A DNA stretch of 64,000 nt, from contig NEVA01000007.1 of the NCBI GenBank assembly GCA_002304445.1, positions 1 through 64,000 on the forward strand, in the 5' to 3' direction. The notes beneath the pieces are model-generated. The model was not told where the DNA came from and searched no databases. It saw only the letters and a program-made list of their open reading frames with translations. This document shows positions 1 through 64,000 of the stretch, one piece after another; position 1 is the first letter of the stretch; each line of letters starts with the position of its first letter. The position numbers and the translations under genes are program-made. Source of the DNA: Opitutia bacterium Tous-C4FEB. GTDB taxonomy: Bacteria; Verrucomicrobiota; Verrucomicrobiia; Opitutales; Opitutaceae.

Positions 1-154
1 ATTGAGTGCCGACGAGCACTGCGATGCAGTTGCCGCTCTCTCCGCCAGAGCCGGTCCTCACCAACTTATCCTACCCTCAATTGCATGAGTCCGGCTAAGT
101 TATCAGAACTTCGCATCAAGAAGCGAAACGAGAGCCCAAACAATAAGGCACAAA

Positions 155-182
155 AAAGCGGTGCCGGTTAAGGCACCGCTTT
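155..182 (-). terminator. Rho-independent terminator (likely bidirectional)
   Basis: An 11-bp perfect stem (AAAGCGGTGCC / GGCACCGCTTT) surrounds a 6-nt loop. On the minus strand it is followed by a run of T (the A run at 152-157 on the plus strand). It lies about 45 bases after the stop of the minus-strand secreted-protein gene and probably ends that two-gene transcript. Nothing else recognisable is seen in bases 1-150. Confidence 0.85.
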
Positions 183-225
183 TGTGACTACGGAAGTGAG
201 ACTTCCGCGAATCGAACCGAGCGAA

Positions 226-2025
226 TTACTTGATCTCGTAAACCTCGAAGATCACTTCGCCCGCGCCACCTTTGCCTGTAACGATAGTCGTGTAGGCGCC
301 GGGAGTAAGCGTGCGAACGAGCACGGCGTCGCGGCTGCCGGCCGTTAATGGAAACGACCCGGCGGTACGGGTCAGATCCACGATTTGCTGACCGCTCCAA
401 TCGTCGTTGGACGCGATTTCGTTCCCGCCTTGGCGGAGACTCAATACCGGATCAGCCAAGAACCCGGTCGGGATGCCTACACCGGCCAAGCCAGGACCAA
501 CGGCGCGGATCAGCACGGTCTTGGACTGGGTGCCGTCGAGCACAAAACCGCCGAAGAAGGTCCCGTTTGCCGCCAGCGTGAGGCGGTTGGAGAGGGCGAA
601 GAGCTTAGTCGTCGATCCGCTCACCACCGGCTGATCGGGAGTTGCGGCATCGGCATCGGTCAGGTAGCCGAGGGAAGAGATCGCGCTCCAGCCCTTGGCC
701 CAATTGCTGGTCGAGAAAGCACCGATGTAATTCGTAACGTTGAAGAAACCGTCCGCCGGTGGCGTGCGTGCTCCGCTGAGAGCAGGGCTGCCGGCTGCGG
801 GACGTGGGTCGAGCCCCTTGTTGCGCGTGCGGCTGATGCCGGTCAGCAACGGATCGGTGTTGATCCGATTGGCCTGAGCGGCCGCCGTGATGTGCGCGAC
901 GGTATAGTTCGACGCTGGCGCGGCGCCGCCGGAGGAGGCGTTGGGTGCGGTAAACATTTGGGTGTTGCCCGTGCCGGCGCCGAAGGTGCCGAAGATGCTG
1001 TTGCCGATTGCGAGATCACCGGCAGCGAGACGCTTGGCGCTGTCCTGCGCTTGAGCGCTTTCAGTCTCAATACGAACCGCATAGCTGCGGTAATCGTGGA
1101 GAATCATGTTGTAGATCTTGCCGCCCGTATTGTCGCGGAAGATCAAGCCGTTACTCGCGGTGTTGGTCGAGGTGGCACCGGAGCCGATCAGGGTGAGGTT
1201 GTAGAGCTCTGGCATGGCGTAGGGCTGGCCGTCTTCGGGCGAGGTGCCGCCGTCGAGCTCCATGGCTTGATTGCCTTTGTCGGACGCGCCGACGCCGAAC
1301 CAAAACTGACCTTTACCACGGAAGCCTTCGTCCCAGTCGAAGTTGTCGTCGTCGTTGTAAGAGCTAATCAGATACTTCGTGTTCACCGTACCGCCGAACC
1401 ACTCGTAGCCGTCATCGTTGCCGGCATAGACGTCGACATACTCGATGGTCGTGCCGCGGCCGACGCCACCCATGGTCAGGCCGTTGAGTTCGACATTCGC
1501 CGCCACGATCGCGCCGCTGTGGCGGATTTGCACGTAGCGGAACACGCCGGAATTGTCGTCGTCATCCGTGCCGCCGTAGGTGCCGAGTGGCTCCGTCGTC
1601 GGGATGCCTTCGACGTTGCCTTGACCGCTGGCGGTGTTGAGCCGCGAACGACCGAGGATCACGACGCCGCCCCAAAGACCGCGTTCAGATTGGGTGAGGT
1701 TACCGTTGAGCAAATCGGACTCGGCGGTGAAAATGATCGGATTCGTTGCCGTGCCTTGGGCATTGATTTTTGCACCGCGGGCAATCACGAGCGCGGTCGC
1801 GTCCACCGGGTTGGCCTTCGGCCGGCCCTTGATCACGGTGCCGGGCTCGATAGTGAGCGTGGCGCCGTTGGTGACGTAGATTTTAGTGTCGAGCAGGTAG
1901 GTGTTGGTTCGGGTCCACGTGGTGTTAGCCGTGACATTGGCGGTCACGACCACGGTGTTCTGAGCGAGCAGCGCGGCCGGAGCGGCGAGCAACGCGAGGA
2001 TGGAACTGAGCAAGGAGCGTTTCAT
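226..2025 (-). CDS. Secreted beta-helix-like surface protein
   Basis: A 599-aa protein with a clear Sec signal peptide (MKRSLLSSILALLAAPAALL, then AQ). The start was chosen because the signal peptide begins at this ATG; an upstream in-frame ATG gives an implausible charged extension. The body (about 25-450) is rich in N, G, T and D, with short hydrophobic strands as in right-handed parallel beta-helix proteins. The last ~130 residues form a compact module (FFGGFVLDGT, VLIRAVGPGL, NDDWSG) of a kind I associate with many exported Verrucomicrobia proteins, though its function is unknown to me. It lies 64 bases after the TonB receptor gene on the same strand. I infer an outer-surface protein that works with that receptor; its substrate cannot be told. 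Confidence 0.7.
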   Translation of the reverse strand: MKRSLLSSILALLAAPAALLAQNTVVVTANVTANTTWTRTNTYLLDTKIYVTNGATLTIEPGTVIKGRPKANPVDATALVIARGAKINAQGTATNPIIFTAESDLLNGNLTQSERGLWGGVVILGRSRLNTASGQGNVEGIPTTEPLGTYGGTDDDDNSGVFRYVQIRHSGAIVAANVELNGLTMGGVGRGTTIEYVDVYAGNDDGYEWFGGTVNTKYLISSYNDDDNFDWDEGFRGKGQFWFGVGASDKGNQAMELDGGTSPEDGQPYAMPELYNLTLIGSGATSTNTASNGLIFRDNTGGKIYNMILHDYRSYAVRIETESAQAQDSAKRLAAGDLAIGNSIFGTFGAGTGNTQMFTAPNASSGGAAPASNYTVAHITAAAQANRINTDPLLTGISRTRNKGLDPRPAAGSPALSGARTPPADGFFNVTNYIGAFSTSNWAKGWSAISSLGYLTDADAATPDQPVVSGSTTKLFALSNRLTLAANGTFFGGFVLDGTQSKTVLIRAVGPGLAGVGIPTGFLADPVLSLRQGGNEIASNDDWSGQQIVDLTRTAGSFPLTAGSRDAVLVRTLTPGAYTTIVTGKGGAGEVIFEVYEIK

Positions 2026-2089
2026 GCGATGGATTTTTGTTTTTCGGTACGGGTTGAACTGACTAAAGTGACGGGAAATTCGGGCGGGC

Positions 2090-4954
2090 TCAGAAGCCGT
2101 AACCCAGACTGAGCGAGAAACTGCGGCCGCGTTCTCGCTCATAGCGGATGTACTCGATACCGCGGAAGGTCTGGGTGGCTTTCTCCGCCGGGTTCAGCAG
2201 ATTTTTAGCAGCGAAACCCACCTTCCACCGGTCTCCGAACTTCTGGGAAAGAATGAAGTCGAGCTGCGCCGCAGGCTGCTCGTAAATGTCGGGGGTGCCC
2301 GGCGGGCTCACCAGCGAGAGGCGCTCGCCAAACAGATTATAGTAGAGACTCGCCGAGGTGCGCGTGCGCGGATTGGAGTAGCTAAGGTCGCCGTTTACCA
2401 AGTGATTCGACTGACCGGCGAGCGGTCGGGTGTCCGGCGCGCTGGGGTCGAAAAGCCGGGCAACACGAAGTTCGCCGGGCGAAACCGCTACCGACGATTC
2501 GACCATCGTAAGATTCAGCCCAAAGGTAAAATTCTCCAGCTGAGCCCAAAGCCCACCGAGCTTCTGACGCAGCTCGAACTCCGCGCCGTAGACTCGGCCC
2601 TTTTCGGGATTCTGAAATTGAAGTTCGCCTTGGTTGATGATGACACCCGTTGGCGCGAAGATCGCTTTCTCGATCGGGTTCTTCATGTCCTTCAGGAAGG
2701 CGCTGACGGCGACGATGCGCCCCGGTCCGGTGAACCACTCCCAGCGCAAATCATAGTTGTCGATGAGCGTGCGCTTGAGGTCGGGGTTACCGATGAAAAC
2801 GAAATCACCGACAAACTCGAAGGTCTCGTAGGGCGCCAGTTCGCGGAAATTTGGACGCGCCAACGTGCGGCCGAAGGCGGCGCGCAGATTCATTTTGGGT
2901 CGGAGTTCGTAGACGAGATTGAGCGAAGGCAGCGTGTCCCGTAGGTCGAGGACGCCCTTACGCCGCGTCGGGTCTTGGCTCGTCACCAGCATGTCCGTCG
3001 TCTCGATCCGGGCGCCGCCGATGGCGCGGAGTCGATTAGTAAGCGGCACCTCAGCCATCAGGTAGTAACCGTCGACATCCATCGTCGCGTCATAGTTGTT
3101 GCGCGGCGCGGAGGTGTCTTGGAGGTAAAGGGTGTCGTTGGTGAACCGGCCGGTGGCCGGGGTGACGTTACCCACAAATTGTGGCAGAAAAAAGGTCTGG
3201 TCATTGCCGTCGAAGCGACGACCGAGCGCCCGATAGAGGTATTGCCGCTCGCGAAACTCGCGCTCGACTTGGGCGATCGCGAAACCGCTTTTGAACTTAT
3301 ACTCGTTCCCGCCGGCAGTGACGAATGGCAGGGTGAAATCGGCGGTGAAATCTTTCCGGCTTTCCTCGAGTTCGCGGTAATAACGCGCCGGGTTTACGAG
3401 ACCCGACGACTCCCATTCGAAAAACGTCTGCCCGCCGAGCACCCGACTGGAGTTGTTGAAGAAACGGGTGTCGGGTTCGTCTTGGGTGTTGGTGCCGGAA
3501 GCGGCGGACCACTCGATCTTGAAATCGCGCCACGCCGGAAACACATGGCGACCGGTGAGCTGGCCCGAGCGTAGCGAACGCTCGGTGAATTTAAGCGTGC
3601 GGGTGGTATAGGTCTGGTCGTTGTCGAGCCCGCCGCCGGCGATGTAGAGCCCACTTTGGAGCCGGGCCACGTCTTCACTCGTGGAATTGAAAAGGCCGTT
3701 CAGGGAAATCTCGTGCGCCTTGCTCGGTTGCCAGGAAATTTTTCCGGTTGCGCCGGCTGCGATTTCTTCCGCGCTCCGGGCATCGTCCAACGACACCGTC
3801 GTGGAAAGCTGCGGACTGGTGGTGCCTTGGCGCTCGTTACGGCCGATGCGACCGCCGCTGTAGCTCGTGAAATCACGGCTATAAGTCAGCGCCGCGATCA
3901 CGCCGATCTTTTGTGCGCCCACTTCGAAGCGGTCTCCGTAGGTCACAGCGGCTTTGCGGTTCCAAGGAGCCTCGGTCTTCGTCGGAGCCATGACGGGCGA
4001 AAACAGTCGCGATAGCCGGCCGATTTCCGAGTCGGTCGCCGTGCTGCGGGCCGGAATGGTCTTGGCCTGCAATTCGCCGGGAATCTGCCGCGAACCGTCG
4101 TCGCGCCCAAGCCAGTCCGTACCCCCTGCGTAGGTGAGGAACGATTTGCCGGTCGTCTGCGAATTGAAGGAGGTGCCGAACGATACCGCGAGCGTGCGGG
4201 CATCGGGCATGGTCTTCGTACGGATATCGACATTGCCGCCGGAGAAATTACCGGGGCGGTCCGGCGTAAATGTCTTTGAGGTCACGATCGCGTCGATCAG
4301 CTCCGCGGGAAAGAGATCCATCTGCACCGCGCGACGGTCAGGATCGGCGCTGGGCACCTCGGCGCCATTGAGCGAGGTCGAGCTGTAACGCTCACCGAGC
4401 CCGCGGATGTAAACGTATTTTCCGTCGACAACCGACGCCCCGGTCACGGCCTTCATCGCCTGCGCGGCGTCGTTGAAGCCGAGCCGGCTCATCTGGTCGC
4501 TCCCGATCGAATCGCTGACCGCGATCGCCCGTTGCCGCTCCGACAATAGACCTACGCCCGAACTGCGGACCACTTCCGCCGCGACGCCAAACGCCGCCAT
4601 CGTGATCGGCGCATCGGCCGTCACAGGCGCAACCGCCAAATCCAATTTTGCGATCTCCACGGTCGATACCGCGACGCCCGTCACCGACTGGCGCTGAAAC
4701 CCGGCTTTATCCACCGTGAGACTGTGTTCGCCAACCGGAACATCCTCGATGCGAAACACGCCGTTCAAGTTCGTCTCCCCCGATTGGCCGGCAATCGTGA
4801 GCGTCACGCCGATGACTGGCAGGCCATTCGCCGTGCTGACCACTCGGCCGACCAGGACGCCCGTCCCGCCCGCGTTTTGGGCCGAGGCGACGGCGAACAA
4901 CGATAGAAAAAGACCCGTGGAGAGAAGCGTCCGAAGCGCTGCACATTTGAACAT
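2090..4954 (-). CDS. TonB-dependent outer-membrane receptor
   Basis: A 954-aa protein beginning with a signal peptide (MFKCAALRTLLSTGLFLSLF, cleaved near ASAQ). An N-terminal carboxypeptidase-regulatory-like beta-sandwich (about 35-110, VLVGRVVSTANGLPVIGVTL) follows. Next comes a plug domain with the typical YIRGLGERYSSTSLNGAEVP and GNVDIRTK stretches, then a long beta-barrel. It ends in Phe (SLSLGYGF), as expected for a BAM-assembled barrel. This architecture imports large ligands such as glycans or peptides using TonB-ExbBD energy; an exbB-exbD pair occurs at 20 kb in this window. It is the first gene of a pair with the secreted protein at 226-2025. The substrate is unknown. The start was set at the ATG that opens the signal peptide, 36 bases inside the longest frame. 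Confidence 0.9.
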   Translation of the reverse strand: MFKCAALRTLLSTGLFLSLFAVASAQNAGGTGVLVGRVVSTANGLPVIGVTLTIAGQSGETNLNGVFRIEDVPVGEHSLTVDKAGFQRQSVTGVAVSTVEIAKLDLAVAPVTADAPITMAAFGVAAEVVRSSGVGLLSERQRAIAVSDSIGSDQMSRLGFNDAAQAMKAVTGASVVDGKYVYIRGLGERYSSTSLNGAEVPSADPDRRAVQMDLFPAELIDAIVTSKTFTPDRPGNFSGGNVDIRTKTMPDARTLAVSFGTSFNSQTTGKSFLTYAGGTDWLGRDDGSRQIPGELQAKTIPARSTATDSEIGRLSRLFSPVMAPTKTEAPWNRKAAVTYGDRFEVGAQKIGVIAALTYSRDFTSYSGGRIGRNERQGTTSPQLSTTVSLDDARSAEEIAAGATGKISWQPSKAHEISLNGLFNSTSEDVARLQSGLYIAGGGLDNDQTYTTRTLKFTERSLRSGQLTGRHVFPAWRDFKIEWSAASGTNTQDEPDTRFFNNSSRVLGGQTFFEWESSGLVNPARYYRELEESRKDFTADFTLPFVTAGGNEYKFKSGFAIAQVEREFRERQYLYRALGRRFDGNDQTFFLPQFVGNVTPATGRFTNDTLYLQDTSAPRNNYDATMDVDGYYLMAEVPLTNRLRAIGGARIETTDMLVTSQDPTRRKGVLDLRDTLPSLNLVYELRPKMNLRAAFGRTLARPNFRELAPYETFEFVGDFVFIGNPDLKRTLIDNYDLRWEWFTGPGRIVAVSAFLKDMKNPIEKAIFAPTGVIINQGELQFQNPEKGRVYGAEFELRQKLGGLWAQLENFTFGLNLTMVESSVAVSPGELRVARLFDPSAPDTRPLAGQSNHLVNGDLSYSNPRTRTSASLYYNLFGERLSLVSPPGTPDIYEQPAAQLDFILSQKFGDRWKVGFAAKNLLNPAEKATQTFRGIEYIRYERERGRSFSLSLGYGF

Positions 4955-5531
4955 GAGAAGATTACCGCCGGACCGAAAAATGGGCTGCAACGCTATACTC
5001 TCTGTGTCACCAACACGTCACGATTCCGTCACACAACGGTAACAATCGATTCGCAACTTCAGGCTCCGACTTGTTCTCGTCCGCCTCGACCAGCACCAAC
5101 CACAAGTCGCCCTCAGGCGGACCACCGAGCAGTTTTCCACCGGGGTTCAATACGGGCCGACGTTCCGCGCGTCAAAGTTCAAAACTTGCCCAGCGCCTCA
5201 CTCAACGTCGCATCCGCAACAACGCGGGAAAATTCTCACCGCAGGATGTCGCGAGCGACCAGAAGGTTGGCCCGTGCGATTTCGCATCGGTTGGATCTGA
5301 TCGCGCGCGAAACCAAAGCCCCGAGAACCCCGCTGGGCGTTCTCCGCTAGATTCGCCCCGCGATCAGGGAGTCGCGATTTGCGCTTTCTAAACTCCACCA
5401 CTTGCCCGGAGCCCAAAACACTCCCCCGCGGGACCGAACTTGTTTCTTCCGCAGCGCACCGCGCTGAATCCAGTGCCGCCGGTAAAATAAGCGTGCGCAT
5501 GACTCGGACCAATCGATTCCCGGCGGCCGGC
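4955..5531. other. Intergenic region upstream of the TonB receptor
   Basis: 577 bases between the receptor start and the helicase stop, both on the minus strand. It must contain the receptor promoter. Several short open frames exist on both strands, but none has a plausible protein composition or start. I see no clear hairpin terminator for the helicase and no RNA gene. Confidence 0.5.
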
Positions 5532-8192
5532 TCAATCGTAAGCGTGCAACGGCTCGGGCTCCATATCCGCCGTGAGACTGACGAGGCCGCGGAGCGATGT
5601 GAAATGCTGACTGAGATCGAAATCGCCGCCGAGTCCGCCGATCAGCTTGTCGAACAGATCGCGCTTCGATGCCTTGAGCGCCTGGATGCGCTCCTCGATC
5701 GTGCCGGCGGTCACCATCCGGTAAACGAAGACGGTATTCGTCTGCCCGATGCGATGCACGCGGTCCACGGCCTGCGCCTCGACGGCGGGATTCCACCATG
5801 GGTCCAGCAGAAAAACATAATCCGCCGCGTGCAACGTGATGCCGGTCCCAGCCGCCTTCAGCGAAACCAGCATCGCCGCCGCCCCGGGCGAGGTCTGGAA
5901 CTGCTGCACCGGTTTCGTGCGATCGATCGTCATGCCCGTCAACTCGTGGCGCGGCAGATCGGGGAACTGGGTCGCGAGCGCCGTCCGCACGCGCTCGAGC
6001 AGCATCACGAACTGGGAGAAAATCACGACCTTGTGCCCGCTGCCCACGATCTCCGTGAGCTTTTCCATCAGCAGGTTGATCTTTCCGGAATCGCTCAGCG
6101 GCGCCTCCATCCACGGCAGCATGTCGGGATCGCAGCACGTCTGCCTGAGGCGCGTCAGCAACGCGAGAAAGCCGAACGACTTTTCCCGCATCGCCGACCC
6201 GATGTCGTCCCCGAGCCGGTCCAAACCCTCCGAACAGATTCGGGCGTATTCCGCCCGCTGCACGTCGGTGAGCGGGCAGATCAGATCGATCTCCACTTTC
6301 TGCGGCAGCTCTTTTGCGACTTCATTTTTCGTGCGGCGCAGAATGAACGGTGCCAATTGCGTCCGCAGGCGGGCCAGTGTGCCCTCCCGGTCCGAGATCA
6401 ACGCCGACTCAAACGCGGATCTCGAACCGAGCAATCCGGGCAGCAAGAACCGAAAGATACTCCAGAGATCGAGCTGCCTGTTTTCCAGCGGCGTGCCCGT
6501 GAGCACGATCCGGTGTTTGGCGCGCACGGCGAAACAGGTCTGCGTGATCTTCGCGTCGGGGTTTTTGATGAACTGCCCTTCATCAAGGATGGCATAGCCG
6601 AAATTCACCCCGGCCAGCAGCGCCCGGTGTTTTCTGAGTTGGGTGTAGCTCGCGATCCAGATGTTCACCGGCGCTTGATTCGTAAAGTCGTGCCCGGTCT
6701 TCAACACATCGACGGTGAGTGCGGGGAAGAATTTTGCGGCCTCTTCTCGCCAGACCGGCACGACGCTCGCGGGACACACAATCAGGTTCGTCAGACCCGC
6801 TGCCGGCCGGGCGGTCAGCAGCGCCAGCACTTGGAGCGTTTTCCCCAACCCCATTTCGTCCGCCAATAAACCGTGGCAGTCCACGTCACACAGGTGATGC
6901 ATCCATTCCACGCCGCGCCGCTGATACGGCCGCAAGAGCCCCGGCAACTCCGGCGGCTGCGCCGGCGGGGCCAGCACCTGCCGACGCCACGCTTCCATTT
7001 CCGGCGAAAGCGTGAGGCGCAGCTTCGTGTCGTTGAACAGCGAGAATACCAAGTAGGGCGAGAGCGGGCCGCCCTCAGCCGCGTGGGCGCCGTGCGTGTC
7101 GGCAACGTTCTTTTGCCACGCGTTGAACGACTCCCAGCGGTCCGCCGGCATCGCCACGATGCCCACGTTGGGCAAAATTACCGGCTGGCCTTTGCGCTTC
7201 AGCAACGCGCTCACCTCGGCCTCGGTCAGAAGCCGCTCTCCGGCACGGAAGATCCAACGCAGATTGAGCGCCGCGTGTCCGTCGGCCGAGGTCGTACCAT
7301 CGGCTCGCGCCGCCCGCTCCGCCACCGCTTCCACCTCGATCGCGCGCGTGCCCTTGAGCAAGTTTGCGGACTTCTCATCGAGCTCCAACGCAAACATCCG
7401 CCGCCACGCCGCGAGCGTCGTCTTCAGGAAATTTGGAATCTCCGTGAGCGACTCCAACAGGTAAGCCCCGTTCTCCTGACAATAGTGAAAGTGCGCTTTC
7501 CGCGCATAGGCCGCGAGGCCGATCAACTTGGCACGCTCACCCGAGGAGACGAGACCGTTGCCGCTGGTATGAGCATCGGGGCCGAGCGCCGGGTGCCGGG
7601 TCTTTTTATCCGACTCGACCCAAAAGGCCTGAAAGGTCAGTCCCGCCGTCTTCGTCTTGAAGACCAACAGCAGCGGCCGCGACGTCGCACTCAGCCTTGC
7701 CGCCGGCACCACGTGCGGGCGCGCCGGCGGGTGTCCGTTTCCGGCGGCAAACGACCGGTTCATCATCCCGGTTGTCACGGGCGAGGAGAGGCCGGGCCGG
7801 CTGCCAAACGCTGCCGGCACAGGCGCAGAAACCGGCGCCGGCAAATCTTCCGGCAAGGGCGAGATCTCGTCCGCCAAGAGTTCTTCGATTTCGTGCAAGC
7901 CCGCGACCGCCAAGGCGTGGGCCAACTCCGTATCCGTCGTCGATGAGCGCACCGAGAAGCCTTCGCTCGACCACTCGATCACCGCATACTCGTCTTTTTT
8001 ATCCACCCGCCGGTGAACGATTGCGTCGTGGACCGTCAACTCCAGCTCTCGGACCTGACCGTCGCGATAAATCTGCCGACCCACCTCCAATTGGCTGGAG
8101 CTAAATCGCTCCGACCAATCGTTCTCAAGTTTTCCAAACCAAAACTCGAGGGAGTGCGGGGTATAGACGCGCTTCGGGCCGTGGGACTGCAT
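5532..8192 (-). CDS. SNF2-family DEAD/DEAH helicase
   Basis: An 886-aa protein if started at the ATG at 8192; an in-frame ATG at 8297 would add 35 residues of unlikely composition. The N-terminal ~400 residues match the accessory region of bacterial SNF2 proteins (LEFWFGKLENDW...). The helicase core follows: motif I DEMGLGKT (445-452), a Walker B variant LDEGQ, motif III LTGTPLEN, and the C-terminal lobe with VIFSQFV and motif VI HRIGQT. These are dsDNA translocases that remodel protein-DNA or RNA polymerase complexes (RapA/HepA-like), acting in the cytoplasm. Its neighbours give no functional clue: it is separated from the receptor gene by 577 bases and is divergent from the glycolipid operon. 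The helicase assignment is secure; the cellular role is open. Confidence 0.9.
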   Translation of the reverse strand: MQSHGPKRVYTPHSLEFWFGKLENDWSERFSSSQLEVGRQIYRDGQVRELELTVHDAIVHRRVDKKDEYAVIEWSSEGFSVRSSTTDTELAHALAVAGLHEIEELLADEISPLPEDLPAPVSAPVPAAFGSRPGLSSPVTTGMMNRSFAAGNGHPPARPHVVPAARLSATSRPLLLVFKTKTAGLTFQAFWVESDKKTRHPALGPDAHTSGNGLVSSGERAKLIGLAAYARKAHFHYCQENGAYLLESLTEIPNFLKTTLAAWRRMFALELDEKSANLLKGTRAIEVEAVAERAARADGTTSADGHAALNLRWIFRAGERLLTEAEVSALLKRKGQPVILPNVGIVAMPADRWESFNAWQKNVADTHGAHAAEGGPLSPYLVFSLFNDTKLRLTLSPEMEAWRRQVLAPPAQPPELPGLLRPYQRRGVEWMHHLCDVDCHGLLADEMGLGKTLQVLALLTARPAAGLTNLIVCPASVVPVWREEAAKFFPALTVDVLKTGHDFTNQAPVNIWIASYTQLRKHRALLAGVNFGYAILDEGQFIKNPDAKITQTCFAVRAKHRIVLTGTPLENRQLDLWSIFRFLLPGLLGSRSAFESALISDREGTLARLRTQLAPFILRRTKNEVAKELPQKVEIDLICPLTDVQRAEYARICSEGLDRLGDDIGSAMREKSFGFLALLTRLRQTCCDPDMLPWMEAPLSDSGKINLLMEKLTEIVGSGHKVVIFSQFVMLLERVRTALATQFPDLPRHELTGMTIDRTKPVQQFQTSPGAAAMLVSLKAAGTGITLHAADYVFLLDPWWNPAVEAQAVDRVHRIGQTNTVFVYRMVTAGTIEERIQALKASKRDLFDKLIGGLGGDFDLSQHFTSLRGLVSLTADMEPEPLHAYD

Positions 8193-8371
8193 TCGCGTAA
8201 AAGCGGGGACCCTAGAAATCGGCCGACGTGCTGCAACCACGAATTCACACCGCGAACCGATTCGCGCGTTTTCGCCGATTCGTAACGCAACCGCCATGAA
8301 TCCGACACACTGGGAGGTTAGTTATTCACAAAGTTCAGAACCACCCACTCGCGCCGACCATCGTCAAAAAC

Positions 8372-9538
8372 GTGAAACTCGCCCTCATCACCGAAACCTT
8401 CCCGCCCGAAGTGAACGGCGTGGCGATGACGTTCGGGGTGATTGCCCGAGAGCTCGGCCGCCGGGGTCACAACGTTACCGTTTACCGGCCCCGCCGGGAT
8501 GATCTTCCTCCCGCAGGCGACCACCCGGAGTACCGCGTGGTGCCGATGCCGGGAATGGCCATTCCCGGTTATTCGCTTCTCCGCCTCGGTTTGCCCGCCG
8601 GTTCCACGCTGCGCCGCGCATGGCGCGCCGATCGCCCGGATCTGGTCCACGTCGCCACCGAGGGTCCGCTCGGGGCCACCGCTATCTCCGCCGCCCACGC
8701 CCTTGGTATTCCCGTCACGTCCAGTTTTCACACCAACTTCCACGCCTACACCCGCTCCTACGGTTTCAGCGCACTCCACCAGCTGACGCTCGGTTGGTTA
8801 CGCCACGTCCACAACCGCACCCGCCGCACATTTGCCCCCACGCCGGAGCTGTGCGCCGAACTCACCGAACTCGGCTTCCGCGACATGATGGTCCTCTCCC
8901 GCGGCGTCGACACCACGCAGTTCAACCCCGTGAAACGCTCCGGCGCCCTGCGCGAGTCGTGGGGTGCGGGGCCCGACGACCCCGTAGTCATCCACGTCGG
9001 CCGCATGGCCGCGGAGAAGAACTACGGTCTGCTCTTCCGGTGTTTTGACGCCATGCGCGCCGCGAATCCCCGCTGCAAATTTGTCCTCGCCGGAGACGGT
9101 CCGCTTAAGGCGAAACTCGTCCGCGAGCACCCGGAGTGCCTGTTTGTCGGCTTTTTCTCCCGGGACGAAATCGGCCGCTACTACGCTTCGGCCGACGTTT
9201 ACGTTCACGCGAGTTTGACGGAGACGTTCGGCAACGTCCTTACCGAGGCCATGGCCAGCGGTCTCGCCGTCGCCGGGTTCAACTATGCCGCCGCCCTGAA
9301 GTTTGTCCGCGAAGGTGAGACCGGTCTCGCCGTGCCGTGTGATCAACCCGACGCACTGGTCGCCGCCTCCGTGCGCCTTGCGACGGATATCGCGCTCCGT
9401 CACCGGCTCCGCGTCGCGGCTCGGGCCATCGTCGAACCCCAATCCTGGACCACCGTGATTACCCGCTTCGAGGCCGACCTCGCCGAAGTCGTCACCGAGG
9501 CCGGCAGCCGCACCACGCTCAATCCCCTCCCCATTTAG
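8372..9538 (+). CDS. GT4 family glycosyltransferase (mannosyltransferase-like)
   Basis: A 388-aa protein starting at a GTG. It has the two-Rossmann GT-B layout: an N-terminal acceptor half opening with TETFPPEVNGVAMT, a typical GT4 start, then SFHTNFHAYTRSYG. The nucleotide-sugar half carries VIHVGRMAAEKN and the E-x7-E-type motif ETFGNVLTEAM. The closest functional class I recognise is the GDP-mannose-dependent alpha-mannosyltransferases such as MgtA, which glycosylate lipids; the donor is not certain. It is the first gene of a plus-strand run in which the next gene starts 18 bases on and encodes a diacylglycerol glycosyltransferase-like protein. Glycolipid synthesis at the inner membrane is therefore the likely role. 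Confidence 0.85.
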   Translation: MKLALITETFPPEVNGVAMTFGVIARELGRRGHNVTVYRPRRDDLPPAGDHPEYRVVPMPGMAIPGYSLLRLGLPAGSTLRRAWRADRPDLVHVATEGPLGATAISAAHALGIPVTSSFHTNFHAYTRSYGFSALHQLTLGWLRHVHNRTRRTFAPTPELCAELTELGFRDMMVLSRGVDTTQFNPVKRSGALRESWGAGPDDPVVIHVGRMAAEKNYGLLFRCFDAMRAANPRCKFVLAGDGPLKAKLVREHPECLFVGFFSRDEIGRYYASADVYVHASLTETFGNVLTEAMASGLAVAGFNYAAALKFVREGETGLAVPCDQPDALVAASVRLATDIALRHRLRVAARAIVEPQSWTTVITRFEADLAEVVTEAGSRTTLNPLPI

Positions 9539-9556
9539 TCCATCGCACCCAACGTA

Positions 9557-10732
9557 ATGCCCGCGCGCATCCTCATTCTCACCGCCGGCTATGGCGAAGG
9601 CCACAATGCCGCCGCGCGCGCCCTCGCCGCCGCCTGCGACACCGCTCACGGCGCCGGCACCTCCAAGATCGTCGATGTCTTCGCGCTCGCCCGGCCCCGG
9701 TTGAATCCGTTTACGCGCCAAGCTTACATCGGCACCATCAATCGTGCCCCGCGCCTCTGGAGCAGCCTTTATGCGTGGATCGACCGCTCCAATGTCGTCC
9801 TGCGTTTCCTTTGGCTCCTCAGCCGTGAGCAAAAGATCCTCGCACAGATCATCGCTGAGGAAAAACCCGCCGTGCTCTGCAGCACCTATCCCGTTTACGC
9901 TTTTCTCCTTTTTCGTCTGGCCACAGCGGGGAAAGCGATCCCGCCGCACTATAACGTCGTCACCGATTCCATCAGCATCAACTCGCTCTGGTGGCGCGCC
10001 GGAGCTGCCGGCTGGTTCGTGCCTAATGCCGATTCCGCTGAAGTCATGCGCCGGGGCGGGGTCGCCGCCGACTTGCTGCACGTTACCGGGTTTCCCGTGC
10101 CCGCCTTTTTCGGCGAACAGGCCGGCCGGCTCACTCCGCCCGATCTCACCGTCCCCGGCCACGCCCCCCGCGTGCTCTACATCATCAACTCGGGCACCCA
10201 TCACGCCAAAGAGACCGCGCACAGCTTGCTCGAGGAAAAAGGGTGGGAGGTCACCATCGCCGTCGGCCGCGACGAGAATCTCCGTCGCGAGCTCACTGCT
10301 CTCACCGCCGGTCGCGCGCGCCCGGCCACAATTCTCGGTTGGACCGACCGCATCCCTCAACTGCTCATGACCCACCACGTCGTCATCAGCAAAGCCGGCG
10401 GAGCCACCACCCAAGAAGCGATCGCCGCGCGTTGCCCGATGATCGTGAACCAAATCGTGCCCGGCCAGGAAGAGGGCAACTACGAGCTCCTCCGCCGCAC
10501 CGGCGCCGGCGCGCTCGCGGAGACGCCCGCCGCCGTCATGGCAACACTGCGCGCCGCCTTCGCCGATCAAGGCGCGCAATGGCGGCAATGGCGCACGGCC
10601 CTCGAGCCCATCGTGCGCAACTCCGCCGCCCAAGTAATCGCCGACCACATCATGACTCCGGCTTCAGTGAGCGTTAAGGGTTCAGCGTTAATCGTTGAAC
10701 GTGTATCCTTTCCCGCGGCTGCGCTTCCATGA
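9557..10732 (+). CDS. MGDG-synthase-like GT28 glycosyltransferase
   Basis: A 391-aa protein of the monogalactosyldiacylglycerol synthase / processive diacylglycerol glucosyltransferase family. The N-terminal acceptor domain begins ILILTAGYGEGHNAAARALA (the Gly-rich GHN loop is at 11-20). The C-terminal half holds the UDP-sugar site (KAGGATTQEAIA, MIVNQIVPGQEEGN). Members transfer galactose or glucose from a UDP-sugar to diacylglycerol at the cytoplasmic face of the membrane. The sugar cannot be read from sequence. It overlaps the following lipid kinase gene by 4 bases (ATGA), so the two are probably translationally coupled, and it follows a GT4 enzyme. Confidence 0.85.
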   Translation: MPARILILTAGYGEGHNAAARALAAACDTAHGAGTSKIVDVFALARPRLNPFTRQAYIGTINRAPRLWSSLYAWIDRSNVVLRFLWLLSREQKILAQIIAEEKPAVLCSTYPVYAFLLFRLATAGKAIPPHYNVVTDSISINSLWWRAGAAGWFVPNADSAEVMRRGGVAADLLHVTGFPVPAFFGEQAGRLTPPDLTVPGHAPRVLYIINSGTHHAKETAHSLLEEKGWEVTIAVGRDENLRRELTALTAGRARPATILGWTDRIPQLLMTHHVVISKAGGATTQEAIAARCPMIVNQIVPGQEEGNYELLRRTGAGALAETPAAVMATLRAAFADQGAQWRQWRTALEPIVRNSAAQVIADHIMTPASVSVKGSALIVERVSFPAAALP

Positions 10733-11673
10733 AAACCCGTTTCATTTTTAACCCCGTCTCCGGCCGTCACGCCCGCAACGCCCGGCTGTTGCCGATCCTG
10801 CGCGACTTCATCGGGGCCCGCGCCCTCGACGCGGATCTGGTCGCCACCGAGGGTCCCGGCCATGCGACCGTGCTCGCCCGCGAAGCGGTAAACGCCGGTT
10901 GCGCGCGCGTCGTCGCCGTCGGCGGTGACGGCACCATGAACGAAGTCGCCCAAGCCCTCATCCACACGCCCGCCGCCCTCGCCCTCGTCCCTTGCGGCTC
11001 GGGCAACGGCCTTGCCCTCCATCTCGGTCTGCCCCTCGCGCCGTTGGCCGCACTCGAACTCGTCGCCGCCATCGGCGGGCGCGTCGCCGCCGTCGATACC
11101 GGCTCCGTCAACGGTCATCCTTTTTTCAACGCCATGGGCCTCGGCCTGGATGCCGATGTCAGCCGTCGCTTCAACCACCTCACGACCCGCGGGCTGCCCG
11201 CGTATGCCCGCACCGCGTTAACGGCCTTTGCGCAACGCCGGAGCGAGCACTGCATCGTGCAGACCGGCAGCACGCGTGAGTCGCTCGAAATCCTGCTCAT
11301 TGCCGTCGCCAACTCCGATCAATACGGCAACCGCGCCTACATCGCTCCCGGCGCACGCGTCGACGACGGCCAACTCGACCTCGTGGCGATCCGCCCGGTC
11401 GGTCTTCTCGGTGCCATGAGCCTCGGGGCGCGCCTCTTCCTCGGCAACATCGACGCCAGCCCGTTCGTACGGCGTCTCCGCGGTTCACGCTTCACCATCG
11501 AACGTCCTGCCGCCGGCCTCGTCCACACCGACGGAGAGACGCACGAAACCGGTTCCACCGTCGAAGTCGCGGTCCACGCCCGCAGCCTGCGCATCGTCGT
11601 CCCCGTCACCTGCCGCGCCCTCGCCTACTCCAATGAATCCGCCCCCGCCGGCTTCGCCCTTCAACTCCCGTGA
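10729..11673 (+). CDS. YegS/DAGK-type lipid kinase
   Basis: A 314-aa protein of the diacylglycerol-kinase catalytic superfamily. The nucleotide-binding GGDGT motif is at 65-69 with TMNEVAQ after it, followed by PCGSGNGLA. The C-terminal beta-sandwich contains the conserved GARVDDGQLDLVAI stretch. Members phosphorylate diacylglycerol, undecaprenol-like or sphingoid lipids with ATP at the membrane. The coding region overlaps the MGDG-synthase-like gene by 4 bases, which suggests that lipid phosphorylation is tied to glycolipid synthesis or turnover. The true substrate is not determinable from sequence. Confidence 0.87.
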   Translation: MKTRFIFNPVSGRHARNARLLPILRDFIGARALDADLVATEGPGHATVLAREAVNAGCARVVAVGGDGTMNEVAQALIHTPAALALVPCGSGNGLALHLGLPLAPLAALELVAAIGGRVAAVDTGSVNGHPFFNAMGLGLDADVSRRFNHLTTRGLPAYARTALTAFAQRRSEHCIVQTGSTRESLEILLIAVANSDQYGNRAYIAPGARVDDGQLDLVAIRPVGLLGAMSLGARLFLGNIDASPFVRRLRGSRFTIERPAAGLVHTDGETHETGSTVEVAVHARSLRIVVPVTCRALAYSNESAPAGFALQLP

Positions 11674-11875
11674 CCCATCCCCTTTCCCATCCGGTCGAGC
11701 CAACAGGTAACGTCGTGCGTTACATCCTTCCCGCTCTGCCACCGCCGCGCGCACGCCTGGTTGGCAACGCCGTACGCTCCCAATTGCGCGGCCCCCGCTC
11801 GGTCCCGGGGCCGGCGCTGCGCGCCCTTCGCGTTTTCCTGGGTTCAGCCTCCGCCCGCCTCACGCTTTCAAAACC

Positions 11876-12679
11876 ATGAGCAAGCTCCGTGTCCGCACCG
11901 TTATCATCTCGGATGTCCATCTCGGCACCGCCGAGAGCAAGGCGGTCGAGGTAAATCACTTCCTCCGTCACGTGCGCTGTGAGAAACTCATTCTCAACGG
12001 TGACATCATCGACGGCTGGCAACTTCAGCGCGGCGGCAGTTGGCAAAAAACCCACACGCGCTTCATCCGCATCGTTCTCAAGAAACTGGAAAAAAAAGAC
12101 ACCAAAGTCGTCTACGTGCGCGGCAACCACGACGACATTCTCGCCCAGTTTCTTCCGCTCGATTTCGAAAACCTCACCATCGTCGAGGACCACATTCACG
12201 AGGGGCCGGCCGGGCGTTACCTCGTGCTGCACGGCGATGTCTTCGACACCGTCACCAAGAATTTTGTCTGGCTAGCCCACCTCGGTGACTGGGGCTACCG
12301 CGCCCTTTTGAAAATCAACCGATTTTACAACGCCTGGCGCGCCTGGCGTGGCCTCGAATATTGGTCACTGAGCAAAGCCATCAAGGCCCGCGTGAAATCT
12401 GCGGTGAACCACGTCTCAAACTTCGAGGATCATATCGCCGAACTTGCCCGCTCCCGCGACTGCCTCGGCGTGCTGTGCGGCCATATCCACACGGCCGCCG
12501 ATAAAAAACTCGGCGACATCCATTATCTGAACAGCGGCGACTGGGTCGAATCGTTGACCGCCATCGTCGAACATTTTGACGGCCGCTACGAGTTGATCAA
12601 CTTCTCCGATTTCCTGCGCAGCTTTCCCCTGCCCGCCGACGAACCCGCCGCCGACGAACCCGATCTGATCCCGGCCTGA
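11876..12679 (+). CDS. LpxH-like UDP-2,3-diacylglucosamine diphosphatase family metallophosphoesterase
   Basis: A 267-aa calcineurin-type phosphoesterase with the full set of metal-site motifs in order: DVHLG (13-17), NGDIIDGW, RGNHDD, VLHGD and CGHIHT. The spacing resembles the UDP-2,3-diacylglucosamine diphosphatase (LpxH/LpxI-type) group, which makes lipid X in lipid A synthesis. A region rich in R, W and K (WRAWRGLEYWSLSKAIKAR) would suit membrane or lipid binding. It lies 202 bases after the lipid kinase gene and inside the same plus-strand envelope-lipid run. It may act on another phospholipid headgroup rather than in lipid A synthesis. Confidence 0.8.
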   Translation: MSKLRVRTVIISDVHLGTAESKAVEVNHFLRHVRCEKLILNGDIIDGWQLQRGGSWQKTHTRFIRIVLKKLEKKDTKVVYVRGNHDDILAQFLPLDFENLTIVEDHIHEGPAGRYLVLHGDVFDTVTKNFVWLAHLGDWGYRALLKINRFYNAWRAWRGLEYWSLSKAIKARVKSAVNHVSNFEDHIAELARSRDCLGVLCGHIHTAADKKLGDIHYLNSGDWVESLTAIVEHFDGRYELINFSDFLRSFPLPADEPAADEPDLIPA

Positions 12680-12766
12680 CGCCTGCTTAAGCGGCCGTCG
12701 CGGCCTAGTTTGAACGACATCGACATCACAGTTGTCGCCCGCCTCGGGGCCTGAGACTGATAGGAC

Positions 12767-13441
12767 ATGATCAGCCGCCTTCCTCGATGGGTGTGGACCG
12801 GTGCGTGGGCCCTCGCGTTCATCGCCGGCATGATCAACGTCATCGGTCTGCTCGGCTTTGACCACAAGGCCATTTCCCATCTCACCGCCACTACTTCGCT
12901 CCTCGGCGTCGCGCTGGGCCGGCTCGATACCGCCGCCATTTTCCATTTTCTCGCGGTGCTCGGTTCGTTTGTGGCCGGCACGGCCATCAGCGGCTACATC
13001 ATCGGCGACTCTGCGCTGCAACTCGGCCGCCGTTACGGGATCGCTCTCGGCCTCGAATCGGTGTTGCGCGCCTGCGCCGTGCCGCTACTCAACCGCCTTA
13101 GTCAACTCGGCGACTATTTCGCTTCGTGCGCCTGTGGACTGCAGAACGCGATGGCTTCAACCTTTAGCGGATCGGTCGTGCGCACCACTCATATCACCGG
13201 CATGTTCACCGACCTTGGCATCTTCCTCGGCCATTCGCTGCGCGGGCACGCCGTGGACACGCGTCGCCTCCGACTCTGCGTGATCATCATTAGCGGCTTC
13301 GTTGCCGGCGGCATGGCCGGGGCCGTCGTTTTCCCTGCGCTCGGTTACGGCACCCTTTTCATTCCCGCCGCGCTCACCGGTCTTGCGGCCGCGGGCTACA
13401 CGCTTTCGCAGATGCGCCCCAAGCCAACCCAAGCCGCCTAG
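12767..13441 (+). CDS. YoaK-type DUF1275 membrane protein
   Basis: A 224-aa protein with about six hydrophobic segments and the features of the YoaK/DUF1275 family: AFIAGMINVIGLLGF near the start, HLTATTS, a central CGLQNAMASTFSG and RTTHITGMFTDLG. The function of the family is unknown; transport has been suggested. It follows the LpxH-like gene by 87 bases on the same strand. Its stop codon interlocks with that of waaA on the other strand (both use the CTAG at 13438-13441), so the two genes converge with no terminator between them. Confidence 0.85.
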   Translation: MISRLPRWVWTGAWALAFIAGMINVIGLLGFDHKAISHLTATTSLLGVALGRLDTAAIFHFLAVLGSFVAGTAISGYIIGDSALQLGRRYGIALGLESVLRACAVPLLNRLSQLGDYFASCACGLQNAMASTFSGSVVRTTHITGMFTDLGIFLGHSLRGHAVDTRRLRLCVIIISGFVAGGMAGAVVFPALGYGTLFIPAALTGLAAAGYTLSQMRPKPTQAA

Positions 13442-14736
13442 CTCTTTTGCTGCGGGCCGAGCTTCGCCAGTTCCTCTCGCACCACATCAAGCGTACGCCC
13501 AACCGCGCCCACATTCTTCGCGTGCCACGCCGCCGCTCCGCGCGCGAGCGTTTCGCGCCGCGCCCCGTCCCGGGCGAGACCTGCCAGCGTCGCGGCAAGT
13601 TCCTCCGCGGTCGTCACCCGCACGGCCGCGCCCGATTCCGTCAGCTCTCGCGCGATCACCCGGAAATTACTCATGCCCGGGCCCAAAATAATCGCGCGGC
13701 CCAACGCTGCCGCTTCGACCGGCGTCTGCCCTTCGCCGTGCGGCGGCAGACTTTTCCCAACGAACACTATATCCGCGAGCTGCGTCAATTTCCGCAGCTC
13801 CCCAGTCGTGTCGGCAACCACCACATCCACCTCGCGAGGGGCCGCACCCTGCGAACGAAAATGATACCTCAACCCCGTCTTGCCCAGCAGTCGTTCGAGT
13901 TCGCTGCGTCGTTCTGCGTGCCGCGGCACCAAGACCAGCGCGCACTCTACTCCGCGCTCCCGCGTCGCCCGCAGCGCGGCGATCATCGCTTCCTCCTCGC
14001 CCGGCCACGTTGAAGACCCGAGCAACACCAACCCGCCCGGCAACCCGAGTTCGCCCCGCAGCTTTACCTTTTCAGCCTCGTCCAGCCGGTGAATCGCCAC
14101 GTCAAACTTGATATTGCCGGTCGTGGTCATGCTCGCCGCCGGCACACCCAATTCCAGAAATCGGGCCTCATCCTGCGACGAACTCGGCAGCAACCGCGTG
14201 ATGCCCTTCACGAGCATGCGTCCCGCCGGTCCAAAAAATTTCATACGCCGAAAACTCCGGTCCGAAAGCCGCGCGTTGATCGCGATGACCGGCACGCTCC
14301 GTTGTTTCGCCTGAAAAAGATGCTCCGGCCAGCGTTCGCCCTCGGTCAAGATCACCAAGTCCGGCTTGATTCTCCGCCACGCCCGCGCCGAAAACGTCCA
14401 CCAGTCCACGGGAAAATAGCCCAGCCCGAGCACTTGATTGAGATAACGGTCTCGCGCGACCCGGTAGCCCGTGCTCGTCGTGGTCGTGAGGTAAATCTCC
14501 GCCCCGTCCTGTTTCAGCGCCTCCAGCAAGGGCCCGATCGCCAGCACTTCCCCCACGCTCACTGCCTGCAACCAGATGCGCGGCGCACCCGGCGACGCCG
14601 GCGGCAATGTCGGATGCCCCCCAAACCGCTGCCCGAATTTTTCCCGCAACCCGCCGCGCCGCAGCGCACGCCGCAGGTAATTCGGCAGGGCCAGCACGAG
14701 CGCCAACGGAAACAGAAGTCGATAAAGCCAAAGCAC
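13438..14736 (-). CDS. waaA: 3-deoxy-D-manno-octulosonic acid (Kdo) transferase
   Basis: A 432-aa GT30 enzyme. An N-terminal membrane anchor (LYRLLFPLALVLALPNYLRR) precedes the acceptor domain, whose SVGE motif (E63) holds the catalytic Glu of WaaA. The C-terminal half binds CMP-Kdo (LVPRHAERRSELERLL, GEGQTPVEAAALGRAI). It attaches Kdo to lipid IVA at the inner membrane, which shows the organism makes LPS with a Kdo core. It is transcribed divergently from the M16 protease gene and converges on the DUF1275 gene. Family membership is clear; whether it adds one Kdo or more cannot be told. Confidence 0.93.
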   Translation of the reverse strand: MLWLYRLLFPLALVLALPNYLRRALRRGGLREKFGQRFGGHPTLPPASPGAPRIWLQAVSVGEVLAIGPLLEALKQDGAEIYLTTTTSTGYRVARDRYLNQVLGLGYFPVDWWTFSARAWRRIKPDLVILTEGERWPEHLFQAKQRSVPVIAINARLSDRSFRRMKFFGPAGRMLVKGITRLLPSSSQDEARFLELGVPAASMTTTGNIKFDVAIHRLDEAEKVKLRGELGLPGGLVLLGSSTWPGEEEAMIAALRATRERGVECALVLVPRHAERRSELERLLGKTGLRYHFRSQGAAPREVDVVVADTTGELRKLTQLADIVFVGKSLPPHGEGQTPVEAAALGRAIILGPGMSNFRVIARELTESGAAVRVTTAEELAATLAGLARDGARRETLARGAAAWHAKNVGAVGRTLDVVREELAKLGPQQKS

Positions 14737-14898
14737 ACCACCTACGCGCCAAACTTTTCCCGCTTGGGCAATTTCAATTGCACCCCTCCCCGCCGCCGCC
14801 CCACCACTTATCTCGCCGCCGATGTATCGTTCGGCCTAATTTCGCCGTTCGTCCGCTTTGCGCTTTTGCCCGGAGTCACTCTTTTCAATTTTTATCCT

Positions 14899-17772
14899 AT
14901 GTTAATTCCCCGCCTTCCCGCCGCCTTGCTCTGCACGTTGACCTTCCTTGCCGGCTCCGCTTTCGCCGCCACCCCGGCTTTACCCCCACCGCAGATCGCG
15001 CCCTTCGCCCACGCCACGAGCGACCTCAAGCCCGATCCCGCCGTCCGCTACGGCACTCTGCCCAACGGTCTGCGCTACGCTTTGCTCAAAAACGCCGAGC
15101 CGAAGAACCGCGCCTCGCTCCGCCTCCAGGTCGACGCCGGTTCCTTCCACGAAACCGAGGCCCAGCGCGGTGTCGCCCATTTCCTCGAGCACATGGCGTT
15201 TAACGGCAGCACGAAATTCCCACCCGGCTCGCTCATCGAGGTTCTCCAACGTCTCGGCATGGGCTTCGGCAACGACACCAACGCCTTCACCTCGTTCGAC
15301 CGCACCGTCTACATGCTCGAACTGCCCAAGACCGACGAAGCCACGCTCGACGAGGGCCTGCGCGTCTTCACCGACTACGCCGGCGGCCTGCTTCTCCGCA
15401 TCGAGGAAATCAACAAAGAGCGCGGTATCATCGTCGCGGAGAAACGCGACCGCGACACCATCGGCTTCCGCACGCTGGTCGCCAACCTTGCCTTCAATTT
15501 ACCCGATACCCTGCTCCCAAAGCGTCTCCCGATCGGCCTTAACTCCGTCATCGAGGGCGCCCCGCGCGAGGAGTTCGTCGACTTCTACAACACCTGGTAT
15601 CGCCCCGAAAAAATCACCGTGATTGCCGTCGGCGACTTCGACGTCGACGCCTTTGAAAAACAGGTCGTTGCCGCGTTCTCCCCTTTGACGGCCCGCGCCC
15701 CCGTTCGCGCCGCGCCCGACCGCGGCACCGTCACCGCGACCGCCGGCCTCCGCACTTACTACCATCCCGAGATCGAGTCTCCCGCCACCGAGGTTTCGAT
15801 CTCGACGCTCACGCCGCAAGGTTTCCAACCCGACACCGTTGCCAACCGCCTTGAGAGCCTCCCGCGCACGCTCGCCAACGCTATCATCGCTCGCCGGCTT
15901 TCGACTCTCGCGAAAAAGGAAAACGCCCCGTTTTCCGACGGCCGAACCTCCGTGTCCGACGGCTACGATCTCTACCGCGAAGCCTCCCTCGACCTGACCT
16001 GCAAAGCCGACCAATGGCCCGCCGCGCTCGCCGTCGCCGACCAAGAACTCCGCCGCGCCCTCACCCATGGCTTCTCCGCCGCCGAACTCCGTGAGATCAC
16101 CGCCACGTTTATCAACTCCCTCGAGCAAGCCGTGAAATCCGCCGCCACGCGTCGCTCCGGTTCGCTCGCCACGGCCCTCGCCTCCACCATTCACGCGCAG
16201 AACGTCTTCACGCATCCGTCCGCCGATCTCGCGCTTTACCGTCCGGCCCTTGAAAAGGTCACCCCCGCCGAGTGCCTCGCCGCCCTCCGCGCCGCGTGGG
16301 CCCCCACCGGCCGCATCGTCTCCGTCACCGGCAACGCCAAAATTCCGCCATCCGATGCCGCCGCGTTGCTTGCCGCCGCCTACGAAAAATCGGCCGCCGT
16401 GCCCGTCGCCGCTCCCGCCGTCGAGGCTGAAGCGGTCTGGGCCTACACCGACTTCGGCCAGCCCGGCAAGATCACCGCCCGCTCCACCGTCGATGACCTC
16501 GGCATCACCCTCGTGACGTTTGCCAACGGCGTCCGCGTCAACCTCAAGCCCACGCAGTTCGAGGCCAGCCGCATCAACCTCAGCGCCCGCATCGGCGCCG
16601 GCGGCCTCACCCAACCTCTTTCCCAACCCGGCCTCACGACCTACGCCAACCTCACCTTCAACGCCGGTGGTCTCGGTCGCCATAGCACCGACGATCTTCG
16701 CCGCCTCCTCGCCGGCAAAACCGTCGGCGCCGCCCTCAACGTCTCCGGCGATGCCCTCGTCCTCGGCGGTGCCACCAACCGCGCCGACCTGCTCCTGCAA
16801 CTCCAGTTGATGACCGCCCGTATCACCGACCCCGGCTATCGCGCCGAGGCCGCCCGCCAAGCGGAGAAAGGCATCGAGCAAACTTACCTGCAACTTGCCC
16901 GCGTCCCCAACGGTCCGCTCACCCTCGAGTTCGGCCGCCTTCTCGCCGGGGGCGATGTGCGCTTCGGCCTCCCGCCCAAAGCCGTCATGACTCAACGCAC
17001 CCTTGCCGAGGTTCGCGCGTGGCTCGCACCCCAACTCGCCACCGGCGCCATCGAACTCGCCGTCGTCGGTGATTTCGAACTCGAGCCCACGCTCGCCGCC
17101 ATCGCCCAGACCTTCGGCGCCCTCCCACCCCGCGCCCCAAAAGCCGACCTTGCCGCCCAACGCAAAGTCACCATGCCCGCCGAGCCGTTGACCAAATCCT
17201 ACACCGTCGAAACCGAGATCCCCAAAGGACTCATCGGCCTCTACTGGCCTTCCACCGACGCCTTGAACGTAAAGATCAGCCGTCGCCTCAACATGCTCGC
17301 CGAGGTCCTGAGCGATCGTCTCCGCGTCAAAGTCCGTGAGGAACTTGGCGGTGCCTACAGCCCCGGCGCCGGCAGCTCCTCGAGCGACATTTACCCCGGC
17401 TACGGCTATCTCGTGGCCCAAGTCAGCGTCGATCCCGCCAAGGCGCAGGAGATCGCCGATGTCGTCGTCGCGATCGCGGCTGACCTCGCCGAAAAGGGCG
17501 TGACTGCCGAAGAGCTCAACCGCTCCAAGCAACCCCTCCTTACCTCGAGCCGCGAAAACCTCCGCAGCAACGGCTACTGGCTCGGCACCGTGTTGAGCCG
17601 CGCCCAAGAACAACCCGATCGCCTCGACTGGGCCCGCACGCGCATCGCCGATCTCGAGGCGATGACCGCCGAGGAATTGTCCGCGTTGGCCAAGCAATAC
17701 TTCCCCGCCACCCGCGTCTCCCGCGTTACCGTCCTCCCCGTCGCGAAACCCGCCGCCAAGCCCGCTGAGTAA
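14899..17772 (+). CDS. M16 family zinc metallopeptidase (insulinase/pitrilysin-like)
   Basis: A 957-aa protein with a signal peptide (MLIPRLPAALLCTLTFLAGS). The inverted zinc motif HFLEH is at 94-98, and the downstream acidic run ending VAEK gives a candidate third ligand at E181. Two M16 halves can be seen, each with an active-like or structural subdomain; the second lacks HxxEH but keeps the fold signature (VREELGGAYSPGAGSSS). A protein of this size covers both halves of the peptidase clamp in one chain, as in pitrilysin. Export to the periplasm is likely. The start was chosen at the ATG opening the signal peptide; the frame runs open far upstream through the antisense of waaA. Confidence 0.9.
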   Translation: MLIPRLPAALLCTLTFLAGSAFAATPALPPPQIAPFAHATSDLKPDPAVRYGTLPNGLRYALLKNAEPKNRASLRLQVDAGSFHETEAQRGVAHFLEHMAFNGSTKFPPGSLIEVLQRLGMGFGNDTNAFTSFDRTVYMLELPKTDEATLDEGLRVFTDYAGGLLLRIEEINKERGIIVAEKRDRDTIGFRTLVANLAFNLPDTLLPKRLPIGLNSVIEGAPREEFVDFYNTWYRPEKITVIAVGDFDVDAFEKQVVAAFSPLTARAPVRAAPDRGTVTATAGLRTYYHPEIESPATEVSISTLTPQGFQPDTVANRLESLPRTLANAIIARRLSTLAKKENAPFSDGRTSVSDGYDLYREASLDLTCKADQWPAALAVADQELRRALTHGFSAAELREITATFINSLEQAVKSAATRRSGSLATALASTIHAQNVFTHPSADLALYRPALEKVTPAECLAALRAAWAPTGRIVSVTGNAKIPPSDAAALLAAAYEKSAAVPVAAPAVEAEAVWAYTDFGQPGKITARSTVDDLGITLVTFANGVRVNLKPTQFEASRINLSARIGAGGLTQPLSQPGLTTYANLTFNAGGLGRHSTDDLRRLLAGKTVGAALNVSGDALVLGGATNRADLLLQLQLMTARITDPGYRAEAARQAEKGIEQTYLQLARVPNGPLTLEFGRLLAGGDVRFGLPPKAVMTQRTLAEVRAWLAPQLATGAIELAVVGDFELEPTLAAIAQTFGALPPRAPKADLAAQRKVTMPAEPLTKSYTVETEIPKGLIGLYWPSTDALNVKISRRLNMLAEVLSDRLRVKVREELGGAYSPGAGSSSSDIYPGYGYLVAQVSVDPAKAQEIADVVVAIAADLAEKGVTAEELNRSKQPLLTSSRENLRSNGYWLGTVLSRAQEQPDRLDWARTRIADLEAMTAEELSALAKQYFPATRVSRVTVLPVAKPAAKPAE

Positions 17773-18116
17773 AGCCCGCCGGACCGCGTCCGCCCCTTTA
17801 CGTAGCTCGGCGTGGGACTTTACCCGCTGCTCGCAGTGGCGAGCTTACTCTTGTCGCACGAGTTCGCCGCGCTGCCCCCCGAGCCGGTTTTCGCCGTCTC
17901 ACACCGGCGGCTACTGAGTTCCGGACGACAAAAACCCAACTGCAGGTGTCGTCGGTACCGCTCCGGCAAGGGCGTCAAATCATCGGCGCCGGATTAACGC
18001 TCATCGTCAACGCCCGCCCGCGCGGATCCCGGCTCCTGCCATGGCAATCCGGTGCCCGCCCCGTCCGGCTACGCTCAACCATTTGCCTCTCGCCCGCATC
18101 TTCGCTCACTCAACCG
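17773..18116. other. Intergenic region between the protease and deacetylase genes
   Basis: 344 bases with no convincing gene. An open frame continues upstream of the deacetylase start, but its predicted residues are Arg/Pro-rich and do not match the family. No clear terminator or promoter could be assigned. Confidence 0.45.
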
Positions 18117-19067
18117 GTGCGCTGTTTTTATCATCCGGATTACACCTTTCCGCTCCCGGCCGAGCACCCGTTCCCGATGGACAAATTCTGGCGCGCCGAA
18201 GCCCTCATCCGCGCCGGCTCCAGCCCGCTTCCGCCCCCATCCGCTTGTCATCCACTAGATGACAAACGTTTCAGCCCTGCCCTTTCGATCCATCCCGTCG
18301 ACCCCGCGCCGTTCGACCTCGTGCTCCGCGTCCACACCAACGACTACCTCGAGCAGATTCGTACCGGTTCGCTCGACCCACGCGCGGCGCTAAAACTCGG
18401 CTTGCCCGCCTGTGAGGCGTTGCTCACCCGCTCTCGGCTCGAAGTCGCGGGCACTCTCGCCGCGACCTACGCCGCTCTCACCGATGGCCTCGCCTGCAAT
18501 CTCGCCGGCGGCACGCATCACGCGTTCCCCGACCACGGCCAGGGCTACTGCGTCCTCAACGACGTCGCCATCGCCATTCGCGATCTGCACGTCACGCGCC
18601 CCGAGCTTCGCGTCTTCGTCCTCGATACCGATGCGCATCAGGGCAACGGGACCCACGCCATCTTCGCCGCCGATCAACGCGTATTCACCTACTCGATTCA
18701 CGTCGGCAAAAACTACCCGGCTGTAAAAACCTCCGGCTCCCTCGATGTCGAACTCCCCCGTTACGTCGGCGGAGCCGACTACCTTGAGCAACTCGAAGCC
18801 ACGCTCGCGCCGGCTTTTTTCGACTTTGCCCCTGACCTGGTTTTTTGGATCGCCGGTGCCGACCCCCACGAACACGACCGCTTTGGCCAAATGAAACTCA
18901 ACGACGCCGACTTCGGCGCCCGCGACGAACACATTTTGCGTCTCGTCACGCGGACGCGAACCCCCACCGCGATCCTTTACGGCGGCGGCTACAACCGCGA
19001 CCGCGAACACACGGCCCGCATCCATGCCGCCACCGTCTTGCGCGCCGCGACTTTTTTCCGCGCCTAA
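18117..19067 (+). CDS. Histone-deacetylase-family amidohydrolase (class IV-like)
   Basis: A 316-aa arginase/deacetylase-fold protein. A GTG start is chosen because the family begins at the FYHPDYTFPLP strand, which immediately follows it. The catalytic tandem His pair lies in GGTHHAF (H134, H135) and the zinc ligands in LDTDAHQGNG (D172, H174), followed by YSIHVGKNYP. A late DP motif (GADPHEHDRFGQM) supplies the third ligand region. Bacterial homologues remove acetyl or related groups from small molecules (polyamines) or proteins; the sequence resembles the HDAC11-like class. The substrate is unknown. It stands alone between the M16 gene and an SDR gene on the other strand. Confidence 0.87.
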   Translation: MRCFYHPDYTFPLPAEHPFPMDKFWRAEALIRAGSSPLPPPSACHPLDDKRFSPALSIHPVDPAPFDLVLRVHTNDYLEQIRTGSLDPRAALKLGLPACEALLTRSRLEVAGTLAATYAALTDGLACNLAGGTHHAFPDHGQGYCVLNDVAIAIRDLHVTRPELRVFVLDTDAHQGNGTHAIFAADQRVFTYSIHVGKNYPAVKTSGSLDVELPRYVGGADYLEQLEATLAPAFFDFAPDLVFWIAGADPHEHDRFGQMKLNDADFGARDEHILRLVTRTRTPTAILYGGGYNRDREHTARIHAATVLRAATFFRA

Positions 19068-19100
19068 TACTAGATCTCCTCCCCCTCACCATTCTTGCCT

Positions 19101-19133
19101 TCATTCGCGTCCCATTCGCGTGATTCGCGGGCA
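19101..19133 (+). repeat. Dispersed 10-nt-periodic repeat, copy 1
   Basis: Three tandem TTCGCG units spaced about 10 nt apart, the last running into TTCGCGGGC. It belongs to the family described under 23677-23750. It lies between the deacetylase and SDR genes. A weaker, similar stretch (TTTTTCGTGTCGTTGGTGGG...) follows near 19203. Confidence 0.6.
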
Positions 19134-19255
19134 ATATCCCCTCTCTTCAGACTCGTCGCTTCACTCCGAGCGCCCGCGTCCGATTCCCCCATCACCGTCT
19201 CCGTTTTTCGTGTCGTTGGTGGGTTTCGTGGTGAGCAAACCCACCGCGCCCCGCC

Positions 19256-19942
19256 TCATCCTTCAAACCCGCCCACGCTCAGACTCCGCCCGTTGTCCTT
19301 TGCCCCGAGCTTCAAAATAAACGGCGCCGCCACTTCGGCCCACGCCTCCGCCTTCGGGTGGTTGGCGGCGCCCTCGGCCCAGCACGCGCGCAGCATATCC
19401 GTATCAATCACGCCGGGGTTCAACGGCACCGCCGCCATCCCAGCCGGCAACTCCTCCGCCAGCGCCTTCGTCAACCCCTCGATCGCCCATTTCGTCGCGC
19501 AATACGGCGCGACCTCCGGCGCCACGCCCCGTCCCCAACCCGAGCTCAGATTCACGATTACGCCTTTCTTCTTCGCGACCATCGCCGGCACAAAATGCCG
19601 GATCACGTTGGCCACGCCGCGCACGTTCACATCGACGACCTTGGTGAACTCCCGGTCGCTCTGCATCCACAACGGCCCGAGCGGATTCATCACGCCCGCG
19701 TTGTTGATCAAAATGTCCGGCGCCGTGTCGTGCTCCAACACCTTCGCCGCCCAGAGCGCGACCTTTGCGTCGAGTGCCACATCGCAGACCATGAAATCAT
19801 GCGGCGCGCCATGGTCCATCCGCAGATCAAAAATCTCCGTGCCGCTCCGGCCGCACCCGATCACCGTGTGCCCGAGCGCAATGAATTTCTTCGCCAGCGC
19901 CCGACCCAGCCCGCGCGTGACTCCGGTGATAACGATCTTCAT
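19256..19942 (-). CDS. Short-chain dehydrogenase/reductase
   Basis: A 228-aa classical SDR. The NAD(P)-binding TGVTRGLG is at residues 7-14, NNAG in the middle, and the catalytic YCATK (YxxxK) follows a Ser-bearing NLSSGWG. It oxidises or reduces a hydroxyl/keto group with NAD(P); the substrate cannot be read. The start is the ATG at the first Rossmann strand (MKIVITG). The upstream neighbour exbD is on the same strand, its stop 52 bases before this start, so the gene could be the tail of that transcript. Confidence 0.85.
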   Translation of the reverse strand: MKIVITGVTRGLGRALAKKFIALGHTVIGCGRSGTEIFDLRMDHGAPHDFMVCDVALDAKVALWAAKVLEHDTAPDILINNAGVMNPLGPLWMQSDREFTKVVDVNVRGVANVIRHFVPAMVAKKKGVIVNLSSGWGRGVAPEVAPYCATKWAIEGLTKALAEELPAGMAAVPLNPGVIDTDMLRACWAEGAANHPKAEAWAEVAAPFILKLGAKDNGRSLSVGGFEG

Positions 19943-19994
19943 GAAACTTGGATAAACGCTGGCCGACCGGCGATTCAACGTTCGTCCGCCGACT

Positions 19995-20393
19995 CTAGCG
20001 CGACTGCAAACTAAACTTGTTAAGTCCGCTCTTGCGGCAGGCATCCATCACGAAAGCCAACTTCTTCAACTGCGTCGTTTCGTCAGCCTTGATCAGCACC
20101 GGGATGTCTTTGTCCACATTACGCACCTCGCGCAGCAAGGTGATCAGCTGCTCATCGCTCACGGTCTGGCCGTTGAACGTCACCGCACCCTCCTTGTCGA
20201 TCGCGACCGTGACCTTGCCCTGGAAATCGTTCTTACCCGCTGTGTCGACCTTCGGCAGCGTCAGGTTGAGCACCGCGCCCGAGCGCGCCTGCATCGTCAC
20301 GTAGGCGAAGAGCACGAGCATCACGAGCACGTCGATCAACGGCACGAGCGGTAATTCCGGGCGCGGTCGCGGCCGCCGTTGCAACAGACTCAT
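19995..20393 (-). CDS. exbD: ExbD/TolR family biopolymer transport protein
   Basis: A 132-aa protein with one N-terminal membrane segment carrying the essential Asp (PLVPLIDVLVMLVLFAYVTM, D21). A periplasmic domain follows (VAIDKEGAVTFNGQ). With ExbB it forms the proton-driven motor that energises TonB or Tol. The start ATG overlaps the exbB stop by 4 bases (20390-20393), so the pair is coupled. It would power receptors such as the one at 2090-4954. Tol rather than Ton function cannot be excluded; no tonB or tolA is in the window. Confidence 0.9.
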   Translation of the reverse strand: MSLLQRRPRPRPELPLVPLIDVLVMLVLFAYVTMQARSGAVLNLTLPKVDTAGKNDFQGKVTVAIDKEGAVTFNGQTVSDEQLITLLREVRNVDKDIPVLIKADETTQLKKLAFVMDACRKSGLNKFSLQSR

Positions 20394-20998
20394 GGCTGCT
20401 TGGCCGACGGTTGTGCGGCTGCGCCTTGCTTGGCCAGGACCCGCTCCAGCAACACATCCAGCTGCGCCGCATGTTTGCTGATCACGCGTTGCAGGTGCCC
20501 GCTCCCGATCAACGCCGGCAGCGCGATGCAAAGGCCGAGAATCGTCGCCGACAACGCGTAGCCCACGCTCTCGGTGAACTGCACGGGATCCGGCATCTTC
20601 GTCTGCGGGTCCACCACGGAAAACGCCCCGAGCAAACCCGTCACCGTGCCGATCAGCCCGATCAACGGCGCCGCCGCATAGATCGTATCGAGGTAACCGA
20701 CCCCGCGCTCCAGCTTGATCACCTCAAGCCGCGCATAGGCTTTCACCGCCTCGGCGTCACCGACATGCCGCGAGGCAAAATTAAGAATTCGGCCCAAAGC
20801 CGACCGTTTGTCTCCCGCCGAAGCGCGACCTTCGATCACCGACTCCGCCAAATCCTCGGGGATGACCGCCGGGGTGCGCAGGGCAAAGAGCCGTTCCACA
20901 ATGATAAACGTAGCGATCAGCGAGCAGAGACCTAACGGGTAGATCAGCAAACCGGCTTCTTTGACGATACGGACCACATCAATGGAGGCTAAAAACAT
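20390..20998 (-). CDS. exbB: ExbB/TolQ/MotA family proton channel protein
   Basis: A 202-aa protein with three membrane segments: VKEAGLLIYPLGLCSLIATFIIVERLFAL near the N-terminus, then AAAPLIGLIGTVTGLLGAF and SATILGLCIALPALIGSG. The last two are the conserved MotA/TolQ/ExbB channel pair. It partners ExbD, encoded immediately downstream with an ATGA overlap. It is the first gene of the pair; the 170 bases upstream must contain the promoter. ExbB is preferred over TolQ because of the accompanying short ExbD and the absence of tolA/tolB, but this is not proven. Confidence 0.88.
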   Translation of the reverse strand: MFLASIDVVRIVKEAGLLIYPLGLCSLIATFIIVERLFALRTPAVIPEDLAESVIEGRASAGDKRSALGRILNFASRHVGDAEAVKAYARLEVIKLERGVGYLDTIYAAAPLIGLIGTVTGLLGAFSVVDPQTKMPDPVQFTESVGYALSATILGLCIALPALIGSGHLQRVISKHAAQLDVLLERVLAKQGAAAQPSAKQP

Positions 20999-21170
20999 AA
21001 AGGTGTGTGCAACAGGAGACGCCGGAGTCCGGCAAAGGTTCAGAAAAAACTATGAAGCTTGGTTTTTATCGCCCCGTCAAATCTGGGCTTTGGGCTGAGC
21101 GTGACTGCCCGAGAGCGAGAGGAGCGCAATGTCGACATCGAGCTGAGCCTCTTCCGCTGCTCAACAAAAA

Positions 21171-21192
21171 AGCCCGTTGGGGACAACGGGCT
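21171..21192 (-). terminator. Rho-independent terminator of leuCD
   Basis: A 9-bp perfect GC-rich stem (AGCCCGTTG / CAACGGGCT) with a 4-nt loop. On the minus strand it is followed by TTTTTTGTTG. It sits 27 bases downstream of the leuD stop. Confidence 0.9.
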
Positions 21193-21218
21193 CCACCTTC
21201 CTACAAATCCTCAACCCC

Positions 21219-21821
21219 TCACGCCGCCAGATACGGCAACTTGGCCGCCGTTGTTTTCGCGGCCGGCAGGCCGTCGATCAGCTCCCCGATCGCGTCCCAG
21301 CGTCCGTTGACCAGCGCGTCGCGCGCCGATTCCCGGATCGCGCCTTTCACGGTCTGCCCGCCGAAACGCACTTCCTGCTTCGTCACATCGATCGTGACCT
21401 CGAGGGTCGGATCGGCTTCGACCGCCGCCGCAATCTTGGCGATGTCCTCGCGGGTCGCCGTCACGCAGGGAATCCCGAGCGTGATGGAATTGCCGAAGAA
21501 AATCTCCGCGTAGCCCTCGGCGATCACCGCCCGGAAGCCGTATTTCTGGATCGCCTGCGGCGCGTGTTCGCGGGACGAGCCGCAGCCGAAATTTGCGCCC
21601 GAAAGCAAAATCGTCGCGCCCTTGAAACGGGGCTCATTCAACGGGTGCGGCTTGAGCGTGCCGTCGAGTTGCTTGCGCACGTCGTTGAAAAGAAACTCGC
21701 CCAGCCCGTCGAAGGTCACGCACTTCATGAAGCGCGCCGGGATGATGCGGTCGGTATCGATATCGTTGCCGGGCACCGCGACGGCGCGGCCGGTGAAAGA
21801 GGTGATTTTTGCGAGAGCCAT
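21219..21821 (-). CDS. leuD: 3-isopropylmalate dehydratase small subunit
   Basis: A 200-aa swivel-domain subunit with GNDIDTDRIIPARF near the start and LLSGANFGCGSSREHAP, the conserved substrate-binding loop of LeuD. With LeuC it isomerises 2-isopropylmalate to 3-isopropylmalate in leucine synthesis. It follows leuC on the minus strand after a 107-base gap that contains two repeat copies, and it is followed by a strong terminator. Length is normal for the family. Confidence 0.95.
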   Translation of the reverse strand: MALAKITSFTGRAVAVPGNDIDTDRIIPARFMKCVTFDGLGEFLFNDVRKQLDGTLKPHPLNEPRFKGATILLSGANFGCGSSREHAPQAIQKYGFRAVIAEGYAEIFFGNSITLGIPCVTATREDIAKIAAAVEADPTLEVTIDVTKQEVRFGGQTVKGAIRESARDALVNGRWDAIGELIDGLPAAKTTAAKLPYLAA

Positions 21822-21837
21822 GATGGGAAGATTTTCT

Positions 21838-21914
21838 GCCCGCAGAACACACCGACGACACGGAAGGAATCCGCGGGTCCTGTGTTTCCGTGTTATCCGT
21901 ATGTTCCGTGGGCG
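21838..21914. repeat. Pair of dispersed repeats in inverted orientation between leuC and leuD
   Basis: Plus-strand copy at 21883-21914 (TTTCCGTGTTATCCGTATGT then TCCGTGGGC). A minus-strand copy at 21838-21870 reads TTCCTTCCGTGTCGTCGGTG then TGTTCTGCGGGC. They could form a hairpin in the leuC-leuD message. Confidence 0.55.
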
Positions 21915-21928
21915 CTAGATTGGAGATT

Positions 21929-23347
21929 TTAGTTGTTCGAAACGGCGAAAACTTCGCGGGCGTCCGCGATGCGACCGGTGACTGCGGCCGCCGCGACCAT
22001 CACCGGGCTCATCAAGATCGTGCGCCCCGTGGTGGAGCCTTGGCGGCCCTTGAAATTGCGGTTCGACGACGACGCGCAGAGTTGGTCGCCGATAAGTTTG
22101 TCGGGGTTCATCGCGAGACACATCGAACACCCCGCCGCCCGCCACTCGAACCCCGCCTCGGCGATAATTTTGTCCAATCCGAGCTTTTCGCATTGGAGCG
22201 CGACGATCTGTGAGCCGGGCACCGCGATGGCCTTGATGCCGGGAGCGACCTTCCGGCCCTTCAGGTATTTGGCGACCTCTTGGAAATCGGAGAGCCGGCC
22301 GTTGGTGCACGAGCCGAGGAATGCGACGTGGATCGCCGTGCCTTTGATCGGCGCGCCCGGCGGCAGCTTCATGTAAGCCAGCGCCTCGATGATTCCCGCC
22401 CGGTCATCGTCCGATGTGGCCGTCTCGACGCTCGGGATGTTTTCGTTGATCGCGATGCCTTGGCCGGGGTTGATGCCCCAGGTCACGGTCGGAGCGATCG
22501 TCGCCGCATCGATCTTCACGACGTCGTCATACGTCGCGCCCGGATCGGAGGCGAAAGACTTCCACGTCGCCACGGCCGCATCCCACGCCGCGCCTTGCGG
22601 CGAGTAGGGCCGGCCCTTCAGGTACGCGAACGTCGTCTCGTCCGGATTTACGTAGCCGGCGCGGGCGCCGCCCTCGATCGACATATTGCAGACCGTCATG
22701 CGCTCTTCCATCGAGAAGCCGTCGAAGGTCGAGCCCGCGTATTCGTAGGCGTAGCCCGTGCCGCCGTTCACACCGAGCGTGCGGATGATGTGCAAGATAA
22801 CGTCCTTCGCATACACGCCCGCCCGCAACTTCCCGTTGACCTCGATGCGGCGCACCTTGAGCGCGCTGAGAGCCATCGTCTGCGTCGCCAGCACGTCGCG
22901 CACTTGGCTGGTGCCGATGCCAAACGCGATCGCACCAAACGCACCGTGCGTGCTCGTGTGCGAATCCCCGCAAGCGATCGTCGTGCCCGGCTGGGTGATG
23001 CCCTGCTCCGGCCCCACGATGTGCACGATGCCTTGCTTGCCGCTCGCCCGGTCGAAAAACGTGATCCCAAACTGCGCGCAGTTCTTCCGCAGTTCGTCCA
23101 TCATGGCCTGCGCCAGCGGGTCGGTGTAAGGCTCGACCAACTGATCGGTCGGCACGATGTGGTCGACCGTGGCAAACGTGCGGTGCGGAAACGCCACCGG
23201 CAGCCCGAGATCGCGCAACATGCCAAACGCCTGCGGGCTCGTCACCTCGTGGATGAGGTGCGTGCCAATGAGCAGCTGTGTCTGACCGTTGGCCAGTTGG
23301 CGGACGGTGTGAGCGTCCCAAACTTTTTGAAAAAGAGATTTTGGCAT
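21929..23347 (-). CDS. leuC: 3-isopropylmalate dehydratase large subunit
   Basis: A 472-aa aconitase-family subunit. The three cluster cysteines for the 4Fe-4S centre are visible: C347 in GSCTNGR, and C407 and C410 in [19 protein letters not shown] and the substrate loop are also present. It works with LeuD in the second step of leucine synthesis. The start was set at the ATG giving the standard [13 protein letters not shown] opening; the longer frame adds 73 non-conserved residues. A LysR gene is transcribed away from it 458 bases upstream. Confidence 0.95.
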
Positions 23348-23805
23348 AGAAAAAAGAGGTGGGTGGGACCGGGAGGATGTTTCGGTTTTTTCGGCTTCCG
23401 GATTTCGAGTCATCGAGCATCCCGGAGATTCTGACAACCCGGATCTCGAACACCCGAACCTAACCGATGGCCGATTATACGCCAAAGTTGCCATGCCGAG
23501 AAATACTAATTTAGCCTCCCGTGATGCCCAATAAGCATCAGCAACGCTTAGCTTCCACCACGGCAACTAGCGTTCGCCGCGATTCGATTCAGTGACCCGT
23601 GAAAAACCTCCCAAACCTCGCTCCCCCTCCGATCCCTTTCCGCGTCTTTCGTGGTAACCCTTCGATCCCCCCTCCTCATTCGCGTCCATTCGCGTCCATT
23701 CGCGGGCAACTCCGCTCTTTTTTCCGTCTATTCCGTGTGTTCCGTGGGCAACCTCCGGGACCCATTGCCTCCTCGAACTATTGCCTAGCCAACCATCCCT
23801 GATTC
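23348..23805. other. Divergent promoter region between leuC and the LysR gene
   Basis: 458 bases without a gene. The leuC-proximal half is a leader of about 130 bases with no obvious Leu-rich leader peptide or clear attenuator. The LysR-proximal part holds the dispersed repeats at 23677-23750. Promoters for both directions must lie here, but I cannot place -35/-10 boxes with confidence. Confidence 0.5.
23677..23750 (+). repeat. Dispersed 10-nt-periodic repeat, two tandem copies
   Basis: Copy A at 23677-23708 has three TTCGCG units at an exact 10-nt spacing. Copy B at 23718-23750 has TTCCG units at a 10-nt spacing and ends TCCGTGGGC. The shared form is (TTYCGYGTNN) repeated twice, then TTCGYGGGC. 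A related weaker stretch lies at about 23632-23660. The same family occurs at 19101, 21838-21914, 28775 and 30401. Confidence 0.65.
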
Positions 23806-24708
23806 ATGCCCCGCGACTACCAATATCCCTTCGAACTCCGCCACCTCGTCTATTTCCGCGAGCTGGCCCGACAACTGCACTTTCGAAAAGCCGCCGAGAC
23901 CCTCGCCGTCGCCCAGCCCGCGCTGAGCCGTGCCCTCGCGCAACTTGAAGCCGCGCTCGGCGCCGACCTGCTCAACCGCACCCGCCGCGGCGCCGAGCTC
24001 ACCCCCGCCGGCCGTCTCCTCATCGATCGCATCGAACCCCTGCTGCGCGGCCTCGCCGCCCTGCCCTCCGACCTAAAAGCCCTCGCCGACGGCGAGGTCG
24101 GCCATGTGCGCGTTGCCTTTACCGGCTTGGCCATGGCCACGGTCCTGCCGCCGATCATCCGCGAATTTCACCGCCGCCACCCCGGCATCCGGCTCGAGCT
24201 CAACGAATCTCCCACCTCGGCCCAACTCACCGCGTTGCAGTCCGGCGATCTCGCCTGCGGTTTTTTCCACCCCGACGCGCCCACGCCCGGCCTGCGCACG
24301 CACGTCTTGCTGCAGGAGAAAAACGGCGTGCTGCTCCCGGCCGACCATCCCCTCGCCCGCCGCCGCGAACTCCGCCTGATCGACCTCGCGACGACCCCGT
24401 TCGTCCTTTTCCCCCGCACGCACAATCCCGGGTTTTACGACCGCGTGCTCGCGGCGTTTGCAGCCTCCGGCGTGACCCCGCGGATCGCCGAGGAAGTATG
24501 GCCCCGCGCCAACGGCGTCGGCCTCGTTCGCGCGGGCGTGGGCGCGACGTTTATGTGCCCGAGCGAGGCCAAACACCTACCCGCTGAAGTCGTTTTCCGC
24601 CCGCTCACCGGCCCCGCCCCCGAAAGCCGCCTCGTGGTTGGCTGGCGCACTAATCCCGCGCCCGATCCCGCCCTCGCCGCCTTCATCGCCGTCGCCGCGC
24701 CGTCCTGA
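23806..24708 (+). CDS. LysR-family transcriptional regulator
   Basis: A 300-aa regulator. The N-terminal winged helix-turn-helix (FELRHLVYFRELARQLHFRK, then AAETLAVAQPALSRALAQLE) is followed by a linker helix and a periplasmic-binding-like co-inducer domain (HVRVAFTGLAMATVLPPIIR). It is divergent from leuC; LysR proteins often control the neighbouring divergent operon. Control of leuCD is possible, but the 458-base gap full of repeats weakens that inference. The inducer is unknown. Confidence 0.9.
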   Translation: MPRDYQYPFELRHLVYFRELARQLHFRKAAETLAVAQPALSRALAQLEAALGADLLNRTRRGAELTPAGRLLIDRIEPLLRGLAALPSDLKALADGEVGHVRVAFTGLAMATVLPPIIREFHRRHPGIRLELNESPTSAQLTALQSGDLACGFFHPDAPTPGLRTHVLLQEKNGVLLPADHPLARRRELRLIDLATTPFVLFPRTHNPGFYDRVLAAFAASGVTPRIAEEVWPRANGVGLVRAGVGATFMCPSEAKHLPAEVVFRPLTGPAPESRLVVGWRTNPAPDPALAAFIAVAAPS

Positions 24709-25166
24709 TCCGCCTCCCACGCTCCCGCCGGGCGATCGCTCCGGCGAAGGTCGCAATTGCGCGTGCCGGCATCAGCGCCCCCGCCGTGCCTTCTGAGCGC
24801 AATTTCTGGGTCGACCGGTGCATGAAGCCCAAGGCGTCACAGGGCTTCGCGCTAGCTGGAGTTTCATGCACACAATCCGCCACAACGGCACTTGGTTCAT
24901 AGCTCAAATTTTCGGTGGGTAAAATAGCACGCCTCCGATTTTGGCCAAGTATGCGGCCACCCGTGCTCGATCGCGGGTAGCTGCGCCAGATCAGCGGTTT
25001 TGATTACGTCATCGTTCCGCTCGTCGCCAGCCGGCACGGCCCGCTCAGCGCCTGGAAAACCGCGCGCCGCTCAACGTCCGGCTGCGCCCGCGTCCCACGG
25101 TTTGACCAAACTTTCGCTTCACTTCACGCGGACTGCTGTGCAAATCTCGCTGTTCCTCTCGTTGCT
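24709..25166. other. Intergenic region with an inverted repeat
   Basis: 458 bases with no supportable gene. It contains a 9-bp inverted repeat, GTGCATGAA (24819-24827) and TTCATGCAC (24863-24871), with an inner AGCCC/GGGCT pair. This could fold as a hairpin. The last ~100 bases should hold the promoter of the hydroxyacid dehydrogenase gene. Confidence 0.45.
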
Positions 25167-26147
25167 ATGACCAAAATCCTCCTCACAACCACTTCGTTCC
25201 AAGACACTCCGGGCGAACACCACAAACTTCTCGCCGACACCGGTTGGGAAATCATCCGCGCCCGCGGCCCTCTCAACGAAGCCGATACGCTCGCCCTCGT
25301 CGGCGACATCGATGGTTACATCTGCGGCGACGACCTCATCACCCGCAAGGTCCTGGAAAAAGCCGTCCCGAAACTCAAGGTCATCAGCAAATACGGCATC
25401 GGCGTCGATAAGATCGATGTGAAGTCCTGTACCGAGTTCGGCCTCCCGCTCCTCTTCACTCCCGGCGTCAATCACACCACCGTCGCCGAGCACACGTTCC
25501 TCCTGCTGCTCGCCCTCGAGAAGAATCTCCTTTTCCATACCGACTCCACCCGCGCCAACGGTTGGAAACGCAAGACCGGCCACGAGCTGCTCGAGAAAAC
25601 CATCGGTATCGTCGGCCTCGGCCGCATCGGCAAAGAGGTCGCCATCCGCGCCCGCGCCTTTGGCATGAACGTGATCGCCTTCGATGTTTACTGGGACGAG
25701 AAATTCGCCGCCGCCCATAACGTCAAACGCGCCGCCTCGCTCGACGAGATTTACGCCGCTTCCGACTACATTTCGCTCCACACCAATCTCACGCCGGAGA
25801 CCCGCGACATGATCAGCGCGAAGTCTTTCCCGAAGATGAAAAAGGGCGTGCTCATTCTGAACTGCGCCCGCGGCGAGATCGTCCACACGGCCGATATGGT
25901 CGAAGCCCTCAAGTCCGGCCAAGTCGGCGGCTACGGCACCGACGTCCTCGACGAAGAGCCGCCAACCCCCGATCACCCGTTGCTCAAGTTGCCCAACGTC
26001 GTCGTCACCCCGCACGTCGGCTCGCGCACCTACGAGAGCGTCGTCCGCCAAGCCACCGCCGCCGTGAAGAATCTCATCCTCGCGATGCACGGCGAAAAAC
26101 CCCTCGCCCAGATCAACCCCGAAGTCGCCGTCAAGAAGGTGGTCTGA
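25167..26147 (+). CDS. D-2-hydroxyacid dehydrogenase (PGDH-like)
   Basis: A 326-aa NAD-dependent dehydrogenase. The Rossmann loop is GIVGLGRIGKEVA. The catalytic triad is Arg235 in NCARGE, Glu264 in LDEEPP and His283 in TPHVGS. It resembles phosphoglycerate dehydrogenase but lacks the C-terminal ACT domain. It is the first of three plus-strand genes (with an Ldh2-type oxidoreductase and a KDG-kinase-like enzyme), spaced 92 and 140 bases apart with palindromic repeats between them. A role in sugar-acid catabolism is inferred from those neighbours; the substrate is not known. Confidence 0.88.
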   Translation: MTKILLTTTSFQDTPGEHHKLLADTGWEIIRARGPLNEADTLALVGDIDGYICGDDLITRKVLEKAVPKLKVISKYGIGVDKIDVKSCTEFGLPLLFTPGVNHTTVAEHTFLLLLALEKNLLFHTDSTRANGWKRKTGHELLEKTIGIVGLGRIGKEVAIRARAFGMNVIAFDVYWDEKFAAAHNVKRAASLDEIYAASDYISLHTNLTPETRDMISAKSFPKMKKGVLILNCARGEIVHTADMVEALKSGQVGGYGTDVLDEEPPTPDHPLLKLPNVVVTPHVGSRTYESVVRQATAAVKNLILAMHGEKPLAQINPEVAVKKVV

Positions 26148-26157
26148 TCCATTCCAT

Positions 26158-26202
26158 GTAGGAGCGCGCTTGCGCGCGATTCATCGCGCGCAAGCGCGCT
26201 CC
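26158..26202. repeat. REP-like perfect palindrome
   Basis: A 19-bp perfect stem (GGAGCGCGCTTGCGCGCGA, 26161-26179, with its complement at 26184-26202) and a TTCA loop, preceded by GTA. It has the GTAGGAGC...GCTTGC...GCGATT layout of REP elements, and a second member lies at 27367. It may also stabilise or end the upstream message. Confidence 0.7.
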
Positions 26203-26239
26203 ACCCTCCGTCCTTCAACTCTCAACTCGCCCGAATCCC

Positions 26240-27337
26240 ATGCCTGAACTTTTCCACGTCGTCCCCGAGACCCAGCACAACGCCCTCGTCCAAGCCGCCT
26301 ATCAGCACCGCGGCTTCCATCCCGACGAGTCCGCCGAAGGCGCGCGTTTCTGCGCCGAGGCTTCCCGCCACGGCATCCGCACCCACAACGGCCTCAAGGC
26401 TCTCCACCTGGACCACTTCCTCGGTTCCGGCTCAAAGGGCTGCGTCCCCGGCGCCCAGATCGAGGAGAAAGCGTCCCGCTTCCCCGCGGCCAAGATCTGG
26501 AACGCCAATAAAAAACTCGGCCAGTCCACCGCCTTCCGCGCCATGGACGAAGCCATCCGCCTCGCCGACCAATACGGCGTCGGCACCGTCTCCGTCGACA
26601 ACGCCTTCCACTACCTTTGGGGCGGCGGCTACGTGATGGACGCCGCGAAGAAGGGCTACATCGCCTACACGAACTGCACCGCCGCGCTCGCGGAGGTCGT
26701 CCCTTTCGGCGGTAAATTCGCCACCCTCGGCACCAATCCGCACTCGTGGGGCTTCCCCACCACCGACGCCATCGGCTATCCCATCGTCATCGATTGGGCC
26801 ACGTCGGTCGTCGCCATGGGCCGCGTCCAACAACTCAAACGCGAAGGTAAACCCCTCCCGCCCCTCGCCGCCGTGGACAAAGACGGCAATCCCACCACCG
26901 ACGCCAATCTTGCCGTCTCGCTCCTGCCGTTCGGCGCGCACAAGGGCTACGGTCTCTCGCTGATCAACGAAATCGTCGGCGGCTTCATCGGCGGTTCGCT
27001 TCCGACTCTCCGGAACCGCTGGGCCGACGCCGAGGGCGACAAGGGCACGTGCTGCTTCTTCTTCCAAGTCATTCACCCCGACGCAATCAGCGGCGGCGCC
27101 TTCGCCAAGGGCCGCAACCAATCGGACAACGTGAAGGCCGTCATCGCCGATGTCCTCGGGCACGGTAACGAGAAATGCATGTTGCCCGGCCAACTCGAAG
27201 CCAACTGGGCGAAGCACGTCGCCGCCGCCGGCGGCCTGCTCTTCAGCACCGCCGAAGTCGCCGCCTTCAACGAGATCGCCGTCGAAGCGAAACAACCCAC
27301 CTGGGACGTCGCCTCTTTCAAGACGGTCACGATCTGA
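26240..27337 (+). CDS. Ldh2 family malate/lactate/ureidoglycolate-type dehydrogenase
   Basis: A 365-aa protein of the Ldh2 oxidoreductase family, an NAD(P)-dependent fold unrelated to classical LDH. It shows HGIRTHNGLKALHLDH, the conserved SVDNAFHY region, GTNPHSWGFPT with the family's GTNP motif, and PFGAHKGYGLSL, the characteristic HKGYGL. Members reduce or oxidise 2-keto/2-hydroxy acids such as malate, sulfolactate or 2,3-diketogulonate. It lies between a hydroxyacid dehydrogenase and a KDG-kinase-like gene, which suggests sugar-acid metabolism. The exact substrate cannot be stated. Confidence 0.85.
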   Translation: MPELFHVVPETQHNALVQAAYQHRGFHPDESAEGARFCAEASRHGIRTHNGLKALHLDHFLGSGSKGCVPGAQIEEKASRFPAAKIWNANKKLGQSTAFRAMDEAIRLADQYGVGTVSVDNAFHYLWGGGYVMDAAKKGYIAYTNCTAALAEVVPFGGKFATLGTNPHSWGFPTTDAIGYPIVIDWATSVVAMGRVQQLKREGKPLPPLAAVDKDGNPTTDANLAVSLLPFGAHKGYGLSLINEIVGGFIGGSLPTLRNRWADAEGDKGTCCFFFQVIHPDAISGGAFAKGRNQSDNVKAVIADVLGHGNEKCMLPGQLEANWAKHVAAAGGLLFSTAEVAAFNEIAVEAKQPTWDVASFKTVTI

Positions 27338-27366
27338 CGCCGCGCTTCGCGTTTCTTCATCCGCGT

Positions 27367-27426
27367 TGTAGGAGCCCGCTTGCGGGCGATTCAGGGTCTG
27401 CCCTCGACTGCAAGCAGGCTCCTACA
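27367..27426. repeat. REP-like imperfect palindrome
   Basis: TGTAGGAGCCCGCTTGCGGG (27367-27386) is matched in inverse by GCAAGCAGGCTCCTACA (27410-27426), with one or two mismatches and a 26-nt middle. It is the same family as the palindrome at 26158. Confidence 0.65.
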
Positions 27427-27477
27427 GCCCGGGAAACACTCGCTTCAACTTAAACTTCCAAGTTCAACCACGATCCC

Positions 27478-28572
27478 ATGAGCCTCCAAATCAAACCCGC
27501 CTCCTCCTGCGCCTTTGACCAAATCTCCCTCGGCGAAGTCATGCTTCGCCTCGATCCCGGCGAGGGCCGCATCCGCACCGCCCGGAACTTCCAGGTCTGG
27601 GAAGGCGGCGGCGAATACAACACCTCCCGCGGCCTCCGCAAATGCTTCGGCCTCAAGACCGCCGTCGTCACCGCGTTCGTTGACAACGAGGTCGGTCACC
27701 TCGTCGAAGACTTCATCATGCAGGGCGGCGTCGACACGCAGTTCATCCAGTGGCGCGAAGACGACGGCATCGGCCGCACCGTCCGCAACGGCCTCAACTT
27801 CACCGAGCGCGGCTTCGGCATCCGCGGCGCCGTCGGCAATCCCGACCGCGGCAACACCGCCGCCTCGCAGATTAAGGTCGGCGACATCGATTGGGATCAC
27901 ATTTTCGGCAAACTCGGCGTCCGCTGGTTCCACACCGGCGGCATCTACGCCGCGCTCTCCGCGTCGACCGCCGAGGTCACCGTCGAGGCCGTCAAGGCCG
28001 CCAATAAATACGGCACCATCGTCTCCTACGATTTGAATTACCGGCCCTCGCTCTGGAAGACCATCGGCGGCCTCAAGAAGGCCCAGGAGGTCAACCGCGA
28101 GATCGCCAAATACGTCGATGTCATGATCGGCAACGAAGAGGACTTCACCGCCTCGCTCGGGTTCGCCGTCAAGGGCGCCGAAGACCTCAAGCACATCGAG
28201 ACCGACGCCTTCAAGGCCATGATCGAGACCGCCGTGCGAGACTTCCCGAACTTCAAGGTCGCCGCCACCACGCTGCGCCACGTGCACACCGCCACCAGCA
28301 ACGACTGGTCCGCGATTCTCTGGCACGACGGCAAATTCCACGAGAGCAAGAAATACCCAAAGCTTGAGATCCTCGACCGCGTCGGCGGCGGCGACTCGTT
28401 CGCGTCCGGCCTGCAGTTCGGTTTCCTCGAGTTCAACGACGCCCAGAAAGCCGTCGAATACGGCGCCGCCCACGGCGCGCTGGCTTCGACGACCCCCGGC
28501 GACACCTCGATGGCCACCCGCAAAGAAGTCGAGAAGACCATCGGTGGCGGCGGCGCCCGCGTCGTCCGCTAA
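27478..28572 (+). CDS. PfkB-family sugar kinase, 2-keto-3-deoxygluconate kinase-like
   Basis: A 364-aa ribokinase-fold enzyme. The N-terminal sugar-binding GGGEYNTSRGLRK, the central SYDLNYRPSLW typical of KDG kinases, and the C-terminal PfkB signature DRVGGGDSFASGL with catalytic Asp306 are all present. KDG kinase phosphorylates 2-keto-3-deoxygluconate, feeding the Entner-Doudoroff aldolase step of uronate and pectin breakdown. It ends the three-gene run and is followed by two hairpin terminators. Other ketose kinases are possible; the KDG assignment rests on the DLNYRPxLW motif and on the neighbours. Confidence 0.8.
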   Translation: MSLQIKPASSCAFDQISLGEVMLRLDPGEGRIRTARNFQVWEGGGEYNTSRGLRKCFGLKTAVVTAFVDNEVGHLVEDFIMQGGVDTQFIQWREDDGIGRTVRNGLNFTERGFGIRGAVGNPDRGNTAASQIKVGDIDWDHIFGKLGVRWFHTGGIYAALSASTAEVTVEAVKAANKYGTIVSYDLNYRPSLWKTIGGLKKAQEVNREIAKYVDVMIGNEEDFTASLGFAVKGAEDLKHIETDAFKAMIETAVRDFPNFKVAATTLRHVHTATSNDWSAILWHDGKFHESKKYPKLEILDRVGGGDSFASGLQFGFLEFNDAQKAVEYGAAHGALASTTPGDTSMATRKEVEKTIGGGGARVVR

Positions 28573-28591
28573 AGCCGGTCTACCTTGGTGG

Positions 28592-28613
28592 AGCCCGATG
28601 TCCCCATCGGGCT
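28592..28613 (+). terminator. Hairpin terminator after the sugar kinase
   Basis: A 9-bp perfect stem (AGCCCGATG / CATCGGGCT) with a TCCC loop starts 20 bases after the kinase stop. It is followed by a modest pyrimidine-rich tract. Confidence 0.7.
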
Positions 28614-28628
28614 TCCTGCCTTTCTCCC

Positions 28629-28655
28629 AGCCCGGGCCTCGCCGCCCGGGCTTTT
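28629..28655 (+). terminator. Second tandem hairpin terminator
   Basis: A 9-bp perfect stem (AGCCCGGGC / GCCCGGGCT) with a 6-nt loop is followed by TTTT. It backs up the hairpin 16 bases earlier. Confidence 0.75.
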
Positions 28656-28774
28656 CATGCCCACCCCCACGACTTTTTCGCCCAAGCTTTCCTCTTTCTC
28701 CCGCCCCCTCGGCCCGCCCGCGATTCCGCCCAATCACGTCTTTTCGCATCTTTCTCGGGCCCCCTCGCCGGTCC

Positions 28775-28804
28775 CTTTCCGTGTACTCCGTGTGTTCCGC
28801 GGGC
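28775..28804 (+). repeat. Dispersed 10-nt-periodic repeat, single copy
   Basis: TTTCCGTGTACTCCGTGTGT followed by TCCGCGGGC. It is the same family as 23677-23750 and lies upstream of the lipoprotein gene. Confidence 0.6.
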
Positions 28805-28872
28805 CAACGATCGAAATCTTTCTATTTCCTCTTTCTCTTACTCCTCGTCCCCTCCTCTCTTCTCCCATTCCC

Positions 28873-30267
28873 ATGCGCCCCACTCCGCTCTTTGCCCTGC
28901 TCGCCCTCACCTTCGCCGGCTGCGCTACCCCGCCCCCCGCGCCGACGCCTCCGGCCAACCCGTCGCCCGCCGCTACCGCCACCGCCACGCCGTCTTCCTC
29001 CCGTTTCGCCCTTCCGGCTACCGATGACGGTCTCCCCGGCGCCGGCCCGATTCGCCGCTACCCGTGGTTCCAAAAACTCTGGACCGAGCGTCGCACCACG
29101 TGGGCCGGCCAGATCGCGCAGGATCAACGCGCTGTCGTCTTCCTCGGCGACTCCATCACGCAGGGTTGGAAAGACACCCTCGCTACCTCCTTCCCGGGCG
29201 TGAAAGTCGCCAATCGCGGCATCAGCGGCGACACCACCCGCGGCGTCCTTCTCCGCCTCCGCGAAGACGTGCTCTCGCTCAACCCCACCGCCGTCGTCCT
29301 CCTCATCGGCACCAACGACCTCGAAGAAAACGCCACGCCTTGGACCGTCGCCACCAACCTCCGCCTCATCCTCGCCGCACTCCACGCCCACGACCCCGCG
29401 CTCCCGGTCGTGCTCTGCGCCGTCATGCCCAGCTCCGCTACCAAGCAGCGTCCTGCCTTCCTCATCCGCCGCGTCAACCAGCTCTTCCTCGAAGCTACGC
29501 TCGACCAACCACAGGTCACCTTCGTCGATACCTGGAAACTGTTCGCCGACGCGCAAAACGACGCCCAGCCCGCCGAGTTTCCCGATCTGCTTCACCCCAA
29601 CGCCGCCGGCTACACGAAATTCGCCGCCGCCCTCCGGCCCGTCTTCGCCACGCTCGGCTTCACCGAACGCGAGCCCAACTCTTTCACGCCCGAGCCCGGC
29701 TTTGTGAGTCTCTTCAACGGCCGCGATCTCACCGGCTGGGGCTACCGCCCTTCGACCGACGGCGACCTCGCCACCGTCCGCCGCATCCAGGCCGCCGATA
29801 TCGCCGCGCCCCACTGGCCGATCGTGAAAGACCCCGTCGCCTTCGACGGCCTCACCGCCAGCCCCGACTCCCGTTTCGTCGCCAAAAATGGCCGCCTCAT
29901 AGTCACCGCGCCTCCCGGCGGCCGCCGCGTGCAACAGCTCTGGACCACCCGCGAGTTTCCCAAAAACTTCGTCTTGAAACTCGAGTTCCGCGCCACGCCC
30001 AACGCCGACAGCGGCATCTACGTGCGCGGCCCCCAGCTCCAATGCCGCGACTACCTCCTCGCCGGCCCTTATTCGAAACTCCAGCGCTACCGTGCGCTCG
30101 ATTGGAACGAGATCGTGATCACCGTCACCGACGGCGTCGCCGTCAGCACCTGCAACGGCGAGATCCTCGAAGCTGCACAAAAAGTCCCCGCCACCGGCCC
30201 GATCGGCTTGGAAGGCGACCGCGGCCAAATGGAATACCGCCGCATCCGCCTGCAAGAACTTCCGTAG
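28873..30267 (+). CDS. Lipoprotein with SGNH/GDSL hydrolase and DUF1080 domains
   Basis: A 464-aa predicted lipoprotein. The signal MRPTPLFALLALTFAGC ends in a lipobox (FAGC), and a Pro/Ala/Thr-rich linker follows. An SGNH hydrolase domain (about 85-260) has the catalytic Ser94 in GDSITQGW, block II GISGDTT, Asn148 in GTND, and Asp238/His241 in DLLHPN. From about 279 a DUF1080 (3-keto-disaccharide hydrolase-like, concanavalin-type) domain begins with SLFNGRDLTGW. The combination suggests a surface enzyme that deacylates or cleaves carbohydrate. The start is the ATG at the lipoprotein signal; the longer frame has no signal. It follows the sugar-acid genes after two terminators. Confidence 0.85.
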   Translation: MRPTPLFALLALTFAGCATPPPAPTPPANPSPAATATATPSSSRFALPATDDGLPGAGPIRRYPWFQKLWTERRTTWAGQIAQDQRAVVFLGDSITQGWKDTLATSFPGVKVANRGISGDTTRGVLLRLREDVLSLNPTAVVLLIGTNDLEENATPWTVATNLRLILAALHAHDPALPVVLCAVMPSSATKQRPAFLIRRVNQLFLEATLDQPQVTFVDTWKLFADAQNDAQPAEFPDLLHPNAAGYTKFAAALRPVFATLGFTEREPNSFTPEPGFVSLFNGRDLTGWGYRPSTDGDLATVRRIQAADIAAPHWPIVKDPVAFDGLTASPDSRFVAKNGRLIVTAPPGGRRVQQLWTTREFPKNFVLKLEFRATPNADSGIYVRGPQLQCRDYLLAGPYSKLQRYRALDWNEIVITVTDGVAVSTCNGEILEAAQKVPATGPIGLEGDRGQMEYRRIRLQELP

Positions 30268-30287
30268 CGCGCGCCTTCACCATGCTT

Positions 30288-30368
30288 GTCATCGCGAGGC
30301 CCGCACCCGCGGGCCGGGGCGATCCAGCTAGTTTGCATCGTCGTCCCGCGGAGCAGGACTCCTCGCAA
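30288..30368. repeat. GTCATYGCGAG-type dispersed palindromic repeat
   Basis: The stretch starts GTCATCGCGAGGCCCGC, contains the inverted pair CCCGC/GCGGG and GATCCAGC, and ends GGACTCCTCGCAAGGAC. This is the layout of the common intergenic GTCATTGCGAG repeats. A second, more diverged copy is at 34855-34915. Confidence 0.55.
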
Positions 30369-30400
30369 GGACATTTTGAAGGCATGTCCACTCGAGCCTC

Positions 30401-30430
30401 TTTTCACGTCCCTTCGCGTCTTTCGCGGGC
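30401..30430 (+). repeat. Dispersed 10-nt-periodic repeat, single copy
   Basis: TTTTCACGTCCCTTCGCGTC followed by TTTCGCGGGC. It is the same family as 23677-23750 and lies just upstream of the toxin-antitoxin island. Confidence 0.6.
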
Positions 30431-30502
30431 AAGCTCTGTTTTCAACTACCGGCTTTCAACGGACGCGACGAGGGTTTCTCCTCCGCCAACGTTTCGCAGT
30501 CG

Positions 30503-30652
30503 CATGCCCTCCGTTCCCCAGCCCGCCGACTTCCCCTGCATCCGCCACGTCGGCAATTTTCACGACCTCGCCACTACTCGCACGCACTTGCGAACGGGTT
30601 CCGCTCACCACGGACTTGCACGCTGCCACGCTCCGGCTTTTCTTCCTGAGTA
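30503..30652 (+). pseudogene. Truncated 5' copy of the DUF1826-like gene
   Basis: A 49-codon open frame starting MPSVPQPADF. Its residues IRHVGNFHDLATT align with VMQVHSFHELATT at the start of the DUF1826-like protein encoded at 32711. The DNA is also similar over the matching stretch (TTTCACGAMCTCGCCAC). After this point the likeness stops and the frame ends directly in front of the antitoxin start. I interpret it as the broken 5' end, or a diverged duplicate, of the downstream gene separated from it by the toxin-antitoxin island. Confidence 0.5.
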
Positions 30653-30786
30653 GATGAGCACGACCGAAATCCTCGCGCAGTTGCCCGCACTCACTGCGGC
30701 GAACCGCGAGAAGTTCCGCTCACAATTGGATGCTATCGACTCCGTCTCGCCCCTGTCGATCGAGGAGCAACAAATGGTCCAATCTA

Positions 30787-31901
30787 GTGCTTAGTTGCGT
30801 AAATTAACGATAGTATTTTTCAGTTGAGCCCCTTTGACCTCGCGCTTGCGCCATTTAAAGGGCTTGGCGGTGGGATTGTAGGCAGCGATGAAAGCATCGA
30901 TGGCTTGGCTCAGTTCCGCGACGCTACGGAAACTGGCCCCGCGCAGGGCTTTTCTGGACATGATACCAAACCAGATTTCGACTTGGTTGAGCCAACTCGC
31001 CGAAGTGGGGGTGAAGTGGAAGTGCACGTTGGGATGTTGCGCTAGCCACGCCTCGCATTTTTTGTGCGTGCAGTAGTTGTCGAGGATGACGTGAAGGTCA
31101 CGCTCTGGCGGAGCTTCCGCGACGATCTGATCCATGAACTGCAGGAACTCCGCCCGCCGCTTGAGCGTGGTCTTGCTCGTCGTGATCGCGCCGGTGGCAA
31201 CCTGCAGGGCGGCGAAGAGATTCAGGGTGCCGTGACGTTTGTAGGTGCTTTTGCAACCCCGCACGATTTTGCCGTTGTCAGTTTCCACATAGCCGGTGGC
31301 CCGCTCCAGCGCCTGAATGCTCGGCTTTTCATCCACGCTGATCACCAGTGCTTTTTCCGGCGGATTTAAATACAGCGCGATAATATCGGCCGCCTTCGCC
31401 GCGAACTGCTTGTCCGTGCTCACACACCACGAGCGCTGACGCTGCAGGCAGATGCCCTCCTTGCGCAGCACCCGCCAAACCGCATGAACCGAGCCTTTCA
31501 CTTCCTTCGCTACCGCCGGACCGTCCCACGCCGCCTGGCCGGCAGGCGGCGGTTGCTCCAGGGTTGCGAGCACTCGGTTGCGAAATCCTTGATCGTAAAC
31601 CGGCTTGGCTCCCGGGCGCGGCGCATCCGCCAGCCCTTTCAGGCCGTGCTCTGCAAAGCGCTGTCGCCATTTGATCACCGTATTCGGCCGCGTCTGACAC
31701 TGCTCGGCGATTGCCGTTACCGATTCCCCAGCCGCACAGCCGAGAATCATCCGTGCTCTATCCACGGTCTGCTTCGCCTCTGTTCGGCTCGTTGCCCGCG
31801 CCTCCAAGATCTGGCGGTCGGCCTCATTGCACGTAATCCGGGCTGCTGTTCGTGACATGCCTACTGTCTGACATATATCACTTATCATTGCAAGTAATCA
31901 C
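30787..31901 (-). mobile_element. IS630-family insertion sequence, complete
   Basis: About 1.1 kb between two TA dinucleotides (30785-30786 and 31902-31903). This is the TA target duplication of IS630/Tc1-mariner elements, here within a CTAG context. The ends are imperfect inverted repeats: GTGCTTAGTTGCGTAAATTA on one side and, reading inward from the other, GTGATTACTTGCAATGATAA. One intact transposase gene fills the element. It interrupts the antitoxin gene. Confidence 0.85.
30791..31858 (-). CDS. IS630-family transposase
   Basis: A 355-aa DDE transposase. The N-terminal helix-turn-helix pair (EARATSRTEAKQTVDRARMI, then TRPNTVIKWRQRFAEHGLKG) binds the ends. The catalytic domain shows the first Asp in VISVDEKPSIQAL, the second in VILDNYCTHK, and Glu in SWLNQVEIWFG. 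All three acidic residues are present and there is no frameshift, so the enzyme may be active. An in-frame ATG at 31888, inside the terminal repeat, would add ten residues; the ATG at 31858 is preferred. The stop codon lies in the opposite terminal repeat. Confidence 0.9.
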   Translation of the reverse strand: MSRTAARITCNEADRQILEARATSRTEAKQTVDRARMILGCAAGESVTAIAEQCQTRPNTVIKWRQRFAEHGLKGLADAPRPGAKPVYDQGFRNRVLATLEQPPPAGQAAWDGPAVAKEVKGSVHAVWRVLRKEGICLQRQRSWCVSTDKQFAAKAADIIALYLNPPEKALVISVDEKPSIQALERATGYVETDNGKIVRGCKSTYKRHGTLNLFAALQVATGAITTSKTTLKRRAEFLQFMDQIVAEAPPERDLHVILDNYCTHKKCEAWLAQHPNVHFHFTPTSASWLNQVEIWFGIMSRKALRGASFRSVAELSQAIDAFIAAYNPTAKPFKWRKREVKGAQLKNTIVNLRN

Positions 31902-32017
31902 TAGGGTAGCGACCTACCGCCAAAATCTCGGAGCCACCGTTTCGTGGTCGGTCGCCGAGAATGAAATTCGCCAACACGTCGGTGCGTAAGGGCACGATAT
32001 ATCGAGAGCATCGCTAG

Positions 32018-32523
32018 ATGCCACGCTGCCTCATCATCGCCGGCCCGAACGGAGCAGGTGAGACCACCTTCGCCCGGACGTTTCTTCCCCGCGACTAGAT
32101 CGTCGGCTTCGTCAACGCCGACCTTCTCGCTGCTGGTTTGTCCCCACTAGATCCTCGGGGAGTCCAATTGGCAGCCGGGCGTTTGTTTCTGTCGGAACTC
32201 GACCGCCATTCCGCCGGGGCAACGACTTCGCCTTCGAGAGCACCTTGAGCGGGCTCACCTACCTGCCGCGGCTCCGCACTTGGCAGAAAGCGGGCTATCG
32301 CATTGGGATCATCTACCTAAAACTCGACGACGTGCGGCTCTCGTTGGAGCGCGTCGCTGCCCGCGTGCGGTCGGGTGGACACACTGTGCCGGAAGCCGAT
32401 GTGCGGCGGCGATTCCCTCGTAGTTGGGCGAACTTTAGAAACCACTACCAACCCCTTTCCGATACCTCATCCGTGTTTGACGTCAGCGGCTCCGCTCCAA
32501 TCTTGATTTCGACCAAGCCGTGA
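32018..32523 (+). pseudogene. Zeta-toxin family kinase, inactivated
   Basis: The reading opens MPRCLIIAGPNGAGETTFAR, a zeta-toxin P-loop in which the essential Lys of GxxGxGKT has become Glu. An in-frame TAG follows at about 32096, after LPRD. The frame resumes with IVGFVNADLLAAGLSPLDPR, then shifts by one base near 32213 and continues as NDFAFESTLSGLTYLPRL and GYRIGIIYLKLDD to the normal C-terminus (FRNHYQPLSDTSSVFDVSG). Zeta toxins phosphorylate UDP-N-acetylglucosamine or related nucleotides. With three separate lesions this copy must be dead. It follows the disrupted antitoxin gene. Confidence 0.85.
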
Positions 32524-32690
32524 AAGCCTCCCCTCCACCGATTATTGGCAGCGTCAGACCCGATGGCCGCACGGCGGATATTCTCAAATCACTGCGCGAT
32601 GCGCGGAAAATTGCCGTGAAGTCTGCCCGCATGCATCGCGTGCCGGTCGTCTATCTCAAAGCAGGTAAACTCGTACGCGAGCGGCCGTGA
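32520..32690 (+). CDS. Small basic protein at the end of the toxin-antitoxin island
   Basis: A 56-aa frame starting at a GTG that overlaps the zeta remnant's stop (GTGA). It is rich in Lys and Arg (ADILKSLRDARKIAVKSARM, VVYLKAGKLVRERP). I do not recognise the family. The overlap with the toxin stop and the undamaged frame suggest that it was the third gene of the same module. Its stop in turn overlaps a GTG that could open the next frame. It may be a regulator or structural partner of the module, or a non-functional leftover. Confidence 0.5.
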   Translation: MKASPPPIIGSVRPDGRTADILKSLRDARKIAVKSARMHRVPVVYLKAGKLVRERP

Positions 32691-32710
32691 CGCCGAGCGA
32701 ATCCTGCGTG

Positions 32711-33388
32711 ATGCAGGTGCATAGCTTTCACGAACTCGCCACCACGCCTCTCGCTCACGGCATCAACGCCCTCTGCTGGGAACGCGAATTGCCCGGTAAC
32801 TATGCCGAGGTCGTGCGCCTCCTCGGCGACGGCAACGGCGAGGCGATCACCACGCTCGATGAGACCGTTCTGCTCGCCCTGCCCCTGAGCCCCGCCGGCC
32901 GCGTCGCCGCCGAGCACATGCTCGCCGATCTGCGCCTCCTCCGCGACCACGACCTCGATCCCGTCCTCAACTGCATTCACGGCTACCCACGCGACGAAGA
33001 ACCCGGCCCGATCAAGACCGACGTTTTTTCCTACCACGCCGACAGCGCCCCCATCGAGGCCTACACCTGGCTTTGCACTTACTCCGGCCCGCCCAGCGAG
33101 GGCCTCAACCCCGCCGACGCCCGCCGCAAGGTCGACGACCCCGCCCTCCGCGCCGATCTGCTCAGACTCTACGGCGGCCCCGACGACGCCGATTTCAAAG
33201 TCTGGCTCAACGAGCTCTGCTACGACCTCCACTACGCCCCCGCCCCCGGCGCCAAGCCCTACTCCTTCGGCCATTTCAATCTCTGGCGCATCGCCACCGA
33301 CTACCCCGGCAACCCCGTCCCACCCTGCGTCCACCGCGCCCCCGCCACCCACCCCGGCGACCCGGCCCGCCTCTTGCTCATCAGTTGA
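32711..33388 (+). CDS. DUF1826-like protein
   Basis: A 225-aa cytoplasmic protein. The pattern FHELATTPLAHGINALCWER at the start, YHADSAPIEAYTWLCTYSGP in the middle and CVHRAP...PARLLLIS at the end resembles DUF1826, whose function is not established. The recall of this family is from pattern only. The start was set at the ATG at 32711, but the 5' end seems to have been disturbed: a diverged copy of its first codons lies on the far side of the toxin-antitoxin island at 30503-30652, with extra residues before the matching point. The intact body has no lesions. Confidence 0.6.
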   Translation: MQVHSFHELATTPLAHGINALCWERELPGNYAEVVRLLGDGNGEAITTLDETVLLALPLSPAGRVAAEHMLADLRLLRDHDLDPVLNCIHGYPRDEEPGPIKTDVFSYHADSAPIEAYTWLCTYSGPPSEGLNPADARRKVDDPALRADLLRLYGGPDDADFKVWLNELCYDLHYAPAPGAKPYSFGHFNLWRIATDYPGNPVPPCVHRAPATHPGDPARLLLIS

Positions 33389-33433
33389 GATTTGTCTCAC
33401 CTTTCCTTCCGCCCCGTTAAACTTCTTCAAAAA

Positions 33434-34831
33434 ATGCCCCCGCTCAACCGCCGCCGCTTTCTCCGCCACACCGCTGCCGCCACCGCCGCCGCCGCGCTTT
33501 CGCCTTCGTTGCTTCAAGCCGCGAACGCCGCCAGCGCCACCGGCCAACTCCGCCTCGCCTCATTCCGTTTCGACGTCACGCCGCCCGTCGGTCACTCGCT
33601 CTGCGGTGGCTGGATCAAACCGGTCGAAGCCGTCGATGATTCCCTCGAAGCCATCGGCCTCGTGCTCCTCGGCGCCGGTGCGCCCATCGTGCTCTGCGCG
33701 GTCGATTGGACCGGCATCCTCAACGCCTCCCACCTCGCGTGGCGCACCGCGCTCGCCGAAGCGGCCGGCACCACGCCCGACCGCGTCGCCCTGCACTGCG
33801 TCCACCAGCACAACGCCCTTTTCGTCTGCGCGGCTACCGCGGCCCTCGTCGCGACGCAGCCCGATCTGCCCCCCACGTTTGATCCCGCTTTCTTCAATCG
33901 TTGCCTCGTCGCCGCCCGCGCCGCCGTCACCGCCGCCTTGCCCCGCGCCCGCCCGGTCACGCACGTCGCGAGCGGCACGGCGCTCATCTCCGAAGTCGCC
34001 TCCAATCGCCGCATGGCCCGCGATGCCCAGGGCCGCGTCGGGAAAATGCGCGGCAGCAAGTGCGTCGACCCCGAGCTGATCGCGTTGCCCGAAGGCCCGA
34101 TCGACCCGCTCCTGCGCACCGTCGCGTTCTACGACCGCACCGAAAAAATCGCCGCCCTCCACTATTACGCCACGCACCCGATGAGCTTTTACGGCGACGG
34201 CCGGGTGACCGCCGATTTTGTCGGCCTCGCCCGCAAGCAGCGCCAGCGCGAGGAGCCTGGATGCACGCACCTCTATTTCACCGGCTGTGCGGGCAACATC
34301 GCCCCCGGCAAATACAACGACGGTTCACCCGCCGCCCGCGTCCGCCTCACCGAACGCATCTACCGGGGCATCGTCGCCGCCGACGCCACGCTTCGTCCGG
34401 TGCCATTGAAGAACGTCTCCTGGCGCACCGCCGATGTGCACGCCCGGCCCCACGCCGACCTCGACCCGGTCGCATTGCGCCGCCAACTCTCCGATGCCAC
34501 CGCACTCCCGGTGCGCCGCATCATCCCCGCCTTTCGCCTCGCGCTGTTGGAGCGGTGCGCGCAACGCGTCCCGTTTCTCCTCAGCGCGCTGCATCTCGAC
34601 GACATCGCCCTCCTGCACCTGCCCGCCGAGTCATTCCTCGAGTATCAACTCCACGCCCAATCCCTCCGCCCCGGCCGTCCCGTCGCGGTCGCCGCGTATG
34701 GCGACGGCGGACCCTGGTATATTCCCACGCGCGCGGAGTTTCCCAACGGCGGCTATGAGGTCGAAGTCGCCTTCTGCGATCCCGGCACCGAGGCCCAGCT
34801 CCACACCGCCATCGCCCAACTGCTCGCCTAA
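33434..34831 (+). CDS. Neutral/alkaline ceramidase-like exported protein
   Basis: A 465-aa protein with a Tat-like signal (NRRRFLRHTAAATAAAALSP). The body matches the N-terminal fold of the neutral/alkaline non-lysosomal ceramidase group: FRFDVTPPVGHSLCGGW, ALHCVHQHNA, HYYATHPMSFYGDGRVTADF and FTGCAGNIAPGKYND. Such proteins are common in Verrucomicrobia and Planctomycetes; few have been tested, so an amidase or other hydrolase role is an inference. It follows the DUF1826-like gene by 45 bases on the same strand and could share its transcript. Confidence 0.75.
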   Translation: MPPLNRRRFLRHTAAATAAAALSPSLLQAANAASATGQLRLASFRFDVTPPVGHSLCGGWIKPVEAVDDSLEAIGLVLLGAGAPIVLCAVDWTGILNASHLAWRTALAEAAGTTPDRVALHCVHQHNALFVCAATAALVATQPDLPPTFDPAFFNRCLVAARAAVTAALPRARPVTHVASGTALISEVASNRRMARDAQGRVGKMRGSKCVDPELIALPEGPIDPLLRTVAFYDRTEKIAALHYYATHPMSFYGDGRVTADFVGLARKQRQREEPGCTHLYFTGCAGNIAPGKYNDGSPAARVRLTERIYRGIVAADATLRPVPLKNVSWRTADVHARPHADLDPVALRRQLSDATALPVRRIIPAFRLALLERCAQRVPFLLSALHLDDIALLHLPAESFLEYQLHAQSLRPGRPVAVAAYGDGGPWYIPTRAEFPNGGYEVEVAFCDPGTEAQLHTAIAQLLA

Positions 34832-34854
34832 TCCGTGCGCTGCTAAAAAGACTG

Positions 34855-34915
34855 TCATTGCGAGAAGCACGGCGACGACGCATTCCAGCCGGATTGCCAC
34901 CGCGAGCTTCGCGCA
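34855..34915. repeat. GTCATTGCGAG-type dispersed repeat
   Basis: TGTCATTGCGAGAAGCACGG followed by GCCGGATTGCCACCGCGAGC. It has the same start and inverse end as the copy at 30288-30368, in the gap between two genes. Confidence 0.5.
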
Positions 34916-34977
34916 CCTCGCCCACCGCGCACCGACCGACGTTTAGCAACCAAGCGGCATTGGTATCACTTCCCCCC

Positions 34978-35994
34978 ATGTTCCGACTCCCGATTCTCCT
35001 CCTCGCGACCGCCGGCCTCTCCCTCGCGGCCGACCCCGCGCCGCAACGTTTTCACCTCACCGCCCGCGCCCACGAGATCGATCCACGCGCCCGCGAACAT
35101 CCTGAGATCGGTTTCGTCTTCGCTGACAAAGCCGGCAAACCGCAGGACCTCCAACACGCCGTCGTCGACACCCGCGTCACCCCGCGCGGCCAACTCGTGA
35201 TCTGGCTCATGGATTACAAAGCCCCGCTCTTTGACCGGCTCGGCGACTACGGCCTGCACGCGATCCAGGTGCACTACGCCAACAAATGGTTCGGCCTGAT
35301 CCCCACCGCCGCCCGTGATGACGGCACGACCCTCGGGAAGCTGCGCCTCGAGGCCACCACCGGCGAAGATTTTTCCCCGCTCTGCGCGATCCCCAAGCCC
35401 GACGGCATGAAGGAACGCGCGCTCCAATTCGTCCGGCACCTTGCGAAAACTCATCCGGCCGGCCGCTGGGAACAATTTATCAACGCCGCCGGTGACGACC
35501 TGCTCTGGGAAAAAGTCATCATGTCCGGTGCCTCCCACGGCGCGACGAGCGCCACGCGTTTCGCCGTCCATCAACGCGTCGCCCGCGTCGTCGCTTTCTG
35601 CGGTCCGCGTGACCAACACGAAAGCTGGCAGGGTTTTCCCTCGGCCACGCCGCCCCAGCGTATTTTTGGTTTTACCCATGTCCTCGACGACGGCTGGCCC
35701 GGCAACCATTACCCGCGCTCATGGCTCATGCTCGGTCTCAACCGCTTCGGTCCGATTATGGACGTCGATTCTACGACCCCGCCCTACGGCCACTCGCGCC
35801 GCCTTACGACCCGCTTCGACGTCAACGGCGACGTCAAACGCGCTCACAGCTCCATCACGCCCGGCCCTGCATCGGCCAAAGACGCCGCGGGCAATTTCCT
35901 GCACGAAGCCGTGTGGCGTTACCTCTTCACGTCGCCGGTCGAGGAAACCGGCGCACCGGTCCCGCCCGAGGCTCCACCCACAAGTGCGCGGTGA
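34978..35994 (+). CDS. Exported alpha/beta hydrolase
   Basis: A 338-aa protein with a signal peptide (MFRLPILLLATAGLSLAADP). The nucleophile elbow is GASHG with Ser186, inside VIMSGASHGATSATRFAVHQ. A later FGFTHVLDDGW may carry the acid, and the His is not certain. The N-terminal 100 residues (IGFVFADKAGKPQDLQHAVV) are typical of a family of uncharacterised bacterial hydrolases related to BPSS1187. The substrate is unknown. It starts 146 bases after the ceramidase-like gene, on the same strand. Confidence 0.75.
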   Translation: MFRLPILLLATAGLSLAADPAPQRFHLTARAHEIDPRAREHPEIGFVFADKAGKPQDLQHAVVDTRVTPRGQLVIWLMDYKAPLFDRLGDYGLHAIQVHYANKWFGLIPTAARDDGTTLGKLRLEATTGEDFSPLCAIPKPDGMKERALQFVRHLAKTHPAGRWEQFINAAGDDLLWEKVIMSGASHGATSATRFAVHQRVARVVAFCGPRDQHESWQGFPSATPPQRIFGFTHVLDDGWPGNHYPRSWLMLGLNRFGPIMDVDSTTPPYGHSRRLTTRFDVNGDVKRAHSSITPGPASAKDAAGNFLHEAVWRYLFTSPVEETGAPVPPEAPPTSAR

Positions 35995-36187
35995 CCACGC
36001 GACTCAGGTACGCTCCGTCTCTTTCATGGCTCGCCTCGCCCTCGTTATCGCCCGCGTTGCCGCTCTCCGCGCCCGTCAAGCCGCAGCACCGAAGCGCGCG
36101 CCGCAAAGAAAATAAGGCCCGGGCTCCGGACCGCCCCTGCGCCAGCCTCTCGCCCCTTCGAGCGCAGCCAACCTCTCGCCCACAAAA

Positions 36188-36213
36188 AAACCGCGCCCAA
36201 TTGGGCGCGGTTT
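36188..36213 (-). terminator. Rho-independent terminator of the Cys-rich protein gene
   Basis: A perfect 26-base palindrome (AAACCGCGCCCAA / TTGGGCGCGGTTT), flanked on the minus-strand downstream side by TTTTTTTGTG. It starts 27 bases after the stop of the small gene at 36240-36467. Confidence 0.9.
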
Positions 36214-36239
36214 GAAACTAATTAGAAGCTCGCGGTCGC

Positions 36240-36467
36240 TTACTTCTTGGTCGCGGCGACGTTGGTGCCGCCACATTTCTCACAGTTCTTGCCGGCCTTG
36301 GCCGACTCAACGCAGCACGGGTGCGCGCAAGCAGCACCGGCGGCTTCAGCCTTCACGCAGCAGCCACCTTTTTTACCCGCCGGAGCGGCCGGTTTGGTTT
36401 CAGCGGCAAATGCGAAGCTCGCACCGAGCAACGCAATGATCACAAACAGTTGTTTTGAGGTCTTCAT
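36240..36467 (-). CDS. Small exported Cys-rich protein
   Basis: A 75-aa protein with a signal peptide (MKTSKQLFVIIALLGASFAF, cleaved near AAE). The mature part of about 53 residues has seven Cys in the order CC, C, CC, C, C (GGCCVKAE, AACAHPCCVE, NCEKCGG), one His and many Lys. The paired cysteines suggest metal binding, but no known metallothionein or copper-chaperone motif is recognised. The gene lies just downstream of tRNA-Gly on the same strand (21 bases), so it may be read from the tRNA promoter. It has its own strong terminator. Confidence 0.7.
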   Translation of the reverse strand: MKTSKQLFVIIALLGASFAFAAETKPAAPAGKKGGCCVKAEAAGAACAHPCCVESAKAGKNCEKCGGTNVAATKK

Positions 36468-36488
36468 CTTTTTGTTTTGTTTTGGGAT

Positions 36489-36562
36489 TGGTGCGGGCGG
36501 CGGGAATCGAACCCGCTTCTCATGCTTGGGAAGCACACATAATACCGGTATACTACGCCCGC
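36489..36562 (-). tRNA. tRNA-Gly (anticodon CCC)
   Basis: The minus strand folds as a full cloverleaf. The acceptor stem is GCGGGCG/CGCCCGC, with the D arm containing AGTATACCGGTATTAT. The anticodon stem-loop is TGTGC-TTCCCAA-GCATG with anticodon CCC, and the T arm is GCGGG-TTCGATT-CCCGC. The CCA end is encoded. It reads GGG codons. Confidence 0.95.
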
Positions 36563-36603
36563 TTGGAACACCGGCATCAAAGGGGGAAAATTTCCCGCCG
36601 CAA

Positions 36604-37200
36604 TCACGAATAATTTCGCCGACCGTCCAACGCGCTCTTCAGCGTCACCGAGTCGGCGTAAAGCACGCCGCCGCCACTCGGCAAACCGAAGCCGATACGC
36701 GTGGTCTTGACCCCTCGCTCCGGCGGCAATTGCTCGGTGAGATAATGACAGGTGGCCTCGCCCTCGACGTCGTTGGACAGGGCCAAAATCAACTCCGTCA
36801 CCTCGCCCGCATCCAACCGCGCCCGGAGCGAAGCCAAGTTCAACTGCTCGGGTCCGATACCTTGGATCGGCGATAGCTTTCCATGCAACACATGGTAGGA
36901 GCCACGATACGCTCCGCTCCGCTCCAACGCCACGAGGTCGGGCACATGCTCGACCACACACACCACCGCCCGGTCACGCCGTTCATCCGCGCAGATCGAG
37001 CAGAGTTCTCCTTCGGCGATATTCCCGCAGCGTTCGCAGCGGCGCACGCCGGCGGCCGCCGCTTCAAGGGCGTCGACGAGGGCCGGCAATTGCGCCGGCT
37101 TTTCGACAAGCAGATGCAAAGCGATGCGCTCCGCCGAGCGGTAGCCGAGTCCGGGTAATTGTTTCAGCTGCTTTTGCAGCCGCTCAAACGCGGGCGTCAT
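36604..37200 (-). CDS. recR: Recombination mediator protein RecR
   Basis: A 198-aa protein with an N-terminal helix-hairpin-helix (KQLPGLGYRSAERIALHLL), the four-Cys zinc finger CERC...CSIC (C55, C58, C67, C70), and a Toprim domain with ERSGAYRGSYHVLHG and LSNDVEGEATCHYLTEQL. It loads RecA at gaps together with RecO/RecF. The start is the ATG giving the standard MTPAFERL; the longer frame adds 18 foreign residues. It lies 100 bases downstream of ybaB, the usual order. dnaX, which often precedes them, is absent here. Confidence 0.95.
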   Translation of the reverse strand: MTPAFERLQKQLKQLPGLGYRSAERIALHLLVEKPAQLPALVDALEAAAAGVRRCERCGNIAEGELCSICADERRDRAVVCVVEHVPDLVALERSGAYRGSYHVLHGKLSPIQGIGPEQLNLASLRARLDAGEVTELILALSNDVEGEATCHYLTEQLPPERGVKTTRIGFGLPSGGGVLYADSVTLKSALDGRRNYS

Positions 37201-37300
37201 GGAGATGCTCGATGTTGATGCCCGAATCGCGGCTCCGGAAGATTCGTGGCCCAAGGCCTCGCTCAGGCATCGAAAATCGGGAATCCAAAACCGAAAAGGC

Positions 37301-37609
37301 CTACATCATGCCCGGCATTTGAAACGCGGACGTCACCTTTTGCATCTCAGCATCGTTAAAGTCCTTCGCCTGCTTGGCGGCGTCCTGCACGGCGGCGAGC
37401 ACGGTGTCGCTCACGAGCTTCGCATCTTCCTTCAAGAATTCCGGATCGAGCGCGAGCGAGGTAAACTGGCCCGCGCCGTTGATCTTGATCTTCACCGCAC
37501 CGCCGCCGGTCGCGACGTCGATTTCCTTCGCGGCCAACTGGGTTTGGAGCGACTCGATCGAGCGCTGCATTTTCTGAGCTTGTTTAAGGAGTTTGCCTAC
37601 GCCGGCCAT
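37301..37609 (-). CDS. YbaB/EbfC nucleoid-associated protein
   Basis: A 102-aa protein of the YbaB/EbfC family: an N-terminal coiled helix (GKLLKQAQKMQRSIESLQTQ), a central beta unit (ATGGGAVKIKINGAGQFTSL) and a Met-rich tail. These dimers bind DNA and are usually encoded just upstream of recR, as here. Length is normal. Confidence 0.92.
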   Translation of the reverse strand: MAGVGKLLKQAQKMQRSIESLQTQLAAKEIDVATGGGAVKIKINGAGQFTSLALDPEFLKEDAKLVSDTVLAAVQDAAKQAKDFNDAEMQKVTSAFQMPGMM

Positions 37610-37670
37610 GGTGGGAAAAAATTAAGGGTGGAAGGTTTCGAACGTTAACCGTCGAAAGACGGCCCTGCGC

Positions 37671-38567
37671 CTAAAGTGACAAGATTTTTTCGTAACCGTC
37701 CCGAAACGTCGGGCAACCGGGCCGCCAGCCCAGTTCGGACTTTAAACGGTCATTGGCGATAATCCGATCCGGCGTAACCGCCCTGCGCCCGCCTGCCGGC
37801 ACGCCGGTAAACCGGGGCAAACCCACACCGAGCCGGGCCGCCAACCACGCCACCACCTCGCCCTTCGTCGCCGCCCCGTCGTCGGCGACATTGTAAACCC
37901 TCGCGCCCGCCGGCGCCCGCCAAGCCGCCCACACCGCCGCCGCAATATCCTCCCGGTAAGCCAGATTGAGATGCGACTCCGCTCGTCCCGCCGCTTCGCC
38001 TGATCTCACCTGCTCCAGCAGGTGATGGCGCCCAGGCCCGTAAATCCCCGCGAGCCGCAGCACAACCCGCGTCACCGCGGCGTCCTCCGCCGCCAGCAGC
38101 GTGTGCTCAGTCGCCAACAGCACCTCGGCCCGCTCGGTTCCGCCCGTCGTCGCCGACTCGTCGACCCGCACCCCGCCGTCCTGCGGATAGACCGAAGTGC
38201 TGCTGGTATAGACCACGGCGCTCACCGCCCGGGTGCCCCGGAGCCACGTCACCACGCTGTTCATGCCTTCAAGGTAGTTCCGCCGGTAATCCTCCAGTCC
38301 CCCGCCGCCCGAGCTCACGCAATTCAAAACCAAGTCCGCTCCACCCGCGATGCGCCCGTGCCAGTCATCCCGGGTGAGGTCGGCGACGATCACCTGCGCC
38401 ACGCCGTCGGCCTTGAGCGCGTCTGCCTTGGCTTGGTTTCGGGTCAGCGCGGTCACTTCCAGCCCTTGCGCAACCGCCTGTTTCGCCACCGCCGCGCCCA
38501 CATAGCCACAGCCGAAAATCACCAATCGCTTTCCTGCTAAAAATTTACCGTGGGCAACGCCGTCCAT
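37671..38567 (-). CDS. NAD-dependent epimerase/dehydratase (extended SDR)
   Basis: A 298-aa protein. The Rossmann motif is FGCGYVGAAVA near the N-terminus. The middle has VYTSSTSVYPQDGGVRVDES, in which the usual YxxxK is replaced by an atypical arrangement, and LRLAGIYGPGRH follows. The group includes the YeeZ-like atypical SDR proteins, which lack the catalytic Lys and bind NAD(P). The start ATG (38567) lies only 18 bases from the divergent DJ-1 gene's start, so the promoters must overlap the coding ends. The substrate is unknown. Confidence 0.8.
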   Translation of the reverse strand: MDGVAHGKFLAGKRLVIFGCGYVGAAVAKQAVAQGLEVTALTRNQAKADALKADGVAQVIVADLTRDDWHGRIAGGADLVLNCVSSGGGGLEDYRRNYLEGMNSVVTWLRGTRAVSAVVYTSSTSVYPQDGGVRVDESATTGGTERAEVLLATEHTLLAAEDAAVTRVVLRLAGIYGPGRHHLLEQVRSGEAAGRAESHLNLAYREDIAAAVWAAWRAPAGARVYNVADDGAATKGEVVAWLAARLGVGLPRFTGVPAGGRRAVTPDRIIANDRLKSELGWRPGCPTFRDGYEKILSL

Positions 38568-38585
38568 GACCGCCAACCTTCCCTC

Positions 38586-39125
38586 ATGCCCACTGTTCTG
38601 GCAATCCTCGCCGAGGGTTTTGAAGAAATCGAAGCCATCACCCCCATCGATTTGCTCCGCCGCGCCGGCGTCGAAGTCATCACCGCCGCGCTGGGCGAGC
38701 ACCTTCAAGTCACGGGCCGCAGCGCCGTCACCCTTTACGCCGACACCACGCTGTCGGCGATCGCAGGCCGCGACTTCGACTGCATCTTTCTGCCCGGTGG
38801 GCCGGGCGTCGCCTTGCTGCGCGCCGACCCGCGAATCCGCGCGCTCGTCCTCGCCCAGCATGCGGCCAACCGCTGGCTCGGCGCGATCTGCGCCGCTCCG
38901 GCCGTGTTGCACGATGCTGGCCTGCTCGCCGGGCGGCGTTACACGGCGCATTTTTCCGTCGCCGCCGAGTTGCCGGCGATCCTGTCAGATCAACGCACTG
39001 TCGCCGACGGCCGGTTGCTGACCGGCCGGGGCGCAGGCACATCGCTCGACTTTGCGTTGCTCATGGTCACGTCGCTGGTTTCGGCCGAAAAAGCGGCGAT
39101 GATCTCAGCTGCGATCGCGGCGTGA
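38586..39125 (+). CDS. DJ-1/PfpI family protein
   Basis: A 179-aa protein of the DJ-1/ThiJ group: VLAILAEGFEEIEAITPIDL at the start with the conserved Glu, the nucleophile-elbow Cys in GAICAAPAVL, and a typical TGRGAGTSLDFALLMV end. Members act as deglycases, chaperones or stress proteins; YajL is the nearest type. The start at 38586 gives the family's normal N-terminus. It is divergent from the epimerase gene. Confidence 0.9.
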   Translation: MPTVLAILAEGFEEIEAITPIDLLRRAGVEVITAALGEHLQVTGRSAVTLYADTTLSAIAGRDFDCIFLPGGPGVALLRADPRIRALVLAQHAANRWLGAICAAPAVLHDAGLLAGRRYTAHFSVAAELPAILSDQRTVADGRLLTGRGAGTSLDFALLMVTSLVSAEKAAMISAAIAA

Positions 39126-39281
39126 TGCCGGCTTGGCGCAGGTCAATTACCCTTACGGAGCCAGTATGGAGGAGACCCTTATAAAATTCGAATACGACCG
39201 CTACTAAATCCGCCATTTTCCATTTCTACTCGACGCCTTGATCGTCTTACAAAGAATCGGCGTCATGATTTTTGGCAAGGG

Positions 39282-40691
39282 ATGCTGAACCGTAAATTGA
39301 TGAAGTTTGACTATGATTTTGTGGCCATCGGCGGCGGAAGCGCCGGTTTCAATGCCGCCCGGGTTGCCGCCGATTCGGGCCTGAAGACCGCAATCGTGGA
39401 CGGCGCCGAAGACTTGGGCGGTCTTTGTATTCTCAAGGGCTGTATGCCCTCGAAGGCGCTGCTCTACATGGCCGAGGTGTTACACCTTGCCCAAAAGGCC
39501 AAGAGCTTTGGTCTCAAGATCCCGTCGGCCCGGGCCGACATGAAGGCGATCCACGCCCGCAAGAAACGGATTATCGATGAGTTCGCGACTTATCGGCAGG
39601 CGGCGCTCAATTCCGGTAAGTTTGATCTGATCCGCGCGCATGGCCGCTTCACCGATCCTCACACGCTCGCACTGAGCAACGGTCGCGCGCTTCGAGCTCG
39701 GCACTTTTTGATTGGGACCGGTTCCAAGGTAAGCGTGCCCGCCGTGCCCGGGCTGGCAGAGATCAAGTTTTGGACCAGCGACGACGTGCTAAATCTCGAT
39801 TTCATTCCTCCAAGCGTGATCGTCCTTGGAGGTGGTATCGTCGCTTGCGAACTCACCCAGTTTCTCAACCGCATCGGCACCCGCGTTGTCCTGATTCAGC
39901 GCAGCGCGCACATCCTCCGGGACCACTCCGAATATGCAGCCAAAGTGGTGCAGCAAGCACTCGTCGATGAGGGCGTCGAGCTGTTCGCCGGCACCCAAAT
40001 TCAGTCACTTCGCCATGATGCCAGAGGCGTGGCGGCAACCTTCCTCCACAACGGAAAAATACTGACCCGTCGGGCGGCCTTTCTCTTCAACGCGCTGGGC
40101 CGCGAGCCCAACACCGCACCGCTCAATCTCGCCGCCGCCGGCGTCACCAGCCGTGCTGATGGCCAGATCCACATCAACCGCTGGCAACAGACCAGCGCTC
40201 CCCACATCTACGCGGCCGGCGACTGCTCAGGCCCCCACGAGATCGTGCACACCGCGATTTTACAAGGCGAGCTCGCCGCCCGTCATGCGGCGAAGGTCAA
40301 GGCGTTGAAACCGGTTGATTGGTCGTTGCTCCTGAATGTCGTCTTCACCGATCCACAACTGGCGACCATCGGACGGCTCGAACGCGAACTCGATGAGGCC
40401 GGGACGCCTTATCTGGTCGCGAGCTATCCGTTCAACGATCACGGGAAATCCATCCTCATGGAGGCCAACTACGGCTACGTGAAGGTGATTGCCGAACCGA
40501 AACGCGGTCGGATTCTAGGCGCGGAAATCGTCGGAAAAGACGCCGGTGAACTCATTCACGCGTTTAGTGGTCCATTGGCGATGAAAGCCACGGTCTTCGA
40601 TTTATTACGCGCCCCTTGGTATCATCCTACTCTGGCTGAGATCATGACGTATCCGCTCGAAGAACTCGCTGGGACTATTTCTCCTCCTTGA
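39282..40691 (+). CDS. Pyridine nucleotide-disulfide oxidoreductase (dihydrolipoamide dehydrogenase-like)
   Basis: A 469-aa flavoprotein. The FAD-binding GGGSAG is at 17-22 and the redox disulfide is C49/C54 in GGLCILKGCMPSK. The NAD-binding VLGGGIVACE is in the middle and YAAGDCSG after it. The dimer domain contains FTDPQLATIG and a C-terminal WYHPTLAEI, where the His-Pro pair lies near the active site. It resembles lipoamide dehydrogenase and mercuric reductase. No 2-oxo-acid dehydrogenase genes are adjacent, so the partner is unknown. An in-frame ATG at 39300 could be the true start. An IS256 element follows closely. Confidence 0.87.
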   Translation: MLNRKLMKFDYDFVAIGGGSAGFNAARVAADSGLKTAIVDGAEDLGGLCILKGCMPSKALLYMAEVLHLAQKAKSFGLKIPSARADMKAIHARKKRIIDEFATYRQAALNSGKFDLIRAHGRFTDPHTLALSNGRALRARHFLIGTGSKVSVPAVPGLAEIKFWTSDDVLNLDFIPPSVIVLGGGIVACELTQFLNRIGTRVVLIQRSAHILRDHSEYAAKVVQQALVDEGVELFAGTQIQSLRHDARGVAATFLHNGKILTRRAAFLFNALGREPNTAPLNLAAAGVTSRADGQIHINRWQQTSAPHIYAAGDCSGPHEIVHTAILQGELAARHAAKVKALKPVDWSLLLNVVFTDPQLATIGRLERELDEAGTPYLVASYPFNDHGKSILMEANYGYVKVIAEPKRGRILGAEIVGKDAGELIHAFSGPLAMKATVFDLLRAPWYHPTLAEIMTYPLEELAGTISPP

Positions 40692-40743
40692 GTCGAATGC
40701 GGTAGCGCCTCATTGGTTGTTTGCTCCGTAGAGCCCGCCTGTA

Positions 40744-42212
40744 CTTTTCTCAGTTGCGTCCGTCAAGTTCTGCAAAAGTGGATCGGTGGTAAGAGGGTTT
40801 GGTGAGATAAAAAGATTTATGGGGAGGATTTAAGGGAGGGGGCGAAGCCACCTCCCTTTCGTGGATTGAGCGGAGGGTGGCAGGGAGGCGGTCAGCCTCC
40901 CGCCGTTCAGGCGGCTTTGGGCTGAGGCGGGCGTTTGAGATGTTCCCGGAGCAGGTCCATGTTGAGGTAGCGGTTTTCGTCGACCCACTCTTCGTGGGTC
41001 TCGACGGCGAGGGCTTGGACGAGCCGTAGGCAGCTGGCCTCGTCGGGGAAGATGCGCACCAGCAGGGTGCGGCGCTTGATCTCCTGGTTGAGCCGTTCGA
41101 GCAGATTGGTCGACTTGAGGTGTTTGTGATGCGCCCGCGGGAGCCGGTAGAAGGCGAAGGTCTCGTCGATGTTCGCCTCGACCCACGCGCATAGTTTCGG
41201 GTGTTTGTCCTGCCAGCGGGCGAGCCACGCGGCCAGATCGCGGCGGGCTTCCTCCGCGTCGTGACGGTCGTAGATCCAGCGCAGTTCGACCAAGCAATCA
41301 TCCGCCTGCTTGCGCGGCAGGTAGTCGAGCGCATTGCGCAGGAAGTGGACATAGCAACGCTGCCAGTATGCTTCGGGCAGCGCCTCCATGATCGCCCGTT
41401 TGAGTCCGGCGTGATCGTCGCTGACCGCGAGCTGCACGCCGTGCAGGCCTCGTTCCTTCAGTCGCAACAGGTGCGCTTTCCAACTGCTCGCGCTCTCCCG
41501 ACCGGCGAGCTCCACGGCCAGCACATGCCGCCGGCCGTCCCAACCGATACCCAGCGTGATCAGCACCGCGCGGCTTTGGCCGACGCCGTTTTCCCTGACC
41601 CGTTCGTAACGCGCATCAAGGATGATATACGGATACGGTTCCTCCAATCGGCGCGACATGAAGCGCCGCAGTTCCTCGTCCATCTTCACGTTCAGTTCGC
41701 TGATGGCACTGGCACTGAACTCGTGGCCGCACAGTTCCTCGGTGATCGTCTTCACCCGCCGCGTCGACACGCCCTGCACATACATCTGCATCAAGGCCGC
41801 CACGAGCGCCTTCTCGCTGCGCTGATACCGGGCGAACAACTCGGTCGAAAACCGGCCCTGCCGGTCCTGCGGCACGCGCAGTTCCAGTTTGCCGACTCGG
41901 GTCACCAGCGTCCGCGGATAATGGCCGCTACGGTAGCCGAGTCGTCCGCTCGTCCGCTCGTTTTTACCGGCCCGCAGGGCTTCGTCCATCTCTGCTTCCA
42001 GCACCTCCTGTAGCAGCGTTTGCAGCAGGCTCTTCATCGCGTCGTCTTCGGTCAGCATCCGCATCAGGTCTTGTTTCGTTACTTGGATCGTCTCATCGTT
42101 CCGCTTTGGGCGGGTCATGGTATTCCTTTCGTTGGTGGTTTTTGGCTTTAGCACCAAACCACTTACCATGATCCGCCTTTTTGCTGAACTCTCCGGACAC
42201 TACCCTTTTCTC
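40744..42212 (-). mobile_element. IS256-family insertion sequence with 8-bp target duplication
   Basis: The element spans 40752-42204 (1453 bases) and is flanked by an exact direct repeat CTTTTCTC (40744-40751 and 42205-42212), the 8-bp target duplication expected for IS256. The ends are imperfect inverted repeats: AGTTGCGTCCGTCAAGTTCT on one side and GGTAGTGTCCGGAGAGTTCA on the other, both leading into GCAAAA. A complete transposase gene is inside. It landed in the gap between the oxidoreductase gene and the flagellar cluster, without breaking a recognised gene. Confidence 0.9.
40907..42118 (-). CDS. IS256-family (Mutator-type) transposase
   Basis: A 403-aa transposase. The N-terminal region (MTRPKRNDETIQVTKQDLMR) leads to ELRVPQDRQGRFSTELF, a hallmark of IS256. 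The DDE residues are in YIILDARYERVREN, AVSDDHAGLK and the later NLLERLNQEIKRRT. The CxxH-like pair CYVHFLRN is also present. The start was chosen because AAAGGAA lies 6 bases upstream; an in-frame ATG 51 bases earlier lacks a ribosome site. The gene is intact. Confidence 0.92.
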   Translation of the reverse strand: MTRPKRNDETIQVTKQDLMRMLTEDDAMKSLLQTLLQEVLEAEMDEALRAGKNERTSGRLGYRSGHYPRTLVTRVGKLELRVPQDRQGRFSTELFARYQRSEKALVAALMQMYVQGVSTRRVKTITEELCGHEFSASAISELNVKMDEELRRFMSRRLEEPYPYIILDARYERVRENGVGQSRAVLITLGIGWDGRRHVLAVELAGRESASSWKAHLLRLKERGLHGVQLAVSDDHAGLKRAIMEALPEAYWQRCYVHFLRNALDYLPRKQADDCLVELRWIYDRHDAEEARRDLAAWLARWQDKHPKLCAWVEANIDETFAFYRLPRAHHKHLKSTNLLERLNQEIKRRTLLVRIFPDEASCLRLVQALAVETHEEWVDENRYLNMDLLREHLKRPPQPKAA

Positions 42213-42440
42213 CCGGTAACCACCCTAACTGTGCTACTTGCCTTGGCTCGGATCCGCGCTGCCTCATAAACAATCTCAGCTTGTAGGACGCCATCCATCG
42301 CCGCACGGTTTACGATAAGTTCGGCACCGCCGAATTTCACTCCTACATAGACCGCGAAAGCACCCCCTCATCTTCGCTTTGAGGGTGAGAAACTGTCATC
42401 CAGCAAAAGGACTTTTGATTTTCGACGCCGCACAGGCGGC

Positions 42441-43493
42441 TCAAAACTGCGCGAGCTCTTTTTTGTTCTGGAAAATCAATCGCGCGCCCGGTTCGCCAAA
42501 AAGCTGCTTACAGCTTTCGATCATTTTCTGGGTCAAATTATCCGCCTCTGAATCTGTCATCGGCTTCCAGCTACGTTCCAATTCCGTCGCTTTATCAAGC
42601 GTGGCGACGAGGGTGCGTAATTCTTTGCGGTTTTCCTCAAATCGTGTCTCCAAGACGCGCATCGTTTCCTGCGCCTTACGCAACCGCTGGTTGACCGCCA
42701 AAAAACCCTCTTCCTTAAATCCGCTCACTTTCCGTTTCAGCTCTTCATCAAACGCCGCAAACGCCACGCCACTCGCCAGCCACGATAAGAGTCCCACGAT
42801 TAAGAAGACCAATCCGAGGACGCCGACGGCGGCCGCGATGATCAAAGAAACATTGAGCAAAAACATGCCCAACAACGCGACCCCCAAACCGATCGCTGAG
42901 CCTTTTTGCGCCTTGCGTGTCCGCAAAAACGCTTCGACGCATGCGCTTTCTTTTTCGGCTTGGGCGGACTCTTCTCGGGCTTCTTCGACCTTCTTTTCAA
43001 TGCCCATCGCCCGCGATTCCAGTCCGGCTTTCTCGCGGCGCAATTTCACGAACTCACCGAGCGAATAAATGCGCTCAGGATAATGAAACGTATCCGCCAA
43101 AGTCCTCATGCTATCCTCACCGAGATTCAGCCGAAGAGAATCAAAGGTAGATTGATACTCACGAATGAGTTGAGCGTATCGGTTTTTATCGTCACGCGCG
43201 GCCAACATCCGCGCATCGAGTCCTTCGAGTTTAAGCGCATTGTCGGCGAGCATCCGGGCCCGAATCGCTGGACTGGCGCTCGCTTCGTCGGCCAAACTTT
43301 TGAGGCGGGAGGAAAGCTCCCCTAGTTGGTTACGCGCGCGACGCAGTTGGATTTCGGCCCGCTCCTTTGCGTCGGCGGCTTCGATAGCTTCGGCAGCATC
43401 AGTCCCAGCACCTTTGGAGGCATCAGCTTGAAGCACCTGCCATACCCCAGTTGACGACGCAGCCAGCTGCGTGAGCTGTTTGAGACTGACCAT
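42441..43493 (-). CDS. Uncharacterised coiled-coil membrane protein
   Basis: A 350-aa protein of unrecognised family. The N-terminal half (about 30-170) is helical and charged, with coiled-coil-like stretches (AEIQLRRARNQLGELSSRLK, KKVEEAREESAQAEKESACV). Two adjacent hydrophobic segments follow (GSAIGLGVALLGMFLLNVSL and AAAVGVLGLVFLIVGLLSWL), and a second coiled region ends the chain (QRLRKAQETMRVLETRFEEN). It is the last gene of the minus-strand flagellar run, 11 bases after the small CxC protein. Its position beside motA-motB suggests a link to the stator or envelope, but that is only context. Confidence 0.6.
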   Translation of the reverse strand: MVSLKQLTQLAASSTGVWQVLQADASKGAGTDAAEAIEAADAKERAEIQLRRARNQLGELSSRLKSLADEASASPAIRARMLADNALKLEGLDARMLAARDDKNRYAQLIREYQSTFDSLRLNLGEDSMRTLADTFHYPERIYSLGEFVKLRREKAGLESRAMGIEKKVEEAREESAQAEKESACVEAFLRTRKAQKGSAIGLGVALLGMFLLNVSLIIAAAVGVLGLVFLIVGLLSWLASGVAFAAFDEELKRKVSGFKEEGFLAVNQRLRKAQETMRVLETRFEENRKELRTLVATLDKATELERSWKPMTDSEADNLTQKMIESCKQLFGEPGARLIFQNKKELAQF

Positions 43494-43504
43494 AGCGGAG
43501 ACGT

Positions 43505-43756
43505 TTAGAGCGCGCCAGTCGTGTAGTGACAGTCGATCTCGACAATTTTGCCGCATTCACACGTCACGATCAATTTCTTGATGACGTCGCCCTCGCGAAC
43601 GCACTGAACCGAGGAGGCTCCGGCTTTTGGCGCGGCAGCGCTAGTCAGCTCAGCAGCAGAGGCCAAGAGAGATAGGCCCGAGGGCTTCTCGACCTCGGCA
43701 GAATGTGGCGAATCCAAAACGGCAACGCCCGCACGGCCAGATAAAAAGGACCTCAT
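43505..43756 (-). CDS. Small protein with a CxC/C motif, coupled to motB
   Basis: An 83-aa protein. A low-complexity, Ala/Ser-rich N-terminal 45 residues precede a conserved-looking end, VREGDVIKKLIVTCECGKIV followed by EIDCHY, with three Cys as CEC and C. I do not recognise it. Its ATG overlaps the motB stop by 4 bases (43753-43756), so it is almost certainly translated with motB. A possible metal- or redox-binding accessory of the motor, or a regulator; this is inference. Confidence 0.6.
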   Translation of the reverse strand: MRSFLSGRAGVAVLDSPHSAEVEKPSGLSLLASAAELTSAAAPKAGASSVQCVREGDVIKKLIVTCECGKIVEIDCHYTTGAL

Positions 43757-44529
43757 GGTACTACCCTTTCGAGTGAATTTTTTGGTACCGGGTCGGCGAT
43801 TTTTCGGCCCGCGACCGACAGTTTAATTTCTACGCGGTGGTCATTCTCGGGATCGTTTTTTTCGGCTTTGGCCGGGCGGGTATCGCCGAAGGACGCTACA
43901 CGGTCGAATTGTTCGCCAGCGACGGCAACATCCGCCATGAGGCGCCGGACGGTGTTCGCGCGATCGCCCGATAGTTCCCAAGCTGAATACGCCGGGGATA
44001 ACATTTTCAAACCACCGCGCGAATGACCCTCAATGGACACCCGGAAAGCGTGGCGATCGACCAACCACGCAAGATTCTGGAAAACAAAATCACCCCACTG
44101 CGAGAGTTCGGCGGAGGCTTCACCTCGGAAAAGCGGTTTACGGGGCCGATCGTAGAGCGTAATCAATACACCGTCGCTGGAGACGACCACATCCACAGGC
44201 CGGTTGGGATCGTCCGATTTCACGTTGATCATACCGTAGAAGCCCATCGCGATCGCATTGAGATTTTTCTGTTCGGCTGCGGCGGCTTTAGATGCGTCCT
44301 CCTTGCGTGACTTGGAATTAATGTCACGGACCGTCGCCTCTTTGGCTTGGTCTTTGAGGACGCCGGTGTTCCATGGCATCTTAATTTTGGGCGGTTCCCT
44401 AAAATACTTGGCTACGCCTTCCAGTAGATCGGGCTTCTGATTCATCAGCCACATGCATAAAAAAAACGCCATCATCGCGGTCATAAAGTCCGCAAAGGCC
44501 ACTTTCCAAGCTCCGCCGCTTCCAGCCAT
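43753..44529 (-). CDS. motB: Flagellar stator protein MotB
   Basis: A 258-aa protein. The single membrane segment carries the ion-channel Asp in AFADFMTAMMAFFLCMWLM (D14). A plug/linker region precedes the C-terminal OmpA-like peptidoglycan-binding domain (VSIEGHSRGG, SGDRANTVRRLM, NDHRVEIKL). With MotA it forms the stator that drives rotation. The cytoplasmic N-terminus is short compared with E. coli MotB. It begins 24 bases after motA and overlaps the next small gene by 4 bases. The coupling ion cannot be told from sequence. Confidence 0.92.
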   Translation of the reverse strand: MAGSGGAWKVAFADFMTAMMAFFLCMWLMNQKPDLLEGVAKYFREPPKIKMPWNTGVLKDQAKEATVRDINSKSRKEDASKAAAAEQKNLNAIAMGFYGMINVKSDDPNRPVDVVVSSDGVLITLYDRPRKPLFRGEASAELSQWGDFVFQNLAWLVDRHAFRVSIEGHSRGGLKMLSPAYSAWELSGDRANTVRRLMADVAVAGEQFDRVASFGDTRPAKAEKNDPENDHRVEIKLSVAGRKIADPVPKNSLERVVP

Positions 44530-44553
44530 GATATTTGAGGGGGTCGAGGGTGA

Positions 44554-45429
44554 TTATTTGGCCGCGGCACCGCCACGCAGAGCGGTTTCCAAGGCTTCCG
44601 CCGAGGGCTGCACGGAGTGGTCGAGCGAGCGGCGCGCCAATTCGGCGGCGGTCAATGGCGCCATGCCTTTGGCAAAAGCCACCACCGCAATTTTGGTGCA
44701 ACGCAAATACTGGATATAGCCCTCGTTCAAACCCCGGATACTACTGGCTAAAGGATTGGCAAAACCATAGGCCGCAAAAACGCCCAGCATCGTTCCAGAA
44801 AGCGCTGCAGCCACCAACTGGCCAACTTTTGTCGGGCCTTGGTCAATAGCCCCCATCGTATGAATGATACCCATGACCGCTGCGACAATACCTATACCCG
44901 GCAAAGAGTCCCCGGCAAAATTGAGAACATGGGCCGAGTGTTCCGCCTCGCGAGTTTTTGTCTGAATATCCATTTCAATCACACCCTCAAGTTGATCTGG
45001 CTTGATGCGTCCGTCGACCAAGGGCTTTAGACTATCGACAATAAACGAGAGGCGATCCGGCGAGGCCAGCAAAGTTGGATATTTCCGAAAAATAGAACTC
45101 TGAGTTGGAGCCGAAACATGCTCTTCGAGGGCCAGTAGACCACTTTTACGACCAGCTTGAAACAGCTCATAAAGCGCCCCGATCAGTTCGAAGTAGTGAG
45201 TCTTCTTGATTGTTTTCCCGGTCACAACTTGCATAATTTTACCGACCGTATCCTTCAGAACATGCAGAGGGGTTGCGATTAATACTGCACCTAATGTGAT
45301 TCCAAAAATGGCGACGAGCTCGGCCGGATGCAGCAGATGCATGACCATGCCTATATCCCAATTGTGCCCCATGATGAACGACACCACCGTACAGCCCAAT
45401 ACAACTGCTAGCCCTATAATAATAAGCAT
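44554..45429 (-). CDS. motA: Flagellar motor stator protein MotA
   Basis: A 291-aa four-helix membrane protein. N-terminal segments (MLIIIGLAVVLGCTVVSFIM, ELVAIFGITLGAVLIATPL) are followed by the long cytoplasmic loop with charged residues that contact FliG. The channel helices contain FAGDSLPGIGIVAAVMGIIH and LSGTMLGVFAAYGFANPLAS, with the conserved prolines. It forms the ion channel with MotB, encoded 24 bases downstream. Length matches the family. Confidence 0.93.
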   Translation of the reverse strand: MLIIIGLAVVLGCTVVSFIMGHNWDIGMVMHLLHPAELVAIFGITLGAVLIATPLHVLKDTVGKIMQVVTGKTIKKTHYFELIGALYELFQAGRKSGLLALEEHVSAPTQSSIFRKYPTLLASPDRLSFIVDSLKPLVDGRIKPDQLEGVIEMDIQTKTREAEHSAHVLNFAGDSLPGIGIVAAVMGIIHTMGAIDQGPTKVGQLVAAALSGTMLGVFAAYGFANPLASSIRGLNEGYIQYLRCTKIAVVAFAKGMAPLTAAELARRSLDHSVQPSAEALETALRGGAAAK

Positions 45430-45437
45430 ATAAAATC

Positions 45438-46220
45438 CTATTTATTTTGATTCCGTTCAATAAAGCTCCGGAGCGCCAAGATCGCTTGAGTGTGGATCTG
45501 ACTGATCCGGGCTTCCGTCAAATCCATCGCCTCGGCAATTTCAGCGAGCCGCAGCCCTTCAAAATGGTACAACGCCAGAACTTGTCGCTGCGCCTCAGGC
45601 AGCAGTTCAATCCGGTCGGCGACCAAACGCCATAATTCAGCCCGCTCTAAGCCGGCGGAGGCTGGCTCAAGATTTTCGTCGGCGATCGTCTCGTGCAGCT
45701 TCGATCCATCGCCGTCGTCATAGGCTGACGCATCGATGTTAATGAAGGTGACCGGGCTCGATTCCTGCAACCACTCATCGTACTCAGCAGGGGTGAGTTG
45801 CAGTTGACGCTGAATCTCCTCGGCCGTCGCCGCGCGTTGGTGCTTCTGCTCCAGCTCGGCGATTGCGTCCTTTATTTTGCGTGCCTTTGCCCGGGTGCGA
45901 CGGGGACACCAATCCAAGCGCCTTAGTTCATCAAGAATCGCTCCGCGAATTTTAGTGTACGCGTAACCGGCAAAAGTCCGGCCCTCCTGCGGAATGTACC
46001 GTTGCGCCGCCGCAATCAAACCGATCACCCCCATGGAGTGAAGATCATCCGCATCGATATGCGGGGGTAGGCTCAGCTTGATCCGACCGACGACTTGACG
46101 CACCAACGGTAAGTGCTCCTCGACTAAAGCGGTCGAAGCACCAGTTGTTTGTTGGTACGTTTTATACGCCAAAGGCGAAATCGGCGGTGGAGGCGTATCA
46201 GATGATGGAGTAGATTCCAT
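45438..46220 (-). CDS. fliA: Flagellar RNA polymerase sigma-28 factor
   Basis: A 260-aa sigma factor with regions 2-4: HLPLVRQVVGRIKLSLPPHI, then DADDLHSMGVIGLIAAAQRY and RTFAGYAYTKIRGAILDELR, typical of FliA/WhiG. Region 4 ends with LRLAEIAEAMDLTEARISQI. It directs RNA polymerase to late flagellar genes. It lies 8 bases before motA in a run of coupled genes; in many bacteria FlhF-FlhG-FliA are consecutive, but here a small membrane protein takes the FlhG position. No anti-sigma FlgM is seen in the window. Confidence 0.9.
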   Translation of the reverse strand: MESTPSSDTPPPPISPLAYKTYQQTTGASTALVEEHLPLVRQVVGRIKLSLPPHIDADDLHSMGVIGLIAAAQRYIPQEGRTFAGYAYTKIRGAILDELRRLDWCPRRTRAKARKIKDAIAELEQKHQRAATAEEIQRQLQLTPAEYDEWLQESSPVTFINIDASAYDDGDGSKLHETIADENLEPASAGLERAELWRLVADRIELLPEAQRQVLALYHFEGLRLAEIAEAMDLTEARISQIHTQAILALRSFIERNQNK

Positions 46221-46247
46221 GATGTTATCCCCGTTAAATCAGCACGT

Positions 46248-46514
46248 TCATTTCTTGGCTTTGGCGACCGCCGTTTCGCCCTTTTTTTGACGATTGGCTT
46301 TTGCAGCGGCGTCGGCCGCCGCGCGTTTCACCGCAACGGTAATGCGCATCGCATCCAAAACGTGATTCCAAAACCACTGACCAGCAAGTCCGCCCACAAC
46401 GGCGGCGATACAAGCATCGCGCACGACCAAAGCAAAAGTCCGATCGGCCCAGAGGCCGGCGGTGAAGACCAGCGTGAAGAAAACAAAACCGAAGACCAAA
46501 AATATATAACGCAT
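46248..46514 (-). CDS. Small two-helix membrane protein between flhF-like and fliA
   Basis: An 88-aa protein of unknown family. A first membrane segment (YIFLVFGFVFFTLVFTAGLW) is followed by a second hydrophobic stretch (ACIAAVVGGLAGQWFWNHVL) and a very basic Lys/Ala tail (RQKKGETAVAKAKK). The start lies 5 bases after the flhF-like stop and the stop 27 bases before fliA, within the flagellar run. It sits where flhG normally lies. Function unknown. Confidence 0.6.
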   Translation of the reverse strand: MRYIFLVFGFVFFTLVFTAGLWADRTFALVVRDACIAAVVGGLAGQWFWNHVLDAMRITVAVKRAAADAAAKANRQKKGETAVAKAKK

Positions 46515-46519
46515 ACGAG

Positions 46520-47548
46520 TCAGCTTTTACCCAAAGTTTTTTGGACCAAGAAATCGAGCGGATCAGATCCGATGGGGCCAAGCAAATTGCCGTCATGCGA
46601 GAAGAAAAGAGGACGCATCTCCCCCTCGAGCAATATTTCCCAAAGTTTACCGACGTCTTTTGCTTCGTCGAGGTGCGTAAGCACCACGTGGGTGGCCCCG
46701 AGGGCACGCCCCGATTTCAAGCCAGCCCGGAGGCTTTCGGTTTCATAAGCCGCATTGAGCACGAGCACCCGCGTCTCGATCGCTTGTTGCTTCAACAAAT
46801 CGGCTAACAGGGGCATTTCGTCGCCCGCGGCCGCACCGAAGCAGGGTACATCCCAATACACCCGAGCGCCCTCATCACTTAACCGCAAATCCGGAGTATG
46901 ATGGGTTAGTCTCACACCCACCGCATCGCAAAAGACTTCCAACTCGAGGCAGGGATTGGGCCGGCTAAATTCCACGTGCTGCACCCGACACTTCGTGCCC
47001 TGCTGGAACACTTCCCATGTCAGCCATTGCCCAAGCGCCAATGATTTATCGGCCTGCGAACTACTGATAAAAACTACCCGCCGACTAAGCGGCACCACTG
47101 GAAACGCCCCAACCAATTGGCGCAATTCACGCACAAACTCCGCCAGCGCATCCCCTAAAGGTTTATCGCCCGAGATCGACCACCGCCGCTCCGTTTCGAC
47201 TCGCCAAAGTAGCGATTCTGAAAATCCCGCCGTCCTCAACGCGGTTCGCAAGTCCACGGGCCGACTCCCGCGCGCCAACCCTGCCGCATACGTAGAATTC
47301 AACACCCCGGGCACCGGAGGCGCCATCACTGGCTCCAGAACCGATTCGGGCGCCGCAAGCTCGGCGACGACCTCCAGTTTGGCCCCACCGAAAATACGTT
47401 TAATGAAATTCTGCCGCACGGGCCGCACCGAAAGCACGCGCGCCTCCGGCCCTAACTGCGCTTTGAGCACCGATAGGGCCTCGTTCACGGAGCGCACAAT
47501 GAACCGGTAGGTGCCCGGCGCTGGAGATTTAGGAGCAGATGAAGCCAT
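46520..47548 (-). CDS. FlhF-like protein with degenerate GTPase motifs
   Basis: A 342-aa protein whose N-terminal region matches FlhF (TYRFIVRSVNEALSVLKAQL followed by GPEARVLSV). Where FlhF has its SRP-GTPase P-loop (GxTGxGKTTT), this protein reads VVFISSSQADKSLALG. The G3 DTAG is replaced by YWDVPCFG. The G4-like element survives as LTHLDEAKDVGKL. FlhF sets the number and place of flagella. Here nucleotide binding looks lost or altered, so it may act as a scaffold. Position directly after flhA supports the family assignment. The start at 47548 leaves 4 bases after the flhA stop. Confidence 0.75.
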   Translation of the reverse strand: MASSAPKSPAPGTYRFIVRSVNEALSVLKAQLGPEARVLSVRPVRQNFIKRIFGGAKLEVVAELAAPESVLEPVMAPPVPGVLNSTYAAGLARGSRPVDLRTALRTAGFSESLLWRVETERRWSISGDKPLGDALAEFVRELRQLVGAFPVVPLSRRVVFISSSQADKSLALGQWLTWEVFQQGTKCRVQHVEFSRPNPCLELEVFCDAVGVRLTHHTPDLRLSDEGARVYWDVPCFGAAAGDEMPLLADLLKQQAIETRVLVLNAAYETESLRAGLKSGRALGATHVVLTHLDEAKDVGKLWEILLEGEMRPLFFSHDGNLLGPIGSDPLDFLVQKTLGKS

Positions 47549-47552
47549 CTGA

Positions 47553-49676
47553 TTAAGCCGCTGAGCGGGCCGGCTCAAGCGGAGCCGAAATTATACCGGC
47601 ATTCTCGATCTGGTAAGTCCCTGGTATTTCTTGAAAAGACACGACCGTCAGCCGCGGGAACGTCGACTCGAGAAAACGCCGTAACGCCAACCGCAACTCG
47701 GCGCCCACCGCAATGCACGGCGCGCTCCCGCCGGCGGCAAATTCCGCCTGCTTGGAATTGATCGCTTGGAGTAAATGGGCGCTCAACGTCGGATCGAGTG
47801 CCAGACCGAAGTCTGCCGCCGTCCGATGAATTTTTGCCACCAGCTCTTTTTCTAGGCGCAAATCGAGCGTCAAAGCCCGCACTGTGCCCGGAGCCGATTC
47901 CAGCAACGGCACAAAATAGGGCCCGAGCCGTCGACGCACCAATTCGCTCAAATCGTCGGGATTCTTCGTCAAGGCCGCGAAATCGGCGATCCCTTCCAAG
48001 ATCAACGGCAGATTGAGGATCGGCACACTTTCGCGGAGTAAATTCTGCAACACTCGCTGGATGATACCGAGATTGACCAAGTCTGGCAGCAACTCGCTGA
48101 CCAGCGCCGGATGCGATTGCTTCACATGATCGATCAACGCCTGCACATCCTGCCGCCCAAGCAACACATGAGCGTTGGACTTCAAAATTTCGGATAGATG
48201 CGTAACGATGATCGAGGCGCAATCGACCACGGAATAACCGTTGATCTCCGCATTCTTCTTTTCGCCCTCTTCGATCCACACGGCCGCCAGACCAAAGACC
48301 GGCTCTTGGCACGCGACGCCGCGCAATTGCACGCGACTGCCCGAGACATTCATCGCCATCCAACGCCCCATCATGAGCGAACCACGGCCCACGATGCGGC
48401 CGCGCAAAAGAAAACGGTACTCGCCGCTCGCAAGCTCGAGATTGTCGCGCACCGCTACCTGCGGCACAATGATCCCCAGTTCGCGGGCCAAAGTTTTACG
48501 CACGCCGGTGATGCGCCCAGGTAAATCACCGCCTTGTTTCTGATCCGCTAGGCCGACCAGACCGAAACCAACTTCAACCGCAAAAACGTCGACGTCGATC
48601 AATCGCCGCACTTCTTCAACCGAGCCGCTCTTCGGCGGCGCGGCTTCCTTATCCTTGGCCTTCTCGGCGGCGGTCTTAGCGACCGGTTCAGCCTCGGGCT
48701 GAACGGCTGGAAGTTTAAAGCCGATGTAGAGAAAAAATCCCCCCATCAATCCAAGCGGCAACAAGGGCAAGCCAGGCATAAAGCCCATGAGTAACATCAC
48801 CGCGCCGACCATCTTCAACGCAACCGGATATCGCACCAGTTGGCCGCCGACCTGTTGACCCAGGTCGCCGTTATCCGCCGCCCGGGTGACCAGCAAACCC
48901 GCGGCCACTGAAATTACCAGCGCTGGAATCTGCGTTACCAGACCATCACCGATCGACAGTAGCGTAAATTTTTCCAACGACTCCATCAGCGACATATCCA
49001 TCTGTAACACGCCGATCATAAAGCCGCCCAATACATTGACCAAAGTGATCAAAATACCCGCGATTGCCTCACCGCGCACAAACTTAGACGAACCGTCCAT
49101 CGCGCCATAAAAATCCGCTTCACGTTGCAATTTAAGCCGCCGGGCGGAGGCCGTGGGCTCATCGATCGCCCCGGCGTTCAACTCCGCGTCGATCGCCATC
49201 TGTTTACCCGGCAAGGCATCCAAGGTAAACCTCGCCGATACCTCCGCGATCCGGCCCGCGCCTTTGGTGATTACGACAAAATTGATCACGACCAAGATCA
49301 CGAATACCACGAATCCGACCACGTAATTACCCTGAATCACGATCTTACCGAACGCCTCAATAATGTGGCCAGCCTCACCCTGCGTCAGCACCAGGCGCGT
49401 CGAACAAATGTTTAGCGCCAAGCGGAAAAGCGTCAGACCTAACAACACGGTCGGAAACGCCGAAAATTCTACCGGTTGGCGGACATAAATCACCACCAGC
49501 ATGATCAACAACGACGAAGCGATACTGAAGGACAGCAACACATCTAGGACCATCGGCGGCACCGGCAGCACCAGCAGTATGATCGTGCCAAACAAGGCGA
49601 ACGCGACTAATAGATCAGCCCGGCCTAAAAGTTGGCGGGAAAACGTCGTCGCGGAAACTGGAACAGCGGCAGGCAT
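47553..49676 (-). CDS. flhA: Flagellar export gate protein FlhA
   Basis: A 707-aa protein. The N-terminal half has eight hydrophobic segments beginning LLVAFALFGTIILLVLPVPP, with the conserved FHIPEP-family region AEVSARFTLDALPGKQMAID. A cytoplasmic linker and the C-terminal four-subdomain receptor for export chaperones follow. It is the largest component of the type III export gate and uses the proton motive force. The order flhB-flhA-flhF-like is the usual one; flhB ends 9 bases upstream. Length is normal. Confidence 0.95.
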   Translation of the reverse strand: MPAAVPVSATTFSRQLLGRADLLVAFALFGTIILLVLPVPPMVLDVLLSFSIASSLLIMLVVIYVRQPVEFSAFPTVLLGLTLFRLALNICSTRLVLTQGEAGHIIEAFGKIVIQGNYVVGFVVFVILVVINFVVITKGAGRIAEVSARFTLDALPGKQMAIDAELNAGAIDEPTASARRLKLQREADFYGAMDGSSKFVRGEAIAGILITLVNVLGGFMIGVLQMDMSLMESLEKFTLLSIGDGLVTQIPALVISVAAGLLVTRAADNGDLGQQVGGQLVRYPVALKMVGAVMLLMGFMPGLPLLPLGLMGGFFLYIGFKLPAVQPEAEPVAKTAAEKAKDKEAAPPKSGSVEEVRRLIDVDVFAVEVGFGLVGLADQKQGGDLPGRITGVRKTLARELGIIVPQVAVRDNLELASGEYRFLLRGRIVGRGSLMMGRWMAMNVSGSRVQLRGVACQEPVFGLAAVWIEEGEKKNAEINGYSVVDCASIIVTHLSEILKSNAHVLLGRQDVQALIDHVKQSHPALVSELLPDLVNLGIIQRVLQNLLRESVPILNLPLILEGIADFAALTKNPDDLSELVRRRLGPYFVPLLESAPGTVRALTLDLRLEKELVAKIHRTAADFGLALDPTLSAHLLQAINSKQAEFAAGGSAPCIAVGAELRLALRRFLESTFPRLTVVSFQEIPGTYQIENAGIISAPLEPARSAA

Positions 49677-49685
49677 GAAAATTAG

Positions 49686-50792
49686 TTAGTTAGAAAGCGC
49701 CGCCGCCCGCCGGCTGGGAAGAGTGAAATAATAGTAGCGGTAAGTCCGGTAGACGAAAGCGAGGATCTCGGCGACCGTCTCGAACATATCCTGAGGAATC
49801 GGCTCCCCCACTTTGCCCGTCGCATAGAGCAAGCGCGCGACGGGACGATTTTCCACGATCGGCACCCCATGTTGCGCACCCAATTCTTTGATCCTAAGCG
49901 CGTGACGATTTTCGCCCTTGGCCACAATCACCGGCGCCGCATCCGATCCCCTGACGTAGCGTAGCGCCACCGCATAGTGCGTCGGGTTAGCCACAATCAC
50001 ATCTGCGGTCGGGACCGCGTCCATCATCTGCTTCTGCAGCAGCCGACGGGCGAATCGGCGCAAAGCTGCTTTCACCAGCGGATTACCATCCGATTGCTTG
50101 TGCTCGTCTTTAACTTCCTGCCGCGACATCATCAGTTCCTGGTTCGATTTATACAGTTCGTACGCGTAACTGATGGCCGCGATCACGGCGATTGCTCCTA
50201 GAAATCGCCACATCAGCGACATCGCGCTGGTGTGCAAAAAATTCGCAAGATACAGCAGCTCCACCGGAGCCGAGAAAATCACATCGCTAAAAATCTTGCT
50301 GGTCGCCGCTGCCAGACAGGCGAATACCGCGATCACTTTTAATAGATCAAGCGACGCGGTTACCCAGATTTTTTTTCCGAAAATGCGACCCAGGCCAGCA
50401 ATCGGATCGAAACGTTCAAAACTAGGCTTCATCGCATCCGGGGTGAGTTGAAATCCGCTCTGGACCCCGCCGGCCAAAATCGCCGCCAAGGCCGTAGCGA
50501 GCACCACCGGCAATCCAATCGAAATAAACGTCGTCATCGCCAATTCCGCCACCGCTGGGACTTCGTCGCCCTGCACCCGCAACTCGCCCAAGCGACCGAA
50601 AATCGCGACCGCTAATTGCATCATTTTCTCAGACCCCTCGCGAGCCGCCAGACCAAAAACAAACAACGACGCCGCTAACGTAAACACTAGGGTCAACTCC
50701 GGCGCGCGCGCGAACTGCCCTTTCGAGTGGGCTTCGGAAAGCCGCTTCGCGGACGGTGCTTCGGTTTTTGAATCTTGATCTTCAGCGCTCAA
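49686..50792 (-). CDS. flhB: Flagellar export switch protein FlhB
   Basis: A 368-aa protein. The N-terminus is polar (DSKTEAPSAKRLSEAHSKGQ), followed by four membrane segments and a cytoplasmic domain with the self-cleavage site NPTH (N269-H272 in VIVANPTHYAVALRY). Cleavage between Asn and Pro switches export from hook to filament subunits. The 135-base, AT-rich gap before it (50793-50927) is the largest break inside the cluster and could hold an internal promoter. Confidence 0.95.
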   Translation of the reverse strand: MSAEDQDSKTEAPSAKRLSEAHSKGQFARAPELTLVFTLAASLFVFGLAAREGSEKMMQLAVAIFGRLGELRVQGDEVPAVAELAMTTFISIGLPVVLATALAAILAGGVQSGFQLTPDAMKPSFERFDPIAGLGRIFGKKIWVTASLDLLKVIAVFACLAAATSKIFSDVIFSAPVELLYLANFLHTSAMSLMWRFLGAIAVIAAISYAYELYKSNQELMMSRQEVKDEHKQSDGNPLVKAALRRFARRLLQKQMMDAVPTADVIVANPTHYAVALRYVRGSDAAPVIVAKGENRHALRIKELGAQHGVPIVENRPVARLLYATGKVGEPIPQDMFETVAEILAFVYRTYRYYYFTLPSRRAAALSN

Positions 50793-50927
50793 TGCCGCCC
50801 ATGTAGCAAGTTCGACGCCAGCCTATAAGTACGATCACAAAATCATTTTCTATAACTATTTATGATTTTATTTACACTGAATTAACTCAAGTAATTGCCG
50901 GTCTAACGCGGCATTTTTTTCCCAAAA

Positions 50928-51692
50928 CTAAGGCCCCGCAGAGCGCAGACTCACTTCCAAGATATCCCAAGGCAGTGCCTGCCACAGTGGATCGAGATTA
51001 CGCAATAACAGCGCGCCGAAGCCAGAGAGCAGCAACAATCCAGCCCACAGCCGCACCGATACACTCGCGATGAATACGTTCATCCGCGGCACCGCTTTAC
51101 CCAAAATACTAAAGGCTAGGTTGATGATAAAACTTAAGGCAATAAACGGAGCCGCAATCCGCAGTCCCACCGCCAAAATACCCGCCGTCACGTTGATCAA
51201 GCGTTCTAACGCCACCGCCGTGACGGTGTAAGTGCCCAACGGCGAAAACTCAAAACTCCGGGCAAAAGCCGCCAAGACATCAAGATGCACCCCCATCCCA
51301 AAAAACAACACCCCCGCAAACGCCGTAACGAAAGCCGGTAAAGGCTCCTGCGCCGGCACCGGCACATCGTAGCCCGGCGGCGAATTCAATCCGATTTCAT
51401 TGGCGATCAATCGACCACCCAAAGCCGTGATCGAAAGCGCTGCTCGCACCACCAAACCCATCGCAAAACCCAGCAACACTTCGCTCACCGCCGCCATCGC
51501 CAGTTGGATCCAATCCTCAGTTTGTAACGCCACCGGTAACGGTACCACCCCAACCAGCAGAACCGCTAAAATCATACTTAACGCCACGCGGACACGAGTG
51601 GGTAACGTACCTCCCCCCGGCGTGGGCAACGCGGCAATCACGCCCAATGAGCGCAAACTAATCAAAACCCATGCAATCAACCAAATGAGCAT
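50928..51692 (-). CDS. fliR: Flagellar biosynthetic protein FliR
   Basis: A 254-aa membrane protein with about six segments (LIWLIAWVLISLRSLGVIAA at the start), VRVALSMILAVLLVGVVPLP, and the later VLLGFAMGLVVRAALSITAL. It belongs to the FliPQR export core in the basal body. It begins 17 bases after fliQ. Length is normal for the family. Confidence 0.93.
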   Translation of the reverse strand: MLIWLIAWVLISLRSLGVIAALPTPGGGTLPTRVRVALSMILAVLLVGVVPLPVALQTEDWIQLAMAAVSEVLLGFAMGLVVRAALSITALGGRLIANEIGLNSPPGYDVPVPAQEPLPAFVTAFAGVLFFGMGVHLDVLAAFARSFEFSPLGTYTVTAVALERLINVTAGILAVGLRIAAPFIALSFIINLAFSILGKAVPRMNVFIASVSVRLWAGLLLLSGFGALLLRNLDPLWQALPWDILEVSLRSAGP

Positions 51693-51709
51693 GGCATGGG
51701 CTCGACGCG

Positions 51710-51979
51710 TTAATTGCCTAAACTAGCCATCCGCGCGAAACAGCTGATCGTAAATTCGCTCATCACTCGAACTAACCACGGCGCCAGCAGCACGAACAAC
51801 ACCCCACCCGCGATCAACTTAGGCCCAAACGTCAAGGTCTGCTCCTGAATACTCGTCGCCGATTGAAAAATACTCGTGATCAAACCGACCACCAACAACC
51901 CGATTAAGAACGGACTGCACACTAACAACGAGAAAACGATCACTTCCTTTAAAACATCGATGGCGGCTTCTGGAGTCAT
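51710..51979 (-). CDS. fliQ: Flagellar biosynthetic protein FliQ
   Basis: An 89-aa protein with two membrane helices (VIVFSLLVCSPFLIGLLVVG and FGPKLIAGGVLFVLLAPWLV) and the family's MTPEAAIDVLKE opening. It is part of the FliPQR export pore. It lies 6 bases after fliP and 17 before fliR. Confidence 0.93.
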   Translation of the reverse strand: MTPEAAIDVLKEVIVFSLLVCSPFLIGLLVVGLITSIFQSATSIQEQTLTFGPKLIAGGVLFVLLAPWLVRVMSEFTISCFARMASLGN

Positions 51980-51985
51980 GGGCGT

Positions 51986-52795
51986 TTAGACGTTGAAGCT
52001 TTCCACCAAGCTTTTCACCACGAGCTGCCAACCATCCACCAAGACAAAGAGCAGCAATTTAAACGGCAGCGCCACCACGGCAGGAGGCATCATCATCATG
52101 CCGAGTGACATTAAGATCGTCGAGACCAGCAGATCGATCACCAGAAACGGCAGGAACAGGAAAAAGCCCATTTGGAAAGCGGTCTGTAATTCGCTGATCA
52201 CAAACGCCGGCACGATTACTCGTAACGGCAAATCTTGAACCTTTGTCGGCGGAAACCGCCCGAGTTTGAGGAAAAATTCAATATCACGGGTGCGCGTCTG
52301 TTTCAGCATGAAACCTTTGACCGGTTCCGCGGCCGCCTCTAACGCAGCCCCGGAAGCCAAATTACCCGCCAAATAGGGCTGCAAAGCCTGAGTGTTCACG
52401 CGTTCGAAGGTCGGTCCCATCACGAATAAAGTAAGAAACAGCGCGAGACCGGTAATGATTTGATTCGAAGGCGCATTAGGGAGCCCTATGGCCGTACGGA
52501 GAAACCCCAGTACGATGACAATACGCGTGAAACTCGTCATCAACATCACGAGCGTAGGCGCCAGTGAAAGGAGCGTCATCACGACGACGATTTGCAAACC
52601 CACGCTGATCTCGCCGGGTTTTTCTGCACCTTCTAGATTTACCGCCAATTTCCACGGTGCCGGCGGCGCTGCGGGCGAGCCACTGCCTGGAGCCGCCGGC
52701 GGCGTCTGGGCTTGCAGCAAACCTTGGGCAAAAACCAAGGCCGTGAACAAAAGCAAAATCGGTAACCGCAGGCGCCGGAACCAAATCAGATTCAT
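51986..52795 (-). CDS. fliP: Flagellar biosynthetic protein FliP
   Basis: A 269-aa protein with a cleavable N-terminal signal (RRLRLPILLLFTALVFAQGL). The conserved helices follow: LQIVVVMTLLSLAPTLVMLM, TSFTRIVIVLGFLRTAIGLP, NAPSNQIITGLALFLTLFVM and a DLLVSTILMSLGMMMMPP end. It forms the core of the export gate. The ATG overlaps the fliO stop by 4 bases (52792-52795), which decides the start; the longer frame runs through fliO. Confidence 0.95.
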   Translation of the reverse strand: MNLIWFRRLRLPILLLFTALVFAQGLLQAQTPPAAPGSGSPAAPPAPWKLAVNLEGAEKPGEISVGLQIVVVMTLLSLAPTLVMLMTSFTRIVIVLGFLRTAIGLPNAPSNQIITGLALFLTLFVMGPTFERVNTQALQPYLAGNLASGAALEAAAEPVKGFMLKQTRTRDIEFFLKLGRFPPTKVQDLPLRVIVPAFVISELQTAFQMGFFLFLPFLVIDLLVSTILMSLGMMMMPPAVVALPFKLLLFVLVDGWQLVVKSLVESFNV

Positions 52796-53223
52796 GGCGC
52801 AGGTTCCGATGGTGGCACTTCCGAGACCAGATCGACGCGACCCTGGCTGACGCCAATAAGAAACGACCGACCACGACAGGAAGTGAGCACGAGGTATTGC
52901 CGATTCCCAAGGGGCCGCGTTTCGTCGATCGAAATCTCCGAGCCAGTAGTTTTGAGCGACCGGCCTTTCCCTTTGGCCCGAAACCAGAGCCAAGCACCGC
53001 CCCCGAGGCAGAGTACGACAAATACGATGTAACCGGTCGAAGGTGAATCCGCAGGCCGCGCAATCGTCGGCTCGACCGGTTGGGGAAAAATGACCGTATC
53101 GGCGGAGCGGGGCGCGGTCGGCGTCGCCGCCCCAAGCCAGCCGCTAACGAAGAGCAGACCAAGAGCCCAAAGGACGAAGCGACGCCGACAGAAACCCGGC
53201 GCGGTGAGCGGGGGGTGACTCAT
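52792..53223 (-). CDS. fliO: Flagellar protein FliO
   Basis: A 143-aa protein. The N-terminal signal-like segment is FVLWALGLLFVSGWLGAATP, then a Pro-rich linker. A membrane helix (YIVFVVLCLGGGAWLWFRA) follows, and a small cytoplasmic domain carries the family motif ISIDETRPLGNRQYLVLTSC. It helps FliP assemble. It overlaps fliN at its start (53220-53223) and fliP at its end, each by 4 bases. Confidence 0.87.
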   Translation of the reverse strand: MSHPPLTAPGFCRRRFVLWALGLLFVSGWLGAATPTAPRSADTVIFPQPVEPTIARPADSPSTGYIVFVVLCLGGGAWLWFRAKGKGRSLKTTGSEISIDETRPLGNRQYLVLTSCRGRSFLIGVSQGRVDLVSEVPPSEPAP

Positions 53224-53468
53224 TTGGTGCGGCCCACGAATTCGGTGACGCGAATCCCGAAACTGTCGCCGACGAGCACAACCTCGCCTCGAGCGACGAG
53301 TTTTTGATTCACGTGCAACGAGACTGGCTCATTGGCTTTTTGCGCCAATTGCAAAATTGTTCCGGGGGCGAGTGCGAGTACCTCGCGCATGGGCAATTCG
53401 CACGAGCCCAGTTGCACGGCAACGTTCACCTTGATGTCTAAAACGAGGTCGAGAGATTTGTTTTCCAT
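53220..53468 (-). CDS. fliN: Flagellar motor switch protein FliN
   Basis: An 82-aa protein of the SpoA domain family: VLDIKVNVAVQLGSCELPMR, LALAPGTILQLAQKANEPVS, and ARGEVVLVGDSFGIRVTEFV. It forms the lower C-ring with FliM and is a docking site for the export ATPase complex. It has only the core domain with no N-terminal extension. It overlaps fliO by 4 bases and follows fliM by 18. Confidence 0.93.
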   Translation of the reverse strand: MENKSLDLVLDIKVNVAVQLGSCELPMREVLALAPGTILQLAQKANEPVSLHVNQKLVARGEVVLVGDSFGIRVTEFVGRTK

Positions 53469-53486
53469 GATGGATTAGGTGAAAAG

Positions 53487-54440
53487 TTAGCGAATAGCCG
53501 AGGTGATGGAGACTGCGATGCGCTCACCTTCGATCCCAATGGTACCGATAAATTTCTCCTCGGAGCCAACAACGATCGAAGTCTGCTCCAAAATACTGAT
53601 GGGCAGTGGTAGGACAGAGCCGATCTCAAGATTTGAAAGTTCCGCGAGGGTGAGCGTAAAAGCGTTCCAATGCGCGGTGATCGGCACCAACACGTCTTCG
53701 AAAGCAGGATGCCAGTTAGGCTCACGCACCACGGGTTTGTCGGGCTGCATTTTTTCCTGGCGGGATTGGAAGGAGCGCACGAGCGGCTCAACCATGACTT
53801 CGGGCACACACAACGAGAGCGGTCCCGTAGCTCCACCCAGGGTCATCTCAATGCTGAGATTCACGAAGGACGCGGTCTTGGAGGAGCTTTGCATGAGGCC
53901 CGAAAAACGCTGACCACCGAGGATCGCGGGGAGCAGAGCTTGTTCATAACCCCACTGGTTGAACCATTCTTCGAGCACTTGCACCATCATGTCGTCGAGC
54001 AAGGCGCACTCAATTTCGGTGAGTTCACGCTCGACGGTTTGGGCCACACCAGGACCCCCTAGAAGACGGTCGACCACGGTCGAGGCCAGAGAGGCGGGTA
54101 ACGTCATCTGGCCTAGGCCGCGCAGGGGCTCGGCCTTGAAGGTGCAATTGTAAGAACGTTCGGAAATTTGACCGCGGAATTCGGCGAAGGTGCATTCGGA
54201 AAAGCCGACTGTTCCGAGTACGCACTCGAGCTTCAAAACTAAGGATAAGCGGGTCGCAAGTTGGCGGGCAAACTGGGTCTGCAACTCGCGCAGCTGCACC
54301 AGTTGCCCCGCCGTCAACATGACGGGGTTCCGGAAATCGTAAGCCCGCACCGCCGGGCCCACCTCGGCCGTGACGCGATTACCAAGCGGATCGAGCTGGA
54401 TCACGGGACCCGCCGACTCAGTCTGGATTTCGGCCGTCAT
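53487..54440 (-). CDS. fliM: Flagellar motor switch protein FliM
   Basis: A 317-aa protein with the FliM middle domain (YDFRNPVMLTAGQLVQLREL and TFAEFRGQISERSYNCTFKA) and a C-terminal SpoA domain (LTLAELSNLEIGSVLPLPIS). It links FliG to FliN in the C-ring and normally receives the CheY signal. The usual N-terminal peptide (LSQxEIDALL) that binds phospho-CheY is not seen; the chain starts TAEIQTESAGPVIQLDPL. The start overlaps the fliL stop by one base. Confidence 0.92.
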   Translation of the reverse strand: MTAEIQTESAGPVIQLDPLGNRVTAEVGPAVRAYDFRNPVMLTAGQLVQLRELQTQFARQLATRLSLVLKLECVLGTVGFSECTFAEFRGQISERSYNCTFKAEPLRGLGQMTLPASLASTVVDRLLGGPGVAQTVERELTEIECALLDDMMVQVLEEWFNQWGYEQALLPAILGGQRFSGLMQSSSKTASFVNLSIEMTLGGATGPLSLCVPEVMVEPLVRSFQSRQEKMQPDKPVVREPNWHPAFEDVLVPITAHWNAFTLTLAELSNLEIGSVLPLPISILEQTSIVVGSEEKFIGTIGIEGERIAVSITSAIR

Positions 54441-55042
54441 TATTGCACCACAAAGTCAGAGAAGAAAACCTGCTCAACCAAAGGGGCTTTGAGCAGATCA
54501 TTGAAGATAGCCACAAGGCGGCCACGCACCACCGCCTTACCACTAGGATCATCCAACTCAGGCATCGAAAGGCTGGAAAGGATCGTGAGCGTCGCATCGA
54601 CTAATTCGGCGTGTTTTGCGTCGATTTTTTGGTTAGCCGCGTCGTTCTTGCCGACGACATTAAACGTGACCTTCAGGTACCGGGTACCCTGCGTGCCAGC
54701 AATGTTGACGGTGAGATTTTCAAACTTCGGGCGTCCCTCTGATTTTTCCTTACCGCCTGCGTCAGCCTTCGGCGCGGCGTTAGCCCCGCCATCGGCACCT
54801 GCAACAGCTCCCGCCTCCCCTTCAACTTGCGTCCCGTCACGCTTGCTGGCTTCAGCCATGATCGTGGTGAGCTCACTCTTAATCTCTTTAGTGAGTTTAG
54901 GAATGATCACAAAACTGACCACCACCCATGAAAGCACGGGAGCGAGCACCACCGCGATAATCGCCGGGAGCATGCCACCGGCAGATTTCCCCGCGGAGGG
55001 TGCCGTTTTTTCGGCTGGTTTATCGGAAGCGGAGTCTGACAT
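54440..55042 (-). CDS. fliL: Flagellar basal-body protein FliL
   Basis: A 200-aa protein. One membrane segment (MLPAIIAVVLAPVLSWVVVS) is followed by an Ala/Gly-rich linker and the periplasmic FliL domain (FENLTVNIAGTQGTRYLKVT and LRGRLVAIFNDLLKAPL-like end). It supports stator function and torque. It lies between flgE and fliM in the run. The linker with AGAVAGADGGANAAPKADAG is longer than in E. coli FliL. Confidence 0.85.
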   Translation of the reverse strand: MSDSASDKPAEKTAPSAGKSAGGMLPAIIAVVLAPVLSWVVVSFVIIPKLTKEIKSELTTIMAEASKRDGTQVEGEAGAVAGADGGANAAPKADAGGKEKSEGRPKFENLTVNIAGTQGTRYLKVTFNVVGKNDAANQKIDAKHAELVDATLTILSSLSMPELDDPSGKAVVRGRLVAIFNDLLKAPLVEQVFFSDFVVQ

Positions 55043-55062
55043 GGGAGGAGAAAATCTAAATC

Positions 55063-55848
55063 TTAGCGCTTAAGGTTGACGGTGTCTTCGACCATGGAGT
55101 CGGACACGGTTACGATGCGAGAGGAAGCCTGAAGACTGCGCTGCGCATTAATGAGGGTCGCGAATTCGTTGGTGAGATCTACGTTGGACAGTTCGAGCGT
55201 CTCCGGTTCGATCGTGCCGTTGCCCACGCCGCCCGGAAGGTTAGTTAAACCGTTGAGCGCTAAACCGCCGACCGGCGCAGCATTTTCGAAATTCGTGAAC
55301 ATGTTGGACCCGTCAAGTTTGAGCGCGGTCGGGTTCGAGAAGCGCTGGATGAGGACGCGGTTGGTCACGGCGGTGGTCCCGTTCGAGTACGTTTCCGTGA
55401 AATTACCTTTTTTATCAAAAGCGAAGCTGAGCAGTTCGGCACCGGCAGGCGGGGTCTGGCTGACGCGAATACTGCCGACGGCCGCCGGCGCGGCGCCGGC
55501 GGCACCGCCGGTCAAGCCCTGCACCCGATAGTTGCTGCTGTTGACCAAATAACCCTCGGCGTCCAAATGGAAATCACCCGCACGCGTGACGTACTCGGAG
55601 TTGTCGTCGGTCTTCAATACCCTGAAAAAACCCTCGCCCGAAACCGCGAGGTCGGTCTTCACGCCCGTCACGGTGAGCGAGCCCTGAGAGTTTTTGATCG
55701 AGTCGTCCATCATCGTCGAAAACGAGACGGTCTTGGATTTGTAGCCCGTGGTGTTAGCATTAGCGATATTGGCGCTAATGGTTTCGACACCCTTGGAGAA
55801 GGCCTTCATGGCAGTGACGCCAGACTGGATTGAGGCTGAGATAGGCAT
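55063..55848 (-). CDS. flgE: Flagellar hook protein, short form
   Basis: A 261-aa member of the FlgE/F/G family. The N-terminal D0/D1 segment is GVTAMKAFSKGVETISANIA followed by NANTTGYKSKTVSFS. The C-terminal segment LELSNVDLTNEFATLINAQR and the closing MVEDTVNLKR are of the FlgE kind. Position right after flgD supports the hook protein. Common FlgE proteins are longer (about 400 or more); this one seems to have only the inner domains and a small surface domain, so the identity as FlgE rather than FlgF/FlgG is probable, not certain. Confidence 0.8.
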   Translation of the reverse strand: MPISASIQSGVTAMKAFSKGVETISANIANANTTGYKSKTVSFSTMMDDSIKNSQGSLTVTGVKTDLAVSGEGFFRVLKTDDNSEYVTRAGDFHLDAEGYLVNSSNYRVQGLTGGAAGAAPAAVGSIRVSQTPPAGAELLSFAFDKKGNFTETYSNGTTAVTNRVLIQRFSNPTALKLDGSNMFTNFENAAPVGGLALNGLTNLPGGVGNGTIEPETLELSNVDLTNEFATLINAQRSLQASSRIVTVSDSMVEDTVNLKR

Positions 55849-55891
55849 AAGTTTTAAATTCCGAGTTTGAGTTTGCGTTTAAAAATCAGGT

Positions 55892-56347
55892 TTAGGTCCG
55901 AACGGTCGCGGGAGGAGTTTTTACGGAAGTGGGCGCGACGCGGGTCACGGAATCGAACGAGAAAAGTGATGTACCCATGCGCAGTTGTAGGCCTTTGGCC
56001 GAATTTTCCACGGCATCAACAATGCCCGTGGTTTCTGCCCCAGTATAATCTCTGACGGTGACTTCGCGGCCGATCATGCTGCTCGCCGCGATCATCTTGT
56101 TGGCATCACCCATGCCCTTTAAAGAGGTGATCATCTGGCTCGATTGCTCGAGGCTGGTAAATTGGGCCATGGTTGTAACAAACGAGTTGTCATCCATCGG
56201 CTTCATCGGGTCCTGATTTTTTAACTGCATGGTGAGCAGCTTCAAAAAATCCTGTTGGCTCATGGTCTGCTTAGCAGTGCGGGTAGCAGTAGGAGCGGCG
56301 ACCGGAGCGGCCACCGCGAGTGCGGGCGTGGTAGAGAGGATAGGCAT
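55892..56347 (-). CDS. flgD: Hook-capping protein FlgD
   Basis: A 151-aa protein with the conserved FlgD N-terminal part (QTMSQQDFLKLLTMQLKNQD followed by PMKPMDDNSFVTTMAQFTSL) and a short C-terminal domain (GREVTVRDYTGAETTGIVDA). It caps the growing hook. It is shorter than E. coli FlgD and lacks most of the FnIII-like domain. It starts 2 bases after the fliK stop. Confidence 0.9.
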   Translation of the reverse strand: MPILSTTPALAVAAPVAAPTATRTAKQTMSQQDFLKLLTMQLKNQDPMKPMDDNSFVTTMAQFTSLEQSSQMITSLKGMGDANKMIAASSMIGREVTVRDYTGAETTGIVDAVENSAKGLQLRMGTSLFSFDSVTRVAPTSVKTPPATVRT

Positions 56348-56349
56348 AG

Positions 56350-57912
56350 TCAGGCGAAGATTTGCAAACGGTGGTTGGCGGCTAAAACAGGTGCCCCGAT
56401 GGGGGCGACCGGGCTGTTCGAAAGTGATGGGGTGCGCCCCGCCCGCACCGCGGGCTCGGGTTTAGAATGCATGTTTTGCCGAGCATCCGCATCGGCTTGC
56501 GCCCCATTTTGGCCTCGGCCGGACGTATCCGATGAACCCTGCCATTGAAACGAGGACGAAAAACTACTGGAGCGATCCGTTCGATCGAACGCCGCCTGCA
56601 ACGATTCGCGCAAGAAAACCGAATCCGTGCTCAAAACCGTTTCCACTTGGTCCGCACGACGCACCACTTCGACGCGGAGCTTACCGTGACCGGCGACATC
56701 GAGATCAACCACGCAGCGTTGTTGACCGGAAATCCGCACCGTCTCGGTGATCGCCGCCAATTCGTCAACGACTTGCACCAGATTCACGCGCGTCACCGCC
56801 TCGGTTGCAGGTGCATCCGAGGCGCTTCCGGCCGAGAAATCTAGCAGAGGATTGAACATGTTCGCATCAACCTTAGCATTGACTGAGCCAACTACGTCAT
56901 TAACTTTAACAACCGATTGATTAACATATTTTTCTGCACTATTAAAAATAATTTGTGCTACGCCATCTCCCCCTTTGTAGCCAGCGGTAGAGGACTGAGC
57001 GGCAGTTTTTTCTGCCCGTGGAAAGCGGGGCAATTCAGCCGCAGCCAAGATCGGAGCCGGTTGTGCCGCGACAGAGTTCAAACCAGCCGGAAGCTTGAAC
57101 GTGCCCGCCGTAGCTTGGTCTTGAGGAATCGCGCATTTCTCGTCCGCGTTTACTCCGAATCCAGTCGGTGAAGTCAACTGCACGCCTTCGGTTTGGTGCG
57201 TCGGTGTGGTTGGAGTTTTTGTGGCCGGCGATTGCTCGGCTGCAAGTGGCGCCGGCGGCGGTGCTTCACGCCCCGCCTCGCCTCGACTCACTCCCTCAGG
57301 CATCGCCTGGAGTGCGGCCCCTGCACTTTCACCGCCCGAGGTCGATCTCGCTTCAGCGGTAATCGCGAGTGCCCTCGCTTCCGCTTCAACCGGCGCGGAC
57401 TCGCACCGCGTCTCACCTACCCCAAAATTGATTGGGGCCGCTTCCTCGATCGGCAACGGCTGCCCGATCCATGGCGGGACGCTACCCACGGCATCGTCGG
57501 TGTTCGGCGAAACCTCGGCGGATTCAACCCGCCGGTCGGCGGCCAGATCACTCGGCAACTCTTGCTCGCCGGAGTTGTCCACGCGCTCCTCCGAATCGCC
57601 GGCCGACTTTGCGTAAGTTTCAACCGCGGTCAGGCGTGCAGGATGGGGAGACTTCGATTTCACGCCCTCGGCCACCTGCGGCACCTGATGGTGAGAAGCG
57701 GCTCCCGGAGGAGACTTAACTCCAGCGGAGTCAATCGAAGCGGGCGCGGCTTCGCGTTTAACCGGCCCAAGCATGCTCGCGAACGAACGTTTCAGCTTTG
57801 CCGAATTACGCGCCGTCTTGGCCCCCGCCTCCACCGTAAATGCTTCAGTCGGTAGATCTCTAGGAGCCGACAACACGGCCCCCGAAATTTTTGCTTCAAA
57901 GGGAGACATCAT
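56350..57912 (-). CDS. fliK: Hook-length control protein FliK
   Basis: A 520-aa protein, mostly low-complexity (Ala, Glu, Pro and Ser) over the first ~380 residues as expected of a molecular ruler. The C-terminal Flg_hook domain has RCVVDLDVAGHGKLRVEVVR followed by RADQVETVLSTDSVFLRESL. It measures hook length and triggers FlhB. The start overlaps the stop of the MotE-like gene by 4 bases. N-terminal homology is weak, so the assignment rests on the C-terminal domain and gene order. Confidence 0.85.
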   Translation of the reverse strand: MMSPFEAKISGAVLSAPRDLPTEAFTVEAGAKTARNSAKLKRSFASMLGPVKREAAPASIDSAGVKSPPGAASHHQVPQVAEGVKSKSPHPARLTAVETYAKSAGDSEERVDNSGEQELPSDLAADRRVESAEVSPNTDDAVGSVPPWIGQPLPIEEAAPINFGVGETRCESAPVEAEARALAITAEARSTSGGESAGAALQAMPEGVSRGEAGREAPPPAPLAAEQSPATKTPTTPTHQTEGVQLTSPTGFGVNADEKCAIPQDQATAGTFKLPAGLNSVAAQPAPILAAAELPRFPRAEKTAAQSSTAGYKGGDGVAQIIFNSAEKYVNQSVVKVNDVVGSVNAKVDANMFNPLLDFSAGSASDAPATEAVTRVNLVQVVDELAAITETVRISGQQRCVVDLDVAGHGKLRVEVVRRADQVETVLSTDSVFLRESLQAAFDRTDRSSSFSSSFQWQGSSDTSGRGQNGAQADADARQNMHSKPEPAVRAGRTPSLSNSPVAPIGAPVLAANHRLQIFA

Positions 57913-58541
57913 TTTGGGGCCCGATAATTTTTAACACCCTCGGCTAATTTAGCCGCCCGCTTGGCCATCAGCGGATCGCCAGCGGCTTGCTTGCCCATCT
58001 CTTCAAAAATTCCTGCGACTACATCAACTTTCATCAGCGCGAGAATTTTGACCGCGCTGGCGTCCTCCATCTCGAGCATGATCGTCACCGCGGATTTCGG
58101 CGACATATTTGAGTAGGTTTGCACCAGCGTTTTCAGATTTTTGAGTTCACTCACGGCATCTTCAGCGCGCGATTTTGCATTTAGGCCTTTCGCCTCCGCC
58201 AAATAACCCTCGACCTGTTTGCGCATCAGATCGACGTCAGCTCGCGTCCGGGCAAGCTCTAGGCGCTCAGATTCCACGCGCTTCTGTTGGTCGACCAGTG
58301 CAGCTTCGCGCACCGCCAATTGATCCTTGGCTAACTTTAACTCACTGACCGCGCGGCTCGTGACATCCACCGGCGGTGGACGATCCGGCAAGTGCGAAGG
58401 AATGACCTTCGGCTTCGGGCGCATCGCGGCGGCCAGCGCCGCATATTCAGGGATACGTTTCAGCACGAGGTAGCTGGAAAGCCCGACGCCCAACAACGTC
58501 GCCACCAGAATAATTACTAGAGGTGAGGTAATAAATTTCAT
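57909..58541 (-). CDS. MotE-like flagellar protein (MgtE N-domain-like)
   Basis: A 210-aa protein. An N-terminal membrane anchor (PLVIILVATLLGVGLSSYLV) is followed by a long coiled coil (LKLAKDQLAVREAALVDQQK and onward). A C-terminal MgtE-N-like fold shows SNMSPKSAVTIMLEMEDASA followed by VKILALMKVDVVAGIFEEMG. This matches MotE/YlxF-type proteins found between fliJ and fliK, which in some bacteria act as chaperones of periplasmic motility proteins. It overlaps both neighbours by 4 bases. Confidence 0.8.
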   Translation of the reverse strand: MKFITSPLVIILVATLLGVGLSSYLVLKRIPEYAALAAAMRPKPKVIPSHLPDRPPPVDVTSRAVSELKLAKDQLAVREAALVDQQKRVESERLELARTRADVDLMRKQVEGYLAEAKGLNAKSRAEDAVSELKNLKTLVQTYSNMSPKSAVTIMLEMEDASAVKILALMKVDVVAGIFEEMGKQAAGDPLMAKRAAKLAEGVKNYRAPK

Positions 58542-58993
58542 GACAGAAGGGAATAAGAAGCACCTGCGATCCGGCGAGCGGCCTCGTCCATCTCCGCCTG
58601 CTCGCGGCGAGCCGCATCTTGAAAATGACGATCTTCCGCCCGGCCCCGAAGATTTTTTACCGCCTTTAGTTCTTTCCCGGCTTCGGCCCAGGCCTGGCGG
58701 GTTTCTTCCAATATCTTGGTGTGGACGAGTAAGGCTTTTTCCGCCCCGCGCTCCTGCGCAACCGTGCGATCAAAATCAGCCAAGGCCGCAGCATGATCCT
58801 GCGGCGCGAAGCGCTTACCTTCGGTTTGGAGTAAGTTCGCCCGCGCCACCTCGGAACGAGCCTGCGCCTGAGCCAATTCATGCTCCAAGCACCGTTGTTG
58901 CTCGAGTTTTTTCGCCAGCACCGTCGCCGCCTGCGTCTCGCGCAATTCACGCAGGAGCAGAAGACTTTGCAGCCTAAAACAGAAACGTTTCAT
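58538..58993 (-). CDS. fliJ: Flagellar export protein FliJ
   Basis: A 151-aa, nearly all helical coiled-coil protein (FCFRLQSLLLLRELRETQAA, AKKLEQQRCLEHELAQAQAR), normal for FliJ. It forms the central stalk of the FliI ATPase ring and escorts export chaperones. It overlaps fliI and the MotE-like gene by 4 bases each. Identity rests on composition, length and gene order. Confidence 0.85.
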   Translation of the reverse strand: MKRFCFRLQSLLLLRELRETQAATVLAKKLEQQRCLEHELAQAQARSEVARANLLQTEGKRFAPQDHAAALADFDRTVAQERGAEKALLVHTKILEETRQAWAEAGKELKAVKNLRGRAEDRHFQDAARREQAEMDEAARRIAGASYSLLS

Positions 58994-60315
58994 CCGAGTG
59001 CGCCCTTCAAACCAGCCGCCATCGCCTCGCTCGAGACCACCTCATCAATGCTCTGCCGCAGGTAAGCCTGTAACGGCCCGTGCACGCGGATCGCGTGATC
59101 GAGCGCGGGGTTCGACCCTTTGTTGTAGGCGCCAATGTTGATTAAATCCTCGTTCCGCCGATACAGCGCGGCATGTTCCCGCGCCGCGGCCGAACATTGC
59201 AAAACCGCGGCCGGGGCCACTTCGCGCCCCAAGCGGCTGATGCTTTCCAAAATATCGATGGCCGGATAATGGTTTGCGTGCGCCAGCGCCCGCGACAACA
59301 CCAAGTGACCGTCCAAAATACCACGCACGGTATCGGCCACCGGCTCGTTCATATCGTCGCCTTCGACTAGAACGGTGTACAACGCCGTGATGGCACCGAT
59401 TTCACCCGCGCCAGATCGCTCGAGCAAACGTGGCAGCAAGGCAAACACCGAGGGCGTGTAACCACGCGTTGCCGGCGGTTCACCGACGGCGAGCCCGATC
59501 TCACGTTGCGCCATAGCAAAACGCGTCACTGAATCCATCAACAATAATACATTGCGGCCCTGATCGCGGTAACTCTCCGCCAACGCCGTCGCGGTAAACG
59601 CGGCCCGTAAGCGCATGGGCGCCGGCGCATCCGAAGTCGCCACCACCACGACCGATTTTTTCAAACCGTCGGGTCCTAGATCGCGCTCAATAAATTCCCG
59701 CACCTCACGGCCGCGTTCGCCCACCAGGCCGATCACGACAACATCCGCCGAGGAACCGCGCGCAATCATTCCGAGCAAGGTCGATTTACCGACGCCAGAA
59801 CCGGCAAAAATGCCCATGCGCTGACCCCGACCCAACGGCGTAAACGCATCGATTGCCTTAACGCCGGTTAAAAAAGGTTCAGAGATCCGCTGCCGGCGCA
59901 AAGGATGTGGCGGCGGGGTCTGCGCCGCCCAAGCCTGACGCTGGCGCGACAATGCCGCCCCTTCATCCATTGGCCGGCCAAGCGCATCAAGCACCCGGCC
60001 CAACAAGAGATCATTGGCCACGGGCAACGACAGCGACTCCATTGCGACCGTCTCGCAACCGACGTGCAAGCCGCCGACATCGCCCAACGCCATCAATAAA
60101 ATTCTCTCCGCCCGAAACCCCACCACTTCCGCCAGCACCTCGAACGCATTGCGCTGGCTACGCAACACGCAGAGTTCGCCGAGGCCGACATTCGGCCCCT
60201 CGGATTCCACGATTAGCCCAGAGATCGAGGCCACGCGGCCATTGCGGCTAAACGTCGCTGCCTGCTGCACCTGGCCGCGCACCAACGAAACGATGTCTGC
60301 CACGCCGGAGTTCAT
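58990..60315 (-). CDS. fliI: Flagellum-specific ATPase FliI
   Basis: A 441-aa F1-beta-like ATPase. Walker A is GSGVGKST (172-179), Walker B lies in NVLLLMDSVTRFAMAQREIG, and FSRGYTP-like GEPPATRGYTPSVFALLPRL carries the family signature. It unfolds or releases export substrates at the base of the type III apparatus. It overlaps fliH (60312-60315) and fliJ by 4 bases. Length and motifs are complete. Confidence 0.96.
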   Translation of the reverse strand: MNSGVADIVSLVRGQVQQAATFSRNGRVASISGLIVESEGPNVGLGELCVLRSQRNAFEVLAEVVGFRAERILLMALGDVGGLHVGCETVAMESLSLPVANDLLLGRVLDALGRPMDEGAALSRQRQAWAAQTPPPHPLRRQRISEPFLTGVKAIDAFTPLGRGQRMGIFAGSGVGKSTLLGMIARGSSADVVVIGLVGERGREVREFIERDLGPDGLKKSVVVVATSDAPAPMRLRAAFTATALAESYRDQGRNVLLLMDSVTRFAMAQREIGLAVGEPPATRGYTPSVFALLPRLLERSGAGEIGAITALYTVLVEGDDMNEPVADTVRGILDGHLVLSRALAHANHYPAIDILESISRLGREVAPAAVLQCSAAAREHAALYRRNEDLINIGAYNKGSNPALDHAIRVHGPLQAYLRQSIDEVVSSEAMAAGLKGALG

Positions 60316-60896
60316 TTACGCGAGAGCTCCCGCCGCAAGGCTTCTACCTTCGCGTTATGGCGCGCATCGATGACCCCGAAACGACTGCGGACCTGACATT
60401 CGCCCGAAGCAAACGCCGGATCGATCGTCACCGAGATGCCGGGATACGTCACCCTCCACTCCGGCACCAAACTGGCGATGATCTCATGATCGCGTTCGCC
60501 AACGACCAACTCGAGATTCTGTACTTCGGGAAAAAGCGCGACCAAGGCTTCCTGACACAGTTGCGCGACCACTTCAGGTGGCGGCGTGAAACCCGCGAGT
60601 ACGCGCTTGGCGACTTCGACTGCGAGATCGGGCAAAACCAGCCGGATTTGATCAGCGATCATCTTCTCTGCCTCGCCGAGGCGAGAAAAAATCCCCGTCT
60701 GCACCGCACTCACTTCCGAGCGAAATTCCACGAACCGACGGTCCACGCCCGTGTCAGCCTGGCGCGCACCTTCGCGGCGGCCCCGTTCGAACTCGGCCGC
60801 AAATTCTGCCGCCGAGAACAGCCGCACGGGTTCAACCGCTTCGGCAGCCAGCACGAACGGTCCGGTGAACGAAATCGAATGACGTGAAACAGCCAT
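60312..60896 (-). CDS. fliH: Flagellar assembly protein FliH
   Basis: A 194-aa protein. An N-terminal flexible part (SAAEFAAEFERGRREGARQA) precedes a central helical region and the C-terminal domain LPDLAVEVAKRVLAGFTPPP ... FGVIDARHNAKVEALRREL, resembling FliH/SctL. It regulates and anchors FliI. The start is the ATG 4 bases after the fliG stop; a longer open frame runs through fliG and is not real. It overlaps fliI by 4 bases. Confidence 0.88.
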   Translation of the reverse strand: MAVSRHSISFTGPFVLAAEAVEPVRLFSAAEFAAEFERGRREGARQADTGVDRRFVEFRSEVSAVQTGIFSRLGEAEKMIADQIRLVLPDLAVEVAKRVLAGFTPPPEVVAQLCQEALVALFPEVQNLELVVGERDHEIIASLVPEWRVTYPGISVTIDPAFASGECQVRSRFGVIDARHNAKVEALRRELSRK

Positions 60897-60900
60897 GAGA

Positions 60901-61923
60901 TTAAGCAGCGCCCTCCGCGTCGTCTTCGTCGAGGATGATATCGCCCGATTCCTCGAGCTTGCGGAGCATATCGACGACGGCGGCCTGCGCCGTCTCGACC
61001 TCCTTGGGGCGGACGTTGCTGAGCATCGCGATATCGTCGCGCAAGCCTTGTCCAGCACGTTTCGAAAGTGCGCCGAAGATTTTTTCCTGCATGCCGTCTG
61101 AGGCACCTTTGAGCGCGAGCGCCAATTGGGCCGAATCCACATCGCGCATGAGGCGTTGCATATCGCTTGGACGCAGCCGGGAGAGATCTTCGAAAGAGAA
61201 TAGTTTCCGCCGTACTGCGGTCGCAAGCCGGGGATTTTTCTCTTCGATCTGGGCCATGACCGCACGGGTCGCGTCTTTCGAAACACCTTTGAGCATGTTG
61301 GCCACCGTTTCGGCGCCGCCACTACGGTGAAACGCAGGCACCTCCGTCTGCGAGATGTGAGCGCCGAGTTGGTTGGCAATCTTTTCGATGTATTTTAGCG
61401 AAGTACTGTCAATCAGACCGATGCGCAGCGAAATATCCGCCTGCAGTTCAGGGGAAAATAGTTTGAAGGCGTCGCGGGCTTTAACTTTGTCGATGTAAGA
61501 AAGCACGAAGGCGATGGTTTGCGATTGCTCCCGTTTTAACAGGAGGAACACATCGCGGCCTTCCATTTCGGAGATGCGTTCCAGCACTTTAGCGGAAGCG
61601 AGGCTTACACTCGCACCGATTCGGCTTAACATCGCGCCGGTTTTAAATTCGCCGCGCGAAAGATCGAGGGCTTTTTTGGCGAAATCGAAGCCACCTTCGA
61701 TCGATTTTAATCCCCCGATGATGAGCGGTTCAAATTCCGCGATGAGAAAATCTTTCAGCTCCTGGGACACGACTTCAAACTCACCCATCAAACGGCAGAT
61801 TTCCTCCACCTCGCGATCGGGGAACGTGCGTAGAATGTCTGCCGCAGCGTCCGGGCCGGCCACAATCAACAGGGCAGCGAGTTTTTGCGGTCGGCTAAGT
61901 TTGCTGTATTCGGTGGAAGTCAC
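60901..61923 (-). CDS. fliG: Flagellar motor switch protein FliG
   Basis: A 340-aa protein with the three FliG domains: LSRPQKLAALLIVAGPDAAA at the N-terminus, a middle EHPQ-like region and the C-terminal charged torque helix (RDVDSAQLALALKGASDGMQ, RAGQGLRDDIAML) that contacts MotA. It forms the upper C-ring beneath FliF. Start and length are normal. It lies 12 bases after fliF. Confidence 0.95.
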   Translation of the reverse strand: MTSTEYSKLSRPQKLAALLIVAGPDAAADILRTFPDREVEEICRLMGEFEVVSQELKDFLIAEFEPLIIGGLKSIEGGFDFAKKALDLSRGEFKTGAMLSRIGASVSLASAKVLERISEMEGRDVFLLLKREQSQTIAFVLSYIDKVKARDAFKLFSPELQADISLRIGLIDSTSLKYIEKIANQLGAHISQTEVPAFHRSGGAETVANMLKGVSKDATRAVMAQIEEKNPRLATAVRRKLFSFEDLSRLRPSDMQRLMRDVDSAQLALALKGASDGMQEKIFGALSKRAGQGLRDDIAMLSNVRPKEVETAQAAVVDMLRKLEESGDIILDEDDAEGAA

Positions 61924-61935
61924 GGGCGATCAAAT

Positions 61936-63501
61936 TCAGGTTTTCGACTCGGCCGACCAGTCCCGCAGCGCGGCGCCGATATTGCCGGGTTTTCTGCGGA
62001 GCAATTCGTTCAGCGAGGCCGCGGTCACCACGGCGGGCAGTTCTGATTCTTCTTCTACGCGCGGTGGATTGATGACCTCCATCGGCACGGTCTCGGGCCG
62101 CTGGGTGCGCAAAAGGCGGAAGAAAAAACCAAAAGCGAGCACGGCAATCAGCACGGGGGTGTAGTTAGCGCCGAGCTCGATCCAAGTGCGGACCTTCGCC
62201 GGCACGGTCGCTTCCTCAACGGCGGTAGGGAAGGATGATTGAAACGCGGCTTCTTGGATCGTCACCAAATCCTCAACGTTAGCATTGGCGTTGGCCCCAG
62301 CAAAAGCTTTGAGGCCAATCGCGTTGATCACGAGCTTGCGCAATCCCTCGAGTTCTTCCGCGGTGCGGGGCTGCGGCTTGGCGTCGGCGCCCGTACCTAC
62401 CACGCGTTGGGCGACGAAGACCGAGGCCGAAAGTCCACGGATCGTGCCCGGTGTGCGGGACGAATTAGTCAGAACGCGATTGATTTCGTAACTGGTGGTC
62501 CGGTTTTTGGTGTTCTGGTCATTGGCTACGAGCGGCGCTTCTTCTTTACCAGCGGCATCCGGGGTGTTGGTGGTCACGCCGGCGATGCCGGACTTCTTCT
62601 TTTCCACCGCGGTGGAAGTTTCTTCAATATTGGTTTGAGACCGGACGACTTGGCTTTCTGGGTCAAAACGCTCTTCGCTCCGATTGGCGGTCTCGCTGTC
62701 GATGTCGGCGGAGACGCGTACGACGGCGTTGCCGGGTCCGATCACCGGGGTCAGCAAGGATTCTACTTTGCGCGCAAAGTAATCTTCGACCTGTTGGCGG
62801 TAGCGCATCTGGCTGGTTGCAGCGCCCAAGGTCGGGTCGTCCTTCAGATCGGCGGAAAGCACGTGGCCTTTTTGGTCCACGACCGCTACCTCGTCGACGA
62901 CAAGGCCTTGGACAGAATTGGCTACGAGATTACGGATCGCGTTCACCGCCTCAACAGGCAAACGGTTGCCGCGGAGCTCCACGAAGACTGAGGCCGTAGG
63001 CTTAATGCTCTGACCGATGAGGAGGAGTCGGTTTTCGGGTTGTACGATCATGACGCGCGCCGCGGCGACGCCGTCGAGCTGCGCGATCGTGCGGGATAAT
63101 TCACCCTGGAGCGCGCGGGCGTAATTGGTGCGCTGTGCAAAATCACTCAGCCCGAACTGGCCTTTATCAAAAATTTCAAAGCCCACGCCTTCGCCGCTCG
63201 GGAGCCCCTTGCTGGCTAAATCCATGCGCAAGCGGTGAATGTTTGCCGCCGGCACGAAGACCGAACTGCCGTCCGTGCTGGTGCGATACTTGACGTTCTG
63301 CGCCTGCAGGGAGCTGATGATGATTGCGGCGTCCTTCTGCGCGAGTCGGCCATAAAGGAGCTGGTAATCGGGCTGACTGGACCAGACAGCGGCGGCGACG
63401 AGCCCACCCAACACCAGAAAAGCCGCGAGGAAGATAGAGGTTTTCTGACCGACGGTGAACTCGCGCCACACCCGCAGAAAGGAATCAAGAAAAGGTTTCA
63501 T
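61936..63501 (-). CDS. fliF: Flagellar MS-ring protein FliF
   Basis: A 521-aa protein. The first membrane helix is TSIFLAAFLVLGGLVAAAVW, then ring-building motifs (QLLYGRLAQKDAAIIISSLQ, VASKGLPSGE-like LRMDLASKGLPSGEGVGFEI). A second helix is near the end (YTPVLIAVLAFGFFFRLLRT), and a FliG-binding tail closes the chain. It forms the MS ring in the inner membrane. It follows fliE by 21 bases. Confidence 0.95.
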   Translation of the reverse strand: MKPFLDSFLRVWREFTVGQKTSIFLAAFLVLGGLVAAAVWSSQPDYQLLYGRLAQKDAAIIISSLQAQNVKYRTSTDGSSVFVPAANIHRLRMDLASKGLPSGEGVGFEIFDKGQFGLSDFAQRTNYARALQGELSRTIAQLDGVAAARVMIVQPENRLLLIGQSIKPTASVFVELRGNRLPVEAVNAIRNLVANSVQGLVVDEVAVVDQKGHVLSADLKDDPTLGAATSQMRYRQQVEDYFARKVESLLTPVIGPGNAVVRVSADIDSETANRSEERFDPESQVVRSQTNIEETSTAVEKKKSGIAGVTTNTPDAAGKEEAPLVANDQNTKNRTTSYEINRVLTNSSRTPGTIRGLSASVFVAQRVVGTGADAKPQPRTAEELEGLRKLVINAIGLKAFAGANANANVEDLVTIQEAAFQSSFPTAVEEATVPAKVRTWIELGANYTPVLIAVLAFGFFFRLLRTQRPETVPMEVINPPRVEEESELPAVVTAASLNELLRRKPGNIGAALRDWSAESKT

Positions 63502-63522
63502 TTAGTCGAACTTAGGGGGAAA

Positions 63523-63864
63523 TTATACGGGCATGCGCATGAGCTCTTGGAAGCCCTCGACGACCTTATTGCGGACCTCAACCATGAGGCTGAATGCCAC
63601 CGAAGCTTCCTGCATCGCGATCACACTTTGGTGGAGCGGAGTACCTTGGCCAAGGAGCACAGATTTAGTTAAAGCGGCGGCCTCACTTTGCTTGTCGATC
63701 AGCGGGGAGGCCAGTTGCGAAAGCACGCCGGCGAAATCCGTTGGTCCCGTGGCAGCCTTGTCCCCCGCGCCACCAGGGTTGAGACCTTTGAGATCTAGCG
63801 CAGGCAGCCGCGTGGCAGCCTGAGGACTAATTCCGCTCGCGGTGATGGCTCCGATGATAGACAT
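63523..63864 (-). CDS. fliE: Flagellar hook-basal body complex protein FliE
   Basis: A 113-aa protein with the family's helical C-terminus (GTPLHQSVIAMQEASVAFSL and MVEVRNKVVEGFQELMRMPV). It joins the MS ring to the rod. It starts 15 bases after flgC and precedes fliF. Length is normal. Confidence 0.93.
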   Translation of the reverse strand: MSIIGAITASGISPQAATRLPALDLKGLNPGGAGDKAATGPTDFAGVLSQLASPLIDKQSEAAALTKSVLLGQGTPLHQSVIAMQEASVAFSLMVEVRNKVVEGFQELMRMPV

Positions 63865-63879
63865 GAGTCAGGGAAAAGA

Positions 63880-64000
63880 TTATCGGCCGATATCGATCGT
63901 TTTCTGCGCCATCTGGCGGGCAGCTTTGACGACGGAAAGGTTGGCTTCGTAGGTGCGGGAGGCCGTGATCAAATCGACCATCTCGGTCGAAACGTTGACG
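63880..64000 (-). CDS. flgC: Flagellar rod protein FlgC, C-terminal part (cut by window edge)
   Basis: Only the last 39 codons are in the window. They read VNVSTEMVDLITASRTYEAN and then LSVVKAARQMAQKTIDIGR before the stop, the conserved C-terminus of the proximal rod protein FlgC. Its position directly before fliE is the standard flgB-flgC-fliE order. The 5' part lies beyond base 64000. Confidence 0.9.
   Translation of the reverse strand, partial: VNVSTEMVDLITASRTYEANLSVVKAARQMAQKTIDIGR

Follow-up and report, generated by a model that had tools for sequence, protein, structure and literature searches.

At the level of sequence, the window (the whole stretch of DNA that was analyzed, 64,000 nucleotides long) encodes an FlhF orthologue with an eroded GTPase signature, in a bacterial class in which no FlhG was found beside FlhF, and the lineage of the window is the extreme case. 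FlhF is the third SRP-type GTPase and elsewhere serves as a GTP switch that positions the flagellum; FlhG activates its GTPase. We consider it moderately probable that the protein is a functional FlhF whose GTP switch has been dismantled and that it acts as a nucleotide-independent tether between FliG and the site of flagellar placement. The gene, its domains, and its neighbors are as follows.

47553–49676, minus strand: flhA, matching TIGR01398 above cut-off
46520–47548, minus strand: flhF, 342 aa, a divergent pseudo-GTPase-like FlhF by profile, alignment, model, and fold
47351–47521, minus strand: N-terminal B domain (aa 10–66), from the TIGR03499 match, a profile alignment starting at aa 16, and the model
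46529–47257, minus strand: NG domain (aa 98–340) with SRP-GTPase fold, from VIA-align
47042–47065, minus strand: P-loop position (aa 162–169), SSSQADKS versus GxxGxGK[ST], from the alignment
46838–46852, minus strand: G3 position (aa 233–237), DVPCF versus DTPGR, from the alignment
46661–46681, minus strand: G4 position (aa 290–296), LTHLDEA, with Lys replaced by His and Asp kept, from the alignment
46248–46514, minus strand: probable Type-1 FlgV, 88 aa, two hydrophobic segments, from position and pattern
45438–46220, minus strand: fliA (sigma-28), matching TIGR02479 above cut-off

The order of genes on the minus strand is flhA, flhF, the 88-aa ORF, and fliA, with flhF running from an ATG at 47548, 4 nt past the end of flhA, to a stop at 46520. 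We take the two ORFs after fliA to be motA and motB, and a 420-aa ORF at 40907–42169, just behind the flagellar genes, resembles a transposase of the mutator family. The position beside flhA in a flagellar operon is common among the homologues: at 100 of 117 scored loci, a co-directional flhA precedes flhF within 600 nt (elsewhere in the locus at 4, not found at 13), and fliA lies within 800 nt downstream of flhF at 106 (not found at 11). The preliminary description had called the gene an FlhF with degenerate GTP-binding loops that keeps the N-terminal signature and genome position of its family. Each of these points holds: TIGR03499, the FlhF model, matches aa 15–68 (E 2.2e-5), both neighbors exceed the cut-offs for FlhA and FliA, and profile, synteny, and SRP-GTPase fold all agree with a degenerate FlhF.

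Because of the profile match and the best PDB hit of its family, and because of its synteny, we assign the gene as an flhF orthologue. Searches of Pfam and the PDB with the lone window protein returned nothing significant for function, so that profiles were needed; in Pfam, no family matched at E 0.001, and PF00448 reached 11.1 bits over aa 255–306. The TIGR03499 match scores 24.6 bits and misses the NCBIfam equivalog cut-off of 174 bits, which just two of seven canonical FlhF proteins of the same phylum pass, the other five scoring 131–166 bits. The same model matches 57 of 59 family members at E values up to 0.001. When aligned to canonical FlhF with hhalign, the family profile covers 322 columns, including the B domain (probability 99.1, E 4.6e-19), and the alignment begins at aa 16 of the window protein. 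In a PDB search with this profile, Bacillus subtilis FlhF was the best match (3.7e-17) and Ffh the next (4.4e-10), with Shewanella putrefaciens FlhF level with Ffh. By profile, the family is closer to canonical FlhF than to FtsY or Ffh.

The structure predicted by AlphaFold2 (59 rows; mean pLDDT 84.9, pTM 0.71) consists of an N-terminal part and a full SRP-type NG fold. The N-terminal part contains strands at aa 12–18, 37–43, and 58–64 and helices at aa 21–31 and 48–51, with block pLDDT values of 76–94 over aa 11–70; together with the TIGR03499 match and the profile alignment, the model gives the order of B domain followed by NG domain found in FlhF. In both Foldseek and VIA-align, the NG part groups with the SRP GTPases. 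The highest VIA-align Z score belongs to 5l3r_B, from an SRP54-FtsY complex (20.8), and FlhF chains rank second and third (8r9r, 20.7; 2px3, 20.6), tied with FtsY-type chains; by target-normalized TM-score, three FlhF chains are highest among the 50 matches listed (0.76, 0.74, and 0.73). This comparison bears mainly on the NG part and hardly covers the N-terminal part. The modeled fold alone does not tell FlhF from FtsY, and the sequence profiles separate them better.

Could the gene instead encode another SRP-type GTPase paralogue that moved into the flagellar operon and took on a new job? Such an origin would fit the tie between FlhF and FtsY by fold, the failure of the lone protein to match Pfam at E 0.001, and the shortness of its TIGR03499 match, which is confined to the N terminus. 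However, the best PDB match of the family profile is an FlhF, the synteny is that of flhF, and the full-length match to canonical FlhF includes the B domain, a part described as absent from Ffh and FtsY (PMC11236974). We therefore regard a relocated paralogue as very improbable.

A second, canonical FlhF, which the preliminary description had named as one of two observations that would speak against it, was sought with PF00448 and not found in the genome of Opitutia bacterium Tous-C4FEB itself (3.76 Mb in 39 contigs, 96% complete) or in five near relatives. The genome contains two full matches, in frames of 323 and 583 aa that we read from their lengths as FtsY and Ffh; a 1607-aa frame gives one further match, which at 24.6 bits exceeds the cut-off. 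Four of the near relatives likewise combine two full matches with weak ones, whereas in G126, which is 83% complete, a single full match is accompanied by a weak one.

The window protein does not carry the G1–G4 signature of a working GTPase. In the profile alignment, SSSQADKS (aa 162–169) stands opposite GPTGVGKT, so that Gly4 and Gly6 of the P-loop are replaced by Gln165 and Asp167, with Lys168 and Ser169 in register. The G2 motif, the Gly and Arg of G3, and the Lys of G4 are also lost, and Asp233 and Asp294 complete the four residues of the catalytic set that remain in register. The preliminary description had held that the P-loop and G3 lack their key residues, which is correct for Gly4, Gly6, and the G3 Gly and Arg but not for Lys168, Ser169, and Asp233. 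It had also noted that a G4-like LTHLDEA remains; Asp294 is indeed kept, but the Lys has become His, as in nearly all class members.

Of 150 genomes from the same GTDB family, 80 contain a homologue, and a profile built from 59 family members matched, at E 1e-6, in 107 of 372 genomes of the order and 53 of 236 genomes of the class, both of which samples include the family itself. In all, 126 sequences were aligned. The family supplied 78, of which 7 belong to the window lineage (the window protein included) and 71 do not; a further 40 come from different families within the order and class, and the remaining 8 are canonical FlhF proteins of the phylum. The family alignment excluded 12 of 89 loci as duplicates or fragments. 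The 40 sequences were picked by hand from the hits for spread of families; three of them (L180, L183, and L185) are matches with one internal TGA, for which the frame was taken up to its stop. The canonical set combined the seven best TIGR03499 matches, all from other families, with a copy in the family genome G070 that came to light through the FlhG profile.

In the window lineage, the altered loop is a shared feature. Gly4 is Gln in six of the seven sequences and His in one, and Gly6 is Asp in all; the P-loop Lys is present in all seven and the Ser in six (Ala in L040). The G3 Asp is likewise invariant, with its Gly replaced by Cys in six and Ser in one, and at G4 all seven have His and keep the Asp. 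Among 14 further loci of the lineage, some of which probably represent the same genome, 13 hold the altered loop (Gly4 as Gln, Pro, or His; Gly6 as Asp) and one, L042, is a fragment ending before it; Pro occurs at loci left out of the alignment (L009, L036, and L041). Because these 13 loci, 8 of them contigs of named MAGs, have the altered loop, it is not an assembly error.

The preliminary description had presented the protein as a single oddity, and this did not survive comparison with 118 homologues of the same class (78 from its own family, 40 from others). The G2 motif DT[FY]R and the G3 Arg are absent from all 118, and the G4 Lys position is His in 116 and Gln in 2. In the canonical set, by contrast, GxxGxGKT, DT[FY]R, and the G3 Arg are present in all eight and the G4 Lys in all seven that are readable. 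As far as the alignment indicates, the G3-Arg and G4-Lys changes are common to every aligned class member rather than special to the window protein, and the window lineage is the far end of a stepwise change across the class. The P-loop changes are more restricted. Its Lys is kept in 37 of the 40 order and class sequences (Ala in 2, Ser in 1; G4 is His in all 40), and in the rest of the family (71 sequences, the window lineage set aside) it is Arg in 48, Lys in 19, Cys in 3, and Thr in 1 (G4 His in 69, Gln in 2). Of these 111 class members, 110 have all three P-loop glycines, also when Arg has taken the place of Lys, the sole exception being L090, with Ser at Gly4; loss of both Gly4 and Gly6 is confined to the window lineage.

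Two family members, L079 and L082, in which G4 has Gln for His (FTQLDE) and the P-loop Lys is replaced by Cys or Thr, represent a separate route of change. One order and class sequence, L169, contains a TK.DE-like string elsewhere in the protein.

A quick-method tree of 104 of the 126 rows, from which the motif columns had been removed, requires five or more switches between Lys and non-Lys when the window lineage is counted as Lys, and it puts the window lineage inside a mostly Arg group. We considered that Lys168 was regained from an Arg ancestor, but do not claim this because a one-clade test fails to support the placement: a tree in which the other 41 rows were held together was 5.9 log units better (p-AU 0.63).

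Is the gene still in use? A decaying remnant, whether a pseudogene or a gene that became nearly neutral once the placement of flagella no longer mattered, would account for the loss of motifs and for the general divergence of the flagellar genes in this lineage. However, six pairs within the window lineage give flhF dN/dS values of 0.064–0.131, with dS of 0.4–1.6 and the G domain included. The gene is under purifying selection and is therefore no pseudogene. Over the 15 codons of the P-loop segment, dN is 0–0.06 in four pairs, and in the same number of pairs compared by domain, the linker alone is consistently and clearly less constrained than the G domain. None of the window-lineage flhF rows from the family search has an internal stop, and in the genome that carries the window FliG_C is matched once and flagellin four times. 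These data make a remnant improbable in the extreme. The flhF values are near those of flgV (0.077–0.108, six pairs) and two to three times those of fliA (0.043–0.056, six pairs) and flhA (0.033–0.047, three pairs); motA gave 0.058–0.065 (two pairs, one saturated) and motB 0.045–0.089 (three pairs). Another idea was that relaxed selection on FlhF explains why the window lineage sits on a long stem. Since FliA has diverged too, as has FlhA where comparable, the stem divergence is not specific to FlhF.

The partner that stimulates the switch in other bacteria was not found. An FlhG profile detected no FlhG in the 41 FlhF-bearing class genomes tested, that of Tous-C4FEB included (best score 68 bits; 38 bits in the Tous-C4FEB genome, which is 96% complete). 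As a control, the profile scored 378–470 bits in all seven same-phylum genomes with canonical FlhF; six of these supplied the profile, and G364 (378 bits) is independent. No FlhG with the DQAxxLR motif was found in the Tous-C4FEB genome, where the best models of the four ParA-like ORFs are ParA (two), ApbC/Mrp, and TraL, all under cut-off. Across 150 family genomes, one clear FlhG was present, at 230 bits in G070, a 75%-complete MAG that is absent from the list of family genomes with family-type FlhF; in 54 further genomes that match at E 1e-10, no score exceeds 60 bits, and these matches are taken as ParA-type relatives. The FlhG profile also matched at none of 40 order and class flhF loci. 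FlhG with DQAxxLR adjoins canonical flhF at L093–L097, L099, and L129; the remaining canonical locus, L098, is cut at a contig end. As a 2025 review describes flhF and flhG as consistently encoded together, with flhG directly downstream (PMC12826062), the class departs from this rule. The pair at L129 (G070:C184), a canonical FlhF with FlhG, is unlike the rest of the family and may come from a foreign contig or a transfer.

The 88-aa ORF that immediately follows flhF, at the usual site of flhG, is probably FlgV. No library model matched it, and it shares with Type-1 FlgV its two hydrophobic segments and its place between flhF and fliA; Type-1 FlgV is described as a small flagellar protein with two TM segments, encoded between flhF/flhG and sigma-28, in a family that includes PVC bacteria (PMC10802407). 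A FlgV-profile match lies close behind flhF at 32 of 40 order and class loci, two of them at only 12 and 14 bits. Although a TM2 Arg is described as conserved in Type-1 FlgV (PMC10802407), the presumed site is Gln or His in all six aligned window-lineage rows (the window copy reads GQWFW, with Gln); it is Arg in 56 of 67 other rows and Leu, Phe, or Met in six other family rows. We had considered this ORF as a replacement for FlhG and dropped the idea, as the published description of FlgV makes the ORF more likely to be that gene, the usual next one, with flhG simply missing (PMC10802407).

How might such an FlhF function? The window protein shares with FlhF of B. subtilis (2px0/2px3) and S. 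putrefaciens (8r9r) the order of B and NG domains, the SRP-GTPase fold, and the adjoining flhA, but has lost the G1 glycines, the G2 motif, the G3 Arg, and the G4 Lys; the FlhF half of the FlhF-FlhG switch is present and the FlhG half was not found. In Shewanella FlhF, FliG is described as bound by the first 44 residues, which begin the B domain and fold into three strands and one helix, whereas the NG domain is described as binding the pole protein HubP with GDP or GTP alike (PMC11236974). Going by sequence, the window protein keeps both the FliG-binding-type N-terminal part and the NG part. At the level of sequence, FlhF of the aligned class members lacks the G2 (DTxR), G3 (Arg), and G4 (Lys) signatures, its P-loop is mostly kept, and no FlhG was found; next, several lineages exchanged the P-loop Lys, and the window lineage lost the glycines of the loop. 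Since these glycines are lost, we infer that the window FlhF does not bind GTP: Gln165 and Asp167, placed in the loop that binds phosphate, would prevent canonical GTP·Mg binding and hence the GTP-dependent homodimer. The N-terminal domain would hold FliG, so that FliF-FliG assembles there, and the NG domain would dock on a placement partner. Elsewhere, FlhG-stimulated GTP hydrolysis brings about release or reset; here, something else would do so, or nothing at all. By analogy, the protein would be a static tether that has lost FlhG-driven release. The suggestion in the preliminary description that placement proceeds without a GTP-dependent dimer has become more likely because FlhG was not found in the Tous-C4FEB genome or the other tested FlhF-bearing class genomes, but the loss of GTP binding and dimerization is itself deduced from the loop residues.

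Work on other FlhF proteins argues against a nucleotide-free tether. GTP dimerization of FlhF is called crucial in the review cited above (PMC12826062), P. aeruginosa FlhF is reported to bind FliG stably when in the GTP state, and FlhF localization in this species and in V. alginolyticus is described as requiring GTP binding (PMC12713375); a Vibrio FlhF with a GTPase-motif mutation is reported to lose polar localization and flagella (PMC6092412). It is possible, although rather unlikely, that the window FlhF still binds GTP, ATP, or a nucleotide-like ligand weakly and in an unusual way, without fast turnover. Residual binding of this kind is conceivable because Lys168, Ser169, Asp233, and Asp294 remain, and in the model the P-loop, of unchanged length, is still flanked by a strand (aa 157–163) and a helix (aa 168–182). 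Most class members, moreover, keep GxxGxGK[ST] or GxxGxGR[ST]. However, every window-lineage locus that reaches the loop has Gln, Pro, or His for Gly4 and Asp for Gly6, L040 has Ala for Ser169, and the G4 Lys and G3 Arg are gone. The earlier stages may still bind nucleotide, since 110 of 111 keep the P-loop glycines.

Extending the tether to the whole class is a more tentative proposal, and one that we hold with less than even confidence: all of its members may place flagella with an FlhF that does not cycle GTP and has no FlhG, as a static scaffold, with the intermediates (GKT, GRT, and no glycine loop) recording the order of dismantling. The share of FlhF's work that depends on GTP varies between species. 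These proteins form a natural FlhF series without FlhG, first with altered G2–G4, then without the P-loop Lys, and then without the P-loop glycines, in a gene under selection. They are ready-made test proteins, and whatever the end member still does is likely to be independent of GTP. Judging by titles and the starts of abstracts, we found no paper in the open-licence PMC literature with a degenerate FlhF as its subject.

Finally, at three class loci (L187, L188, and L189), Ala or Ser stands in place of the P-loop Lys, and neither flhA nor fliA was found in the vicinity of flhF. G454, a relative of G432, has FlhF and gave no FHIPEP match; G432 itself (order f81), whose genome is very small (1.1 Mb), has two FHIPEP (FlhA/SctV-type) genes on contigs other than that of its FlhF. 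The genomes of L187–L189 also have FlhA-type genes elsewhere, and flhF at L189 lies near an ORF that reads, by eye, as a flagellin.
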